Positions 1-64,000 of a DNA stretch of 64,000 nt are shown here, one piece after another. The position numbers and the translations under genes are program-made. Where the stretch lies: NCBI RefSeq assembly GCF_000272005.1, contig NZ_AKKU01000018.1, positions 1-64,000 of the forward strand. Reading direction: 5' to 3'. The stretch comes from Alishewanella agri BL06. GTDB lineage: Bacteria; Pseudomonadota; Gammaproteobacteria; Enterobacterales; Alteromonadaceae. Each line of letters opens with the position of its first letter. The stretch's first letter is position 1. Under the pieces are notes generated by a model. It was not told the origin of the DNA, did not search any database, and saw nothing but the letters and a program-made list of their open reading frames with translations.

Positions 1-2
1 GA

Positions 3-23
3 AATGCCCGCTAAGCGGGCATT
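3..23 (-). terminator. Rho-independent terminator of the TonB receptor gene (tail cut by window edge)
   Basis: A hairpin with arms AATGCCCGC and GCGGGCATT around a TAA loop lies 28 bases past the receptor stop codon. Read on the minus strand it is followed by TTTC, after which the window ends, so the full U tract cannot be judged. Confidence 0.7.
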
Positions 24-50
24 AAAGACAACCAGGGAGTAACGCAGGTA

Positions 51-3005
51 TCAGAAGCGGTAACGGGCACCTAAGATGTAACGTGGGCCAAATTGCCGTG
101 CAAACAGGAATTGCTCCTCATAACGGCCGTAACCTTGTTCGGTTTCATTAGTCAGGTTAATTCCTTCAAAGAACACCGTAAAATTCTCTGTCACATCGTA
201 GTTCACGCTTAAATCCCACTGGGCATAAGCTTTAGCAAACTGCGGCGGTGCATCGGAAGAACCTTGCGACTGACCAACACCAATTAAGTAGCTATCGCGC
301 CACGCATAGGTCAGTTTTACCGACCAGCCATAGTTCTCGTAAAACAATTGTAAGTTTGCGGAATCGCTCAAACCCACTAACGGCGCCTGTTGCGTCAGGC
401 TGTTAACATCAAACTCGACATCACCATTAACGATGGTACCGTTGATACCAAAACCAAAACCGGTTTCGCCAATCAGGTGTTGCCAAGCGGCTTCAATACC
501 ATCTACTGTTTTGGAGTCCGGGCTGTTTTGTGGCTGGCTGATACTCCAGACAATCAGTGGATCGGCGCTGGTTGGTGAGATAGCGCCATTAGCATCACCA
601 TGACCATTAGCCAGCATCTGATTATAGATTGCCGTATCCGTTGGTTGTTCACCGCGCGCAGTGATATCAGCAACTGCTTGCTGGTAACGTGGACCATTTA
701 AAATGTCATGCAAACCTTCGATAGTAATATCTGTAATGGTGTTACTAATAAAGTTCTTAACACTTTTACGATAGTAACCAATAGCCGCATAACTACCTGG
801 GGCGTAATAGTATTCTAAGCTTAAATCAAGGTTGGTCGACTCGTAAGGTTGTAAATTGGTGTTACCCTGACCACCGCTCCGCGAACCAGGCTTTGGACTG
901 CCACTTAAGCTGCGACCACCACCCAAAGCCCCCAAAGGCGCGCGCGAAATACTTTTACCGACAGAAAAACGGCTGACTAAATCTTCGGTCAGATCAACAC
1001 GTAAATCCAGCATTGGTAACAGAATATTATGCGAGCCAGTTAAAGTCAGGAAGTTCGACTCTCCCGGTTCATATTGCATAATCCACTCGGACGGGCTGAC
1101 CCAGTTCACCTGACGCTCGACATCCTGCAACACACTGCTGGTGACATCGGTTTGTTCATAACGAACACCAACATTCAGCTGTACCGGAAAACTGGCAACG
1201 TCAAATTCCCAGGCTGATTGCAGATAGACGCTATCGGTCACTTCCTGCACATAGCTCTCGCCATATGGGCCATAAAAAGCATCGGGCACATAGGCGTTCT
1301 CACCTAATAGCGCTTCAGTCAGGTAAGCAGCCTGCCGTGCCACCGCTTCATCATAGCTATAGCTATAATAATAGTTACTGACTAAACCATTCCCACCACC
1401 AGAAAATTGGTCGAGGAAATTACCCGTTCCTTGCTTGGTAAACATACTATCCGGGAAAACGAAGGTAAAACTCGGATTAAAACCCGGGCCGCCTCGCAAA
1501 CCACTCCAGGCATTGGAGCCACCGAGGTTCTGATCGGTGCGGGCTACACCAGCTTTAATGGAAACTAATGGGATTTTAAAGCGCGAATTATACCAGGTGC
1601 TGTCTAGCTGAAACTGTTGAATATCAGATTCGCCTGGCGAATCAAAAAACTGACTAAAGTTAGAGTCGATTTCCGATGGATTTAAGACGTTAGTGCCGTT
1701 ACGCCATAAGATATAGGCTTGCGGAATATCACCGGTGCGATAATCGTAAAATTTGGTGATCAGCTGGTCCGATCCCAGGATAACCTGACCACTATTACCA
1801 CTGCCCTTGTCCGCACCGTTGTCGGTTTTGTTGTTGGAGTCATGGTAGTCAAAGCTGACTTTCAAATCATCAGTAACTTGCCATTCCATATTAAAACCGA
1901 TGGAAGCCGCTTTGACTTCTGTCGTACCTTTACTGGCGGTAAAAGAGCCATCATCACCGCTGATATCAGCAAACAACGCTGTACCACGCTCGTCTAACTC
2001 ATAGGCATTGATATTGTCGCCAAAGTTATTCCAGATACCCCAACCAATACCTTCGCTACCAACAATGGCGCGACTGCCGGTGTAATCTACAGTAAAAGTA
2101 ATGTCATCGGTTGCGGCATATTGCAATGTCAGTTGGCCGGTTGTTCTTTCCCGTTGGAAGTCGGTAATGCCATAGTTCATATCCTTCGGGAAGAAATAGT
2201 TGCCGGTCGGCAAACCATCGGCACCTAATGGACGCCGGTCAATAACCTGAGTTGGGTTACCCGGCAGCGGCACATTAGCCTGCCAGCCTTGGATATTGGC
2301 ATTCTGAATTTGGAAATCACGCCGCGCTTGTGAAAAAGAGAACGCGACACCAAAACGATCATCGGCAAAGGTATTGCTGTAAAGCGCTGCGAACTCAGGC
2401 GTAATGTCCTCTCCTTTTTCGTTGGAGCTATCGTGTACACCCTTACCCATTAACGCCAGCTTTTGACCTGGGCTTGCTAAGGGTTTAGCAGTAACAATAT
2501 TAACTGTCGCCCCTAAACCACCGCTTGGATTTTCAGCGCGTGCTGTTTTATACACTTCTAACGCACTGACGCCCTCTGAAGACAGGTTTTCCAGATTATA
2601 GGAACGAGTATAACCGGTACCCGGCATTTGCCGGCCATTTAAGGTAATCAGGTTAAACTCCGGCCCGAACCCGCGCACCGTGATCTGACTGCCCTCACCG
2701 TTAACCCGGCTTACCGAGACACCAGTAATACGTTGTAGTGATTCAGCTAAGTTGGTATCAGGAAATTTGCCCATTTCCTCGGAAGAAATGGCATCGACAA
2801 CCCCTGAAGACTCGCGCTTCACATCCATTGAGCGGGCCAAACTGCCGCGAATACCGCGCACCTCAATAATTTCAACCTTAGGTTCAGCATTCTCATCTGT
2901 TGCTGGCGCATCCTGCGCCAGCAGCGGCAAACTTAATCCGGATAACAGCACCATTGACACTGCGGTAGCGACCCGGCTTTTGGTAAAAGTTGTTGTTTTC
3001 ATCAT
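51..3005 (-). CDS. TonB-dependent outer-membrane receptor (probable oligosaccharide importer)
   Basis: A 984-residue protein with a signal peptide (about residues 1-30, ending near LLAQ), then a TonB-box-like stretch (IEVRGIRGSLARSMDVK), a plug domain (about 60-180, with LAESLQRITGVSVSR and ITVRGFGPEFNLITLNGR) and a long beta-barrel ending in the C-terminal aromatic RYRF. The N-terminal pattern is that of the TonB-Xanth-Caul family, whose members often import oligosaccharides. It starts 20 bases after the GH16 gene on the same strand, so the two are very probably one operon: the enzyme cuts the glucan and the receptor imports the products. The substrate (laminarin-like beta-glucan) is inferred from that neighbour. 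Two ATG codons sit in tandem at the start; either could be used, with GAGAG upstream. Confidence 0.93.
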   Translation of the reverse strand: MMKTTTFTKSRVATAVSMVLLSGLSLPLLAQDAPATDENAEPKVEIIEVRGIRGSLARSMDVKRESSGVVDAISSEEMGKFPDTNLAESLQRITGVSVSRVNGEGSQITVRGFGPEFNLITLNGRQMPGTGYTRSYNLENLSSEGVSALEVYKTARAENPSGGLGATVNIVTAKPLASPGQKLALMGKGVHDSSNEKGEDITPEFAALYSNTFADDRFGVAFSFSQARRDFQIQNANIQGWQANVPLPGNPTQVIDRRPLGADGLPTGNYFFPKDMNYGITDFQRERTTGQLTLQYAATDDITFTVDYTGSRAIVGSEGIGWGIWNNFGDNINAYELDERGTALFADISGDDGSFTASKGTTEVKAASIGFNMEWQVTDDLKVSFDYHDSNNKTDNGADKGSGNSGQVILGSDQLITKFYDYRTGDIPQAYILWRNGTNVLNPSEIDSNFSQFFDSPGESDIQQFQLDSTWYNSRFKIPLVSIKAGVARTDQNLGGSNAWSGLRGGPGFNPSFTFVFPDSMFTKQGTGNFLDQFSGGGNGLVSNYYYSYSYDEAVARQAAYLTEALLGENAYVPDAFYGPYGESYVQEVTDSVYLQSAWEFDVASFPVQLNVGVRYEQTDVTSSVLQDVERQVNWVSPSEWIMQYEPGESNFLTLTGSHNILLPMLDLRVDLTEDLVSRFSVGKSISRAPLGALGGGRSLSGSPKPGSRSGGQGNTNLQPYESTNLDLSLEYYYAPGSYAAIGYYRKSVKNFISNTITDITIEGLHDILNGPRYQQAVADITARGEQPTDTAIYNQMLANGHGDANGAISPTSADPLIVWSISQPQNSPDSKTVDGIEAAWQHLIGETGFGFGINGTIVNGDVEFDVNSLTQQAPLVGLSDSANLQLFYENYGWSVKLTYAWRDSYLIGVGQSQGSSDAPPQFAKAYAQWDLSVNYDVTENFTVFFEGINLTNETEQGYGRYEEQFLFARQFGPRYILGARYRF

Positions 3006-3025
3006 AGTCTACTCTCGTCGCACCG

Positions 3026-5665
3026 TTAGTTATTCGAAATTTCAACATTATCAATCTGATATACTGCACCCTGACCGGTTCCCCAGGCCGGGAACACCAT
3101 CAGTACGTTGATATCGCTGATATCTAAGCCGGCATCAAATAAGCTTTGCAGCGAGAAGCTGTAGCGTTGCCACTCACCAGTAACCGGCGCTACGCCATTG
3201 CTACCCACACTCAGCGCTAACTCGACTGCAGTTGCCGCTCCACTGGATTCAATCTTAAAGAACCAGCTGCTGTTTGGATTAGTTGGCGCGGAGACGACGC
3301 GCATATCAAAGCTGACACTGCCATTAGCCAGTAAAGAGGTGGCATCAAAGCTTTCACCTTCATCAGCCAGGAAGCCCAGTACGGTTTCTGGCCAACCCAG
3401 AATTTCAAACTGTGCAACCTTGCCGTACGGCGCATCAGCATCCACAACTTTTGGTACAGAACCGGCGCAGCAATCCCACAATTCCCAACCCGCTTTCACG
3501 GCGTCACGGAACAACACTAATTGGTTAGCTGCCGCGTTAGGATTAAAAATTTTCACATCATTAACCCGGAATACCGCACCCTCACCGGTGCCCCAGGCCG
3601 GGAAGATCATCAGTACGTCGATAGCACTGATGTCCAGACCAGCGTCAAACAGCGATTGCAAACTGAAGGTATAAGTCGCCCACTGACCTGTAACAGGCGC
3701 TTGACCGCCATTACCGGCACTCAGAGGTAACTCAACTGCTGAATCACCACCAGCAGCCTCTATCTTAAACATCCAGGTCGAGTCAGGATTGGCCGGCGCA
3801 TCAACCACTTTTACCGCAAATTGCACCACACCATCGGCCAGTAAGGCTGAAGCATCAAAAGCGTTACCACCACCTAAAGGCGCCCGGTTAAAGAAGCCTA
3901 ATACCGTTGGCGATGCACCTACAGTAAATTCAGCTGCTAAGGTATTGGTATCTTCGTCCAGCACTTCAATTGGCGTGCTGCCACCACAGCAGTCCCACAT
4001 TGGCCAGTCGGCGTTTTCACCGTTACTAAAAATAACCAGTTCAGGGAATGAGGCCGGTTGGGCAATTTTCACATTATCTAAACGATAAACCGCGCCATTA
4101 CCGGTATCCCAGGCTGGAAACACCATCACTACATCGATTGCGGTCAAATCCAAACCTGCCGCATCCAACATACTTAACGGGAAGGTAAAGGTTTGCCATT
4201 GGCCGGCAACCGGCGCCACACCTTCGGTACTGGAAGTCAGCGGTAATTCAACTGCGGTAGAGCCCTCAATACTTTCAACTTTGAATAACCAGGGAGTGGT
4301 AGAATTATTAGGCAAGCTCTCTACATACATATCAAAGCTGATACTGCCGTTTTCAATCAGCGGCGAGGCATCGAAAGGACTGGCGACACCAGGCGGTGTA
4401 ATAAAGGCGGAACGACTGATAAAACCGTTCACTGTAGGTTGCGGTCCGACATAAAACTCATACACATCGCCACGGTCTGCATCTGCGACCAGTGTCGGTG
4501 TAGAACCACCACAGCAATCCCAGGCTGGCCAGTTTGGATTTGGCGTACCATCAAAAATGGTTAGATTTTGCGCCACACCAGAAGAAGGAGGCGATGGGAT
4601 AGGCGCTAAGCCAGTAACCAGGGTATTGGCATCCAGATAACCATCACGGATAGTTTCACAACCTTTACCGGTATTCACATTAGCCTGGCACTGATAAACC
4701 CGCACCCAGTCAACTTCCAAAGTTTGACCATTGGCGAACGCCTCGGCATCGATACCCAGATTATTGACGTTTTCTGGCCAGTTACCACCAACAGCCAGAT
4801 TCATAATTAAGTAAAAGCGTTGGTCAAAAGGCGCAGCGTTATACTGGACTTCCAGCTTACCGGTGGCAGTATTAAAGTACTCGGCGAACCAGCCACGATG
4901 GCTTAAACCAATTAACTCACCGCGACTATTTACCCGCACCCGCGACGCTTGCTGAGTTTGATACAGATAGTCATTTACATACCAGCGAATTTCACCTTCC
5001 TGCCATTCGATAGCGTAGGTATTAAAATTGTCGGCCGGGTTAGCGCCATTCGGTAAGGCATAATCTTTACCGCTGTTAACATTACCCGGAAAATCACGGC
5101 CATAATGTAGGGTGCCATAAACACGTGATTCGACCACGCCCTCGGCATCAGTCGTTTTCAGGTTCACCGCTTCGACAATATCGATTTCGCCGGATTTTGG
5201 CCAGCCACCATAAACTTCATCAGTCGGCATCATCCAAATTGCCGGCCAGCTACCCTGACCCGTTGGCATTTTGGCGCGCACTTCAATCCGGCCATATTTC
5301 CAATCGCCCTGATATCTGGAATTCAGGCGGGCAGAGGTGTAAGGCAGGGGGGCGCCATCCTCAGCAGGTTTGGCGACAATCTTCAGGGTACCATTCGAGA
5401 CAAAAGCATTTTCAGCGCTGTCGGTATAGCATTGTTTTTCCTGGTTACCGCCGCCGCGGCAGTCTACTTCAAAAGTCCATTTACGTTGGTCAATGCTGGC
5501 ACCGTCGAATTCGTCACTCCACACCAACTTCCAGTCGCTAACTGGTACAGTTGGATCGACCGCGGTAAAGTCGGAGTTCGTTTTTACATCCCCGCCACAA
5601 CCGCTCAGCCCTGCTGCCAGTAGCACTGCAGCCAGGGGTTTCGCTGTTTTCATTTTAATTGTCAT
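3026..5665 (-). CDS. Glycoside hydrolase family 16 lipoprotein (beta-glucanase/laminarinase-like) with three C-terminal repeats
   Basis: An 879-residue predicted lipoprotein. A short signal peptide ends in the lipobox LSGC (Cys23). The GH16 domain spans about residues 43-328 and carries the family active-site motif GEIDIVE (Glu160, Asp162, Glu165), expected to hydrolyse beta-1,3 or mixed-linkage glucan by a retaining mechanism. After a Pro/Ser linker (about 353-365) come three tandem repeats of about 165 residues (366-535, 541-706, 714-879). Each has W-x-x-W/L-W-D-C-C near its start, a middle FKxE segment and an end resembling MxFPAWxTGxGAVYxxDNVKI. They are probably carbohydrate-binding beta-sandwich modules, perhaps of the ExoP C-terminal type; that identity is a guess. 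The next gene downstream is the TonB receptor. A LacI-type palindrome lies 68 bases upstream of the start. Confidence 0.93.
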   Translation of the reverse strand: MTIKMKTAKPLAAVLLAAGLSGCGGDVKTNSDFTAVDPTVPVSDWKLVWSDEFDGASIDQRKWTFEVDCRGGGNQEKQCYTDSAENAFVSNGTLKIVAKPAEDGAPLPYTSARLNSRYQGDWKYGRIEVRAKMPTGQGSWPAIWMMPTDEVYGGWPKSGEIDIVEAVNLKTTDAEGVVESRVYGTLHYGRDFPGNVNSGKDYALPNGANPADNFNTYAIEWQEGEIRWYVNDYLYQTQQASRVRVNSRGELIGLSHRGWFAEYFNTATGKLEVQYNAAPFDQRFYLIMNLAVGGNWPENVNNLGIDAEAFANGQTLEVDWVRVYQCQANVNTGKGCETIRDGYLDANTLVTGLAPIPSPPSSGVAQNLTIFDGTPNPNWPAWDCCGGSTPTLVADADRGDVYEFYVGPQPTVNGFISRSAFITPPGVASPFDASPLIENGSISFDMYVESLPNNSTTPWLFKVESIEGSTAVELPLTSSTEGVAPVAGQWQTFTFPLSMLDAAGLDLTAIDVVMVFPAWDTGNGAVYRLDNVKIAQPASFPELVIFSNGENADWPMWDCCGGSTPIEVLDEDTNTLAAEFTVGASPTVLGFFNRAPLGGGNAFDASALLADGVVQFAVKVVDAPANPDSTWMFKIEAAGGDSAVELPLSAGNGGQAPVTGQWATYTFSLQSLFDAGLDISAIDVLMIFPAWGTGEGAVFRVNDVKIFNPNAAANQLVLFRDAVKAGWELWDCCAGSVPKVVDADAPYGKVAQFEILGWPETVLGFLADEGESFDATSLLANGSVSFDMRVVSAPTNPNSSWFFKIESSGAATAVELALSVGSNGVAPVTGEWQRYSFSLQSLFDAGLDISDINVLMVFPAWGTGQGAVYQIDNVEISNN

Positions 5666-5732
5666 ACCCTGAATTCCTGTTTTTTCACCTTGTCACGCCA
5701 GCGGCAGGCGACGCCAAACCGCCCACCAAAAA

Positions 5733-5748
5733 ATGTAAGCGCTTACAT
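5733..5748. promoter_or_regulatory. LacI-family-type operator palindrome upstream of the GH16-TonB receptor operon
   Basis: A perfect 16-bp palindrome, ATGTAAGCGCTTACAT, has the central CG and the TGTAAGCGCTTACA core typical of LacI/GalR family operators at sugar-use genes. It sits 68 bases upstream of the GH16 start codon. No LacI-type regulator is encoded in this window, so the partner would be elsewhere. Confidence 0.7.
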
Positions 5749-5845
5749 AAGGTAGAACAAGAATTTTCAGCCGTCAATGCACTGTGTAAAAAAAGCTCAG
5801 ATTTAATTCGGTATCACTGTAGGGTAAGTAGCACAACAGTGACAC

Positions 5846-5878
5846 AAATAAAAAGGCGGCCATTGGTTAGCCGCCTTA
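5846..5878 (-). terminator. Rho-independent terminator of glmS
   Basis: The arms AAGGCGGC (5853-5860) and GCCGCCTT (5870-5877) flank a 9-base loop. On the minus strand the hairpin is followed by a T-rich tail (complement of the A-run at 5849-5854). It lies 34 bases after the glmS stop codon. Confidence 0.85.
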
Positions 5879-5911
5879 GAATGATGCGAAAAACGTTAAA
5901 AAAACCCGATA

Positions 5912-7741
5912 TTATTCGACCGTAACAGATTTTGCCAAATTACGCGGCTGGTCTACGTCGGTACCCTTGATAATGGCCACATAGTAGCTCAGTAACTGCA
6001 GTGGCAGGGTGTAGACGATGGGCGCCAGAATATCAGCCACATGCGGCACATTGATAACGCGCATGGTGGCATCTGATTTAAAGCGGGCATTGGCATCGGC
6101 GAACACATACAGAATACCGCCGCGGGCACGCACTTCTTCCACGTTCGACTGTAGTTTCTCCAGCAGATCGTTATTGGGTGCAACAACGATAATTGGCATA
6201 TCGGCATCGATCAGCGCCAGCGGGCCATGCTTTAACTCGCCGGCGGCATAGGCTTCAGCGTGGATATAGGAAATTTCTTTTAGCTTTAACGCCCCTTCCA
6301 TCGCGATAGGATACTGATCGCCACGACCGAGGAACAACGCATGGTGCTTGTCGGCAAACTCTTCTGCCAAAGCTTCAATTTGCGGCGCCAGCGTCAGTGT
6401 TTCTTCCAGCTTGGCTGGCAGGCTGCGCAGGGCGGCTGTTAGCTCACGCTGTTGCTCCAGCGTTAAACCGTTATATTTACCCACCGCCAGTGTTAACATC
6501 GCCAGGCCCACTAACTGGGTGGTAAAGGCTTTGGTGGAGGCAACACCGATTTCGGCGCCGGCACGGGTCATAAAGGCCAGATCCGATTCGCGCACCAGCG
6601 ACGAGCCGGCGACGTTACAAATAGTCAGACTGCCCAGATAACCGGCTTCTTTCGCCAAGCGCAGTGCCGCCAGAGTGTCGGCCGTTTCACCGGATTGTGA
6701 AATGCTTACCAGCAGGCTGTTTGGCTGCACAAAGGATTTACGGTAGCGGAACTCAGAAGCAATTTCGACATTACAGGACACGCCAGCCAGCGCTTCCAAC
6801 CAGTAACGGGCAACCATACCCGAGTGGTAGCTGGTGCCGCAGGCGACGATTTGAATATGTTTTACTTTTTTAAACAGCTCAGCCGCGCCATTGCCAAAGG
6901 TTTCATCCAGCACGCTGTCGCTGCTAAGCCGGCCTTCCAGCGTGTTATTGATCGCACTTGGCTGCTCGTAGATTTCTTTTAGCATAAAGTGGCGGTACTG
7001 GCCTTTGTCGCCGGCGTCATAGCTAACGTTAGACTCATGCACTTCGCGCTCGACCGCCTGGCCGTTTTTATCAAAAATACTAACACTGTGGCGGGTAATT
7101 TCGGCCACATCGCCTTCTTCTAAAAAGATAAAGCGGCGGGTAACAGGTAGCAGCGCCAGCTGATCCGAGGCGATAAAGTTTTCACCAATACCCAGACCAA
7201 TCACCAGCGGGCTGCCCGAGCGGGCTACTACCACGCGGCTGGCATCGGTTTTATCCAGCAGCACAGTACCATAAGCACCGTGTAATTGTTTTACCGCAGC
7301 CTGCACCGCAGTCAGTAATGAACTGTGGCTTTTTAGCTCTTCTTCAACCAGGTGGGCAATCACCTCAGTGTCAGTATCAGAAGTGAAGATATAGCCTTTG
7401 GCTTTTAAAGCGTCGCGTAATACGGCGTGGTTCTCGATAATACCGTTATGCACCACCGTAATGTTGCTGGAAACATGCGGGTGGGCATTGCGCTCGCTTG
7501 GTTCACCATGGGTAGCCCAGCGGGTATGAGCGATACCGGTACCGCCGGGAACCGGCTGCGCGGCAACCGCATCCGCCAGCTCTTTCACCTTACCCAGGCG
7601 GCGCAAACGTTGCAGTTCGCCACTGTCGTTAACTACTGCCACACCGGCAGAATCATAGCCGCGGTACTCCAGCCGGCGTAAACCTTCGACCAGAATATCT
7701 ACCACATCCCGTTGCGCGACCGCGCCGACAATACCACACAT
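5912..7741 (-). CDS. glmS: Glutamine--fructose-6-phosphate aminotransferase (isomerizing)
   Basis: A 609-residue cytosolic enzyme making glucosamine-6-phosphate from fructose-6-phosphate and glutamine, the entry step to UDP-GlcNAc for peptidoglycan and LPS. It starts [10 protein letters not shown], so Cys2 becomes the N-terminal nucleophile of the class II glutaminase domain (about 1-240; TRWATHGEP and HNGIIEN are visible). Two SIS isomerase domains follow (about 285-600; [13 protein letters not shown]), ending in the conserved [11 protein letters not shown]. Length matches the E. coli enzyme. It follows the DeoR-type regulator gene by 54 bases on the same strand and has its own terminator. 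glmU lies about 17 kb away instead of next door. Confidence 0.98.
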
Positions 7742-7795
7742 AGCTATACTCCAATAAGTGACTAAATAAATTCTAAATTATCGAGGTCAGGTTAA

Positions 7796-8563
7796 TCAGG
7801 CCTGAACCCGGATCACCCGTACCCCGTGTTGTGTAATTTCTGCGGCGGCGGCTTCGGGTAGACCGGTATCGGTCACTAACACCTTAACCAGCGACCAGGG
7901 CAGTTCCAGATTATGGATTTTGCGTCCCAACTTGTCGGACTCCAGCATCACTATCACTTCGCGTGATACTTCCGCCATCACCCGGCTTAAACTATACAGC
8001 TCGTTATAGGTAGTGGTGCCACGCGCCAGATCGATACCATCGGCACCAATAAATAACTGATCAAAATCATAGTTGCGTAACATCTGCTCTGCCAGTTGGC
8101 CCTGAAAAGCTTCCGATTGCGGATCCCAGGTACCGCCAGTCATCAGCAGCGTCGGTTCGTTTTCCAGCTCGCGCAGCGCATTGGCAATTGCCAGCGAGTT
8201 GGTCATTACCACCAAACCGCGTTTTTGCGCCAGCTCAGGTAACAAGGCCGCCGTGGTGCGGCCACTGTCGATAATAATCCGGTAATGATCTTTAATCAGC
8301 GCCGCCGCTGCTTTGGCAATCGCCAACTTTCGCTCTGAAACTTTTTCCAGGCTGCTGTCTGAGACAAAGTCCTGTGGCACCGGCACAGCACCACCATAGC
8401 GGCGCAATAACAATCCCGCAGCCTCTAATGCCGTTAAGTCTTTACGAATCGTCACTTCGGAGGTTTGAAATTGCTCGGCTAACTGCTCAACAGTCACTTC
8501 GCCCTGCTGTTGCAGGCGGGCGACGATCAGATGGCGGCGTTGCTGGGTATTACGCTTATTCAT
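7796..8563 (-). CDS. DeoR-family transcriptional regulator, probable controller of glmS
   Basis: A 255-residue protein with an N-terminal DeoR helix-turn-helix (about 6-60: VTVEQLAEQFQTSEVTIRKDLTALEAAGLLLRRYGGA in part) and a C-terminal sugar-phosphate-sensing domain (about 75-235) with the family marks SGRTT, NSLAIANAL, GGTWDP and GADGID. The family usually senses a phosphorylated sugar. Its place 54 bases upstream of glmS suggests amino-sugar control, as in Shewanella-like genomes where a DeoR gene sits between glmU and glmS. The effector (glucosamine-6-phosphate or similar) is inference. A cluster of TTTCG repeats directly upstream may be its own operator. Confidence 0.92.
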   Translation of the reverse strand: MNKRNTQQRRHLIVARLQQQGEVTVEQLAEQFQTSEVTIRKDLTALEAAGLLLRRYGGAVPVPQDFVSDSSLEKVSERKLAIAKAAAALIKDHYRIIIDSGRTTAALLPELAQKRGLVVMTNSLAIANALRELENEPTLLMTGGTWDPQSEAFQGQLAEQMLRNYDFDQLFIGADGIDLARGTTTYNELYSLSRVMAEVSREVIVMLESDKLGRKIHNLELPWSLVKVLVTDTGLPEAAAAEITQHGVRVIRVQA

Positions 8564-8566
8564 TTC

Positions 8567-8591
8567 TTTCGCTTAAGTTTCGAAACGAAAC
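8567..8591. promoter_or_regulatory. Candidate DeoR-type operator (TTTCG/CGAAA repeats)
   Basis: TTTCG occurs at 8567-8571, and GTTTCGAAACGAAAC spans 8577-8591, which is an inverted plus a direct repeat of the pentamer. Such TTTCG arrays are operator elements of several DeoR-family repressors. It lies 4-28 bases upstream of the regulator start codon, as expected for autorepression. No binding data are available. Confidence 0.45.
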
Positions 8592-8657
8592 ATATTTTAA
8601 TGATCTTTGTTGCTTTTGCAAGCAACCAAGATAAGAAAATAATTTAATGATAACTAT

Positions 8658-8686
8658 TTGCATTTAGATCTAAAGAAGACTATAGT
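8658..8686 (+). promoter_or_regulatory. Sigma-70-type promoter of the candidate small RNA
   Basis: A -35-like TTGCAT (8658-8663) and a -10-like TATAGT (8681-8686) are separated by an optimal 17 bp. Transcription would start near 8693. No protein gene follows on this strand before the terminator at 8762-8788. Confidence 0.6.
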
Positions 8687-8692
8687 AACAAG

Positions 8693-8788
8693 GTCGATGG
8701 AGAGAGCGGGCCTAGCCCGAATAGGGATGTTCTGGTCGTTGTAAAATTTGTCCTGCATTGCCGGGGAGCTTAGGCTCCCCGATTTTTT
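8693..8788 (+). ncRNA. Candidate small regulatory RNA, about 96 nt
   Basis: The unit is bounded by a well-spaced promoter and by a strong intrinsic terminator: arms CGGGGAGC (8762-8769) and GCTCCCCG (8774-8781), loop TTAG, then ATTTTTT (8782-8788). A second small hairpin, CGGGC-CTA-GCCCG, lies near its 5' end, and a U-rich single-stranded stretch (about 8728-8753) separates the two, which is the usual plan of an Hfq-dependent RNA. I do not recognise it as a known family (not Spot 42, RyhB, GlmY or GlmZ by eye). It contains a 15-codon reading frame from 8697 with no convincing ribosome site, so a leader peptide is possible but less likely. It sits between the deoR-glmS pair and the 3' end of the sensor kinase, whose stop codon it just overlaps. 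Confidence 0.6.
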
Positions 8789-11700
8789 AAGCCGCGATCC
8801 ATCGCGGAAAGCGAATTTGGAAATGCAAACCCTGCCCTGGCGCACTTTGTACGTTAATGCTTCCCTGCAGGCGCACTGTCACCAGGTTGTAGACAATATG
8901 TGCCCCCAAACCACTCCCTCCCTGATTGCGCTTGGTAGTAAAGAAAGGTTCGAATAGCTGACGTAACTGCTCGGTAGTCATACCGCGGCCATTATCACTA
9001 AAATTAAGCTGTATCCAATCGTCTTCCGCAGTAACTTCAATGCTGATCTGCGCTGTGGTTTGCCCTTCTAAACCGTGAATTAACGCATTGATAACCAGAT
9101 TGGTCAGCACCTGAGCGAGGGCTCCGGGATCAGAATATAAGGGTAACGGATCCGGACACTGCAGTTGCAACTGACAATGTTGCTGCTTTAAGCGGGAACG
9201 CAACGACAACATCACATCCTGCAGATACTGATAAAGTTCAAACTCACGGTAGCTGTCTGTGCTTTGGTCGACAGAAACTTGTTTAAAACTGGAGACTAAA
9301 TCAGCGGCGCGCTGCGTATTCACTTGCAGGATTCTTAAACCATCGGCCAGCTGCTGCATAAAGCGCTCAAACTGACTTTGTTGCATGGTGCGGCTGGCAA
9401 AGGCAGCCGCCAATTGCTGCTGTTCACTTTGTAAGTGACTGGTGGCAGTAACGCAAATCCCGAGCGGTGTATTAATTTCATGGGCGACACCGGCAACCAA
9501 GCCACCCAGTGAGGCCATTTTTTCCTGCATGATCAGCTGTTGCTGGGTTTGTTGTAACCGTTGATAGGATAACTCTAAGGCTTGATTCTGTTCAGCTAAC
9601 TGCGCAGTACGCTGTGCCACTTGTTGCTCCAGTTTGTGACGAACCCGATATTCCCGTTGCAGTTTCCAATGAATAAACCAACCGATACCAAGCGCGACAC
9701 TCAATAATAACCCTAACCTGAACCACCAGGTCAGCCACCAGGGCGGTAACACCTGCAACGCTAGCTGTGTGGGTTGTTGCCACTGTCCATCAGCCAGTCG
9801 GGCGCTGACTTGAAATACATAGTTACCCGGTGGCAGTCGGGTATAGGTTGCTACCGCATTTTGGGCACTAGTCAGGATCCAATCCCGATCGAACCCAACC
9901 AGCTGATAACGATATTGGATTAACCGCGGTTGTTTAAACTCGGGCGAGGCAAAACGTAAGCTAAACATGTCCTGCTCATAATTCAACTTCAGCTGCTGCA
10001 ATTGCCCGAGCGCCGCAGGTAATATTGCGCTGCCAGCCGGCACTGGCTGGTTAAATAACGACAAGCCGGTAAGCTGCACCTGACTTAATGCAACGCGCTG
10101 TGGCAGCTTGTCTACGTCAAAATAATCAAAGCCACGGGCACCTCCACGGTAAATCCGCTGGCCATGTACATCCCAGGCGCCAATCCAGGTTACGCTTTGC
10201 ATACCGTGCATTTCGTCAAGTTCCAGATAAGTGTTTTGCTCTGGTAACCAATGCAAACGATAGAGTAAGCGGAATATATCGGCTTGTTGTAGTTCCGGGT
10301 CCTGATCTTCTGGCGCCAGATAGGCTTTAAAGCCCTTAATAGTATCTGGCTGCTCTGCATCCCGCAGCACCCGGTGATTCACATTACCCGCTCTTACCCA
10401 TAGCTGCTGCTGCTGCGTATCTTCTATAATCAGCTGGATACCATTCAGCCGCAAACCATGACTGCTGCCGGGGTGCTGCATCCAATAGTCAACCTGACCA
10501 GTTGCCGGTTGATAGCGTGCCAATCCCTGATCGGTTGAACCGATCCAGATCGCTCCCAGATAGTCCTCACTGATGTTGTTGACATCTTCAAACCGCACCA
10601 CAGGCTCAGCGCCTTTTGCCTGGCGGAAATGCCGCACTGCGGTCCGCTGTGGATCTAACCGGAACAACCCCTGGCCACGACTGCCAATCCAGAGATTTTG
10701 CTGGCGGTCTGTAAACAGAAAACGTACTATCGGCTCATCGCCAGCATTCAGACTAAACAATTGCCAGTGGCCCGTCACGGCGTCTAGCTGGAACAGGCCT
10801 TTGTCTGTCCCCAGCCACAACACGCCTGCCTGATCTTGCTTCACCGTTTGTACCGAGCTGACCTGAGTCGCTGTTACCGGAATAGGCCAATGTTGCAGCT
10901 TGCCGGTGAGGGGATTAAAGTGCACCACACCACCTTCGCGGTTGGCCAGCCACAGACTATCGGCGGCAACCGCATCTAATCCCAGCACATTCGGCGCCGG
11001 TAGCAGACCATGCGCAGGCTGGCCGGGTGGCAGCGTTTTGATTTGTTTGGCGAAGCGACTTAAGCCTTTAAAGCCCGCCTGACTGATCGTCCACAAAATA
11101 CCTTGCTGATCATAATACAACCCGAGTAAGTCGCTGCGCGGTAGGCCATCGCTGAATTCGGCACTGTAAGGATAATGTTGCCATCCGCCAGCCACACTAA
11201 AATACCAGAGTCCACCCCGACTATCAGCGCTATAACTGCTTAGCCAAAGCCCATTATCTGCATCAACGCTTAGATCAGACAGCAAAGCCTGTTGCAAAGC
11301 AGGCGGTTGCGGCACCTTAACAAAGTGTTGTTGCGCCGCCTGGTAACGAAACAACCCCTGCCCATAACTGGCAGCGTAAATCTGACCGTCAGCCGCAGCG
11401 CGGATCCGGGTTACAGAAACGCCGCCAGTAGTTTGCGCAAAGTGCAGTTGCTGCCAGTCTGCACTGTCCGCCGGTTGATATAACACGCCACCTTGTTGCT
11501 GCCCTATGGTACGCAGAGGGGCATCGCCGAGCGCCAGCCATAGCCCACCCTGAGGATCAACGTAAATATCATTGATATGATTTACCGCTAAGTTTGGCAG
11601 ATTAGGTAAGGCAATCGGCAAGAATTGCTGTTGTTGTGGCTGCCAGCGAAATAAACCGCCCCCATAGGTCGCCACCCATAGCGTCTGATTGGCATCAAAT

Positions 11701-12134
11701 AACAGCGAAGAAATTTCTGCCGCCGCACTAAAGTTGGCAGTTAGTTCATAGCGGGTAAAACGTTCGGTCGCCGGATCATAGTAATTCAGGCCACCATAGC
11801 GGGTACCGACCCAAAGCCCCCCGTCGGGCGCGGGAGCTAAAGCAGATACCCAACTGGCGGATAAGGCATCAGGGCGTCCGGGATCGGCGCGAAATTCTAA
11901 CACCTCAGTGCCATCATGCCGAAATAAGCCTTGCTGAGTACCAAGCCACAGAAATCCCTGCTGATCACGTGCCATCGTAGTTGGCACCGGTAAAGACTTA
12001 TTCGGATGGGTCAGATTAATAAAGCGGCTGTACACCGGAGTGGCGGCAGGATCAGGTAAGGACTCAGCACCGGCTGTCGCGACAAAACACAGTGCGATAG
12101 CGTGTAACAACGCGAATTTTAGCCAGTACTGCAC
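8787..12134 (-). CDS. Hybrid-type sensor histidine kinase with Reg_prop beta-propeller sensor
   Basis: A 1115-residue membrane kinase. It has a signal peptide (1-23, ATAGAES), two periplasmic beta-propeller lobes of Reg_prop repeats (about 30-690; recurring G-L-W-L/V-G-T and D-x-x-G-x-L/I-W), a Y_Y_Y domain (about 705-785; YRYQLVGFDRDW, LPPGNYVFQVSA), one transmembrane helix (about 795-815), a coiled coil, a HisKA domain with phospho-acceptor His885 (GGLVAGVAHEINTPLG), and an HATPase domain (NLVINALIHG, DNGRGM, GGSGLGAHIV). This is the architecture of Bacteroidetes polysaccharide sensors, but there is no receiver or AraC output domain and no response-regulator gene nearby, so it is an orphan. 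The ligand may be an oligosaccharide; the GH16-TonB operon is 3 kb away, but the link is speculative. Confidence 0.92.
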   Translation of the reverse strand: MQYWLKFALLHAIALCFVATAGAESLPDPAATPVYSRFINLTHPNKSLPVPTTMARDQQGFLWLGTQQGLFRHDGTEVLEFRADPGRPDALSASWVSALAPAPDGGLWVGTRYGGLNYYDPATERFTRYELTANFSAAAEISSLLFDANQTLWVATYGGGLFRWQPQQQQFLPIALPNLPNLAVNHINDIYVDPQGGLWLALGDAPLRTIGQQQGGVLYQPADSADWQQLHFAQTTGGVSVTRIRAAADGQIYAASYGQGLFRYQAAQQHFVKVPQPPALQQALLSDLSVDADNGLWLSSYSADSRGGLWYFSVAGGWQHYPYSAEFSDGLPRSDLLGLYYDQQGILWTISQAGFKGLSRFAKQIKTLPPGQPAHGLLPAPNVLGLDAVAADSLWLANREGGVVHFNPLTGKLQHWPIPVTATQVSSVQTVKQDQAGVLWLGTDKGLFQLDAVTGHWQLFSLNAGDEPIVRFLFTDRQQNLWIGSRGQGLFRLDPQRTAVRHFRQAKGAEPVVRFEDVNNISEDYLGAIWIGSTDQGLARYQPATGQVDYWMQHPGSSHGLRLNGIQLIIEDTQQQQLWVRAGNVNHRVLRDAEQPDTIKGFKAYLAPEDQDPELQQADIFRLLYRLHWLPEQNTYLELDEMHGMQSVTWIGAWDVHGQRIYRGGARGFDYFDVDKLPQRVALSQVQLTGLSLFNQPVPAGSAILPAALGQLQQLKLNYEQDMFSLRFASPEFKQPRLIQYRYQLVGFDRDWILTSAQNAVATYTRLPPGNYVFQVSARLADGQWQQPTQLALQVLPPWWLTWWFRLGLLLSVALGIGWFIHWKLQREYRVRHKLEQQVAQRTAQLAEQNQALELSYQRLQQTQQQLIMQEKMASLGGLVAGVAHEINTPLGICVTATSHLQSEQQQLAAAFASRTMQQSQFERFMQQLADGLRILQVNTQRAADLVSSFKQVSVDQSTDSYREFELYQYLQDVMLSLRSRLKQQHCQLQLQCPDPLPLYSDPGALAQVLTNLVINALIHGLEGQTTAQISIEVTAEDDWIQLNFSDNGRGMTTEQLRQLFEPFFTTKRNQGGSGLGAHIVYNLVTVRLQGSINVQSAPGQGLHFQIRFPRWIAA

Positions 12135-12209
12135 GCCATACTTCTTCCAGCCAGAGTCTATGCCAAAAGTATTACCCGTGCTCCGACTGAGTGCAAGAGA
12201 GATTTTGTA

Positions 12210-12782
12210 CTATCTGCTACCGGATGATGCGCCGGGTATGAAGGCAATACGGCCTTGCTGCACCGCTAGATTAAGCGGCATGGCGGTGAGTAACTTAACC
12301 TTAGGATCCTCTCGGTCAAAACGATATACCGGGTTGGTCGCCAGAAATTGATTGACCAGTTGCAACAGCTCATTGCTTACCGGCGTCAGATTACCGCGAT
12401 AGCCCGCGGCCTCAATAGAGGAATTAAGCAATTTAACTGAACGCACGTAAACCGCCTGCTCGCTTGCATCATAATAAGGCACACCTTCAACTTGCAGCTG
12501 TAAATCTGCCGGATAGGTCAAGCCAAATAAACTTAAGCTGGCGTTAGCGGCAGTTTGAATCCGAATCACATCCGAATTATCCGGGCCAATCTGCACGCTC
12601 ATCTGGTCTACCGCCATTTTCAGCGGTATACCGGCCACATTAGCTTGCCGCGTCAGCTCAGGCACTTTGCGCGTTAACAACTGTTCCAAATCAGCCTCTG
12701 ACACCGAAAACACTGACACCGGGGCCAGCTGGCTGCAGCCAACCAACAAAACACCACAAATTAACATCAGTAATACGCGCAT
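12210..12782 (-). CDS. DUF1439 (YceB-like) outer-membrane lipoprotein
   Basis: A 190-residue predicted lipoprotein: MRVLLMLICGVLLVGCSQ gives a signal peptide with lipobox LVGC. The rest resembles the DUF1439/YceB family of small lipoproteins with an SMP-like fold and no known enzymatic role. I chose the ATG at 12782 because GAGA lies at good spacing upstream and the signal peptide then starts cleanly. The reading frame is open further upstream to 12893, but that extension would bury the lipobox. The gene lies 75 bases upstream of the sensor kinase on the same strand and may be co-transcribed with it. Confidence 0.75.
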   Translation of the reverse strand: MRVLLMLICGVLLVGCSQLAPVSVFSVSEADLEQLLTRKVPELTRQANVAGIPLKMAVDQMSVQIGPDNSDVIRIQTAANASLSLFGLTYPADLQLQVEGVPYYDASEQAVYVRSVKLLNSSIEAAGYRGNLTPVSNELLQLVNQFLATNPVYRFDREDPKVKLLTAMPLNLAVQQGRIAFIPGASSGSR

Positions 12783-12910
12783 AGTCATTCTCAGTTGATA
12801 AAATTTGCCTGCTAATGCAGAAAGCATAGCTTGTATCTTAGGTTGTGCAGCTGAGCAGTGGCTGAACATAAAACGGGATTTGTTGTGGATCAACTTTCAC
12901 TGTCACGGAT

Positions 12911-12938
12911 TTGAGTTTTGGCTAAAAAGGCGTATTCT
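12911..12938 (+). promoter_or_regulatory. Probable promoter of the GGDEF-EAL cluster
   Basis: TTGAGT (12911-12916) and TATTCT (12933-12938) are spaced by 16 bp and lie 30 bases before the start of the GGDEF-EAL gene. The divergent lipoprotein gene starts at 12782, so this 186-base gap must also hold its promoter. Confidence 0.45.
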
Positions 12939-12968
12939 TAATTTAGTCAAATCCGATTAAGCTGCCAG

Positions 12969-15845
12969 ATGTTAGCCAGCATCCAACGTTTCTCGCATCG
13001 CCTGCTCCCTGGCGCCCCCTTTATTTTGAGCCCTATTTTGTTGCTCTTAATACTACTAACATTTTTACCGTTATTATTTCAATCGAAACTACCGGCTATC
13101 AGCATTGATTATTATCTGCCGATGCACACAGCACTCGAGATAATCGCCATAACGATCAGCGCACTGATTTTCGCCGTGATCCGAGAACAAGCACAATACG
13201 AGTTAAGTTGGCGTGGGCTGGTGCTGGCGGCAGCATTTTTTGCTGTATTCTGGCTCGATCTGGCTCACATTTTATCGTTTCAGGGCATGGCGCCTTATTT
13301 TGGCGACAATACGCCAGCAAAAACCATCAACTTTTGGCTCAGTGCGCGCTTTGTTGCTGCCGTGGCTTTACTCTATGCGGTGCTGCCACAGGCCGATCGG
13401 GCAGCTAAACCGAAATTACTCTTACCTGCGATTGTTATTGCTGGTGTATTCGTCGCGCTTTGTCATATCTGGTTTATCAGCTTTCCAGACACAGTGCCCG
13501 CAACCTATCTGCCAGGAACCGGATTAACCCGCTATAAAATTCTGGCGGAATACACCATTGTTGCCATCTGTGGTTTAAGTCTGCTATTGCTCAGGTTGCA
13601 AGGTGAGCAGGAGCGGCCTTTTGCCTCGGCAGCACTTAGTGTGGCACTGATTCTGATTATTTTGTCAGAGTTATTTTTTACCTTGTATCACAGTATGAGC
13701 GATATCTATGCGCTGATTGGACATGTTTTGAAAGTTGCATCATATCTCTTTTTATATCGGGCACTGGTGCATGAAAGTCTGGCAAAACCCTTTCGTAAAC
13801 TCGCAGCATCCTCGGCTGAGCTGGCGGCGATGCTAAACGCGGTACCTGATTTGCTGTTCGAGGTGGACCTGGACGGCCGCTTTTATCGGGTGCATACCGG
13901 ACAAAACCAACAATTACTTTATTCTCCGGAGTTTTTCCTCGGTAGAACCATTGCAGAGGTGATGCCGGACTCAGCCAGACAAGCTGGTGAACTGGCGATT
14001 GCTGAAGCCTGGCAAAATAAAGGCGTTTCGTCTCCACAACACTATGCTTTAGAGATTGCCAATAAAATGGAATGGTTTCAGGTTATCGCCTCGCTAAAAC
14101 AAGAGGCAATATCAAACCATCGACCACGCTTTGTACTAGCCGCGCGCAATATTACAGAGCAGAAAATAGCCGAAGCAAACTCCCAAATAAACGCTTTGGC
14201 TTTTCAAACGCGTGAAGCCATTATGATTACCGATGCACAGCGGCGAATCATCCGGGTCAATCCAGCTTTTACTGAAATTACAGGTTACAGCGAACACGAA
14301 GTGTGTGGTCAAACCCCTGTTATCTTGCGCTCTGGTTTACATGATGAGCATTTTTATGCCGAACTATGGCAAACTCTGGAACATAACGGCGTTTGGAGTG
14401 GCGAGATTTACAACAAACGAAAAAACGGCGAAATCTATCCTGAGTACATTATCGTTAATGCCATCCATGACGAAAAAGGGCAGGTAACCCATTATATCGC
14501 CAGCTTTAACGATATCAGCGCCTTAAAGTCAGATCAGGAACGGATTTATCGGCTGGCATTTTATGACCCGTTAACGCAACTACCAAACCGACGGCTGCTG
14601 TTAGAGCGGATCAATGAAGTCCAGCACGAGTGCGCCAGAACCGGACATTATGCGGCACTGTTATTTATTGATTTAGACCACTTTAAACGGCTTAACGATT
14701 CGCTCGGACACTCCAGCGGCGACGAATTACTTAAGCAATTAGCCAGCCGCCTAAACCCAACTTTACGTCAAACGGATACGTTGGCCCGACCTGGCGGAGA
14801 CGAATTTATTTTATTGGCACCCTGCTATAAAACTCAGCTTAGCGAGGCAGCAGCAGACGCCGAGAAACTGGCAACTAAATTACTGCAACTGATCCGCGAA
14901 CCGTTCAAACTTGAGCAACAGCAATACCAGATCTCTGCCAGTATCGGTATAGCACTCTTTAACGATAATAGTAAAAATACCGATGAATTAATGGCATCAG
15001 CCGATTTAGCGATGTACCACTCTAAAGAGCAGGGGCGGAACAGGTGGTATTTTTTCGAGCAAAGTATGCAGCACAGGATTCTGTTGCGTCAGCAATTGGA
15101 AGCTGAAATGCAAACAGCATTACAGCAACAACAGTTTAAAGTGTATTTCCAGCCTAAAGTAGACGGCAGCGGCAAATTGACAGGTTATGAAGCCTTGCTG
15201 CGCTGGCAACATCCGGAACGGGGCATGATTAGTCCGGATGAGTTTATTCCAATCGCAGAACAATCCGGTTTTATTATCGAGCTGGGACACTGGGTATTGA
15301 TGCGGGCTTGTCAGGCTTTGCAGCAACTGTCTGATTCGTCGTTAGTCATTGCCATCAATGTTAGTAAACGCCAACTTCAAACCGATGATTTTGTGGAATC
15401 GACACTTGCAGCTGTGCTCAGTAGTGGTGTGCCGGCGAGCCAACTTGAATTTGAAATCACCGAAAGTATGTTAATGACGGACGTAGAGCATACCCGAGAC
15501 AAGCTTGAGAAATTACATCGTCAAGGTATTAGCTTCGCTGTTGATGACTTTGGCACCGGCTATTCATCACTGGCATTTTTGAAGAATTTACCGATTCAGG
15601 TGCTGAAGATTGATCGTTCTTTTGTCAGAGATTTTCTGGTTGATCAAAAAGATTACGCTATTGTGGATACGATTATCAGCATGGCTAAAGCGCTGAACCT
15701 TACCGTTGTTGCAGAAGGTGTCGAGACGGTAGAGCAGTTTAATATGTTATCCCAAATGCGCTGTGATTTGTTTCAGGGCTACCTGTTTGGTCGTCCGGCA
15801 GCAGACTTTGCAGCTCCCACCCTGCTGCAAGCTACCGAGAATTAA
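12969..15845 (+). CDS. Membrane-anchored bifunctional diguanylate cyclase/phosphodiesterase (MASE3-PAS-PAS-GGDEF-EAL)
   Basis: A 958-residue c-di-GMP enzyme. The N-terminal region (about 15-265) has seven or eight hydrophobic helices of the MASE3 sensor type. Two PAS domains follow (about 280-390 and 400-515), then GGDEF (about 530-690) with an intact GGDEF signature at 609-613 and an RxxD inhibitory site (RQTD) five residues before it, then EAL (about 705-950) with intact EALLR (741-745), NVSxxQL-like and DDFGTGYSS motifs. Both activities look possible from the residues; which dominates cannot be told. It ends 27 bases before the GspE-fusion gene on the same strand, so the three genes from here to 19228 look like one operon. 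Confidence 0.95.
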   Translation: MLASIQRFSHRLLPGAPFILSPILLLLILLTFLPLLFQSKLPAISIDYYLPMHTALEIIAITISALIFAVIREQAQYELSWRGLVLAAAFFAVFWLDLAHILSFQGMAPYFGDNTPAKTINFWLSARFVAAVALLYAVLPQADRAAKPKLLLPAIVIAGVFVALCHIWFISFPDTVPATYLPGTGLTRYKILAEYTIVAICGLSLLLLRLQGEQERPFASAALSVALILIILSELFFTLYHSMSDIYALIGHVLKVASYLFLYRALVHESLAKPFRKLAASSAELAAMLNAVPDLLFEVDLDGRFYRVHTGQNQQLLYSPEFFLGRTIAEVMPDSARQAGELAIAEAWQNKGVSSPQHYALEIANKMEWFQVIASLKQEAISNHRPRFVLAARNITEQKIAEANSQINALAFQTREAIMITDAQRRIIRVNPAFTEITGYSEHEVCGQTPVILRSGLHDEHFYAELWQTLEHNGVWSGEIYNKRKNGEIYPEYIIVNAIHDEKGQVTHYIASFNDISALKSDQERIYRLAFYDPLTQLPNRRLLLERINEVQHECARTGHYAALLFIDLDHFKRLNDSLGHSSGDELLKQLASRLNPTLRQTDTLARPGGDEFILLAPCYKTQLSEAAADAEKLATKLLQLIREPFKLEQQQYQISASIGIALFNDNSKNTDELMASADLAMYHSKEQGRNRWYFFEQSMQHRILLRQQLEAEMQTALQQQQFKVYFQPKVDGSGKLTGYEALLRWQHPERGMISPDEFIPIAEQSGFIIELGHWVLMRACQALQQLSDSSLVIAINVSKRQLQTDDFVESTLAAVLSSGVPASQLEFEITESMLMTDVEHTRDKLEKLHRQGISFAVDDFGTGYSSLAFLKNLPIQVLKIDRSFVRDFLVDQKDYAIVDTIISMAKALNLTVVAEGVETVEQFNMLSQMRCDLFQGYLFGRPAADFAAPTLLQATEN

Positions 15846-15872
15846 CTGCCAGTGTAAGAGGCTAACGCCACT

Positions 15873-18137
15873 ATGTATGAAGTCGATGCAGAAAAGCAAC
15901 TTTATCCGGCAATCCTGGCCGTACCACGGCAGCACTTTGTCGCTGACGCCAGCCGCGAGCCACTGATCACCGGTCACAGCCTGCCAACCCAGGCGGCGAT
16001 GCAACGTTTACTAAGTTTAATCCCACCGCCGCATCCGGATGCTACGGTATTACATGTGGGCACCGGCAGCGGCTATATAGCCGCGGTATTGGCTCAAATG
16101 GCTAGTCAAGTCTATGCACTTGAGCGCGACGCTGCGGTGGCAGCTCTGGCAAGCAGTCGCCTTGCCACGCTGCACCTTAACAATGTGCAAGTCATCCATG
16201 GCGACGCTGAGCAGGATTTTGGGCCACTGCCGCCCTGTAAGCTCATTTTATGTACCTGTCAGCTACGTAGCTTTAAGTATCTGGAGCCATTATTAACCGA
16301 GCATGGTTTTTTAGTGGTACTGGAGGATGAACAGGATGGGCTATCAAATCTGGCGTTATATCAAAAAGATAACGGGAATCTGCAGCGGCGCCGTAATCTT
16401 GGCTGGATAGACTTCAGTCGTCGTTTGCAACAAAGTATTATCGATTTGGGCCTGGCCGATGAACAGTTAATTCGCGAAGCCAGCCTGGAAGCGAAAAAGC
16501 TGCAGAAACCGCTGATGCAGATCCTGAGTAAAAAACTCAACCTGGATGATCAAAAGTTATTCAGCTCGCTGGCAAAAGAACGTCAACTGCCATTTAAAGC
16601 CTTTGATGAGCTGGTCAATGACATCGACGCGAGTTTGTTCAATTTGTTCTCCAGAACCTATCTCGATCGCCAACGTGTGCTACCACTTAAATATCAACAG
16701 CAACAGCTACTCCTCGTTACCGATAATCCTGACGTACAAATTGACGAACTTATCGGTATGAACGGCAGCGGTGGCGTCGCCTGTATTTTAGTTACTCCGA
16801 ATGACTTTAAGCGTCTGTGGTCACATCTGGATATGTCGAAACGTGGTAATGATGCAATGTCACAGCAAAGGGTGCAAAGCGATGACAGCGACACTACCGA
16901 TGCACCCGCTCAAGCGGCCGATACGATTAACCCTTACCTGGTGGCGCTTTATGAAGCTATCTTGCTGGAGGCGGTCAGCGAAAATGCCAGTGATATTCAC
17001 CTGGAATTTTATAACAATGCTGCCAGGGTTCGTTTGCGGGTAGATGGCGATCTGCATGATATTCCGCATTTTCAGTTTAGTCTGGCGGAAATGGCCGGGC
17101 TGGTAAATATCATAAAAATCCGCTCAGAGCTGAATATTGCTGAGCGGCGTTTACCTCAGGGGGGTCGCTCGCAACTCAAGCACGGCGCAAATACCTATGA
17201 TTTACGGATCCAGACCCAACCTTCGTTGCACGCCGAACATGTGGTGATTCGGCTGCTAAAACACACCGGCCGCGCCCTGACGATGCAAGAGTTGGGAATG
17301 TCCGCTAAAGTCGCCGGCTATTACCACCGTTTACTCAATAATCCAGCGGGCTTGGTGCTGGTCGTCGGCCCTACCGGCTCTGGAAAATCAACAACCTTAT
17401 ATGCTGGTTTACAGGAATTAGCCGACGACGGCACCCGCAAGGTAATTACCGTTGAGGATCCGATCGAATATTCGATTGACAATATTCAGCAAACCCGCAT
17501 TCGCAGTGAAATTGGCTTTGATTTTCCGGATGCATTACGCGCCTTTGTGCGCGAAGATCCCGATGTGATTCTGGTTGGGGAAATCCGTGACCATCCGACT
17601 GCACTAGAGGCAATCCGCGCCTCACAAACCGGTCATCTGGTACTGTCGACGCTGCACTGTAACGACGCCGTAGATGCGCTACAGCGGTTGTATGACTTAA
17701 ATATTCATCCCAACTCACTGGCCAGTGAGCTGCTGGCCGTGATTGCGCAACGTTTGGCAAAACGTATCTGCCCGCACTGTAAAGTGGCAGCGACTCCGGA
17801 TCCAACGATTTTGCGCGAAGTCTTTCCTCAAGGCGTACCAGCCAGTTTTCGCTGCTATGAAGGCCAGGGCTGCACACATTGTCATGACCGCGGCACTAAA
17901 GGCCGTACCGCAGTGGTGGAATTTATGCAGGTCAACGCTGATATCCGCAATGCCATCTCACGCCAGCCATCGATTACCGAGATCCGCTGGCAAGCACTGG
18001 ATGCCGGCTTAATTACCATGCGCGACAGCGCACTGGATCTGGTGATTAATGGCGTTATTCCGTTATCTGAACTGCCTAAAATTCTGCCGCAGGATCGGAT
18101 GGCCCCCGAACAACGTGGCGGTAGCAGGAGAAGCTGA
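15873..18137 (+). CDS. Fusion of a PCMT-like methyltransferase domain to a GspE/PilB-type secretion ATPase
   Basis: A 754-residue protein in one uninterrupted frame. Residues about 1-165 resemble protein-L-isoaspartate methyltransferase: VPRQHFVADASREPLITGHSLPTQ matches the family N-terminus and VLHVGTGSGYIAAVL (about 60-74) is the SAM-binding motif I, though later motifs are degenerate (GDA for GDG). Residues about 172-300 look like a GspE/MshE N-terminal domain (LADEQLIREA, LAKERQLPF). The ATPase (about 345-740) has Walker A GPTGSGKST (from Gly499), Walker B/Asp-box DVILVGEIRD and a zinc-binding tetracysteine (Cys633, Cys636, Cys667, Cys670). No other type II secretion or type IV pilus genes lie nearby. 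It ends TGATG, overlapping the AAA+ gene start by one base, so translation is coupled. Whether the methyltransferase part is active is unknown. Confidence 0.88.
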   Translation: MYEVDAEKQLYPAILAVPRQHFVADASREPLITGHSLPTQAAMQRLLSLIPPPHPDATVLHVGTGSGYIAAVLAQMASQVYALERDAAVAALASSRLATLHLNNVQVIHGDAEQDFGPLPPCKLILCTCQLRSFKYLEPLLTEHGFLVVLEDEQDGLSNLALYQKDNGNLQRRRNLGWIDFSRRLQQSIIDLGLADEQLIREASLEAKKLQKPLMQILSKKLNLDDQKLFSSLAKERQLPFKAFDELVNDIDASLFNLFSRTYLDRQRVLPLKYQQQQLLLVTDNPDVQIDELIGMNGSGGVACILVTPNDFKRLWSHLDMSKRGNDAMSQQRVQSDDSDTTDAPAQAADTINPYLVALYEAILLEAVSENASDIHLEFYNNAARVRLRVDGDLHDIPHFQFSLAEMAGLVNIIKIRSELNIAERRLPQGGRSQLKHGANTYDLRIQTQPSLHAEHVVIRLLKHTGRALTMQELGMSAKVAGYYHRLLNNPAGLVLVVGPTGSGKSTTLYAGLQELADDGTRKVITVEDPIEYSIDNIQQTRIRSEIGFDFPDALRAFVREDPDVILVGEIRDHPTALEAIRASQTGHLVLSTLHCNDAVDALQRLYDLNIHPNSLASELLAVIAQRLAKRICPHCKVAATPDPTILREVFPQGVPASFRCYEGQGCTHCHDRGTKGRTAVVEFMQVNADIRNAISRQPSITEIRWQALDAGLITMRDSALDLVINGVIPLSELPKILPQDRMAPEQRGGSRRS

Positions 18138-19228
18138 TGCAAACCACCTCTGACAAACAGCGCCTACCGGCAGAACAAAGCTTTGCTGACGAGCTCGAAC
18201 GCCTGCGCCATTGGGATCCGGCGCCCATTCCCCCCGGTTGGCAAATGTCACCGGTTGCCGCCGAAAAATTTATTATTGGCGACCCTAATCTGAATGTTAA
18301 AAAGAAGTTTGTGGCGCCAGCCAGTGTTGTTACCCGAATTGTCATTTCGCTCTGTACCCAACGCGGTTGTTTACTGATTGGCGAGCCGGGCACCGCTAAA
18401 TCCTGGTTATCAGAATTACTGTGTGCAGCAATCTCCGGCGATTCCTCATTGATTGTGCAAGGTGGGGCGGTGAATAGTGTCGATCAGCTACTTTACAGCT
18501 GGAACCAGGCAATTCTGCAGCGTCAGGGCCCCAGCCCGGACGCTTTGGTGCCCAGCCCGTTATATCGGGCAATGCGCGATGGTAAATTTGTGCGCTTTGA
18601 AGAAATGTCGCGCTGCCCGCAACCGTTACAGGATGCTGTGCTCTCGCTGCTGTCGGATCGGGTTATCACCATACCGGAGCTAAGTGGGCCCCAGGGTGTG
18701 CTCTATGCCAAAAAGGGCTTTAATATTATCGCCACCGCCAATAGCGTGGATGAGGGCTTACATAAAATGAGCGCAGCCCTGAAACGACGGATGAACTTTG
18801 AACATATTAAGCCGATTAGTCATATTGACGATGAAATCAGTGTGGTGATGTGGGAAACCGCGAAACTGAATGCCGGCGCCGGTATCGATATTAATCTCGA
18901 CCCACTGCTATTTGAAATGCTGGCCACCATTTTTCATGAACTGCGCAACGGCCAAACCCTGGATGGTCGCAGCACGGATCGCCTGGCGGCGGCTGCTATG
19001 TCAACCGCGGAAGCCGTGGTGGTAGGCCATACGCTGTGTGTGCATAGTTATTACTATCAGCAAGGCCAGCTGGAATATGGGCAGTTGCTGCATTTCTTAC
19101 TGGGGTCAGCCTTAAAAGATAACCCGGAAGACCGCCGCCGTTTGTTACATTACTTTGATAGCGAAATCAGCAATAAGGCCGGTGCACACTGGCAACAACT
19201 CTATCAACAGCGAGAGCTGATATTGTAA
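18137..19228 (+). CDS. MoxR/YehL-type AAA+ ATPase
   Basis: A 363-residue AAA+ ATPase. Walker A is GEPGTAKSW (about residues 80-88), Walker B is FVRFEEMS, and sensor 1 is IIATANSVDEG; the C-terminal lid runs to the end. Sequence flavour and length recall E. coli YehL and the MoxR group, whose members act as chaperone-like remodellers, usually beside a von Willebrand factor A protein. No VWA gene is present here. It starts inside the stop codon of the GspE-fusion gene (TGATG), so the two products are probably made in fixed ratio and may work together. The client protein is unknown. Confidence 0.85.
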   Translation: MQTTSDKQRLPAEQSFADELERLRHWDPAPIPPGWQMSPVAAEKFIIGDPNLNVKKKFVAPASVVTRIVISLCTQRGCLLIGEPGTAKSWLSELLCAAISGDSSLIVQGGAVNSVDQLLYSWNQAILQRQGPSPDALVPSPLYRAMRDGKFVRFEEMSRCPQPLQDAVLSLLSDRVITIPELSGPQGVLYAKKGFNIIATANSVDEGLHKMSAALKRRMNFEHIKPISHIDDEISVVMWETAKLNAGAGIDINLDPLLFEMLATIFHELRNGQTLDGRSTDRLAAAAMSTAEAVVVGHTLCVHSYYYQQGQLEYGQLLHFLLGSALKDNPEDRRRLLHYFDSEISNKAGAHWQQLYQQRELIL

Positions 19229-19261
19229 CTTTGTAAATTTTTTATTTCGAAGCTTGCACAG

Positions 19262-19301
19262 CCATTTAAACTGTATTAGTGTATTAATACAGTTTAAATG
19301 G
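19262..19301. promoter_or_regulatory. 17-bp inverted repeat, probable operator of the GntR/YtrA-type regulator
   Basis: CCATTTAAACTGTATTA (19262-19278) and its perfect complement TAATACAGTTTAAATGG (19285-19301) flank the six bases GTGTAT. It directly precedes the first gene of the ABC operon, and its right end touches the ribosome site GGAG. YtrA-subfamily GntR repressors bind long inverted repeats of this kind at the head of their own ABC operons, and such a regulator is encoded at 22719-23105. A role as an mRNA hairpin masking the ribosome site is an alternative. Confidence 0.7.
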
Positions 19302-19311
19302 AGACAGGGAT

Positions 19312-20187
19312 ATGCCCGCAGTAATCGAAGTAAACAACTTAAGCCGCCACTTTAGCGGTCGTAGCGTGCTGAACCAGCTACAAGCCACAGCAGCTGAGGG
19401 CGATGTGATAGCCTTACTGGGCAAAAATGGCGCCGGAAAAACAACCTTACTGGAAACGATTCTCGGCTTTGCCGTACCGCAGCATGGCGAGGTGCGCTTA
19501 TTCGGCACCGCCAGTACTGAAATTGGCGCCCGCGAAAAGCAACAAATCGGTTTTGTGCCGCAGCAAGATGAGTTGCTGGAGCAACTGACACCCTATGAGC
19601 AACTGGAGTTATTTGCCCGCTTCCAACCGAATTGGGATCCCAAGCTGGCAGATCGCCTGTGTAGTAGCTGGGAAATTCCGCTGACGACCCGTATTAACAA
19701 ACTGTCTCTCGGACAGCGCCAGAAACTCTCCATTATGCTGGCGCTTTGTCATAACCCCAGACTCCTTATCCTCGATGAACCGGTTGCCAGCCTGGATCCG
19801 CTGGCAAGGCGGCAGTTTCTGACCGAGCTGGTGAATATTGCCGCCGATCAACAAACGACCATTATCTTCTCTTCCCATATTGTTACCGATATGGAGCGGG
19901 TGGCGAATAAAGTCTGGCTACTAAAAGATCAGCAGCTGTTATGGCAAGGCGAACTGGATGCGCTGAAAGAGTCGGTCGTACGGCTGCATTTTAGTTCCAC
20001 CAAAGCGCTACCGGCCACCTTGCATGAGTTAAAAGTGTTACATCAACAACAGCAGACCACACAATACACTCTGACCGTAACCAACTGGCAACCGCAGTGG
20101 CAGGCCAGTTTAGAGCAGCTACTGGCTACTGATATCCGGGTTGAATACCTGAATCTGGAAGAGATTTTTCTGGAGCTGCACCGATGA
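19312..20187 (+). CDS. ABC transporter ATP-binding protein
   Basis: A 291-residue ABC ATPase with Walker A GKNGAGKTT (about 37-45), Q-loop FVPQQDE, signature LSLGQRQKL, Walker B LLILDEPVASLDP and H-loop SSH. It belongs to the CcmA/YtrB-like group found with GntR regulators. It is the first gene of a five-gene overlapping operon: its stop overlaps the next start by ATGA. The operon has two large membrane proteins and a YtrA-type repressor, as in B. subtilis ytr-like systems that respond to cell-wall-active compounds. The substrate here is unknown. Confidence 0.93.
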   Translation: MPAVIEVNNLSRHFSGRSVLNQLQATAAEGDVIALLGKNGAGKTTLLETILGFAVPQHGEVRLFGTASTEIGAREKQQIGFVPQQDELLEQLTPYEQLELFARFQPNWDPKLADRLCSSWEIPLTTRINKLSLGQRQKLSIMLALCHNPRLLILDEPVASLDPLARRQFLTELVNIAADQQTTIIFSSHIVTDMERVANKVWLLKDQQLLWQGELDALKESVVRLHFSSTKALPATLHELKVLHQQQQTTQYTLTVTNWQPQWQASLEQLLATDIRVEYLNLEEIFLELHR

Positions 20188-21455
20188 AAGCCTGGTTTGC
20201 CTTGCTTGGCCGCCTGTTGTGGCCGAGTTTCGTTATTAAAGTGGTTTGGGGCTTATTGTTACTGCTGCTCGCTGTCACCTTACTCAGTGCGCAACCAAAA
20301 ACTGTGGTAGTGCCTCTGGCCTGTTTGATGTTATTGCTATTTTGTATTCCACTACAGTTTATGACATTGTGCCGGCGCGGCAGCTGGCGCTTACTGCCAC
20401 ACTTTCAGCGCCATAGCCGGCAACAATTGCTACTCAGTGCCGTATTATTCGGCTGTTTAGCTGGCGCCCTGCTGTGGCTGACAGAGCAAAGCTTTATATT
20501 GGGCTTGCAGTTAGGTGTGCTGGCTTTTGCTGGCTTAATCCTGCCGTGTCTGGTGCGGGGCCATTTGCGACCACTTTGGTTTGGCAGCAGTTTACTAATT
20601 CTGGTACTGGCCGCCAAATTACCACAACAGCTGCCGTTGTTCAGCCTGCCATTGTTCTTAACCATTCTTGGTTTAGTCAATATTTTGCTACTTGCCTGGT
20701 TTGCCCTGAATTGGTTAACCCCTGATACAGGTTATCGCCATCGCTCGGCAAAGGGCATCGCAAGCCCATGGCTCGCCATGCAGCGCCTGACCCGTCGGGC
20801 TGGCTCACTGTCCGGCACCTTACTATTAGGGCAAGGTGATAGCTGGGTTTCGCGCAGCGTGCGTTATCTGGCTTATTGCTGGTATCTGCCGGTAATCATG
20901 TGGCTTTGGAGTAGTTTGTTTGGCAATACGCCATTCACAGAGAACCCTTTTCTGCGAGCTTTGTATATTTTCTTACCCGCAGTCTTTTTACTTGAGCAAC
21001 TGACCCTGATGCTAAAACGAGTCAGACGGGCCTGGTTACAGCTGCCGCTTAGCCGGGATCAACTTTATCCAATGCTGGAGCGACAGGCAGCACAACATAT
21101 CCTGCTTTGCACCCTTATCGTAGCACCACTGGTGCTGCTGGTGTCACCACACTACATTGCCGCAGCCTGCACTTTGCTATTGTGGCCCAGCCTGGTGGCT
21201 TGCTCAGTCCTGGTCAATTGGCGTCTGATTCAGCAACCACTGTGGCAAAGTGGGCTGGTGCTGGTAAGCCTGCAAATTGCCGGCGTATTACTGTTAATCA
21301 CCTGCTGGAACCAGCCGCAAATATTACTGCTGCTCACGGCTGCACTCTGGTTGTCGGTCGCCATCTTACGTCTTAGTGTTAAAGCCCAGCTGCAACAACT
21401 GGATTGGGGACAACTCAAGCTAGCCAACCTACAGACTATCAGGAGCGGGTTATGA
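20184..21455 (+). CDS. Putative ABC transporter membrane subunit
   Basis: A 423-residue very hydrophobic protein with about ten predicted membrane helices and Leu/Gln-rich loops. I recognise no conserved motif. It begins within the stop codon of the ATPase gene (ATGA) and ends with ATGA into the next membrane protein, so it is almost certainly the permease partner. It and the following gene are similar in length and layout (two groups of helices separated by a basic loop near the middle), which suggests a heterodimeric permease. Confidence 0.8.
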   Translation: MKAWFALLGRLLWPSFVIKVVWGLLLLLLAVTLLSAQPKTVVVPLACLMLLLFCIPLQFMTLCRRGSWRLLPHFQRHSRQQLLLSAVLFGCLAGALLWLTEQSFILGLQLGVLAFAGLILPCLVRGHLRPLWFGSSLLILVLAAKLPQQLPLFSLPLFLTILGLVNILLLAWFALNWLTPDTGYRHRSAKGIASPWLAMQRLTRRAGSLSGTLLLGQGDSWVSRSVRYLAYCWYLPVIMWLWSSLFGNTPFTENPFLRALYIFLPAVFLLEQLTLMLKRVRRAWLQLPLSRDQLYPMLERQAAQHILLCTLIVAPLVLLVSPHYIAAACTLLLWPSLVACSVLVNWRLIQQPLWQSGLVLVSLQIAGVLLLITCWNQPQILLLLTAALWLSVAILRLSVKAQLQQLDWGQLKLANLQTIRSGL

Positions 21456-22726
21456 GTAACAAAGCCGTGTTACCAATCGCTGTCAGCAATTGCGCCCGGC
21501 TGCTCACCATTACGCCTTTAGGCAGCTTTGTGTGGGGACTAATAGGTTTTTTCTGGGTTCTGGGCTTTCTAGCTCCCTTAGGCTTTGTAGTGGCAAATCT
21601 GATCCTGCTGCCTTATTACTATGGTAGCCTGTTACCGAAAGCCTTGTATTTTATGCGCAGCAGTTATGGCCGTTTGTTACTCAGTCAGACTGAACGGCTG
21701 CTGAGTCTGCTACTGCTGGCACTGTTAATAATCCTGTTACCCATTCCGGGCTTGTATCAGGTCGCTGACGATCAGTTAAGTGCAGTACCACTGTGGCAAC
21801 TGATACTGATGTTAGCTGGTATCCATGCGCTGCTACATACAATGGCGTTATTAGTAAACAAACAAAAAGCTGATGCGGTTCTCGGGATCCTGGTTTTCAC
21901 AACTTACCTGACGCCGAACTGGTATTTCCTGCTGCTGTTTGACCGTCCACAATGGCTTGGCATCGCTTTGGCACTGGTAACATTGAGCGTTGCCATTGTT
22001 CTAAGTAAAACCTTACTGGCAACCGGTAAGCTACCCAAGCCAGAAATCAGCCTAAATTGGTGGCAAAGGGTAATACAGCCGTCTTTAGCACTTAGCCTGC
22101 ATCTGCAACAAAACGGCCAATGGTTTTATCGGCTCTTTATCTATAGTTGTTATTGCTTTGCATTACCGGTTGTCGAAAGCATCGTTTATCGGTTTACTGC
22201 CGGTCAGTGGCAGTGGTTACCCACAGACAGCTGGTCAATCTTCAACAATATGCTGCTGTTTAGCCCCTTAATGTGTTGGCTGCTACAGGTCCGGCAACAA
22301 CAGAGTAATCTCAGCAAAGCCTGGTTGTTTTATCCCTTTAGCCGCCAGCAGCTATTTTATTACCTGGAGCGCTATTATCTGCAGCAGCTGCTGTTGCTAT
22401 TGCTGCCACTAAGCCTCTTGCTGCTCAGTCGTGGACTGGCACAGGCAGAGCTGCTGGTGGCCCTGATGCTAAGCCTGGGTTTATTGCTCAGTAGTACTTA
22501 CCTGTTACTTGGCGCCAATTACAAGTTAGGTTTTGGCTGCAGCTACGGCCTCATCTTGGCGCTATCCATTGATATCTGGCCAGTCTCTACCCAAACCATC
22601 ACCCAAAGCTGGCTATTGACCGGCTTATTGCTGCTTACATTACTATTACGCAGCTGGGCAAATAAAAACTGGCAACAGCTGGACTTTACCCAGGCCGCTA
22701 AAGCAGTGAGGCAGCAGGATGTTTAG
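21452..22726 (+). CDS. Second putative ABC transporter membrane subunit
   Basis: A 424-residue hydrophobic protein with about ten membrane helices. I take the ATG at 21452 as the start because AGGAG lies seven bases before it and it overlaps the previous stop as ATGA; an in-frame ATG at 21404 lies inside the previous gene and has no better ribosome site. No specific family motif is visible. It resembles the preceding permease in plan (a positively charged loop before YPFSRQQLFYYLE here, and LPLSRDQLYPMLE there), which points to an ancient duplication. Its end overlaps the GntR regulator start by eight bases. Confidence 0.78.
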   Translation: MSNKAVLPIAVSNCARLLTITPLGSFVWGLIGFFWVLGFLAPLGFVVANLILLPYYYGSLLPKALYFMRSSYGRLLLSQTERLLSLLLLALLIILLPIPGLYQVADDQLSAVPLWQLILMLAGIHALLHTMALLVNKQKADAVLGILVFTTYLTPNWYFLLLFDRPQWLGIALALVTLSVAIVLSKTLLATGKLPKPEISLNWWQRVIQPSLALSLHLQQNGQWFYRLFIYSCYCFALPVVESIVYRFTAGQWQWLPTDSWSIFNNMLLFSPLMCWLLQVRQQQSNLSKAWLFYPFSRQQLFYYLERYYLQQLLLLLLPLSLLLLSRGLAQAELLVALMLSLGLLLSSTYLLLGANYKLGFGCSYGLILALSIDIWPVSTQTITQSWLLTGLLLLTLLLRSWANKNWQQLDFTQAAKAVRQQDV

Positions 22727-23105
22727 CATTAACCCCAATAGTGGCGAACCCATATACCGGCAGCTCACCGAGCAGGTCAAACGCATGGTGGCCGGAGGTC
22801 AATTGCAGCCGGGCGCCGAGCTGCCCTCAGTCCGGGAATTAGCCGCGCAATATGCGATTAACCCGATGACTATCTCCAAAGCCTATAGCCTATTGGAGGC
22901 CGAAGGCCTGTTGGAGCGCCAGCGTGGCAAGCCGATGACGATAGCTGCAGCCAGCGCGCCGAACCAAACCGAAGCCAGCCGTCTGCAGCAACTCTTGCCG
23001 CAATTGCAACAACTGGCACTGGCTGCGAATCAGTTGCAACTTTCCAAAGAAATTGTAATATCCACGTTATCCAACTTACTCGACAGGACGTCAAATGATG
23101 CTTAA
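22719..23105 (+). CDS. GntR-family regulator, YtrA subfamily
   Basis: A 128-residue regulator. The N-terminal winged helix (about 5-75) has the GntR hallmarks GEPIYRQLTEQVKRMV, GAELPSVRELAAQYAINPMTISKAYSLLE and GLLERQRGKP. Only a short helical C-terminus follows, as usual for the YtrA subfamily, which commonly represses its own ABC operon. The start ATG lies inside the previous gene and an AGG sits just before it. Its likely operator is the inverted repeat at 19262-19301, at the head of the operon. Confidence 0.92.
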   Translation: MFSINPNSGEPIYRQLTEQVKRMVAGGQLQPGAELPSVRELAAQYAINPMTISKAYSLLEAEGLLERQRGKPMTIAAASAPNQTEASRLQQLLPQLQQLALAANQLQLSKEIVISTLSNLLDRTSNDA

Positions 23106-23544
23106 ACACCTCTCGCCACTGGTGAAAATCCGTAACTTTTGCCAACGCCACCCATTACGTGTGTTGCTTGCGACCATTTTTTCGATTGCAACAGTACATT
23201 ATGCCCTGCAGCAAGAGGTTGTCTTAACACTGGCAGCATTTAATGGCGTGATCCAAAGCCTGATATTAGGCTTGCAGCCCAAGCCATCAAGCGAGCCCGA
23301 ATGGGTGGCGGATGTGTTTACCCAGCTAAAGCGTGAGCAAGATGTGCTTCACGTGAAACAACGTCAACTTCAGGTGCAGCAGATTAAAAAGGTGGCGCTG
23401 AGCAAGCTGGACGAGCAACAGGCACTACTGGATTTTCCGTTTAATCTTTATCGCGCTGCCGCAATACGCTTTCCAGCCAAGCAACTTCCTGCGCTAAAAA
23501 CCTGGTTAGCGGTAGAATTACCGCAGGCAGAGATAATCGACTAA
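23095..23544 (+). CDS. Unknown small membrane-associated protein, last gene of the ABC operon
   Basis: A 149-residue protein (147 or 148 if the second ATG at 23098 is used), preceded by AGGA and overlapping the GntR gene by 11 bases. One hydrophobic segment (about residues 21-55) is followed by a charged, coiled-coil-prone region rich in Gln, Lys and Glu (about 70-115) and a C-terminal part with FPFNLYRAAAIRFPAKQ. I recognise no family. Its place suggests a function with the ABC exporter. A parS-like sequence lies inside it at 23345-23360. Confidence 0.7.
   Translation: MMLKHLSPLVKIRNFCQRHPLRVLLATIFSIATVHYALQQEVVLTLAAFNGVIQSLILGLQPKPSSEPEWVADVFTQLKREQDVLHVKQRQLQVQQIKKVALSKLDEQQALLDFPFNLYRAAAIRFPAKQLPALKTWLAVELPQAEIID
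23345..23360. other. parS-like site inside the small unknown gene
   Basis: TGCTTCACGTGAAACA matches the widely conserved parS sequence TGTTTCACGTGAAACA at 15 of 16 positions. It is about 24 kb left of oriC. ParB is encoded at 43255-44130. One mismatch leaves room for chance, but most chromosomes have several degenerate parS sites around the origin. Confidence 0.55.
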
Positions 23545-23659
23545 CTGGCTAAACCAGCCAGAGCAGCTAACGCTGACCGGAGTGTGATATGCTCTGCGGT
23601 GGGGAACAACCAGGCAGAGCAACTATCGCTCTGGCAAACCATAATAACGAGAACCATCT

Positions 23660-24796
23660 ATGTTACTGATCCTAAAATTAGTCGCCGGCATCGTGCTGGG
23701 GATGTTACTGGGGCTGTATGCACCACATTGGCTAACACAAATTCTGATCACCTTTAAAGCGCTATTTGGTCAGTTGTTATTTTTCACCATTCCATTACTG
23801 ATCTTATTCTTTATTACCAGTGGTATCGCCGCCCTGCCGCGCAATTCGGGAAAACTATTGGGCCGCACTCTTGGTCTGGCCTATGTTTCGACTATTGCTG
23901 CCGGTGTACTGGCATTTTTGATTGCCGCCCTGGTCATTCCGATGTTGGCACCCGCAGCGGCCGATCTGGCGGGTACCGAAGGCGTCAATCTGGTGCCTTA
24001 CATCGAAATGAATATCCCGCCGGTGTTTAGTGTGATGACCGCGCTGGCGCTGGCTTTTGTATTTGGTCTTGGCATTGCCAGTACCCGGGCCGTCGCTTTG
24101 CAACAATTATCGGATCAGGGTCGCGATATCATTCAGCTATTACTGAGTAAAGTAATTATCCCACTGCTACCGCTGTATATTGCCGGTGTATTCGCACAGA
24201 TGGCCGCAGCCGGTACGGTTTTCGTCACCCTGAAAACTTTCGGCATAGTGCTGATTCTGGCTATATTGTTGCACTGGGCCTGGATTATTACTTTGTTTGT
24301 TATTGCCGGTATCAAAGCAGGCAAGTCGCCTTTTACGTTAATTCGCAATATGCTGCCGGCCTACTTTACGGCGCTCGGAACCATGTCCAGTGCGGCAACC
24401 ATCCCGGTTTCGCTGCAAGCGACCAAAAATAATGGTGTTAAAGACGAAGTAGCAAACTTCTCAGTACCTTTGTGCGCCACTATTCATCTGTCGGGCTCCA
24501 CCATTACTATCGTCAGCTGTGCTGTTGCCGTCATTATGATGAAGAGCAATCTGGAAATTCCCTCTTTGCTGACGATGATTCCGTTTATCCTGACTTTGGG
24601 CGTGGTGATGTTAGCAGCACCTGGCGTGCCTGGTGGCGCGGTCATGTCGGCAGTGGGGTTACTCGGCTCTATGCTGGGCTTTGGTGAAGGCGCTATTGCG
24701 CTGATGATAGCGCTTTATATGGCGCAGGATAGCTTCGGTACGGCCTGTAATGTCACCGGTGATGGTGCCATCGCAGTGCTGGTAGATAAGAGTTAA
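23660..24796 (+). CDS. Sodium/proton-coupled dicarboxylate or amino-acid symporter (DAACS family)
   Basis: A 378-residue inner-membrane protein with about eight membrane helices and the two re-entrant hairpins of the family. Family marks seen are the serine-rich hairpin SSAATIPVSL, the segment PLCATIHLSGSTIT and the NVTGDGA motif in the last helix. It is somewhat shorter than the usual 420-440 residues, with compact extracellular loops, but the transport core is complete. Substrate (C4-dicarboxylate, glutamate, aspartate or serine) cannot be told. It stands alone between the ABC operon and a DUF1289 gene. Confidence 0.9.
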   Translation: MLLILKLVAGIVLGMLLGLYAPHWLTQILITFKALFGQLLFFTIPLLILFFITSGIAALPRNSGKLLGRTLGLAYVSTIAAGVLAFLIAALVIPMLAPAAADLAGTEGVNLVPYIEMNIPPVFSVMTALALAFVFGLGIASTRAVALQQLSDQGRDIIQLLLSKVIIPLLPLYIAGVFAQMAAAGTVFVTLKTFGIVLILAILLHWAWIITLFVIAGIKAGKSPFTLIRNMLPAYFTALGTMSSAATIPVSLQATKNNGVKDEVANFSVPLCATIHLSGSTITIVSCAVAVIMMKSNLEIPSLLTMIPFILTLGVVMLAAPGVPGGAVMSAVGLLGSMLGFGEGAIALMIALYMAQDSFGTACNVTGDGAIAVLVDKS

Positions 24797-24853
24797 AGTC
24801 GTTGCTGGCCAGGGCTAACCCGGTCAGCTTATTTGGCTAAAGAAAAGCTTAAG

Positions 24854-25105
24854 ATGATCGAATCGCCCTGCGTCGCCTGCTGTAAGTTAGACAGTGCCAA
24901 AGTCTGCATTGGCTGCTATCGGCATATCAGTGAAATTGTCGACTGGAACCGTCGTTCAGAGGCTGAGCTGGCGGCTATTATGCAGCAGGTGGCGGCACGT
25001 AAAATCCAGTATCAGCAGCAAGATCTGACACAACTTGCGACCAGTGCCATTACTCACGCAGAATGGCAGACCGCAAAACAAGCATCAAAACGATCACCAG
25101 ACTAA
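24854..25105 (+). CDS. DUF1289 small cysteine-rich protein
   Basis: An 83-residue protein with the DUF1289 signature SPCVACCKLDSAKVCIGCYR and EIVDWNR; Cys6, Cys9, Cys18 and Cys21 probably bind a metal. Function unknown for the family. I prefer ATG 24854, where homologues usually begin a few residues before SPC. A TTG at 24833 would add seven residues. The Gln-rich C-terminal half is less conserved. Confidence 0.82.
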   Translation: MIESPCVACCKLDSAKVCIGCYRHISEIVDWNRRSEAELAAIMQQVAARKIQYQQQDLTQLATSAITHAEWQTAKQASKRSPD

Positions 25106-25130
25106 GCCTTACGCAAAGCCAGTGCCGAGA

Positions 25131-25162
25131 TAAAATTAACCCCACAGCTTGGTGGGGTTAAT
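25131..25162 (-). terminator. Rho-independent terminator of glmU
   Basis: Eleven-base arms ATTAACCCCAC (25135-25145) and GTGGGGTTAAT (25152-25162) flank the loop AGCTTG. On the minus strand the hairpin is followed by TTTTATCT. It starts nine bases after the glmU stop codon and faces the end of the DUF1289 gene, so it may stop transcripts from both sides. Confidence 0.85.
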
Positions 25163-25170
25163 AACAATCA

Positions 25171-26535
25171 TTATTTCTTGATTTTCACCGGCCGTTGCCA
25201 GCCTTCGATATGCCTCTGCTTAGCGCGGGCTACCACCAGCTCGCCATCGCCGGCATCACGGGTTAGCACTGAACCGGCGCCAACAGTGGCATTTACGCCA
25301 ACCGTAACCGGTGCGACCAGTGAGCTGTTGGAGCCAATAAAGGCACCATCTTTAATAGTAGTAACAAATTTATTGGCACCGTCATAGTTACAGGTAATGG
25401 TACCAGCACCGACATTCACTTTGTCACCAATCACCGCATCACCAAGATAAGTTAAGTGGTTGGCTTTAGAACCTTTGCCCAAAGTGGTTTTCTTCATCTC
25501 GACAAAGTTGCCAACATGGCTATCATCCAGCATCACACTGTCTGGCCGCAGCCGGGCGTATGGGCCAACTGAGCAATCGCTACCCACAGTTGCTTGTTCA
25601 ATCATCGAGTTCGGTTTAATTTCGGTGTTATCACCAATGCTACAGTCTTTTAGAATACAGTTGGCACCAATGGTCACGCCTTTACCCAGCACGACTTGGC
25701 CTTCAAAAATAACGTTGATATCGATCATCACATCGTTACCCACTGCAACGGTACCGCGCACATCAATCCGCGCCGGATCGCGCAGGTTAGCGCCAGCCAG
25801 CATTAACTCTTCCGCTTTGCGTTGCTGATAGGCACGCTCTAACGCGGCTAACTGCACCCGGTTATTGGCGCCCTCGACTTCCATCGGGTTTTGCGGCTGG
25901 GCAGTGGCAATCTCCACACCTTCGCTATGCGCCATCGCAATCACATCGGTCAGATAGTATTCGCCCTGAGCATTACTATTCGATAACCGGCTCAGCCAGC
26001 CTTTTAGCTGTTTACCCGGCAGCGCCATAATGCCGCTGTTTACTTCCTGAATTTTCAGCTGTTCTGGCGAAGCATCTTTTTGCTCGACAATACCGACGAC
26101 TTTGCCGTTTTCCCGCACAATACGGCCATAGCCGGTTGGGTTCGGCAGATTAACGGTAAGAATGGCTAAACCATTAGCCGGTTTTGCTGCCAGCAGTTGC
26201 TGCAGGGTTTCCAGCCGGGTTAACGGCACATCACCATACAGTACTAATACGGTATCTTCGTCAGCGATATTCGGGATGGCTTGCGCCACTGCATGGCCGG
26301 TACCCAGCTGTTCGGCCTGTAATACCCAATGCAGTGGTTGCCCGCCCATGGCCGCTTTTAACGCCTCGGCGCCATAACCATACACCAGCTGCGGTTTAGC
26401 GGCGCCCAGCGCGCGGGCAGTATCAATCACATGCTGCACCATTGGCCGCTCGGCCACCTTGTGCAATACCTTAGGTAAATCCGATTTCATCCGTGTGCCT
26501 TTACCGGCGGCGAGAATAACGACGTTTAGTGCCAT
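25171..26535 (-). CDS. glmU: Bifunctional N-acetylglucosamine-1-phosphate uridyltransferase/glucosamine-1-phosphate acetyltransferase
   Basis: A 454-residue enzyme making UDP-GlcNAc. The N-terminal uridyltransferase domain (about 1-227) has [18 protein letters not shown], and the C-terminal left-handed beta-helix (about 250-454) has hexapeptide repeats ([20 protein letters not shown]) and the acetyltransferase residues in NHLTYLGDA and NYDGANK. Length matches the E. coli enzyme. In E. coli it sits between atpC and glmS. Here it has its own terminator and is separated from atpC by about 10 kb and from glmS by about 17 kb. Confidence 0.98.
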
Positions 26536-26636
26536 AAAAGAGTCCCTGTAATTCTGAATCTTAGCTTAGCGTTCTATTCTAAATGATCAGCATCCAGAAT
26601 ACAGGGGCAGGGTGAAGTTTTACTGAATAAGCCGCC

Positions 26637-27521
26637 TTATTTGACTTGCTCAACCTGATATCCGGCTTGCTGCAGCAACTCCAGTACACTGTGCTCACCC
26701 GCCAAATGACCGCTTCCGACCAACACTAACTCTTTCTGGTCATTGCCAAACATATTCTGAATTTGCGGCAGCCAATTTTGGTTCCGCGCCACAAACAGTG
26801 CTTGATATAAAATCGGATCCAGTTCGCGTGCTGGCTGCACCATCAAGTCATTCAATTCTTGCATATCACCGACTCTCCAGGCGCTGATAGCCGCAGAGAA
26901 ATAGGTTTTAAAATCGCTGAATTGCTGCAAATTCATGGTCATAAACGCGTCTTCGTAGCCTTCACCCATATTGGCCAATAATTGAATTTGGCTTTCAACA
27001 GACTCGAGATAAGCCAGGGTTTTACCCTCAGCGCGGGCTTTTTTATCGAAGTAGGCATCAACCCCTTCACCCGCCATCTGTGACTTCATCAACTCCAAAC
27101 CTAACATTTGTAACACGATAAAACCCGGCTTGTAGGCATCAAGCTGCTGCAATTGCACGCCATAAGGGGCAAAATAACTCGCAACCTGTTGATAAACATC
27201 ACTCGACAGCACTGTCGACAGCCGACGTTCATCCTGATATGCCATAGCCTGCATCATGGCAGCCTGCAAGGCCGTATCATTCGGCTCAGGTAACTTGGTT
27301 TCCAGTACCAAAGTATCCGTAGCCTGATATGCAGTTTCGAATGCAGGCGGTAACGGAAACGCCGATTCCGGTAAAAAGTGGACGGTGCCGCCAACATAGA
27401 GATAATCATCTCCTTTGCTGACTTTCCAGAGCGAAGTTTCTGCCCAGGTTGTAGTGGAAATTAACACTGCGCCTAATAACAGCGCTAAACGGCCTGTTTT
27501 GAACAATGATTGCTGTTTCAT
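26637..27521 (-). CDS. Secreted TraB/GumN-family protein
   Basis: A 294-residue protein with a signal peptide (1-27, TTTWAE). The family marks are GTVHFLP (about 45-51) near the start and GSGHLAGEHSVLELLQQAGYQVEQV at the end, whose His residues, with Glu78-like acidic positions, are expected to form a metal site as in the related TIKI proteases. Enzyme activity in bacteria is not established. It follows the small secreted protein by 41 bases on the same strand. Confidence 0.88.
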   Translation of the reverse strand: MKQQSLFKTGRLALLLGAVLISTTTWAETSLWKVSKGDDYLYVGGTVHFLPESAFPLPPAFETAYQATDTLVLETKLPEPNDTALQAAMMQAMAYQDERRLSTVLSSDVYQQVASYFAPYGVQLQQLDAYKPGFIVLQMLGLELMKSQMAGEGVDAYFDKKARAEGKTLAYLESVESQIQLLANMGEGYEDAFMTMNLQQFSDFKTYFSAAISAWRVGDMQELNDLMVQPARELDPILYQALFVARNQNWLPQIQNMFGNDQKELVLVGSGHLAGEHSVLELLQQAGYQVEQVK

Positions 27522-27562
27522 TTTAAATTCCTTTACGTAATAGGGTGAGGGTGATTAACCAG

Positions 27563-27856
27563 CTAATTGCTGACAACCTGTTTTACTGCCGCCGCCAACT
27601 CAATCAGCGTTGACTGTACCTGGCTACGAACAGCAGTACTTAACTGCTGTGTAAAATCTTCAGTTAACTGTAACCGCAGGTCTGTCAGGTATGTCGTATC
27701 CGTTGCTTTGCGGGTTTCCTCCGGGGTTTCAACACTCGTTGTCGTTGTTTTAGCTGCGGCTGTTGTAGTTACCGGTTCATCAGCCATGGCAGCATTGCTC
27801 GTGAACAAAGTCAGCACTAAAAACAGATTGCAGATCGAGGTATTCGAAGTTTTCAT
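27563..27856 (-). CDS. Small secreted protein of unknown function
   Basis: A 97-residue protein starting MKTSNTS, preceded by AGGAA at good spacing; earlier ATGs at 27862 and 27877 are less well placed. A signal peptide (about 1-25, ending AAMA-DE) is followed by a Thr/Ala-rich stretch (about 28-45) and an amphipathic helix-prone region (LRLQLTEDFTQQLSTAVRSQVQSTLIELAAAVKQVV). No family recognised. It leads a two-gene unit with the GumN-like protein and is transcribed divergently from the CadC-like regulator, so joint control is plausible. Confidence 0.65.
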   Translation of the reverse strand: MKTSNTSICNLFLVLTLFTSNAAMADEPVTTTAAAKTTTTSVETPEETRKATDTTYLTDLRLQLTEDFTQQLSTAVRSQVQSTLIELAAAVKQVVSN

Positions 27857-27956
27857 ATTCATTTCCTGTGTTGGCATTTCGATTATTTTCGGGTAATTAA
27901 CGTTGGCCTTACTGCCGGCGCCTTACGCTGTTGGATACACTCTAGTCAGTACCGGA

Positions 27957-27997
27957 CAACTTGTCGCTTATCAGAAGCTAAGCAATAGATTGCTAAG
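27957..27997. promoter_or_regulatory. Candidate operator in the divergent gap before the CadC-like regulator
   Basis: CAACTTGTCGCTTATC (27957-27972) is followed by an imperfect palindrome, CTAAGCAAT-AG-ATTGCTAAG (27978-27997). Parts recur upstream of the hydrolase operon (TGTCGCTTATC and CTTAGCAAT at 33954-33978) and of the S9 peptidase gene (CAACTTGTCGC, minus strand, 36117-36127), each about 80-105 bases before the start codon. The CadC-like protein encoded next door is the obvious candidate to bind. The rest of the 294-base gap (27857-28150) is AT-rich and shows nothing else. Confidence 0.4.
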
Positions 27998-28150
27998 AAA
28001 AATAAGACTAATCACCTGTTTTATATAGAATAAATAAAACATTACGAAGATCTTATCCGGTACAGATAAGGTTTAAATTGCGCCTGGACTAGCCACGCCA
28101 TCACAATTGAATTAAAGTTGCTACCCGCTATTAACAAAAAATGTGTTGGT

Positions 28151-30412
28151 ATGGAAATTATACATTTGGGACCCTGGCAACTGAGCGTTGCCGATTATTG
28201 TCTGAGCGATCAACAGCAGCGGATTGAACTTGAACCCCTGTTATTTAAGTTGCTCCATTTTTTTGCAATCCACCCCAGACGTATTATCAACCGCCAGGAA
28301 CTGGTTGAGGCCATTTGGCAGCAAAGCTATGTTGATGACAATGCAATTAATCGCGCTATCTCAGAACTGCGTAAAGTATTGCAGCATCCGGAGTTACCGG
28401 TTTCACCGATTAAAACGCACCATCGCAAAGGCTATAGCCTGCAACTGGATCCGCAGTACAGCAAGCAACAGCTTAAATCCGAAACGATGCCTGCCGTCCT
28501 GGCGCCAAAGATCGATTCGCAGCAACAGGACGCCAGCTCCACTAAAGTTGCCAGCCAACGCCCGGTTAAGACTAGCGCGTTTTATGCTGTTGTATTGCTG
28601 TTAATCATCAGTGCGGCCGGCGGCTATTTTTTCCTGTCTGCGCCAGAACAGCCGTCTGACAGCGAACCCAATATTGCGAATGAAGCTACAATTCAACCGG
28701 TGTCAAACAGACAACAACTGGAGATGCTAAACCGGCAAAAAGTCACCTGGTTTAAAGGCATTGAATCGCGTCCTTTGCTTTCACCAGACAAGTTATATCT
28801 GGCCTACAGCCATACCCTACCGAATAATCACGTGCGCACTATCGTGCGGAAACAAAGCAGTGTATTGGGTAGTGCACCACAAGAAATGATTATTGAAGAT
28901 GACGCGCAGCTGATTTTTGCCCACACCTGGCAGCCACAGAGTCAGGTCTTACTAGTGCAAAAGATTAGTAAAGATGGCTCTGCCTGCACCTTTGAACGCT
29001 ATAATTTCGCGACTTTCCCGGCGGCATCGGCCGAAATTGTCAGTCATTGTGAGCACTTAAACATTAGCCCGGCTCAACTCAGTCACGACGGCCAAACGCT
29101 ATTTCGCGCACAGTCGACCAATGGTTTATTAACACCATCAGCTTTAGTCGCTGAAAACATAGCAACCGGGCATATCCAGTTATTGGCGGATGCGCCCACT
29201 TCAGGGTTTGGTGTAGCGATGCTGGCGCTGTCACCAGACGGTAAACACCTGGCTTATATCATGATGCCAGAATCGAACCACCCCGAAATTTATTTGTATT
29301 CCATTGAAAAACGAGAACAGCAAAGGCTAGCGGCGTTACCAGTGCCGATAGTGATTATGGGGCTGGACTGGTCAGCAACCGGCGACTACTTACTGATGCC
29401 GGCAACTAATGCGTTACTCAAACTGGATATTGCATCTAAAGCAATCACAACGTTAATCCTGCCACCAGACTTACAAGTGGGTGAGCTGTCACTGCTCAGT
29501 GACAATCAGGCCTATGTTTCGCCACTATCCTTCGGTTCTGCCATCCAGGGCGGTATGCACATTCTGCGGATTAGCGACCCCTTTAACCCTGAAAAAGCTA
29601 AAGTGAGCCCCTTTTCGGAAGCGGCCGGCAGTACCCATGAACTCATTTTTCATCCAACCGATCCGAAACAACTGGCCTTTACCGCAAACTGGAACGGCAA
29701 CTGGCAGCTTTGGTTATCTGATGGTGAGCAGCACTATGTCGTCACTGAATTTAGTGACAGTGAAGCGATGATTGGCAGTCTGAGCTGGTCGCCGAATGGA
29801 CGTTATATTGCCTTAACCCGCCAAGGCAATCTGTATCTTTATGATTTGCAATTAAAACAGCTGTTACAGAAAACGCAGAATAACGATATTGCGCAAACAC
29901 TTTGGTTAAGCGACAACAGTGGCTTAATCGTCACCCGTATCCTGCAAGATAACCAGAATCTATGGCAGTTAGATTTACTCAGCGATAGCTTACAACAGCT
30001 GACTTTTATTGCCGGTGCCCAACCCCAGTATGACCACCAGGGTCAGTTACACTACGTAAGGGATGGTCAGATTTATCGCTATGTTGACGGTCGCCGCGCT
30101 GATTTGGCGCGACCAGAGCTTAACCCCGGCACCCTGTATCAGCAAAATCAATTATGGGGTGCTCAGTTACTTAGTTTTAGCTTTATGGGGCATTTACGGC
30201 GACAAGTTTTGGATACAAGCGGTAACTCATCGGCGTTTGAAACACAATTCCCCTATCAGTTTATGAGCCTTTATCCAAATCCGCACAACGCAGATGAAGT
30301 CTTTGTCACTATCTTTCAGCCGCCGGAAATGGCGCTGGAGTATATTGAATGGCAAACAACGGCGGTAAACGAGAGCAGCGCTGCAACACCGGTAAAACCG
30401 AAAACGCCTTAA
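28151..30412 (+). CDS. CadC-like membrane transcriptional regulator with a periplasmic TolB-like propeller
   Basis: A 753-residue one-component regulator. Residues about 6-98 form an OmpR/CadC-type winged helix (ELVEAIWQQSYVDDNAINRAISELRKVL, THHRKGYSL). A Gln/Ser-rich linker leads to one transmembrane helix (about 143-163), followed by a large periplasmic region (about 190-740) of PD40/WD40-like repeats (ALSPDGKHLAYI, LSWSPNGRYIALTR). Such proteins sense outside the membrane and act on DNA without phosphorylation. I use ATG 28151; a TTG at 28118 would add eleven residues and neither has a strong ribosome site. Nearby targets could be the divergent gumN unit and the peptidase and exporter genes; this is inference from a shared upstream motif. 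Confidence 0.88.
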   Translation: MEIIHLGPWQLSVADYCLSDQQQRIELEPLLFKLLHFFAIHPRRIINRQELVEAIWQQSYVDDNAINRAISELRKVLQHPELPVSPIKTHHRKGYSLQLDPQYSKQQLKSETMPAVLAPKIDSQQQDASSTKVASQRPVKTSAFYAVVLLLIISAAGGYFFLSAPEQPSDSEPNIANEATIQPVSNRQQLEMLNRQKVTWFKGIESRPLLSPDKLYLAYSHTLPNNHVRTIVRKQSSVLGSAPQEMIIEDDAQLIFAHTWQPQSQVLLVQKISKDGSACTFERYNFATFPAASAEIVSHCEHLNISPAQLSHDGQTLFRAQSTNGLLTPSALVAENIATGHIQLLADAPTSGFGVAMLALSPDGKHLAYIMMPESNHPEIYLYSIEKREQQRLAALPVPIVIMGLDWSATGDYLLMPATNALLKLDIASKAITTLILPPDLQVGELSLLSDNQAYVSPLSFGSAIQGGMHILRISDPFNPEKAKVSPFSEAAGSTHELIFHPTDPKQLAFTANWNGNWQLWLSDGEQHYVVTEFSDSEAMIGSLSWSPNGRYIALTRQGNLYLYDLQLKQLLQKTQNNDIAQTLWLSDNSGLIVTRILQDNQNLWQLDLLSDSLQQLTFIAGAQPQYDHQGQLHYVRDGQIYRYVDGRRADLARPELNPGTLYQQNQLWGAQLLSFSFMGHLRRQVLDTSGNSSAFETQFPYQFMSLYPNPHNADEVFVTIFQPPEMALEYIEWQTTAVNESSAATPVKPKTP

Positions 30413-30425
30413 CTTTGGTTAGCAG

Positions 30426-30458
30426 ACACCACGCCCGGAATAGCCGGGCGTGGTGTTT
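30426..30458. terminator. Terminator hairpin between the convergent regulator and ABC genes
   Basis: Thirteen-base arms ACACCACGCCCGG (30426-30438) and CCGGGCGTGGTGT (30444-30456) flank the loop AATAG. The plus-strand tail is only TTTAA and the minus-strand side has no T-run, so it works mainly, if at all, for the regulator gene ending at 30412. Confidence 0.65.
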
Positions 30459-30462
30459 AACC

Positions 30463-31599
30463 TTACAGGCTAAATACCACCTTCTCACTTTTTAGTAGCC
30501 GGCTACTGGCATAGCTGCACACACCAAAAATCAGTAAGGTGATCACACTGGAAACCATTAACTGCGGCACTGGTATAACGGCACCTTTTAAAAACGCAAT
30601 CATCGCTTGTTGTTGTGCCGCTATCGGCAACCACTGCAAATAATCATCAGCGATATTGTAGGTAGTGACCATACTCAGCACCAGCGGTACAAACAGTACC
30701 AGCGTGACGTAGGTTTGCGCTTCCTTAAACGACTTCGCCATAAATGACACCATCACTTGCAAACTCGCCGACATTAGCGCCAAAGGTAAGCCAACAACGA
30801 TGGCAAACAACATAAAATCAAGATTCAGACTGATGCTAAAACCCAGTTGCTGCCATGGCACCATACCGTAGGCAAACTTAGATACCACCAGGATTAATAA
30901 TAAACCGGCCATCGAGAAGCAGCTAATCGCAACCACCTTTGCCAGTACCAGTTGTAAGCTACTTAACGGTTGGCTTAACAATAGAGTTAATGAATTCCGC
31001 TCACGTTCACCGGCACTGGTGTCAATCGCCAGGTTCATGGCAGCATAAAACAAAGTCAGAATGATCGATAAGGTTGCCACACCAAGGAACATACCACCGC
31101 GAGAGTCCGGCGTTGCCTGATCGTGCATTTGCACATCGATCGCCTGCAGTAAATTTGGATCGATACCCCGCGCCAGCAATCTTAAGTGCGCAACTTCATT
31201 GCTATATTGGCTAAGAGCACGCTCTAACCGGCGAATTGCCGATTGCAGCCGGTCGTTAGAGCGATCCGCATCAATAATCACCACAGCCGGGCGCCCTTGC
31301 TGCATACTTTGCTGAAAATCAGTACTTAGCTGTAACCGGATAGCTTTAACTTTATCGCCCTCACCATGATTAATCTCTTTGCTTGCCAGATAGTGCACCA
31401 GCGCCGGTGCAGCTTCGGCGTTTTCAATAGTGATCTGCAGCTCGTCGGTTGAACTTAGCTGCTTCAGCAGTACTGAAAACAGTAAACACATTAAAATTGG
31501 CGTACCCAGGGCATAGTATAAACCGGCCATCACAGAGCGCTTATCACGGCTGGCATCTAATAGTTCTTTACGAAATAGAGTGTTAAATAACCTGATCAT
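30463..31599 (-). CDS. ABC-2 type permease, NatB-like
   Basis: A 378-residue membrane protein of the ABC-2/NatB group: one N-terminal helix (about 24-48), a large extracytoplasmic domain (about 50-170), then five or six helices (about 175-370). The stretch STSAGERERNSLTLLLSQPLSS is the typical cytoplasmic signature with an ERE(R)xxGTLexLL-like pattern. NatAB exports sodium in Bacillus, but many NatB-like proteins have other or unknown substrates. It starts four bases inside the ATPase gene (ATGA overlap), so the two form one exporter. Confidence 0.9.
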   Translation of the reverse strand: MIRLFNTLFRKELLDASRDKRSVMAGLYYALGTPILMCLLFSVLLKQLSSTDELQITIENAEAAPALVHYLASKEINHGEGDKVKAIRLQLSTDFQQSMQQGRPAVVIIDADRSNDRLQSAIRRLERALSQYSNEVAHLRLLARGIDPNLLQAIDVQMHDQATPDSRGGMFLGVATLSIILTLFYAAMNLAIDTSAGERERNSLTLLLSQPLSSLQLVLAKVVAISCFSMAGLLLILVVSKFAYGMVPWQQLGFSISLNLDFMLFAIVVGLPLALMSASLQVMVSFMAKSFKEAQTYVTLVLFVPLVLSMVTTYNIADDYLQWLPIAAQQQAMIAFLKGAVIPVPQLMVSSVITLLIFGVCSYASSRLLKSEKVVFSL

Positions 31600-32330
31600 G
31601 CTGCAATCCCTTCATCTGTGCCAATTAATGTAATAAAAGCGTCTTCCAGGCTGTTCTTGCCGGTGCGCGCGCATAATTCTGCTGGTGAGCCCTGAGCCAC
31701 CACCCGGCCTTTGGCCATTACGACCACCTGATCACATAAAGCTGCAACTTCCTGCATCACATGGCTGGAGAACAACACGCAATGGCCTTGCTGTTTTAAG
31801 GTCAGCAATAATTCACGCAGCACCCGGGTGCTCATGACATCCAGGCCTCGGGTGGGTTCATCCAGTACGATATTGGTGGGTTTATGCACTATGGCCTGCG
31901 CCAGCGCCGTTTTCATGCGTTGCCCCTGCGAAAAGCCCTGACAGCGGCGATCGGCTATCTCATCCATCCGTAACAAACTAAGCACTTGTGCCGTCGCCAG
32001 TTTTGCCGCCTGGCTGGACATACCGTTTAACTCTGCAAAAAACTGCACGTATTCGCGTGGGGTCAGCCGCTCATACAGCCCGAAGGGATCGGGAAAAAGC
32101 CCAATTTGCTGGCGCGCTTGTTGTGTCTGCCGCGCAATATCAAAGCCATCAATACTGGCGCTGCCGCTATCGGCTTTCAGTAAACCTAATAAGGTGCGTA
32201 AGCAGGTGGTTTTGCCGGCGCCATTTGGACCCAGCAAGCCGGTAATGGTGCCATTATCGGCATGAAAGCTCAGGCCATTCAGTGCTTTAACCTGGCCAAT
32301 AGTCTTATATAAATCATTTACCCTAATCAT
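31596..32330 (-). CDS. ABC transporter ATP-binding protein, NatA-like
   Basis: A 244-residue ABC ATPase with Walker A GPNGAGKTT (about 33-41), Q-loop LFPDPFGLYERLTPRE, signature FSQGQRMKTALAQA, Walker B NIVLDEPTRGLDV and H-loop SSHVMQE. Partner of the downstream NatB-like permease (ATGA overlap). It begins three bases after the hydrolase gene, so hydrolase, ATPase and permease are one tightly packed operon. The export substrate is not apparent; co-transcription with an S33 peptidase suggests peptides could be involved. Confidence 0.94.
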   Translation of the reverse strand: MIRVNDLYKTIGQVKALNGLSFHADNGTITGLLGPNGAGKTTCLRTLLGLLKADSGSASIDGFDIARQTQQARQQIGLFPDPFGLYERLTPREYVQFFAELNGMSSQAAKLATAQVLSLLRMDEIADRRCQGFSQGQRMKTALAQAIVHKPTNIVLDEPTRGLDVMSTRVLRELLLTLKQQGHCVLFSSHVMQEVAALCDQVVVMAKGRVVAQGSPAELCARTGKNSLEDAFITLIGTDEGIAA

Positions 32331-32333
32331 CTG

Positions 32334-33860
32334 TTACTCCTGCTCTGCAGTTAACGACGCCACACCATTGGCGTTAGTAAAGAAAGGTTTGCGCAGTTCC
32401 TGATTCAGGCAACTGGCATCGAGATTTGCTGCCGACTGCTGATTGATAAACTGGCTAATCAGCTTGGGGGCACAGCTTTGCGACGCGACGATATGGGTGG
32501 CATGAGGCGCGACCAGATGGCGGGCATTCGGCATCTGACTCATGGCTAATTCTGCCCAAGCCGGAGGCGTGACAGGATCCAGGCCGCCCGAGAGTAACAG
32601 TACCGGTGTCGCGGTTTGCAGTGGCTGCGTATAAGCAACATCGACTGCCGGCGTTTGCCACACAGCGCAGCTGGCTTCAGCGCTCTGCATCCAGGTACGG
32701 CCTAAGTAGCTTTTGGCAAATTCAGCACGACTTTCTGCCGTCCAGAACGGCACATCTTCTGCACACACCACCGCGAAATTCACGCCAACAGAAAGCTGTT
32801 GCACGATGTCCTGCGACAACATCAGACCGACCAGGGGGCTGTAGTCACCCGCTAATGCTTGTTCAATGGTGTAGGGCAACAAAGCCCGGCTGTTGTTGCT
32901 GTATAAGGCAAATCGTATTGCCTGTTGCAGTTTGGCGCGGGTCAGGGTGAGATCGATTAAGGCAAAGGTGCGCGGATGACGGACCCGGGTGCTTACCGGT
33001 GCCGCATCCAGCTGTTGGATCAGTTGCTGCAATTGCTGGCGAGCACGCGGAAATTGCTGGTGGCATGTCTCTGATGCTTCGCAATAGGCATACAAGGCGG
33101 CAACAGAGGCATCGGAAGCGGCCCCTAAAGCGCCCAGGCTTTGATTAAAAGGTACCACGCCATCCAGAGTCGCTGTAACGACTGCAGCAGGGTATTGCCG
33201 CATATATTCCTGCGCCATCCGGGTGCCATAGGAACCCCCGTACAGATGTAACTTTTGGTAACCCAGAGCCTGCCTTACCGCCTCAAAATCGCTGGCAGCG
33301 GCTACCGTGGTGTAATGGTTAAGGTCGACCTGCAGTTTTTCTTTACAGGCCAGGGTGTCGGTTTTCGCCAGCGCAACGATATCTGCGGTGCTTTCATCAA
33401 ATGCAAATTGGCTAACCAGATCCATACCGTCACATTGCAGTAGACCTGATTTGCCGGTGCCACGCTGATCGACCAGCAAAATATCCCGGTTTTCACGGGC
33501 ATACCGCAAGGCCTGCGCAAAGACGGCAGCGGCATCGAATGCTGACTGTCCAGGTCCGCCGGCAAAAGCCAGCACAGCCTCTGTCGGGTATAGCGGCTTA
33601 ATTGCCGGAATAATCGCAAAATGAATCGAAATCGTCTGATTCTCAGCATCTTTTACTGCTTTGATATTTAACGGTTGCTGCACCGTGCCACACAACAGAC
33701 GGTCCGGCAGATCTTTGGCATAACAAGGTACAAGCTGCACCTTAGTTGGGTTTGTGGTGACGACACCAACCTCTGCTGGCGCAGCAAATAACGCCGAGCT
33801 AACCAAAAGCGGTAGCAGTGCGCTTGCTTGATAAAACCGTGATAGGACATGCTTGTTCAT
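32334..33860 (-). CDS. Secreted alpha/beta hydrolase, S33 tripeptidyl/prolyl aminopeptidase-like
   Basis: A 508-residue secreted hydrolase with a signal peptide (about 1-25, ending SALFAAPAE). The S33 features are the oxyanion-region segment FAGGPGQSAF, DQRGTGKSG, the nucleophile elbow GGSYGTR (Ser210) and a C-terminal TAP-type part with LLLSGGLDPVTPP (Asp) and PHATHIV (His). Expected to release N-terminal amino acids or tripeptides from peptides in the periplasm. The start ATG at 33860 has AGGGA at good spacing; the ATG at 33875 overlaps it and is less suitable. It is first in the operon with the NatAB-like exporter. Confidence 0.92.
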   Translation of the reverse strand: MNKHVLSRFYQASALLPLLVSSALFAAPAEVGVVTTNPTKVQLVPCYAKDLPDRLLCGTVQQPLNIKAVKDAENQTISIHFAIIPAIKPLYPTEAVLAFAGGPGQSAFDAAAVFAQALRYARENRDILLVDQRGTGKSGLLQCDGMDLVSQFAFDESTADIVALAKTDTLACKEKLQVDLNHYTTVAAASDFEAVRQALGYQKLHLYGGSYGTRMAQEYMRQYPAAVVTATLDGVVPFNQSLGALGAASDASVAALYAYCEASETCHQQFPRARQQLQQLIQQLDAAPVSTRVRHPRTFALIDLTLTRAKLQQAIRFALYSNNSRALLPYTIEQALAGDYSPLVGLMLSQDIVQQLSVGVNFAVVCAEDVPFWTAESRAEFAKSYLGRTWMQSAEASCAVWQTPAVDVAYTQPLQTATPVLLLSGGLDPVTPPAWAELAMSQMPNARHLVAPHATHIVASQSCAPKLISQFINQQSAANLDASCLNQELRKPFFTNANGVASLTAEQE

Positions 33861-33953
33861 GGAGTTTCCCTGCATCTTATAGTTTGAATTTCGTCGACTC
33901 TGTTAGGTGGCATGAGCCACTGACCAACAAACTATAATGGCAGGAAACGATAG

Positions 33954-33978
33954 TGTCGCTTATCGAACACTTAGCAAT
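33954..33978 (+). promoter_or_regulatory. Motif shared with the gumN/regulator intergenic region
   Basis: TGTCGCTTATC (33954-33964) followed five bases later by CTTAGCAAT (33970-33978) repeats the order and spacing seen at 27962-27986 (TGTCGCTTATC, five bases, CTAAGCAAT). Both lie on the plus strand about 95-105 bases before a minus-strand gene. The rest of the 234-base gap (33861-34094) holds the next gene's terminator. Confidence 0.4.
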
Positions 33979-34046
33979 TTATCGCGAACATAAAATCACT
34001 AAACCATTGATTTTAAATAGCGGAAAATATTATCTAAATCTTATCA

Positions 34047-34073
34047 CGAAAAAAAGGGAGCCTGCTGGCTCCC
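34047..34073 (-). terminator. Rho-independent terminator of the S9 peptidase gene
   Basis: Arms GGGAGCC (34056-34062) and GGCTCCC (34067-34073) flank the loop TGCT. A run of seven A on the plus strand (34049-34055) gives the U tail for minus-strand transcripts. It lies 21 bases past the stop codon. Confidence 0.85.
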
Positions 34074-34094
34074 TCGGTATACGCTCATCTTGGT

Positions 34095-36038
34095 TTAATT
34101 AGCGGCGCGGCTATCGCCAATATATTTATCAAAGAAGGCCAGCATTTTTTCCCAGCGCTCTACGTTATTCTCTGGTTTATAAAAGCCATGACCCTCTTTT
34201 TCTTTTACCAGCCACTCGAACGGATGATTGCGCTTTTCTAACTCAGCCCGTAAACGGTCGGCATGAATAATCGGCACCCGTTGATCTTCCTTACCATGGA
34301 TAATAAATACCGGAGCCTTAAGTTTATCTAAGTGCTTAATCGGTGACTGTGCATCTAACCGCTGTTGATCACGGCCAATTGCCATTTCCAGATAGTTAAT
34401 ACCGCTTTTGCGTTGTGGAATATCGCCATCGGTATACATCAGATTCAGATCAAAGACCCCAACAAAACCGACGGTACATTTATACAAATCCGGTTCCCGC
34501 ACGGCGCTCATTAAGGCGGCATAACCACCGTAGGAGCCACCGTAAGCGCATACGCGGTTTTGGTCTACGATACCCTCTTTAACCAGATGTAACACACCAT
34601 CGGTCATATCATCGATCATGGTGGTACCCCAGTTTTGATAGCCTGCCTGTAAGAAACTGCGGCCAAAACCACCCGAACCGCGGAAGTTAGGCTGTAAAAC
34701 AGCATAACCGTGTTGTGCCAGCACCTTGGCATCACTATCGTAATCCAGATAGTCACGCGGACCATGCGGACCGCCGTGCGGTAGCATAATCAGTGGTAGA
34801 TTTTTTGCCTCTTTATTGTTAGGTAAAGTAAGAATGGCATGAATATCCAGGCCGTCACGGCTCTTATAGAAAATCGCCTGGGTTTGCGCTAATTGTTCGG
34901 CCTTTAACCAGGGGCTGGCGTTAAGCAAATAACTCAGTTGCTTGTTTTTAATATCATAGATATAAAACTCGACTGGATGGTTGGCTGATCTTACGGAGAG
35001 TATGGCCAAACTGTTATCCTGGGTACCTGACGTAATGCTGATTCGACGACCAGGGAATGCCGCCCTTAAGGCTTGTAAATTTGCACTAAACTCCTGATCT
35101 TTGACATCAGCAAAAAACACTTCGTCATAAATATCATAGTCGTATGCTGCGCCTATCACCTCATTAATCAGACCATTACGCAGACTAAAAATGGGGGCAA
35201 CATCGACTTTTGGATGATGCGCCAGTACTTCTTCCTGACCTGTTTCAGGATTAAAAATACTGATCGCCTTAGTATCCGTCTGCGTGTCGCTGGTACCCAG
35301 GATGCGCACATTATCCGCCATAAAGCCTATGGGTTGGAAACTGCCATCGCGTTGCCCATAACGACGTAACGTTTGCCAATCACTACGCTCATCTTTACGG
35401 TACATCATCACCATTTCATTGTCGTTGTTCTGGTCAACACCAACAGCAATACGGGCGACACCATTAGCATCAGTTATCATACCCGACGAACGCATCGGCG
35501 CTCTGGCAATCTGGCGAGTACGGCCATTTTCAATATTTAAGCGTTTTACCAGACTAAATGAACCGCGACGATTTGGTGTTGCAGTGACAATTAATACAAA
35601 GTTCTCGTCCTCAGGCAGATAATTAATAATAGTCGCAGCATCTTTTTCGTGGTCAGCGCGATAACCGGTCAGCATTCTGGCATTACTGCCATCGGCATTG
35701 ACGGCGAATAACTCACCGGTCGCAACCGGCGATTCTAAGGCGCCAATATCCCGTACTATCGTTAATAATAACCGTTCGGCATTCGCCCAGTTAATGGTGC
35801 CTATTGAGTCTCTACCGCTGAAGTGGCGTACACTGATAACCTGATTAGTCTTAATATCAATAACTTGTAGATAAACATTACCTTCTTCGCTGCGGCTGGT
35901 AGCAGCAAGATATTTACCTGTAGGCGAGATTTTTATTTCCAGAAACTGTGGCTGTCTGGCATAGTCGGCCAATGTAAGCGACTGAGCCGTAGCCGCAAAC
36001 TGCCAACATAAAAGTAATACTGCGAGTAAAGCGCGCAT
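34095..36038 (-). CDS. Secreted S9-family prolyl oligopeptidase-like peptidase
   Basis: A 647-residue secreted serine peptidase. It has a signal peptide (1-18, FAATAQS), an N-terminal beta-propeller (about 20-375) and a C-terminal alpha/beta-hydrolase domain (about 390-640) with the nucleophile motif GGSYGGY (Ser502), an Asp in GKEDQRVP and a His in EGHGFYKPEN. This is the layout of acylaminoacyl/dipeptidyl peptidases acting on oligopeptides. Alone on its strand with its own terminator. Together with the S33 hydrolase next to it, it suggests that this accessory block serves peptide digestion. Confidence 0.93.
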   Translation of the reverse strand: MRALLAVLLLCWQFAATAQSLTLADYARQPQFLEIKISPTGKYLAATSRSEEGNVYLQVIDIKTNQVISVRHFSGRDSIGTINWANAERLLLTIVRDIGALESPVATGELFAVNADGSNARMLTGYRADHEKDAATIINYLPEDENFVLIVTATPNRRGSFSLVKRLNIENGRTRQIARAPMRSSGMITDANGVARIAVGVDQNNDNEMVMMYRKDERSDWQTLRRYGQRDGSFQPIGFMADNVRILGTSDTQTDTKAISIFNPETGQEEVLAHHPKVDVAPIFSLRNGLINEVIGAAYDYDIYDEVFFADVKDQEFSANLQALRAAFPGRRISITSGTQDNSLAILSVRSANHPVEFYIYDIKNKQLSYLLNASPWLKAEQLAQTQAIFYKSRDGLDIHAILTLPNNKEAKNLPLIMLPHGGPHGPRDYLDYDSDAKVLAQHGYAVLQPNFRGSGGFGRSFLQAGYQNWGTTMIDDMTDGVLHLVKEGIVDQNRVCAYGGSYGGYAALMSAVREPDLYKCTVGFVGVFDLNLMYTDGDIPQRKSGINYLEMAIGRDQQRLDAQSPIKHLDKLKAPVFIIHGKEDQRVPIIHADRLRAELEKRNHPFEWLVKEKEGHGFYKPENNVERWEKMLAFFDKYIGDSRAAN

Positions 36039-36116
36039 TGTTAGTTATCCTATTTATCCTGTGTTGTTATTTACTGCTTATCGGTAGCAGTTTTACTATA
36101 AAGAGGTTTACTAACT

Positions 36117-36127
36117 GCGACAAGTTG
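36117..36127 (-). promoter_or_regulatory. Motif CAACTTGTCGC upstream of the S9 peptidase gene
   Basis: The minus strand reads CAACTTGTCGC here, identical over 11 bases to 27957-27967 upstream of the gumN unit. It lies about 80 bases before the peptidase start. The 8-base core CTTGTCGC also occurs in other gaps in this window (43225, 50980), so the match alone is weak. Confidence 0.3.
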
Positions 36128-36156
36128 TGAACAGCAGGAAAATAGCGTTTTGAGCA

Positions 36157-36186
36157 TAAAAAAAGCCACCCTGAGGTGGCTTTTTT
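36157..36186 (-). terminator. Rho-independent terminator of the atp operon
   Basis: Arms AAAAAAGCCACC (36159-36170) and GGTGGCTTTTTT (36175-36186) flank the loop CTGA. It has A- and T-runs on both sides, so it would stop transcripts in either direction. It lies 14 bases after the atpC stop. Confidence 0.92.
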
Positions 36187-36199
36187 AGCTTACGGAAAC

Positions 36200-36616
36200 T
36201 TATTTTTTGCGCATTTTCTGAATAACGCGCAGCTGGGCAATGGCTTCCGCCAGTTGCGCCGCCGCTTCGGCGTAATTAAAGTCAGCGCTGGCATGCTGCA
36301 TGGCTTCTTCAGCACGTTTTTGTGCGTCTAAAGCAGCCTGCTCATCTAAGTCTTCGCCACGTACCGCAACATCGGCCAGCACCGTAATGGTGTCGGGTTG
36401 TACTTCAAGTACACCGCCGGCAACATAAATCAGATGCTCTTCGCCAAATTGTTTTACGATACGGACCATGCCAGGTTTCAGGGTGGTCAGTAACGGGGCG
36501 TGGAAAGGTAAAATACCCAGCTCGCCCTCACTGCCTGTGACCTGCACGGATTCGACAAGGCCGGAGAAGATTTTTTCTTCGGCACTTACTACATCCAGTT
36601 GCACTGTCATCGCCAT
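36200..36616 (-). CDS. atpC: F1F0 ATP synthase epsilon subunit
   Basis: A 138-residue central-stalk subunit starting [19 protein letters not shown], with the beta-sandwich (about 1-85; [17 protein letters not shown]) and the C-terminal helical hairpin that can inhibit ATP hydrolysis. Last gene of the operon, 22 bases after atpD. In E. coli glmU would follow; here a terminator and unrelated genes follow. Confidence 0.98.
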
Positions 36617-36638
36617 CTCGCTCTCCTAAAGCCTGAAC

Positions 36639-38033
<1,395 letters not shown>

Positions 38034-38056
38034 TCAATTTTGCAAAACTCTTTACC

Positions 38057-38920
38057 TTAGCCTACAGCTGCCGCACCTGCGACGATTTCGCTAAGCTCCT
38101 GGGTAATCGCGGCCTGACGTGCTTTGTTATACACCAGCTTCAGGTCGTCCATCAGGTTACCGGCGTTATCGGTTGCGGCTTTCATCGCCACCATCCGTGC
38201 TGCCTGTTCACTGGCAGAATTTTCAACTACGCCCTGGTAAACCTGTGATTCGATGTAGCGAGTCAGTAACATATCCAAAATTGGCTTTGGATCCGGCTCG
38301 TACAGATAGTCCCAGTTATGCTCTTTTTGTGCGATGTCTGCTTTTGGCAGAGGTAACAGTTGATCGATCACTGGCTCTTGCTTCATGGTGTTAACAAACT
38401 TGTTGTACACCAGGAATAAGCGGTCAATCCGGCCTTCGTTAAATGCTTGCAGCATTACCTGGACCGAACCAATCACATCTGCCAGACGTGGTACGTCACC
38501 TGAACCCGGTTGCGCAGCAACCACTTTACCGCCAAAACGCTTGAAGAATGCAGTGGCTTTGTTACCGATCACGGCAAACTGAGCGTCTACATTTTTATCT
38601 TTCCAGCCTTTCAGCTCTGCAGCTACTTTTTTGAATTCATTGGTGTTCAGGCCACCGCAAAGACCGCGGTCGGTTGAGATGACGATATAGCCAACGCGCT
38701 TGATTTCCCGCTCCGCTAAATACGGATGGCGGTATTCCAGCGTGCCTTGCGCCACGTTACCGATCACTTTGCGCATACCTTCAGCGTATGGGCGAGTTGC
38801 AGCCACGCGGTCCTGCGCTTTGCGCATTTTACTGACCGCAACTTTTTCCATAGCACTGGTGATCTTGCGAGTATTGTTAATACTCCCAATCTTACTTTTT
38901 ATCTCTTTACCACCGGCCAT
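38057..38920 (-). CDS. atpG: F1F0 ATP synthase gamma subunit
   Basis: A 287-residue rotor shaft. It begins [36 protein letters not shown], the long N-terminal helix, has [11 protein letters not shown] in the Rossmann part, and ends with the C-terminal helix [31 protein letters not shown]. Normal length. 54 bases after atpA. Confidence 0.98.
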
Positions 38921-38974
38921 GACTGTATCTCCGATTTATTCAACGAATGGGGTGGCACAGGCCACCCACATTGC

Positions 38975-40516
38975 TTACCAAGTCTGCGTTGCCTTGAATT
39001 TCTCAATAGCAGCTTTAAACGTAGACTCGATTTGGTCGTTGTAGTTACCGGTTTTGTCGATCTCAGCCATCAGCTCAGCGTGCTCAGCTTTCATGAAAGC
39101 GATTAAGCCGGCTTCGAAGTCCAGGACTTTAGCCACGTCTACATCTTTCATAAAGCCTTTTTCGATAGCGAAAATAGACACACCCATCTCTGCAACAGAC
39201 ATCGGGCTATACTGCAGCTGTTTCATCAGCTCAGTTACCTTCTGACCATGCTCTAACTGAGCACGGGTTGCATCATCCAGGTCAGAGGCAAACTGCGCGA
39301 ACGCCGCCAGTTCTGAGTACTGGGCCAGGGCCAGACGGATACCGCCACCCAGCTTTTTGATGATCTTGGTTTGGGCTGCACCACCTACCCGCGATACCGA
39401 AATACCGGCGTTCACCGCAGGACGGATACCAGCGTTGAATAAGTCAGTTTCTAAGAAGATCTGACCGTCAGTAATCGAGATTACGTTAGTTGGTACGAAC
39501 GCAGAAACGTCACCCGCCTGAGTTTCGATAATTGGCAGTGCGGTTAAAGAACCGGTTTTACCTGTTACGGCACCCTTGGTGTAACGCTCGACGTAGTCAG
39601 CATTAACGCGTGATGCACGCTCCAGCAGACGAGAGTGTAAATAGAATACGTCACCTGGGTAAGCTTCACGGCCTGGTGGACGACGTAACAGTAACGAGAT
39701 CTGACGGTAAGCCACAGCTTGCTTTGACAGGTCATCGTATACGATCAGCGCATCTTCACCGTTGTCACGGAAGTATTCGCCCATAGTACAACCAGAGTAT
39801 GGCGCCAGGAACTGCAGTGCCGCAGCTTCAGAAGCAGAGGCGACTACCACGATAGTGTGGCCCAGTGCACCGTGCTCTTCCAGCTTACGTACTACGTTAG
39901 CGATAGTAGACGCTTTTTGACCTACAGCGACATACACACACTTAACGCCAGTGCCTTTCTGGTTGATGATAGCATCGATCGCCAGCGCCGTTTTACCGGT
40001 CTGACGGTCACCGATCAACAATTCACGTTGACCGCGGCCGATTGGAATCATCGCATCAACTGACTTGTAGCCAGTTTGCATTGGCTGGTCTACTGATTGA
40101 CGGTCAATAACACCAGGAGCAATTTTCTCTACCGGCTCATAGCCTGCAGCATCAATTGGACCTTTACCGTCAATTGGCATACCTAAGGTATTAACCACAC
40201 GACCTAATAACGCCGGACCAACCGGAACTTCTAAGATCCGGCCAGTGCTTTTTACTTTAGTACCTTCTGTCAGGTCCGCGTACGGACCCATTACTACAGC
40301 ACCCACTGAGTTACGCTCTAAGTTCAGTGCGATAGCATAACGGCTGCCAGGAAGCTCAATCATCTCACCTTGCATACAGTCAGCAAGGCCATTGATACGG
40401 ATAATACCGTCAGTTACCTGAACGATAGTACCTTCGTTACGAGCTTCACTGACCACGTCGAACTGAGCAATACGACTTTTGATCAGTTCTGATATTTCTG
40501 TGGAATTCAGTTGCAT
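38975..40516 (-). CDS. atpA: F1F0 ATP synthase alpha subunit
   Basis: A 513-residue non-catalytic nucleotide-binding subunit starting [19 protein letters not shown], with P-loop [13 protein letters not shown] (about 169-181) and the family signature [17 protein letters not shown]. Same length as E. coli AtpA. 13 bases after atpH. Confidence 0.99.
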
Positions 40517-40529
40517 TCTCTGTTCCCCA

Positions 40530-41063
40530 TTAAGACTGCAGCGCAGTTGCTAAACGGTCCAGCTTACCGCGGACCGAGCCATCTATAACCATGTCGCCGG
40601 CTTTAATCAGCATACCGCCGACGACTTCCGGGTTAACGCTACAGTTCAATTTAACCTTGCGTGCCAAACGTTGCGATAATGCAGCTATCAGCTTGTCTTG
40701 TTGTGCAGTTGTCAGCGCAGTAGCAGAGGTTACTTCAACAGTAATTTCTTTCTCATACGCGGCTTTGTGTGCAACAAAGGCAGCTAATACTTCAGGCAAC
40801 GCCAACAAGCGGTGATTTTCGGCCATGACTTTAACAAAGTTGCGGCCCTGCTCATTGAGTTGCTCACCACATACCTGGATAAACAGGTCGGCCTGCTTGT
40901 CAGCAGTGCCATGAGTACGCAAGTAGGCTTGCACCTGAGCGTCTTTTGCTACTTCAGCAGCAAACACCAGCATCTGCAGCCAGGCGTCCAGTGCATTCTG
41001 CTCTACAGCATAGTCAAAGGCCGCCTTTGCGTACGGACGAGCAATATTCGTCAAATCAGACAT
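40530..41063 (-). CDS. atpH: F1F0 ATP synthase delta subunit
   Basis: A 177-residue peripheral-stalk subunit: helical N-terminal domain ([13 protein letters not shown]) that binds alpha, and a C-terminal domain ending [27 protein letters not shown], the family signature. 12 bases after atpF. Confidence 0.97.
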
Positions 41064-41075
41064 AGCTCATCCTCG

Positions 41076-41546
41076 TTACAGTTCTTGAACCAGTTTTTCC
41101 AGAATGTCAGCGTGAGCCGCTTCATCGATAGAGCGCTGCAGAATTTTCTCTGCACCGGCTACCGCTAAGGCTGCTACCTGCTTGCGTAAATCTTCACGTA
41201 AACGGTTGCGTTCAGCTTCCACTTCCGCTTTTGCCTGGGCCAGAATATTTTCCCGCTCGGCATTGGCTTTAGCGACAGCTTCGTCCAGCATTTTCGCTTC
41301 ACGCTTTTTCGCTTGTTCGATGATTTCGGCTGCTTGTGCCTTGGCATCTTTTAACTGGTCTTTGGCTTTGTCCTGCGCTAAGGCAAGATCTTTTTCAGCC
41401 CGATCAGTAGCCGCCAGACCGTCTGCGATTTTCTTCTGGCGCGCTTCGATTGCATTACTCAGCGGTGGCCAGACGAACTTCATACAGAACAGTACGAAGA
41501 CGATAAAAGCGATTAATTCACCGATAAGAGTGGCGTTTAAGTTCAC
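41076..41546 (-). CDS. atpF: F1F0 ATP synthase b subunit
   Basis: A 156-residue peripheral-stalk subunit: one membrane helix (about 5-26; [22 protein letters not shown]) and a long Ala/Lys/Glu-rich coiled-coil helix that dimerises and reaches F1. Same length as E. coli AtpF. Confidence 0.98.
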
Positions 41547-41591
41547 GTCCGCTCCTCCTTAATTAGTTGTTCGACGTTTAAAAACCTTTAA

Positions 41592-41840
<249 letters not shown>

Positions 41841-41868
41841 TTAAAGTAAAGTTAAAGTTTAAAAAAAA

Positions 41869-42732
<864 letters not shown>

Positions 42733-42743
42733 TCATCCCAATG

Positions 42744-43124
42744 TTAATGTTTAAAGAAAAAAGGTGCTGTCCATTGTGTCAGCAGAGTAAGCAAAAAACC
42801 GGTTAAAAAAGGCCCTGCCACGGTTTGCTCTTGTTGAAAAACTGCTGCACACAAGATTACTGTTAACAATACTTTAAACGACTGACCACGTAACATCGAT
42901 GCCGCGATCAGTTCTGCTTTTTCTGCACCGCTATGTCGGAACGCAAAAAAAGCGAATACGAAATTCGCTACTACGGCAACCAAACCACCTTTAAAAGCTG
43001 ATTTAGCCGCTGCCACGTCCAGCGTGGCCCAAAATATCAACGCTATCGTCAGCGCCACCAGCGCCTGAAATAACACCAGAAGATAAGCGCTTTTGCGCGT
43101 CTGTCCACTGTTTAATTCAGCCAC
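42744..43124 (-). CDS. atpI: ATP synthase assembly protein I
   Basis: A 126-residue protein with four membrane helices (YLLVLFQALVALTIALIF and others), first gene of the atp operon. AtpI-family proteins help assemble the c-ring and are not part of the final complex. Sequence is variable in this family; the call rests on size, helices and position. Confidence 0.93.
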   Translation of the reverse strand: MAELNSGQTRKSAYLLVLFQALVALTIALIFWATLDVAAAKSAFKGGLVAVVANFVFAFFAFRHSGAEKAELIAASMLRGQSFKVLLTVILCAAVFQQEQTVAGPFLTGFLLTLLTQWTAPFFFKH

Positions 43125-43174
43125 TGAAATACCCCTTGTAACAGCCCGAACCGGGGTAACAAAAAACTTGCGAA

Positions 43175-43202
43175 AGTATACTTATTTACCCCTGATTTGC
43201 AA
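43175..43202 (-). promoter_or_regulatory. Promoter of the atp operon
   Basis: On the minus strand, TTGCAA (43197-43202) and TATACT (43175-43180) are spaced by 16 bp, about 50 bases before the atpI start. The remainder of the 130-base gap to parB holds an ACCAAG/CTTGGT inverted repeat (43218-43242) without a T tail. Confidence 0.6.
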
Positions 43203-43254
43203 CTAAAAGCGGCATAGACCAAGGTCTTGTCGCAATCTTGGTTAAAAATACCGG

Positions 43255-44130
43255 CTATTCATCCGACTGATGACCCAGTTTGTTTAAAATACCGTCTAAT
43301 TCAGCCAGGCTGCTATAGCTGATAACCAGATTGCCTTTACCTTTTTTGTTGTAATCGATCAGCACCGGCGCCGCAAAACGCTCACTTAGTCGATGTTCCA
43401 GAGCCAGTACATCCGGGTCTTTTTCGCGCGGCGCTTTTTCCGGTAACGGCTCCAAAATACGTCTTACCAGATTTTCGGTATCACGCACCGTCAGCTGCTT
43501 GGCGGCTACCAGTCTGGCAGCATCCGATTGCGCATCACCATCCAGCGCCAGCAGTGCCCGGGCATGACCCATTTCGATATCGCCATGTTCCAGTAGTAGT
43601 TTGACATCATCATTCAGCTGATTTAACCGCAGCAGGTTACTCACCGCAGCGCGGGATTTCCCTACCGCGTCGGCAACTTGCTGATGCGTCAATTCAAATT
43701 CGGTTAATAGCCGCTGCAGTGCTACCGCTTCTTCCATAGCGTTCAGATCTTCGCGCTGGATATTTTCAATCAGTGCAATAGCAACCGCGGCCTCATCCGG
43801 CACATCTTTGATCAGACACGGGACTTCAGCCAGTTGCGCCAGTTGCGAAGCGCGCCAGCGGCGTTCACCGGCAATAATTTCATAGCGGTTTTCAGCCAGG
43901 GGCCGCACGACGATCGGTTGAATCACACCCTGGGCTTTGATCGAACTGGCCAGATCTTCCAGTGCATCCTGCGACATATCTTTACGTGGCTGATATTTGC
44001 CGGGTTGTAAAAATTCAACCGGGATCTGCTGTAATTCAGAACGCTCTTTGGCTGCAGCGACCGGGGCAGGTTTACCTGCCGTTAATAACGCATCGAGCCC
44101 ACGACCTAAACCACGTTTTTTCAAAGACAT
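43255..44130 (-). CDS. parB: Chromosome partitioning protein ParB (CTPase, parS-binding)
   Basis: A 291-residue protein with the N-terminal GLGRGLDALL, the ParB/Srx CTPase region (IPVEFLQPGKYQPRK, GERRWRAS), a helix-turn-helix (about 145-215; THQQVADAVGKSRAAVSNLLRL) and a C-terminal dimer domain. It loads at parS sites and spreads to organise origin segregation with ParA and SMC. Candidate parS sites are at 23345, 59987 and 60626. It starts 25 bases after parA. Confidence 0.98.
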   Translation of the reverse strand: MSLKKRGLGRGLDALLTAGKPAPVAAAKERSELQQIPVEFLQPGKYQPRKDMSQDALEDLASSIKAQGVIQPIVVRPLAENRYEIIAGERRWRASQLAQLAEVPCLIKDVPDEAAVAIALIENIQREDLNAMEEAVALQRLLTEFELTHQQVADAVGKSRAAVSNLLRLNQLNDDVKLLLEHGDIEMGHARALLALDGDAQSDAARLVAAKQLTVRDTENLVRRILEPLPEKAPREKDPDVLALEHRLSERFAAPVLIDYNKKGKGNLVISYSSLAELDGILNKLGHQSDE

Positions 44131-44155
44131 GCGATTCTATTATCCTTATATGCGA

Positions 44156-44953
44156 TTACTGGGCGACGGCACCGGTAACCGGCTTTTTCTTTTCAGAGCG
44201 GCGCAAGATTTCACCGGCTAACGCCAGATAAGCTTTGGCTCCAGTGGAGCTTTTATCGTAATACATCACTGGGGCACCGAAACTTGGCGCCTCAGCTAAA
44301 CGAACATTGCGTGGGATCACCGCGCGGTAGACTTTATCACCAAAATGCTGCTTTAACTGCTCGGAGACGTCATTCGCCAGCCGGTTGCGTGGATCGTACA
44401 TAGTACGCAGAATACCCTCGATTTTTAGCTCGGGATTAACAACTGAAGCCAGTTTATTAATGGTATCAACCAAGGCGGTTAAGCCTTCCAGGGCAAAATA
44501 TTCGCATTGCATCGGTACCAGCACACTGTCTGCCGCCGACATGGCATTGACCGTAAGCATGTTGAGCGACGGCGGGCAATCGATAAAAATAAAGTCGTAA
44601 CTGTTCTTGTAAGCTTTCAGTGCATTGCGCAAACGCAGCTCGCGGGCAAATACGTCCATTAAACGGACTTCAGCCGCGGTCACATCAGAGTTCGCGCCCA
44701 CCAGGTGGTAACCACCAGAGGTGTCTTTGACGACCACTTCAGCCAGCGGTTTTTCATCGACTAATAATTCATAAGCGGTGGCAGCAAGTTCATATTTGTC
44801 GACGCCACTGCCCATAGTCGCGTTGCCCTGTGGATCCAGATCGATTAACAGCACTTTGCGTTTGGTTGCAGCCATGGAGGCAGCCAGATTCACCGCCGTC
44901 GTAGTTTTACCTACTCCACCTTTCTGGTTTGCTATTGCGATGACTTTGCCCAC
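44156..44953 (-). CDS. parA: Chromosome partitioning ATPase ParA/Soj
   Basis: A 265-residue ATPase with the deviant Walker A KGGVGKTTT (residues about 11-19), the A' motif DLDPQGNATMG and Walker B FIFIDCPPSL. It binds DNA as an ATP dimer and is released by ParB to pull origins apart. In the operon mnmG-rsmG-parA-parB, 28 bases after rsmG. Confidence 0.98.
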   Translation of the reverse strand: MGKVIAIANQKGGVGKTTTAVNLAASMAATKRKVLLIDLDPQGNATMGSGVDKYELAATAYELLVDEKPLAEVVVKDTSGGYHLVGANSDVTAAEVRLMDVFARELRLRNALKAYKNSYDFIFIDCPPSLNMLTVNAMSAADSVLVPMQCEYFALEGLTALVDTINKLASVVNPELKIEGILRTMYDPRNRLANDVSEQLKQHFGDKVYRAVIPRNVRLAEAPSFGAPVMYYDKSSTGAKAYLALAGEILRRSEKKKPVTGAVAQ

Positions 44954-44981
44954 GGTGTCCCTCGTGCTGATCAGACGTAAC

Positions 44982-45611
44982 CTATTCGGATTTACTTAGT
45001 ACCACCAGATGACGCTGTGCATCCAGTTGTGGTACCTGCAAATTATGGATGGCGTCTACTTTAACAAAATCCGGCAAAGCTGCAATTTCTTCTTGCACGG
45101 CAGCGCCTTTCATGGCGAAAAAGCGCCCATTCGGCGCGGGTAAGTGTTTACACCAACTCAGCATATCATTTAGCGAGGCAAAAGCCCGACTGATCACCCC
45201 GTCATAACCCAGCACCGGCTGATGATTCTCTACCCGGCTTTGGATTGGCGTAATATTTTGCAGCTTGAGCTGCATTTTTACCTGATTTAAAAAGCGGATC
45301 CGTTTGCCCAGACTATCAAGCAGGGTAAAATCTTTATCCGGATAATAAATGGCTAACAAAACGCCGGGTAAACCCGGCCCGGTGCCGACATCAATAAAAC
45401 GCTGTCCGGTAAGGTAAGGTGCGACCACCAGGCTATCTAACACATGCTTAATCAGCATTTCTTGTGGATCGCGAATTGAAGTCAGATTATAAGCACTATT
45501 CCATTTATCCAATAACGCAACGTACTGTACACATTGCGCCAGTTGCGATTCTGATAAATATAAATCTGTTTGCGCGACCAGCTTACGCAGGGTAGTTAAC
45601 AACTCAGCCAT
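44982..45611 (-). CDS. rsmG: 16S rRNA (guanine-527-N7)-methyltransferase
   Basis: A 209-residue SAM-dependent methyltransferase (GidB) that methylates G527 of 16S rRNA; its loss gives low-level streptomycin resistance in other bacteria. Motif I is [17 protein letters not shown], and [22 protein letters not shown] is the usual N-terminal signature. It starts 16 bases after mnmG in the common mnmG-rsmG-parA-parB order. Confidence 0.98.
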
Positions 45612-45627
45612 AGATCCTTAATTCCGC

Positions 45628-47517
45628 TTAAGCGGTTTTACGCAGTAAACCCTGCTTCTTCAGATAAACCAGTAATAATGAAATCGCTGCCGGGGTAATA
45701 CCCGAGATCCGGGATGCCTGGCCTACTGTTTCCGGCTGAGTTTGATTTAACTTAGTAACCACCTCATTTGACAGGCCTTTAACCTGACTGTAATCAAACT
45801 TAGCCGGTAAGCGGGTTTCTTCGTTACGCTGTTGTTTGACGATCTCATCCTGTTGCCGGTTGATATAACCTTCGTATTTGATCTGGATCTCAACCTGCTC
45901 TGCCGCTACCGGATCCGCCAGTACCGGGCCTAAGCTATCAATGGCCAGCAGCTGCTGATAAGTGACTTCCGGCCGACGGATCAGTTCTTCCAAACTGGCT
46001 TCGCGAGTTAAGGGGGTTTTAAGCAGCGTATTAACTGCTGCCAGTGCCGAATGTTGTGGATGGATCCAGCTCTGGCGTAAACGTTGCCGTTCCAGTTCTA
46101 TTTGTTCCATTTTCTGGTTAAAGGCTACCCAGCGGATATCATCAACCAAGCCCAGTTCGCGGCCCTTGGCAGTTAAGCGGGCATCAGCATTATCTTCACG
46201 TAACATCAGCCGGTACTCAGCACGGCTGGTAAACATCCGGTACGGCTCTTTGGTACCCAAGGTGGTCAGATCGTCAACCAATACGCCGAGATACGCCTGA
46301 TCGCGGCTTGGCGACCAGCCATCCTGCTCTTTGGCGTAAAGCGCAGCGTTAAGTCCGGCTAATAAGCCCTGAGCACCTGCTTCTTCATAACCGGTTGTAC
46401 CGTTGATCTGGCCGGCAAAGAACAAGCCTTTAATAAATTTGGTTTCCAGCGTTGCTTTAAGATCGCGCGGATCAAAGAAATCATACTCAATGGCATAGCC
46501 TGGCCGGGTGATATAGGCATTTTCCATACCTTTGATTGAACGCACGATCGACAGCTGCACATCAAAAGGCAAACTGGTGGAAATACCGTTTGGATAAAGC
46601 TCGTGTGTGGTCAGTCCTTCCGGCTCGATAAAGATCTGATGTTTATCTTTATCGGCAAAACGCATGACCTTGTCTTCAATAGATGGGCAATAACGTGGCC
46701 CTATGCCTTCAATGACACCGGTATACATCGGTGAGCGATCCAGATTATCGCGAATGACCTGATGCGTCTGTTCGTTGGTGTAGGTAATAAAACAAGGGAT
46801 CTGTGTCGGATGATCGCTATGCTTGCCTAAAAATGAGAATACCGGAGTAGGGGTATCACCAGGCTGAGCTTGCATCATCGAAAAATCGACGGAGCGGGCA
46901 TCAATGCGTGGTGGCGTGCCGGTTTTCAGGCGATCTACCCGAAATGGCAGTTCCCGTAAACGTCTGGCCAAAGCGATAGAGGGTGGATCGCCGGCACGGC
47001 CACCGGCAAATTGCTCTAAACCTATATGGATCTGGCCACCAAGGAAGGTTCCTACTGTTAATACCACAGCTTTGGCTTTAAAGCGTAATCCCATCTGGGT
47101 AACGACGCCTGTTACCTGATCCTGTTCAACAATCAGATCGTCACAGGCCTGTTGAAAGATCTTCAGGTTTGGTTGATTTTCCAGTATTTGACGAATTGCG
47201 GCGCGGTATAACTGGCGATCGGCCTGGGCGCGTGTAGCTCTTACTGCCGGGCCTTTTGAACTGTTCAGGGTACGGAATTGGATCCCGCCTTTATCAGCAG
47301 CAATCGCCATAGCGCCACCTAAGGCATCAATCTCTTTTACCAGATGGCCTTTACCAATACCACCAATGGCCGGGTTACACGACATTTGACCCAGAGTTTC
47401 AATATTATGGGTCAGCAATAAAGTAGACAAACCGGTGCGTGCTGCAGCTAATGCGGCCTCAGTACCGGCATGGCCACCACCGACGACGATCACATCAAAA
47501 GTTTCCTGATACAGCAT
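45628..47517 (-). CDS. mnmG: tRNA uridine 5-carboxymethylaminomethyl modification enzyme, FAD subunit
   Basis: A 629-residue flavoprotein (GidA) that works with MnmE on the wobble uridine of several tRNAs. The FAD-binding [17 protein letters not shown] (about 13-29) and the signatures [11 protein letters not shown] and [13 protein letters not shown] are visible; length equals E. coli MnmG. Its partner mnmE is at 52812-54173. It starts just left of oriC and reads away from it, as in E. coli, where its transcription affects initiation. Confidence 0.99.
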
Positions 47518-47566
47518 TGTTGCCTCGATCTGTTACCAATAAAAAACAGGGCACATATTGTAGCTT

Positions 47567-47974
47567 GATCCGGTGGAGAGGGAAATGGCTAAAACCAGAT
47601 CTGGATCCGCCTTAATATATATAGGATCTTTTTAGATCTTTTCTGTTATTACTCTTATTAAGCAAGGGTTTTATGGTGGATAAGGCTATTTTCTTTAAAA
47701 GGATCATAAGGTTAAATAGGATCAGATCCTGTGATCAAGCTTGGATCTAACCTGATCTAACAGGTGGGTAAGATCCTGTTTTATCCACAGCTGGTGGGTT
47801 TAATAAACTTATAAATTGGATAAATACAGCTTATACCTTGGTAAAATTCTAAGTTATCAACATTGCGTTAAGTTAAGATCATTAACTGTGGGTAAAGTGA
47901 GGATAAGAGGATCATAAGATCGGCAACGCCAGTATTTGACTGCCTTTGCCGGATCCATTGCTTGGCACTTGATC
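47567..47974. other. oriC: Chromosomal replication origin oriC (E. coli type, mioC-oriC-mnmG)
   Basis: This 461-base gene-free stretch (47518-47978) has 17 GATC sites in about 408 bases, roughly ten times chance, as in Dam/SeqA-controlled origins. A perfect DnaA box TTATCCACA is at 47781-47789. One-mismatch boxes are at 47675-47683 (GGTGGATAA), 47854-47862 (TTATCAACA) and 47887-47895 (TGTGGGTAA). An AT-rich part (about 47611-47700), with GATC-bearing T-rich repeats next to mnmG, is the probable unwinding element. The flanks (mioC reading in, mnmG reading out) are those of E. coli and Vibrio origins. Confidence 0.92.
47781..47789 (+). promoter_or_regulatory. Consensus DnaA box in oriC
   Basis: TTATCCACA, identical to the strong R1/R4 boxes of E. 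coli oriC. Confidence 0.85.
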
Positions 47975-47978
47975 AGGC

Positions 47979-48431
47979 TTAATCCTGGCGGATGCTGGAT
48001 AAACTGTTGATAAGTTGTGGTAACCAGGCGAGCGCCTGATCTTCTGGTAATTCTGGATCCTGAGCATCGATATTTAGCCCGGGTAATAAGCAGCGAGCGC
48101 CTTTTGCAGCCAGTAAAGCGGCGATTTTCGCCCCTGCCAGACAAAAAGTATCGTAACTGGAATCACCTAAAGTGATCACAGCATAAGAAAGTGTGGTAAG
48201 ATCGCCCTGATCTTGTGCTAATTGATCCGCAAAGGGTTGAATATTATCAGGCAGATCTCCTGCGCCATAGGTGGATGTAATCACTAACCAGATAGCATGC
48301 TGGTTTAGCTGATTGAGTTCGGGTTTCAGATGCGTTGTAACGTCATAGCCCGCTTGTACCAGTGTTTCAGCAACTTGTTCTGCCACATATTCCGCTGCGC
48401 CCATTTGGCTGCCGACGAGGATTTCGATCAT
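47979..48431 (-). CDS. mioC: Flavodoxin-like protein MioC
   Basis: A 150-residue FMN-binding protein: GSQMGAAEYVAEQVAETL is the phosphate-binding loop, TSTYGAGDLPDN and LGDSSYDTFCLAG are flavodoxin loops. In E. coli MioC takes part in biotin synthase electron transfer and mioC transcription runs into oriC; the same arrangement holds here. It is unusually rich in GATC (eight sites), extending the hemimethylation-prone zone beyond oriC. Confidence 0.96.
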   Translation of the reverse strand: MIEILVGSQMGAAEYVAEQVAETLVQAGYDVTTHLKPELNQLNQHAIWLVITSTYGAGDLPDNIQPFADQLAQDQGDLTTLSYAVITLGDSSYDTFCLAGAKIAALLAAKGARCLLPGLNIDAQDPELPEDQALAWLPQLINSLSSIRQD

Positions 48432-48593
48432 TTGTGCCTCTTGCCAGTGAAATGATTGGCTATACTACTGGAATAAAATTGAATAACGCTAGCGCTGTTT
48501 ATTCGATTTCGCGTTTTTACTGCATTGCAGGCATAGTAGAAACGACAATTGCACGACCACTGAGCCTGCGTGTTATTGAGGTTAAAACAAAGT

Positions 48594-50375
48594 ATGTCTG
48601 ACTCTATGTCATTTTCCCAGCTAATGCTGCCGGAGCCCCTGGTACGTGCTGTCACCGAACTTGGATATGAAACCGCATCGCCAATTCAGGCGGCTGCCAT
48701 CCCCAAATTATTAGCTGGCGAGGATGTCCTTGGCCAGGCGCAAACCGGTACCGGTAAAACCGCCGCCTTTGCCCTGCCATTATTAGCCCGGTTAGATCCG
48801 GCGCAAAACGATCCACAAATTCTGGTGTTAGCACCAACCCGTGAGCTGGCTATTCAGGTCGCAGAAGCCTTCCAGGCTTATGCCCGTTATATGCCTGCTT
48901 TCCATGTATTGCCTTTATATGGTGGTCAAAGCTATACCAATCAGTTGAAATCACTGAAACGTGGTTCACAAGTTATTGTCGGTACACCGGGCCGGATCCT
49001 GGATCACCTGGATCGCGGCACCCTGAAGCTGGATAAGCTACGTGCCATCGTGCTGGATGAAGCCGATGAGATGTTGCGGATGGGCTTTATCGATGATGTG
49101 CAAACCATTATGGATGCGACACCTGCTGGTCGTCAGGTGGCGATGTTCTCGGCGACAATGCCAGCTCCGATTCGCGCCATTGCCCAGAAGCATCTGACCA
49201 ATGCCGAAGAAATTAAGATCGCCTCGAAAACCAGCACCGTGGAGCGCATTGAACAGCGTTTTGTGTTACTGGATGCTAATCAAAAGCTGGATGCGTTGAC
49301 CCGGGTACTGGAAGGCGAAGAGTATGATGCCAGTATTGTGTTTGTGCGCACCAAAAGCGCTACTGAAGAAATTGCGGAAAAGCTGGGTGCCCGCGGCTAT
49401 GCCGTTGCCTGTTTAAATGGTGATATGAATCAGGCACACCGGGAGCAAACCATCCGTCGCATGAAAGCCAGTCAGCTGGATATTATTGTCGCTACTGACG
49501 TGGCGGCCCGCGGTCTGGATGTGGAACGGATCAGCCTGGTAGTGAACTACGATATTCCTTATGACAGCGAAGCCTATGTACACCGTATCGGCCGTACCGG
49601 TCGTGCTGGCCGTGAAGGTAAGGCGATTTTGTTTGTATCGCCACGCGAGCGTCGTTTACTGCGTACTATTGAATATGCGACCAAGCAGCCGATCGAGCAA
49701 ATGAACCTGCCAACTGGTCAGGTGATTGAGCAAAAACGTATTGAGAGCTTCCGCGCCCAGTTAGCCCAAACGATCGAAACCCAAAACCTGAGTTTCTTTA
49801 CCGATCTGATTAATGATTGGCGCGATAAGCTGGAAACCTCAGACGCTGAATTAGCTGCGGCACTGTTATATCTGGCGCAGAAAGATCAGCCGCTGAATGT
49901 GGCGAACAAATTTCCTGAATTGCGCCAGCCGCACGCCCGTGCTGAGCGTAACGACCGTCCAGGCGATCGTCGTGATCGTCCGGAGCGTAGCTTTGGCGAC
50001 CGTCCGTCCGGTGACCGGCCAGAGCGCGGTCCGCGTCAGCGTCGCGAGCTGCAGGGCGATTACAATACTTACCGCATTGAAGTGGGTAAAGAGCATGGCG
50101 TTCGTGCCGGTGACATCGTGGGTGCTATCGCCAACGAAGCCAATATTGATAGCCAGTTTATCGGTAACATCAAATTGTTCGACCATTTCAGTACCGTTGA
50201 GCTGCCGGCGAATATCCCGAATGAGATTTTCCAGCATCTGAAAAAGGTGTATGTGCGTAAGCAAAAGCTGAATATTACCGTCGATACTGGTGCTGCACCG
50301 GCTGGTGAACGCCGTTCCGGCCCCGGCCCGCGTCCGGGTGCAGCGCCACGGGCTCCACGCAAACCGCGTGAATAA
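48594..50375 (+). CDS. deaD: DEAD-box ATP-dependent RNA helicase CsdA/DeaD
   Basis: A 593-residue helicase. The Q motif (YETASPIQ), AQTGTGKT, PTRELAIQ, DEAD (about 150-160; VLDEADEM), SAT, TDVAARGLDV and HRIGRTGRAG are all intact. After about residue 440 come an Arg/Asp/Pro-rich linker, a DbpA-like RNA-binding domain (about 495-570; YRIEVGKEHGVRAGDIVGAIANE) and an Arg/Gly/Pro-rich tail. It acts in ribosome assembly and mRNA turnover, often at low temperature. I use ATG 48594 (GAGG upstream, spacing a little long); an earlier frame start at 48570 and an ATG at 48606 are alternatives. Upstream gap 48432-48593 is divergent from mioC. Confidence 0.95.
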   Translation: MSDSMSFSQLMLPEPLVRAVTELGYETASPIQAAAIPKLLAGEDVLGQAQTGTGKTAAFALPLLARLDPAQNDPQILVLAPTRELAIQVAEAFQAYARYMPAFHVLPLYGGQSYTNQLKSLKRGSQVIVGTPGRILDHLDRGTLKLDKLRAIVLDEADEMLRMGFIDDVQTIMDATPAGRQVAMFSATMPAPIRAIAQKHLTNAEEIKIASKTSTVERIEQRFVLLDANQKLDALTRVLEGEEYDASIVFVRTKSATEEIAEKLGARGYAVACLNGDMNQAHREQTIRRMKASQLDIIVATDVAARGLDVERISLVVNYDIPYDSEAYVHRIGRTGRAGREGKAILFVSPRERRLLRTIEYATKQPIEQMNLPTGQVIEQKRIESFRAQLAQTIETQNLSFFTDLINDWRDKLETSDAELAAALLYLAQKDQPLNVANKFPELRQPHARAERNDRPGDRRDRPERSFGDRPSGDRPERGPRQRRELQGDYNTYRIEVGKEHGVRAGDIVGAIANEANIDSQFIGNIKLFDHFSTVELPANIPNEIFQHLKKVYVRKQKLNITVDTGAAPAGERRSGPGPRPGAAPRAPRKPRE

Positions 50376-50400
50376 ACATTTTGCGATAACGTAACTGTTC

Positions 50401-50426
50401 AAGCCCCGCCTGCCGGGGCTTTTTTC
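50401..50426 (+). terminator. Rho-independent terminator of deaD
   Basis: Arms AAGCCCCG (50401-50408) and CGGGGCTT (50414-50421) flank the loop CCTGC, followed by a T-run to 50426. It begins 26 bases past the helicase stop. Confidence 0.92.
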
Positions 50427-50507
50427 TACCTGTTATAGGTTATCGCGTCTTTAAATTTGTGTCCGATCACCTTATATCTGCATTATCACCTGTTGCGGAG
50501 ACTGCCG

Positions 50508-50930
50508 ATGATTATTGCCTGCCCCCACTGCCATGCGTTAAACCGCTTACCTGCCGATCGCCCGCTGCAGGATGGCCGTTGTGGTAAATGTAAACACGCC
50601 TTGTTCAGCGGCCAGCCGCTGGAATTGACGGCAGCGAATTTTGCTGCCCATGCAGAAAAGTCTGAGCTGCCGTTGGTGCTGGATTTCTGGGCCAGCTGGT
50701 GTGGCCCGTGCCGCAGTTTTGCGCCGGTATTTGCTGCCGCCGCCGCAGAGTTGGAGCCCCGCTTTCGTTTCGCTAAGGTCGATACTGAGCAACAGCAAAG
50801 TCTGGCGGCGCGCTTTGCTATTCGTTCGATCCCGACCATTATGCTGATCCACCAGGGTAAGGTGCTGGCACAGCAAGCCGGAGCTTTACCTAAGGCGCAA
50901 TTCTATCAATGGCTACAGCGTTATAGTTGA
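50508..50930 (+). CDS. trxC: Thioredoxin 2
   Basis: A 140-residue cytosolic disulfide reductase. The zinc-binding N-terminus has CPHC (residues 5-8) and CGKC (about 26-29), and the thioredoxin domain has WCGPC. These extra cysteines distinguish TrxC from TrxA; E. coli TrxC is 139 residues. ATG 50508 has GCGGAG eight bases upstream; the frame is open 51 bases further up but starts poorly there. Confidence 0.95.
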   Translation: MIIACPHCHALNRLPADRPLQDGRCGKCKHALFSGQPLELTAANFAAHAEKSELPLVLDFWASWCGPCRSFAPVFAAAAAELEPRFRFAKVDTEQQQSLAARFAIRSIPTIMLIHQGKVLAQQAGALPKAQFYQWLQRYS

Positions 50931-51028
50931 AAGTAAGCGGCCACTTACTACCGGCGTTGGTCGGATCACTTGATCTGCGTCTTGTCGCGGCGTAAGGTAA
51001 GGCCAGCCTCTAAACCTGGGAGAGAATG

Positions 51029-51520
51029 ATGAGTAACACCCGTTTTAGTCTGACTAGTCCGGATCTGCAAGAAGGCCATTTTATGGCAAAAGATCAGGAA
51101 TTTGATGGTTTTGGTTGTAACGGCGCCAATATTTCACCGGCCTTGAATTGGCAGAATGCGCCTGAAGGTACCAAGAGCTTTGCGGTAACGGTGTTTGATC
51201 CGGATGCGCCCACTTGTTCGGGTTTTTGGCATTGGCTGGTTACCGATATACCGGCGGCAGCCACCGGTTTGCCGCGCGGGGCCGGTAAAGGCAGCTTACC
51301 GCCGGGTAGCCGTAGTTTTACCAACGATTATGGTAGTAAAAACTTTGGTGGCGCCTGCCCACCGGAAGGTCATGGTATGCACCGCTATCAATTTACGGTC
51401 TGGGCCTTACCGGAAGAAACCTTACCCGCCCCAGATGGCGCCAGTGCAGCGGTGGTCGGCTTTATGCTAAATGCGATGGCATTGGCGAAAGCGACCCTTA
51501 CCGCGACCTATGCCCGTTAA
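51029..51520 (+). CDS. YbhB/YbcL (PEBP) family protein
   Basis: A 163-residue phosphatidylethanolamine-binding-protein-like protein. The family ligand-pocket motifs are DPDAPTCSGFWHW and NDYGSKNFGGACPPEGHGMHRYQF. Function in bacteria is unclear; some act as protease or kinase inhibitors. Tandem ATGs at 51026 and 51029 follow GGGAG; the second has the better spacing. No signal peptide is seen, so it should be cytosolic. Confidence 0.93.
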   Translation: MSNTRFSLTSPDLQEGHFMAKDQEFDGFGCNGANISPALNWQNAPEGTKSFAVTVFDPDAPTCSGFWHWLVTDIPAAATGLPRGAGKGSLPPGSRSFTNDYGSKNFGGACPPEGHGMHRYQFTVWALPEETLPAPDGASAAVVGFMLNAMALAKATLTATYAR

Positions 51521-51575
51521 TTCGATTCCGCACTAAGACTATCGTCGCATAGCCAGCCGATCTTGGATCGCCTAA

Positions 51576-51604
51576 GCTAAGATCCTGTTTACCAGGATCT
51601 TAGC
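51576..51604. promoter_or_regulatory. Strong hairpin before the MFS transporter start
   Basis: Twelve-base arms GCTAAGATCCTG (51576-51587) and CAGGATCTTAGC (51593-51604) flank TTTAC. No T-run follows, so a simple terminator is unlikely, though it could end the PEBP-gene transcript inefficiently or affect translation of the gene starting ten bases later. Confidence 0.4.
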
Positions 51605-51613
51605 GACTTCCTC

Positions 51614-52789
51614 TTGCTGTCATTACGCCTGAAAGTTCTGCTGGCCGGCTTTTTCAGTCAGTTACTCTGTCTCGGAGTGGCGCGTTTCGCCTATACCCCC
51701 TTACTGCCATTGATGCAGCAACAAAGTATGCTGGATGATGCCAGTGGTGGTTATCTGGCTGCGGTAAATTACCTTGGTTATATGAGCGGTGCCTTACTGG
51801 CGGCTAGCCTGAACTCGCTGGCACTAAAAGACCGCCTGTATCGCTTTGGTTTGCTGTTAGCGATTATCAGCACCCTTGGTATGGCGCTGACCGAAAATAT
51901 CTTGCTCTGGGCATTCTGGCGCTATCTGGCCGGGCTTAGCAGTGCCGGCTCGATGCTGATTGCGTCCGGGTTAATCCTGCACTGGTTACTGCAGCACAAG
52001 CTAAGGGCCGAGCTTGGGGTTCATTTTGCCGGGCTGGGGCTGGGGATTGCTCTTGCTGCACTGGCGGTTGAGCTGATGCTCAATCTGGATTTTGACTGGC
52101 GGCAGCAGTGGTATTTATTCGCCTTACTCGGCGTTGCGCTGGCGGTACCGGCCTGGCGCTGGTTACCACTGCCGGTTATAACCGGTGCCAGCCAGCAACA
52201 GACCGCTATGCAGCCTGAACCGGGCAGTCGTTTTATCCGACTAATGTTATTCAGTTATTTTGGTGCCGGCTATGGCTATGTCGTCACTGCAACCTTTATT
52301 GTTACTATCGTTGAACGGCTGCCGGGACTCACAGGCAGCGGCAATCTGGCTTTTGTGCTGTTGGGCTTGGCGGCGGCGCCGGCGGTATTAATATGGGATT
52401 TGCTGGCCAGAGGTCTCGGTTTTTTGAATGCAATTATTCTGGCGCTGCTATTACAAACCCTTGCTATCGCTTTGCCGCTGACCGTGCCCGGACTTTGGCC
52501 CGTACTATTTAGTGCTGCGCTCTTTGGTGCGACCTTTATCGGGGTCGTCAGCTTAGTACTGACCATGGCCGGGCGTTTATACCCGACCAAGCCCGCGCGG
52601 TTAATGGGAAAATTAACGCTGGCCTATGGCTTCGCCCAGGTGATTGCACCGGCCATTACCGGCGTTCTGGCCAAAGCCACGGGTTCCTATCAACCCGGCT
52701 TGCTGCTGGCGGCCGGCTTTGTTGCACTGGCCGCACTCTTGCTTTACTGGTTAAAACGCACCGATCAGACCTTAGCGCAGCTGCAGTAG
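51614..52789 (+). CDS. Major facilitator superfamily transporter, YbfB/YjiJ family
   Basis: A 391-residue membrane protein with about 12 helices. The N-terminal FFSQLLCLGVARFAYTPLLPLMQ is the hallmark of the YbfB/YjiJ group (G-x-x-R-F-x-Y-x-x-x-L-P). Substrate unknown; homologues are predicted drug or metabolite exporters. The start is TTG at 51614: no ATG or GTG lies near the first helix, and the conserved N-terminus begins here. The ribosome site is weak and a hairpin lies just upstream. Confidence 0.87.
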   Translation: MLSLRLKVLLAGFFSQLLCLGVARFAYTPLLPLMQQQSMLDDASGGYLAAVNYLGYMSGALLAASLNSLALKDRLYRFGLLLAIISTLGMALTENILLWAFWRYLAGLSSAGSMLIASGLILHWLLQHKLRAELGVHFAGLGLGIALAALAVELMLNLDFDWRQQWYLFALLGVALAVPAWRWLPLPVITGASQQQTAMQPEPGSRFIRLMLFSYFGAGYGYVVTATFIVTIVERLPGLTGSGNLAFVLLGLAAAPAVLIWDLLARGLGFLNAIILALLLQTLAIALPLTVPGLWPVLFSAALFGATFIGVVSLVLTMAGRLYPTKPARLMGKLTLAYGFAQVIAPAITGVLAKATGSYQPGLLLAAGFVALAALLLYWLKRTDQTLAQLQ

Positions 52790-52811
52790 TGGCTTAATGC
52801 TATTGACCGCG

Positions 52812-54173
52812 CTATTTCCCGATACAAAAACTGGAAAAAATCCTACCCAGTAAATCATCTGAACTAAATTCGCCGGTAATTTCATTCAGGTGCTGTTGGC
52901 TTAGCCGCAGCTCTTCGGCCAGAATTTCGCCGGCGATAAAGCTATGCAGTTGCTCCTGGCCTATTGCCAGATGCTCAGCGGCGCGGTCCAGCGCATCTAA
53001 ATGGCGACGGCGGGCCAGAAAGCTGCCTTCGGTACTGGCATCAAAGCCAATACAACGTTTCAGATGTTCACGCAGCGCATCAATACCGGCACCGGTTTTC
53101 GCGGATAGCGGATAGACAGGTACGGCGGCCAGTTCGTCCGGTTGCAGACTTTCGCCGGTCAGATCGGCCTTATTGCGGATCACGGTAATGCCTAAGCCTG
53201 GCGGCAGGCGGTCGATAAACTCCGGCCAGATAGCATGGGGATCGGTATCAGCAGTGGTGGTGCTGTCGACCATAAACAGTACCCGATCTGCCTTGGCAAT
53301 TTCCTGCCAGGCGCGGGCAATGCCGATTTGCTCTACCTGATCCTCGGTATCACGCAAGCCGGCGGTATCGATAATATGCAGCGGCATACCGTCGATATGA
53401 ATATGTTCGCGCAGTACATCGCGGGTGGTACCGGCAATCTCGGTAACAATGGCAGCTTCGCGGCCGGCGAGGGCATTCAGTAAGCTGGATTTACCGGCAT
53501 TGGGTCGCCCGGCGATGACCACTTTCATCCCTTCGCGCAAAATGCTGCCCTGGGTGGCTTGTTTTCTGACCTGTGCCAAATCGTCGATAATCTCGGCCAG
53601 ATCGGCGGCAACCTTGCCGTCAGACAAGAAATCGATTTCTTCATCCGGGAAGTCAATGGCGGCTTCGACATACATCCGCAAGTGAATCACTTTTTCGACC
53701 AGCTGATGAATGCGCTTGGAAAACTCACCCTGTAACGATTGCATGGCGCTGCGTGCGGCCTGCTCGCTGCTGGCGTCAATCAGATCGGCTATGGCTTCGG
53801 CTTGTGCCAAATCCAGCTTGTCATTTAAAAAGGCGCGCTCAGAAAACTCACCCGGGCGGGCGATCCGCACATTTGGCGTCTGCAACACCTGGCGCAGTAA
53901 CATATCCAGCAATACCGGACCACCATGGCCCTGCAGCTCCAGCACATCCTCACCGGTAAAGGAATTCGGGCCGGGGAAGTACAGGGCGATGCCCTGGTCC
54001 AGTACCTGATCTGTTGCGAAAAACGGCAGATATTCGGCATAGCGCGGTTTAGGCAGGCGTTTTAGGATTGCAGCGGCCACGGTTTTACAGTCCGGGCCGG
54101 AGATCCGGATAATGCCAACACCGGCCCGTCCGGGGGCGGTGGCGACTGCGGCAATGGTATCGGTACTAAACAT
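52812..54173 (-). CDS. mnmE: tRNA modification GTPase MnmE
   Basis: A 453-residue GTPase working with MnmG on wobble uridines. The N-terminal folate-binding domain starts [22 protein letters not shown]. The G domain (about 215-375) has [12 protein letters not shown], the DTAGL switch II and NKAD. The C-terminus is CIGK, the conserved catalytic-cysteine end. ATG 54173 has GAGG five bases upstream and gives the E. coli length (454); the frame is open to 54209 but those residues are not conserved. It reads toward oriC. Confidence 0.98.
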
Positions 54174-54189
54174 CTTGACCTCGGCTAAA

Positions 54190-54221
54190 CAAAAAAGCCT
54201 GTCAGACATCGCTAACAGGCT
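54190..54221 (-). terminator. Probable Rho-independent terminator after yidC
   Basis: Arms AGCCTGT (54196-54202) and ACAGGCT (54215-54221) flank a 12-base loop; six A on the plus strand (54191-54196) give the U tail on the minus strand. It lies between yidC and the mnmE ribosome site, so mnmE may need read-through or its own promoter. Confidence 0.7.
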
Positions 54222-54249
54222 CTGGTGTGACTACTGCTGTAGGAACAGA

Positions 54250-55881
54250 TTAGGCTTTACGGGTATGTATGCCTTTCTTTTCCATACCTTTGTAGATATA
54301 CAGCATCTGAGCCAGCGAAATCAGGTTACTGACTAACCAGTACAGTACCAGACCACTCGGGAACCAGAAGAAGAAGATTGAGAATACCACTGGCATCCAC
54401 ATCATCAGCTTCTGTTGCAGGGGGTCTGTTACCTGCATTGGCGTCAGTTTTTGCATCATAAACATACTGATACCAAAGAGAACCGGCAACACATACAGTG
54501 GATCTTTGGCTGATAAATCCGTGATCCATAACATGAATGGGGCATGTCGCAGCTCGACACTCTCGACAAATACCCAGTATAACGCCAGGAAAATCGGCAT
54601 CTGGATCAGCATCGGTAAACAGCCACCCATCGGGTTAACTTTTTCTTTGCGGTACAGCTCCATCATGGCCGGGCCCATTTTCTGGCGGTCATCTTTGTAG
54701 CGAGACTGAATTTCTTCAATCTTTGGCTTCAGATTGCGCATCTTAGCCATAGATTCATATTGGATCTTGGTCAGTGGATACATTAAGCCTTTTACGATCA
54801 GGGTGATGATAATAATGGCGACACCCCAGTTGCCAACAAAGCCCTGGATAAAGGTCAGTAACCAGAACAGTGGTTGTGAAATAAACCACAGGAAACCGTA
54901 ATCGACAGTCAAATCCAGACCATTCGCCAATTGTGCCAGGTTATCCTGATCTTTCGGGCCGGCATAGAACACCGCATTAATTGTTGCAGTCTGACCCGGA
55001 TCGATATCCAGTGGATTACTCAGCGCACCGATCACACCTTTATTACCGCCGTGGATGCGGCTATATAACTGGTGTGTGCTAGCCTGATCAGGTACCCAAG
55101 CCGATACGAAGTAGTGTTCCAGCATGGCGACCCAACCGCCGGTTGTGGTAACTGTCAGGTTGTTTTTCTGCATATCGCTGAAGTCGTACTTTTTATAGCG
55201 CTCTTCAGCACTACCAAAAGCGGCACCGCGATAAATGGGCATAAACATACTGCTACTTTCGCCATTATCGATATTTTGCAGTAGGTGTTGATAGGCCTGA
55301 ACTGTTTTAACTTCGGCACTGTTATTCAGTATTTGATATTCTACCCGGACATCATATTTACCCGCGGTAAAAATAAAACGCTTTTCGATTTGCAGACCGT
55401 TGTGCTCTAAACGTAGTGGTACAGTCAGGGTATCGCCGTTCAGACGGTACTCACTGGCTTCACTCTGGTATAGTGGCCGGCCGTTACGGTCTGGGCCATC
55501 GCGGGCGATTAAACCGGATTGCGCGACATACTCAAAAGCACCAATTTGCCGCATCAGCACATAAGGGTCCTGACTGTCTTTAGTCAGCGCATACTGTGGT
55601 AATTTCAGGCTGACGATATCGCCACCGCGTGGGTCAATTTCCAGTTCCAGCACATCAGTGCTGACTTTGATCCGCCGGGCAACGGCTTCGGTTGGCGTGG
55701 TGGCTTGCGGTGTTTCCGGGCTATCCATAATCAGGGACGCGGAACTGTTATCGTTGCTGACTTGTTGTTGAGTAACAGGTGCAACTACCGGCTTAGGGCC
55801 ATAATCTTTTTGCCATTCCTGCCAGAGGAAAAAACTGACGATTGCCAGGGCAATTATTAGAAAACTGCGTTGTGAATCCAT
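54250..55881 (-). CDS. yidC: Membrane protein insertase YidC
   Basis: A 543-residue inner-membrane insertase. It begins MDSQRSFLIIALAIVSFFLWQEW (signal anchor), has a large periplasmic beta-domain (about 60-340), and five C-terminal helices with the conserved core LMYPLTKIQYESMAKMRNLKPK and GCLPMLIQMPIFLALYW, whose Arg lies in the hydrophilic groove. It inserts F0c and other small proteins, and assists Sec. It starts three bases after yidD. Confidence 0.99.
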   Translation of the reverse strand: MDSQRSFLIIALAIVSFFLWQEWQKDYGPKPVVAPVTQQQVSNDNSSASLIMDSPETPQATTPTEAVARRIKVSTDVLELEIDPRGGDIVSLKLPQYALTKDSQDPYVLMRQIGAFEYVAQSGLIARDGPDRNGRPLYQSEASEYRLNGDTLTVPLRLEHNGLQIEKRFIFTAGKYDVRVEYQILNNSAEVKTVQAYQHLLQNIDNGESSSMFMPIYRGAAFGSAEERYKKYDFSDMQKNNLTVTTTGGWVAMLEHYFVSAWVPDQASTHQLYSRIHGGNKGVIGALSNPLDIDPGQTATINAVFYAGPKDQDNLAQLANGLDLTVDYGFLWFISQPLFWLLTFIQGFVGNWGVAIIIITLIVKGLMYPLTKIQYESMAKMRNLKPKIEEIQSRYKDDRQKMGPAMMELYRKEKVNPMGGCLPMLIQMPIFLALYWVFVESVELRHAPFMLWITDLSAKDPLYVLPVLFGISMFMMQKLTPMQVTDPLQQKLMMWMPVVFSIFFFWFPSGLVLYWLVSNLISLAQMLYIYKGMEKKGIHTRKA

Positions 55882-55884
55882 GTG

Positions 55885-56148
55885 TTAGCTTTTCTCATTA
55901 TGCTTTTCAGGAACGGGATCTTCACCGCCCGGGTGAAGCGGATGGCATTTTAATATGCGTCTACCGGCTAACCAAGCCCCTTTCACAGCACCAAAGCGTT
56001 GAATCGCCTCTATCGCATAATGCGAACAGGTGGGGTGAAAACGACAGCGAGGCCCCAGCAACGGGCTAATCAGTAATTGATAACCACGCACTACGCCCAG
56101 CATTAACCAGATAACAAAGCGGTGTACTGGCGAGCGATCTTTTGCCAT
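55885..56148 (-). CDS. yidD: Membrane protein insertion efficiency factor YidD
   Basis: An 87-residue amphipathic protein with the family core [27 protein letters not shown] and GGEDPVP near the end. Its first 46 bases overlap the 3' end of rnpA in another frame, the usual rnpA-yidD overlap. It precedes yidC by three bases. Confidence 0.96.
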
Positions 56149-56471
56149 AGCCGTTCCAGTTGTTTCAGTAATTCATCATTCGGGGTATTGCTGATATCAC
56201 CCTTTACCATGAGTACCAGATCAACAGCAGGAAGCTGGTGCTGATGTAAACGAAAGCTATTTCGCACACAACGTTTGATACGATTACGCTGTACGGCTAA
56301 TTTAACACGTTTTTTGGCGATAGTAAGGCCAATTCTTGGCTGGGTTAACTGATTTGGCTTAACAAGGATGGTAAACAGGGGGGAAGCAACCCGAAACGGG
56401 TTCTGGAAAACATTATCAAACTGACTGGGAGTTAGTAGTCTTAACTCCCGGCCGAATTTGTAGCTGACCAC
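56103..56471 (-). CDS. rnpA: Ribonuclease P protein component
   Basis: A 122-residue basic protein that helps RNase P RNA process tRNA 5' ends. The RNR motif [15 protein letters not shown] is intact and [11 protein letters not shown] marks the N-terminus. Start is GTG at 56471, as in E. coli rnpA. It lies 19 bases after rpmH. Confidence 0.97.
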
Positions 56472-56490
56472 GCAGCGTTTAACCGCCAGC

Positions 56491-57068
<578 letters not shown>

Positions 57069-58439
57069 GTGTACCAGTCCGTTTGGCAAAATTGTCTGCA
57101 GGCATTGCAGGCCGAACTACCCGCACAACACTTTAGCATGTGGATCCGCCCGCTGCAGGCTGATAGTTCAGCTGATGCGCTAACTTTGTACGCGCCTAAT
57201 CGCTTCGTGCTGGATTGGGTGCGAGAAAAATATTTAAACCGGATCCTCGAGCTGATCCGGGATTATTGTGGCGACAATGCACCACGCTTACGCTTTGATG
57301 TTGGCAGCAGCACGCAGACGGCCAGAGTGAGTATGCCGAGCCAGATGCCAGCCAAAGCTGCACCTGAAGCCCCTGCTGCCGAACCGGAAATACCAGAACC
57401 TGCCCCAAAAAGCATAGTGCGCTCTAATGTTCGTACCAACTATACCTTTTCTAACTTCGTTGAGGGTAAGTCGAATCAGCTGGCGCGGGCCGCAGCATCG
57501 CAGGTGGCTGATAATCCGGGTACTGCCTATAACCCGCTGTTTATTTATGGCGGTACTGGTCTGGGTAAAACCCACTTATTACATGCGGTAGGAAACGGTA
57601 TTCTGGCGAAAAAGCCTGATGCCAAGGTGATCTATATGCATTCTGAGCGCTTCGTGCAGGATATGGTGAAAGCGCTGCAGAATAATGCTATCGAAGAATT
57701 TAAGCGTTACTATCGCTCGGTTGATGCCTTGCTGATTGACGATATTCAGTTTTTTGCCAATAAAGAGCGTTCACAGGAAGAATTCTTTCATACCTTTAAT
57801 GCCCTGCTAGAGGGTAATCAGCAGATCATTCTGACCAGCGATCGTTATCCAAAAGAGATCGACGGGGTGGAAGATCGGCTGAAATCCCGTTTTGGCTGGG
57901 GTTTGACGATTGCGATCGAGCCACCAGAGCTGGAAACCCGGGTCGCGATCCTGATGCGAAAAGCGCAGGAAAACCAGATCCGTTTGCCGGAAGAAGTCGC
58001 ATTCTTTGTCGCCAAGCGCTTGCGTTCCAATGTTAGGGAATTGGAGGGCGCCCTAAACCGGGTGATAGCCAATGCTAACTTTACCGGCCGGCCCATTACC
58101 ATTGATTTTGTGCGCGAAGCGCTGCGTGATTTACTGGCGTTACAGGACAAGCTGGTCACCATTGAAAATATTCAGAAAACGGTAGCCGAGTATTATAAAA
58201 TCCGGGTGGCGGATCTATTATCCAAGCGCCGTTCCCGCTCGGTGGCCCGGCCGCGGCAAATGGCGATGGCGTTGGCGAAAGAGCTGACTAACCATAGCTT
58301 ACCGGAAATTGGCGATGCCTTTGGTGGCCGTGACCATACTACGGTATTACATGCTTGCCGCAAGATTGAGTCTTTGAAAGAAGAAACTCATGAAATTAAA
58401 GAAGATTTCCAAAATTTAATTCGTACTTTGTCCTCTTAA
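57069..58439 (+). CDS. dnaA: Chromosomal replication initiator DnaA
   Basis: A 456-residue AAA+ initiator. Domain I (about 1-85; [10 protein letters not shown]), a Pro/Ala-rich linker domain II (about 90-120), the AAA+ domain III (about 125-340) with [13 protein letters not shown] and LLIDDIQFF, and the DNA-binding domain IV with the signature [21 protein letters not shown]. Start is GTG at 57069 with GGAG upstream. Slightly shorter than E. coli DnaA (467) owing to domain II. First gene of dnaA-dnaN-recF-gyrB. Confidence 0.99.
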
Positions 58440-58451
58440 CAGGGTGTTGTT

Positions 58452-59555
58452 ATGCAATTTCTGATCAACCGTGACGCTTTACTTAAACCATTACAAATGG
58501 TCTCTGGTGCCATTGAGCGGCGGCATAACCTGCCGATCTTATCCAATGTGCTGCTGGACGTTACGGCTGATACTTTGTCGCTGACCGGTACCGATCTGGA
58601 AGTCGAGCTGGTGGCCAGCACCGAGCAGCTGCAGATCCAAAGTCCGGGCCGGATTACTGTGCCGGCAAAAAAGCTGCTGGATATTTGTCGCAGCTTGCCG
58701 GAGCAAAGTGATATTCAGGTCGCGGTACAAGGCGAGAACTGTGTTCTGACCAGTGGTAAAAGTAAGTTTACCCTGTCGACCCTTAGTGCTGCCGAGTACC
58801 CGAATTTAGAGAGTTGGCAAGGCGAGGTTGAGATTAACCTCAGCCGGCAGCAACTGCGTAAGTTATTAGAAGACACCGCGTTCTCGATGGCGAATCAGGA
58901 CGTGCGTTATTATTTAAATGGCTTGTTGTTTGAAGTCGACAACGGCACCTTAACGGCAGTGGCCACTGATGGTCACCGGCTGGCGATGAGCACGCTGGCG
59001 TTACCTGCTGTTAGCGGGCAACAGAAGCAAATTATTATCCCACGCAAAGGTGTGTTGGAGATTATGCGCTTGCTGGCCAATGACGAGCAGCAAGTCAGCC
59101 TCAGTTTAGGGCAGAATCATATCCGTTTAACCGACAGCAGCTTCAGTTTTAGCAGTAAGCTGATTGATGGCCGTTTCCCGGACTACCGCCGCGTCTTGCC
59201 ACGTAACAGCACTAAGCTGGTGACTGCGCATCGCGCGGTGTTAAAAGATGCCTGTATCCGGGCGTCCATTTTATCGAATGAAAAGTATCGTGGTGTGCGT
59301 TTTACGCTTAGTAATCACGAAGTCCAGATCGTTGCCAATAACCCTGAACATGAGCAAGCGGAAGAAGTAATCGAAGTCGAGTATCAGGGCGACACCCTCG
59401 AGATTGGCTTTAACGTTGGCTATTTGCTGGATGTATTAAATACTCTGGCGACCGATTTGGTGATCTTGCATCTGAACGATTCTAATTCCAGCGCTCTGAT
59501 TGAAGGGGTCGGCAACAATGGCGCGGCCTATGTTGTGATGCCGATGCGCCTCTGA
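58452..59555 (+). CDS. dnaN: DNA polymerase III beta sliding clamp
   Basis: A 367-residue clamp made of three repeated folds, starting MQFLINRDALLKPLQMVSGAIERRHNLPILSN in part and ending in the conserved VVMPMRL. Length matches E. coli DnaN (366). It begins 12 bases after dnaA. Confidence 0.99.
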   Translation: MQFLINRDALLKPLQMVSGAIERRHNLPILSNVLLDVTADTLSLTGTDLEVELVASTEQLQIQSPGRITVPAKKLLDICRSLPEQSDIQVAVQGENCVLTSGKSKFTLSTLSAAEYPNLESWQGEVEINLSRQQLRKLLEDTAFSMANQDVRYYLNGLLFEVDNGTLTAVATDGHRLAMSTLALPAVSGQQKQIIIPRKGVLEIMRLLANDEQQVSLSLGQNHIRLTDSSFSFSSKLIDGRFPDYRRVLPRNSTKLVTAHRAVLKDACIRASILSNEKYRGVRFTLSNHEVQIVANNPEHEQAEEVIEVEYQGDTLEIGFNVGYLLDVLNTLATDLVILHLNDSNSSALIEGVGNNGAAYVVMPMRL

Positions 59556-59568
59556 TTTTTACTCCGTT

Positions 59569-63089
<3,521 letters not shown>

Positions 63090-63101
63090 TAAATATTAAA
63101 C

Positions 63102-63122
63102 GGGGGCAGCTTTGCCCCCTTA
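63102..63122 (+). terminator. Probable terminator after gyrB
   Basis: Arms GGGGGCA (63102-63108) and TGCCCCC (63113-63119) flank GCTT. The tail is only TTAG, so termination may be partial. Confidence 0.55.
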
Positions 63123-63148
63123 GTCATTTAAAGTGAGTCTGTTGCGCC

Positions 63149-64000
63149 ATGCATAAGTACGATATTAAAACCTTTCAGGGGCTAATTTTAGCCCTGCAGG
63201 ACTACTGGGCACGCCAGGGCTGCGTTATCGTGCAGCCGCTGGATTTAGAAGTTGGCGCCGGTACCTTCCATCCGATGACCTTTTTACGTTCACTGGGGCC
63301 AGAGCCGACTAACGTCGCTTACGTGCAGCCATGCCGTCGGCCAACCGACGGCCGTTATGGCGAAAACCCAAACCGGCTGCAGCATTACTACCAGTTCCAG
63401 GTGATCTTAAAGCCGTCACCAGACAATATTCAGGAGCTGTATCTGGGCTCGCTACGGGAACTGGGGATTGATACCCTGGTACACGATATCCGCTTTGTGG
63501 AAGATAACTGGGAATCACCGACATTGGGTGCCTGGGGCCTGGGTTGGGAAGTGTGGTTAAATGGCATGGAAGTAACGCAGTTTACCTACTTCCAGCAAGT
63601 GGGTGGCCTGGAGTGCCGTCCGGTAACCGGCGAAATTACCTATGGCTTAGAGCGCCTGGCGATGTATATCCAAGGTGTGGATTCGATCTATGATCTGGTA
63701 TGGACCGACGGCCCCTTGGGGCGGGTAACCTATGGCGATGTGTTCCATCAGAATGAGGTCGAGCAGTCGACCTACAATTTTGAACATGCCGATGTAGCCG
63801 CCTTGTTTACCTACTTCGACCAGTGCGAAAAGGAAAGCCAGTATCTGATTGAACAAGGCCTGGCGTTGCCGGCCTATGAAAAAGTAATGAAAGCCTCGCA
63901 CGCCTTTAACCTGTTGGATGCCCGCCATGCCATCTCGGTGACTGAGCGTCAGCGCTATATTCTGCGGGTTCGTACTCTGGCCAAGGCCTGTGCTCAGGCT
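63149..64000 (+). CDS. glyQ: Glycyl-tRNA synthetase alpha subunit (cut by window end)
   Basis: The first 284 residues of the alpha chain of the tetrameric glycyl-tRNA synthetase, starting [20 protein letters not shown]. The class II signatures are seen in [26 protein letters not shown] and [22 protein letters not shown], parts of motifs 2 and 3. E. coli GlyQ has 303 residues, so about 20 are missing beyond base 64000; glyS would be expected next. It begins 60 bases after gyrB. Confidence 0.97.

Follow-up and report, generated by a model that had tools for sequence, protein, structure and literature searches.

The window analysed here, a 64-kb stretch of DNA, carries a gene of 754 codons, starting with ATG, in which a PCMT-fold domain, an MshEN domain and a T2SSE secretion-type ATPase are joined in a single frame. 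This PCMT-MshEN-T2SSE fusion is real and conserved: carried by some aquatic bacteria, it was found in 12 genomes, and in all 12 loci it is directly followed by a gene for a YehL-family MoxR AAA+ ATPase. The architecture and this constant two-gene unit are together the finding of the present analysis. The features of the two genes, with positions in the window, are as follows.

15873–18137, forward strand: PCMT-MshEN-T2SSE fusion protein, 754 aa (open reading frame; homologues in 12 genomes)
15873–16418, forward strand: PCMT-fold domain, residues 1–182 (PF01135; fold match Z 19.7 to 3lbf)
15972–15989, forward strand: GHSxPT signature, residues 34–39 (alignment with 18 stand-alone Pcm; sits at Pcm GQTISQ)
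16047–16076, forward strand: SAM motif I VLHVGTGSGY, residues 59–68 (G63, G65, G67 and Y68 invariant in 12/12)
16419–16841, forward strand: MshEN/GSPII-type N domain, residues 183–323 (PF05157; fold Z 13.9; tandem RLG c-di-GMP motif absent)
16941–18071, forward strand: T2SSE secretion-type ATPase core, residues 357–733 (PF00437, 2.3e-109)
17367–17393, forward strand: Walker A GPTGSGKST, residues 499–507 (motif check across 12 homologues)
17769–17882, forward strand: tetracysteine region C633, C636, C667, C670 (residue check across 12 homologues)
18137–19228, forward strand: YehL-family MoxR AAA+ ATPase, 363 aa (AAA_5 match; YehL similarity; adjacent in 12/12 loci)

Architecture and distribution of the fusion

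The first-pass annotation of this DNA had proposed one continuous frame from a PCMT-like N-terminus to an ATPase, and the domain search bore this out. All three domains exceeded their curated Pfam cut-offs: PCMT (PF01135) at residues 6–168 (1.5e-12; 48.2 bits, cut-off 20.3), MshEN (PF05157) at residues 239–321 (6.8e-10; 39.2 bits, cut-off 23.1) and T2SSE (PF00437) at residues 357–733. The N-terminal 186 residues also matched PCMT when scanned alone (7.3e-14). A structure of residues 1–325 was predicted from six sequences (mean pLDDT 70.6). Residues 2–182 of this model matched E. coli Pcm 3lbf (Z 19.7, rmsd 3.6, 177 aligned), tied with the match of residues 2–200 to CI-PIMT 8qby_t (Z 19.8, rmsd 4.4, 181 aligned), and the following part matched the PilF GSPII-B (MshEN) domain 9glg_A (residues 181–323; Z 13.9, rmsd 4.7, 137 aligned) and MshE 5htl_B (residues 182–320; Z 13.7, rmsd 4.3, 137 aligned). 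Because of these structure matches, we describe the protein as three domains, with an MshEN domain larger than its Pfam match. The ATPase part of a full-length model was poor, with block means of 24–62.

The 12 fusion genes come from 11 of 395 sampled genomes of the family and one genome of another order, and all counts given here refer to sampled genomes. The family members belong to Alishewanella, Arsukibacterium and two other genera (six in the genus group of the window, two in group g75 and three in g72), and their open frames range from 749 to 780 in length. With a profile of the N-terminal half, the 11 fusion genomes scored at least 246 bits and pcm-like matches at most 73 bits. The named carriers include Alishewanella jeotgali, A. 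aestuarii, Arsukibacterium tuosuense, A. perlucidum and A. ikkense, whose copies were taken to be those of G016, G003, G026, G004 and G005, respectively. Near full-length matches were observed in at least 6 of the 98 genomes of a search among relatives (listed to an E of about 1e-83), including the genome of the window, which was also the only carrier in a 295-genome sample of the order (E 1e-22). In a 369-genome sample of the class the fusion was found in two, the same genome and G1010, a draft genome of another order with the gene on a contig of 10.9 kb and 62% GC that is assigned to it; within that order it was present in one of nine genomes, being absent from the congener G1032 (80% complete) and seven others. 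Since the architecture is identical in 12 genomes, a frame joined through a sequencing or assembly error was ruled out.

A scan for promoters and terminators gave no more sites than shuffled sequence. Among the best-scoring 5000 tblastn records, no plasmid record covered 80% of the whole fusion protein, and a phage search with the ATPase core as the sole query returned 38 records, all below 60% identity. Separately, G319, one of the 395 family genomes and among the low-scoring matches of the N-terminal profile, encodes a different PCMT fusion (L132:1282-3264), a single 660-aa frame with a canonical PCMT (PF01135, 9.3e-62) and an erythromycin-esterase domain (PF05139, 4e-131); it is of another kind and was left out of the count.

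Residue-level features of the three domains

The earlier description of the N-terminal domain, with VLHVGTGSGY intact and later motifs worn, was correct for motif I and half right for the rest: the acidic residue after motif I (position 84; Glu in nine fusions, Asp in three) and the motif II Asp (D111) are kept in 12/12, whereas the isoaspartate site has changed alike in all 12 fusions, together with the Gly after D111 (kept in 1/12; Ala or Val in 11/12). In comparison with 18 stand-alone Pcm sequences, the isoAsp site GQTIS has become GHSxP in every fusion, with Thr replaced by Ser and Ser by Pro in 12/12; the final Thr of the GHSxPT signature is Pro in L101. The 18 sequences had been chosen by a pattern biased towards conservation at this site, G[QHA][TS][ILV]S, so the invariance of GQTIS among them is partly a selection effect, and the change in the fusions is unaffected by it (of the 21 Pcm loci, L069 and L072 were unparsed and L006, the same gene as L104, was dropped). 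Also missing from all 12 fusions are an 8-residue loop before the catalytic turn (ENTALPIG in the Pcm of the same genome) and 17 N-terminal columns of the stand-alone family Pcm, and the motif II Ala of Pcm is Cys129 in all 12. In active PIMT, according to the available part of PMC11522691, Thr60 and Ser62 bind isoAsp, and the Gly that follows the Asp of motif II contacts SAM.

Because the SAM residues are kept and the isoAsp site is rebuilt in 12/12, isoaspartate repair by this domain is unlikely and SAM/SAH binding is plausible; judged from the residues, the domain would have a cofactor pocket that is largely kept and a substrate site that has been rebuilt. A SAM sensor or remodelled binding domain had been among the initial suggestions, and it thus gains support at the residue level. 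The predicted structure agrees with a PIMT fold over residues 2–182, but residues 24–36, within which the rebuilt turn lies, have a pLDDT below 50. Four pairs had a dS between 0.2 and 1.2, and their dN/dS values for the domain, 0.29, 0.16, 0.12 and 0.05, indicate purifying selection. The domain was the fastest-evolving part in three of these four usable pairs; in the three Arsukibacterium pairs its values were 0.12–0.29, and those of the ATPase 0.03–0.05. Nine pairs were computed in all, and five PCMT values were set aside owing to saturated dS (window/L036, 0.12; window/L040, 0.13; L080/L081, none) or few changes (L036/L037, a close pair, 0.33; L081/L082, 0.15).

A motif scan of the 12 fusions found the tandem RLG...G c-di-GMP motif in none, and direct c-di-GMP binding by their MshEN domain through the known motif is therefore unlikely. 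Of 31 further rows searched with the same pattern, four had it (L016, L019, L025 and L034); its absence is common, since the PilB and GspE encoded in the genome of the window also lack it.

The ATPase had been called a complete secretion ATPase with Walker A, Asp box and zinc cysteines, and we accordingly found Walker A, D564, E570 and the four zinc cysteines to be identical in 12/12 fusions. The residues of the T2SSE superfamily (Walker A, Walker B Asp/Glu, Asp/His-box and tetracysteine) are present in all 12, including those that we take to be the Asp/His boxes. The assignment to a GspE-type ATPase with a GspE N-domain held for the MshEN and T2SSE domains and failed for the type of ATPase. 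The fusion scored 424.9 with the PilB profile (TIGR02538; equivalog cut-off 675.65), versus 833.6 for the PilB of the same genome, and 416.9 with the GspE profile (TIGR02533; equivalog cut-off 630.25), versus 728.4 for its GspE; with the TfpB profile (NF053534) it scored 364.2 bits against an equivalog cut-off of 850. The fusions of L036, L080 and L101 were likewise below the equivalog cut-offs of PilB, GspE and TfpB. In a tree of 42 rows, the 12 fusion ATPases grouped together with support 100/100, and the GspE clade, the PilB rows and the RLG-bearing group all fell outside this clade. The fusion stem and the outgroup are long branches, for which long-branch joins were warned of, and the tree holds no TfpB row; our claim is restricted to the unity and separateness of the fusion clade, its sister group being excluded. 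By profile, then, the fusion ATPase is neither PilB nor GspE, and in the tree it stands as a separate clade.

The AAA+ partner and the genomic setting

In the window, the ATG of the AAA+ gene overlaps the stop codon of the fusion by one base. Its product matched AAA_5 in Pfam and shares 49% identity with E. coli YehL over 353 columns. The two genes overlap in 11 of the 12 loci, by 1 nt in the window, L036, L037, L081 (where the contig ends within the AAA+ gene) and L082, and by 4 nt in L038, L039, L040, L078, L079 and L080; in L101 the AAA+ gene begins 18 nt past the end of the fusion. It is the sole neighbour observed across all 12 loci, including the distant locus on the 62% GC contig. The survey of gene neighbourhoods that the first-pass annotation had recommended thus yielded the strongest clue, a partner which that annotation had missed.

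YehL-like genes were found in 14 of the 395 family genomes, comprising all 11 with the fusion and three without. In two of the latter, G328 and G332, the gene lies in a DUF4132/AAA/DUF5682/VWA/SWIM cluster (recognized by Pfam and by similarity, respectively), and the third, G140, has it on a contig of 3.5 kb, downstream of a DUF4132 gene. E. coli K-12 has a like set (yehI, yehK, yehL, yehM, yehP and yehQ). DUF5682 was found in none of the 12 fusion genomes and in both G328 and G332, with E. coli matching as the positive control, and no DUF4132, VWA or SWIM gene was seen beside the fusion in the flanks read. In the class sample, 13 of 369 genomes carry a YehL-like gene, namely G000 and G1010, which have the fusion, and 11 others, in which the class-sample search gave no fusion match. 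Five of these 11 regions were examined at length, four having DUF5682-type neighbours and L126 having none, and the other six were covered by flanks of 1.5 kb. We know of no link between YehL-type ATPases and pili, and our literature search found no paper making one, nor any mention of DUF5682 in the papers that were scanned for it. The available text of PMC7159879 makes no mention of YehL, yehM, YehP, MolR, pilus or GspE. Chaperone-like roles are described for MoxR ATPases, and the in vivo roles of the family are called unclear, in the available part of PMC3893208.

Other neighbours were frequent or conserved in part of the loci, as listed below.

12969–15845, forward strand of the window: MASE3-PAS-GGDEF-EAL c-di-GMP enzyme, ending 27 bp upstream of the fusion (frequent, not constant)
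L038:12598-12939, L039:7112-7453, L040:12425-12766 and L078:12630-12983: third gene of about 113 aa
L079:12349-12702, L080:12969-13349 and L082:3923-4255: the same third gene

The MASE3-PAS-GGDEF-EAL gene lies just upstream of the fusion in five of the six genus-group loci, the exception being L038. Another GGDEF-EAL gene lies downstream of the fusion in L078 and, by similarity, in L079, and the available sequence of the remaining four loci, shorter than 8 kb in two cases, showed none. The conserved third gene follows the fusion and the AAA+ gene in 7/12 loci; Pfam scans of the product from two of these loci gave no match, and tblastn detected no copy of the gene in the window, L036, L037, L041, L081 or L101. 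Several side observations were made in these regions. In A. aestuarii the MASE3-GGDEF-EAL gene upstream of the fusion (L037:10117-13021) is broken into two frames that overlap, through either a mutation or an error of assembly. Near the fusion of Arsukibacterium tuosuense (G026), L039:15899-18127 encodes a glycosyltransferase family 2 protein with MshEN (Pfam), with RLG-like motifs by eye, possibly pointing to c-di-GMP-controlled exopolysaccharide synthesis. Related ABC genes flank the fusion on either side in L036, L037, L038, L040 and L082, and in the window a stretch that is palindromic by eye (19228–19312) lies upstream of an ABC transporter/GntR-regulator operon.

Elsewhere, the genome of the window encodes a T2SS cluster with GspE and GspF, a pilB-pilC-pilD set and a canonical pcm beside surE (GspE and PilB were named by profile, the platforms by T2SSF, and the others by gene order and eye). 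Four T2SSF matches, on contigs C15 and C21 only, correspond to only two platform proteins. The statement that no pilus or secretion genes lie around the fusion was upheld, in that no T2SSF platform gene occurs within the window; further, none of the loci read showed a pilus or T2SS gene next to the fusion. Because the genome has only two platform proteins, its three extension-type ATPases share them, and the fusion is therefore an extra motor without its own platform, which fits either action in trans, as shown for TfpB (PMC8213720), or a job outside pili. Platforms are present in all 12 fusion genomes and also in 13 of 14 control genomes, so that their co-occurrence with the fusion says little.

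Proposed mechanism and comparison with known systems

We tentatively favour the reading in which the fusion is an orphan accessory motor whose N-domain is gated by SAM/SAH and which has a MoxR chaperone of its own; we regard this as possible rather than probable. The gene product would be an orphan secretion-type (extension-type) motor, presumably a hexamer, whose PCMT-derived N-terminus may still bind SAM/SAH and would no longer repair isoaspartate. The motor might be gated, in either direction, by SAM/SAH occupancy or by a partner docked on the rebuilt site, and could act in trans on either of the two platforms that the cell has, the pilus protein PilC or the T2SS protein GspF, much like the accessory motor TfpB of Acinetobacter baylyi. 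The YehL/MoxR AAA+ protein would serve as a dedicated assembly or remodelling chaperone, possibly through translational coupling with the fusion. Counted in favour are the fold, the ATPase residues, the separate clade, the kept SAM and replaced isoAsp residues, the purifying selection on the PCMT domain, the two platforms for three ATPases, the AAA+ gene in 12/12 loci and the precedents of TfpB, CI-PIMT and MoxR. Counted against are the lack of pilus or T2SS neighbours and of a known link between YehL and pili, the uninformative co-occurrence of platforms, the low pLDDT of the rebuilt turn, the loss of the motif II Gly, the poor ATPase model and the faster evolution of the PCMT domain. A bolder version is unlikely: a two-ATPase machine in which a SAM/SAH-gated rotary motor with a captured PIMT domain would be loaded or reset by the YehL-type AAA+ protein, so that methyl-donor status would switch pilus extension, secretion or another remodelling process.

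We prefer the accessory motor over two other readings of the same genes. It is somewhat unlikely, on balance, that the pair forms a free two-ATPase remodelling module with no pilus or secretion motor, in which the fusion would be an adaptor and second motor acting on some client in place of the DUF5682/VWA/SWIM partners of YehL. The AAA+ gene as the only constant neighbour, the YehL-bearing class genomes that lack the fusion and mostly have DUF5682-type neighbours where examined, and the distribution of DUF5682 all point this way; however, the tested T2SSE motifs and MshEN are kept, pointing to docking and rotary action of the usual kind, and, to our knowledge, MoxR proteins do not use T2SSE-type partners. 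We consider it rather improbable that the PCMT domain is an active methyltransferase for a new protein substrate (for example the AAA+ partner or a component of a pilus or secretion system), with the motor supplying targeting. The SAM motif kept in 12/12 is consistent with such activity, and the invariant GHSxP and Cys129 in place of the old site fit a changed rather than a dead one, whereas no candidate substrate is linked, the motif II Gly is lost in 11/12, and in the three Arsukibacterium pairs the domain has a higher dN/dS than the ATPase. The initial suggestion that the domain could methylate a component of a pilus or secretion system is no more than a possibility. We give almost no credence to an artefact or a decaying gene, that is, error-joined genes or a PCMT remnant: low identity to Pcm and the fast evolution of the domain speak for it, but the same fusion occurs in 12 genomes and its PCMT domain is under purifying selection (dN/dS 0.05–0.29).

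Extension motors are controlled by c-di-GMP and protein cofactors, according to the available part of PMC11656802; a motor with a built-in SAM-binding domain, if the accessory-motor reading is true, would couple machines of this kind to central metabolism. Through its constant pairing with the fusion, the YehL-type gene provides a handle on the MoxR family, and the rebuilt PCMT site adds to CI-PIMT a clear-cut natural example of a repair enzyme that appears to have been repurposed. Overall, the fusion and the apparently complete ATPase of the first-pass annotation stand and its SAM-sensor reading has residue-level support, with the addition of the AAA+ partner, an MshEN domain without the c-di-GMP motif and an ATPase that is not GspE or PilB. 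No description of a PCMT-MshEN-T2SSE fusion was found in the literature search, and the nearest known systems each share part of it.

TfpB, an accessory type IV pilus motor of Acinetobacter baylyi, is described in the available part of PMC8213720 as phylogenetically distinct, without pilB-pilC synteny, and needed for efficient pilus extension. The fusion is similarly an extension-type ATPase apart from PilB and GspE and without such synteny; however, it is not TfpB by profile (364 bits versus 850), and that part of the paper mentions no methyltransferase domain or MoxR partner for TfpB. With PilB, GspE and MshE the fusion shares MshEN and a T2SSE with tetracysteine, but it falls below the PilB and GspE cut-offs, forms a separate clade, has PCMT in front and lacks the RLG motif. 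It shares the fold and most SAM motif residues with Pcm/PIMT, in contrast to which the loop at its isoAsp site is lost and Thr and Ser are replaced by Ser and Pro. The PIMT-family subunit of Paracoccus complex I (CI-PIMT, 8qby_t), part of a large complex, is concluded to have lost catalysis in the available part of PMC11522691; there too a PIMT fold is reused in a large machine and the isoAsp Thr/Ser are replaced, although loss of SAM binding is also reported for it (Asp134 and Gly135 changed), whereas the fusions keep the motif II Asp in 12/12 and the following Gly in 1/12. Finally, the partner ATPase resembles YehL of the E. coli yehI-yehL-yehM-yehP-yehQ cluster (49% identity), whereas DUF5682 is absent from the 12 fusion genomes, which have the T2SSE fusion instead.
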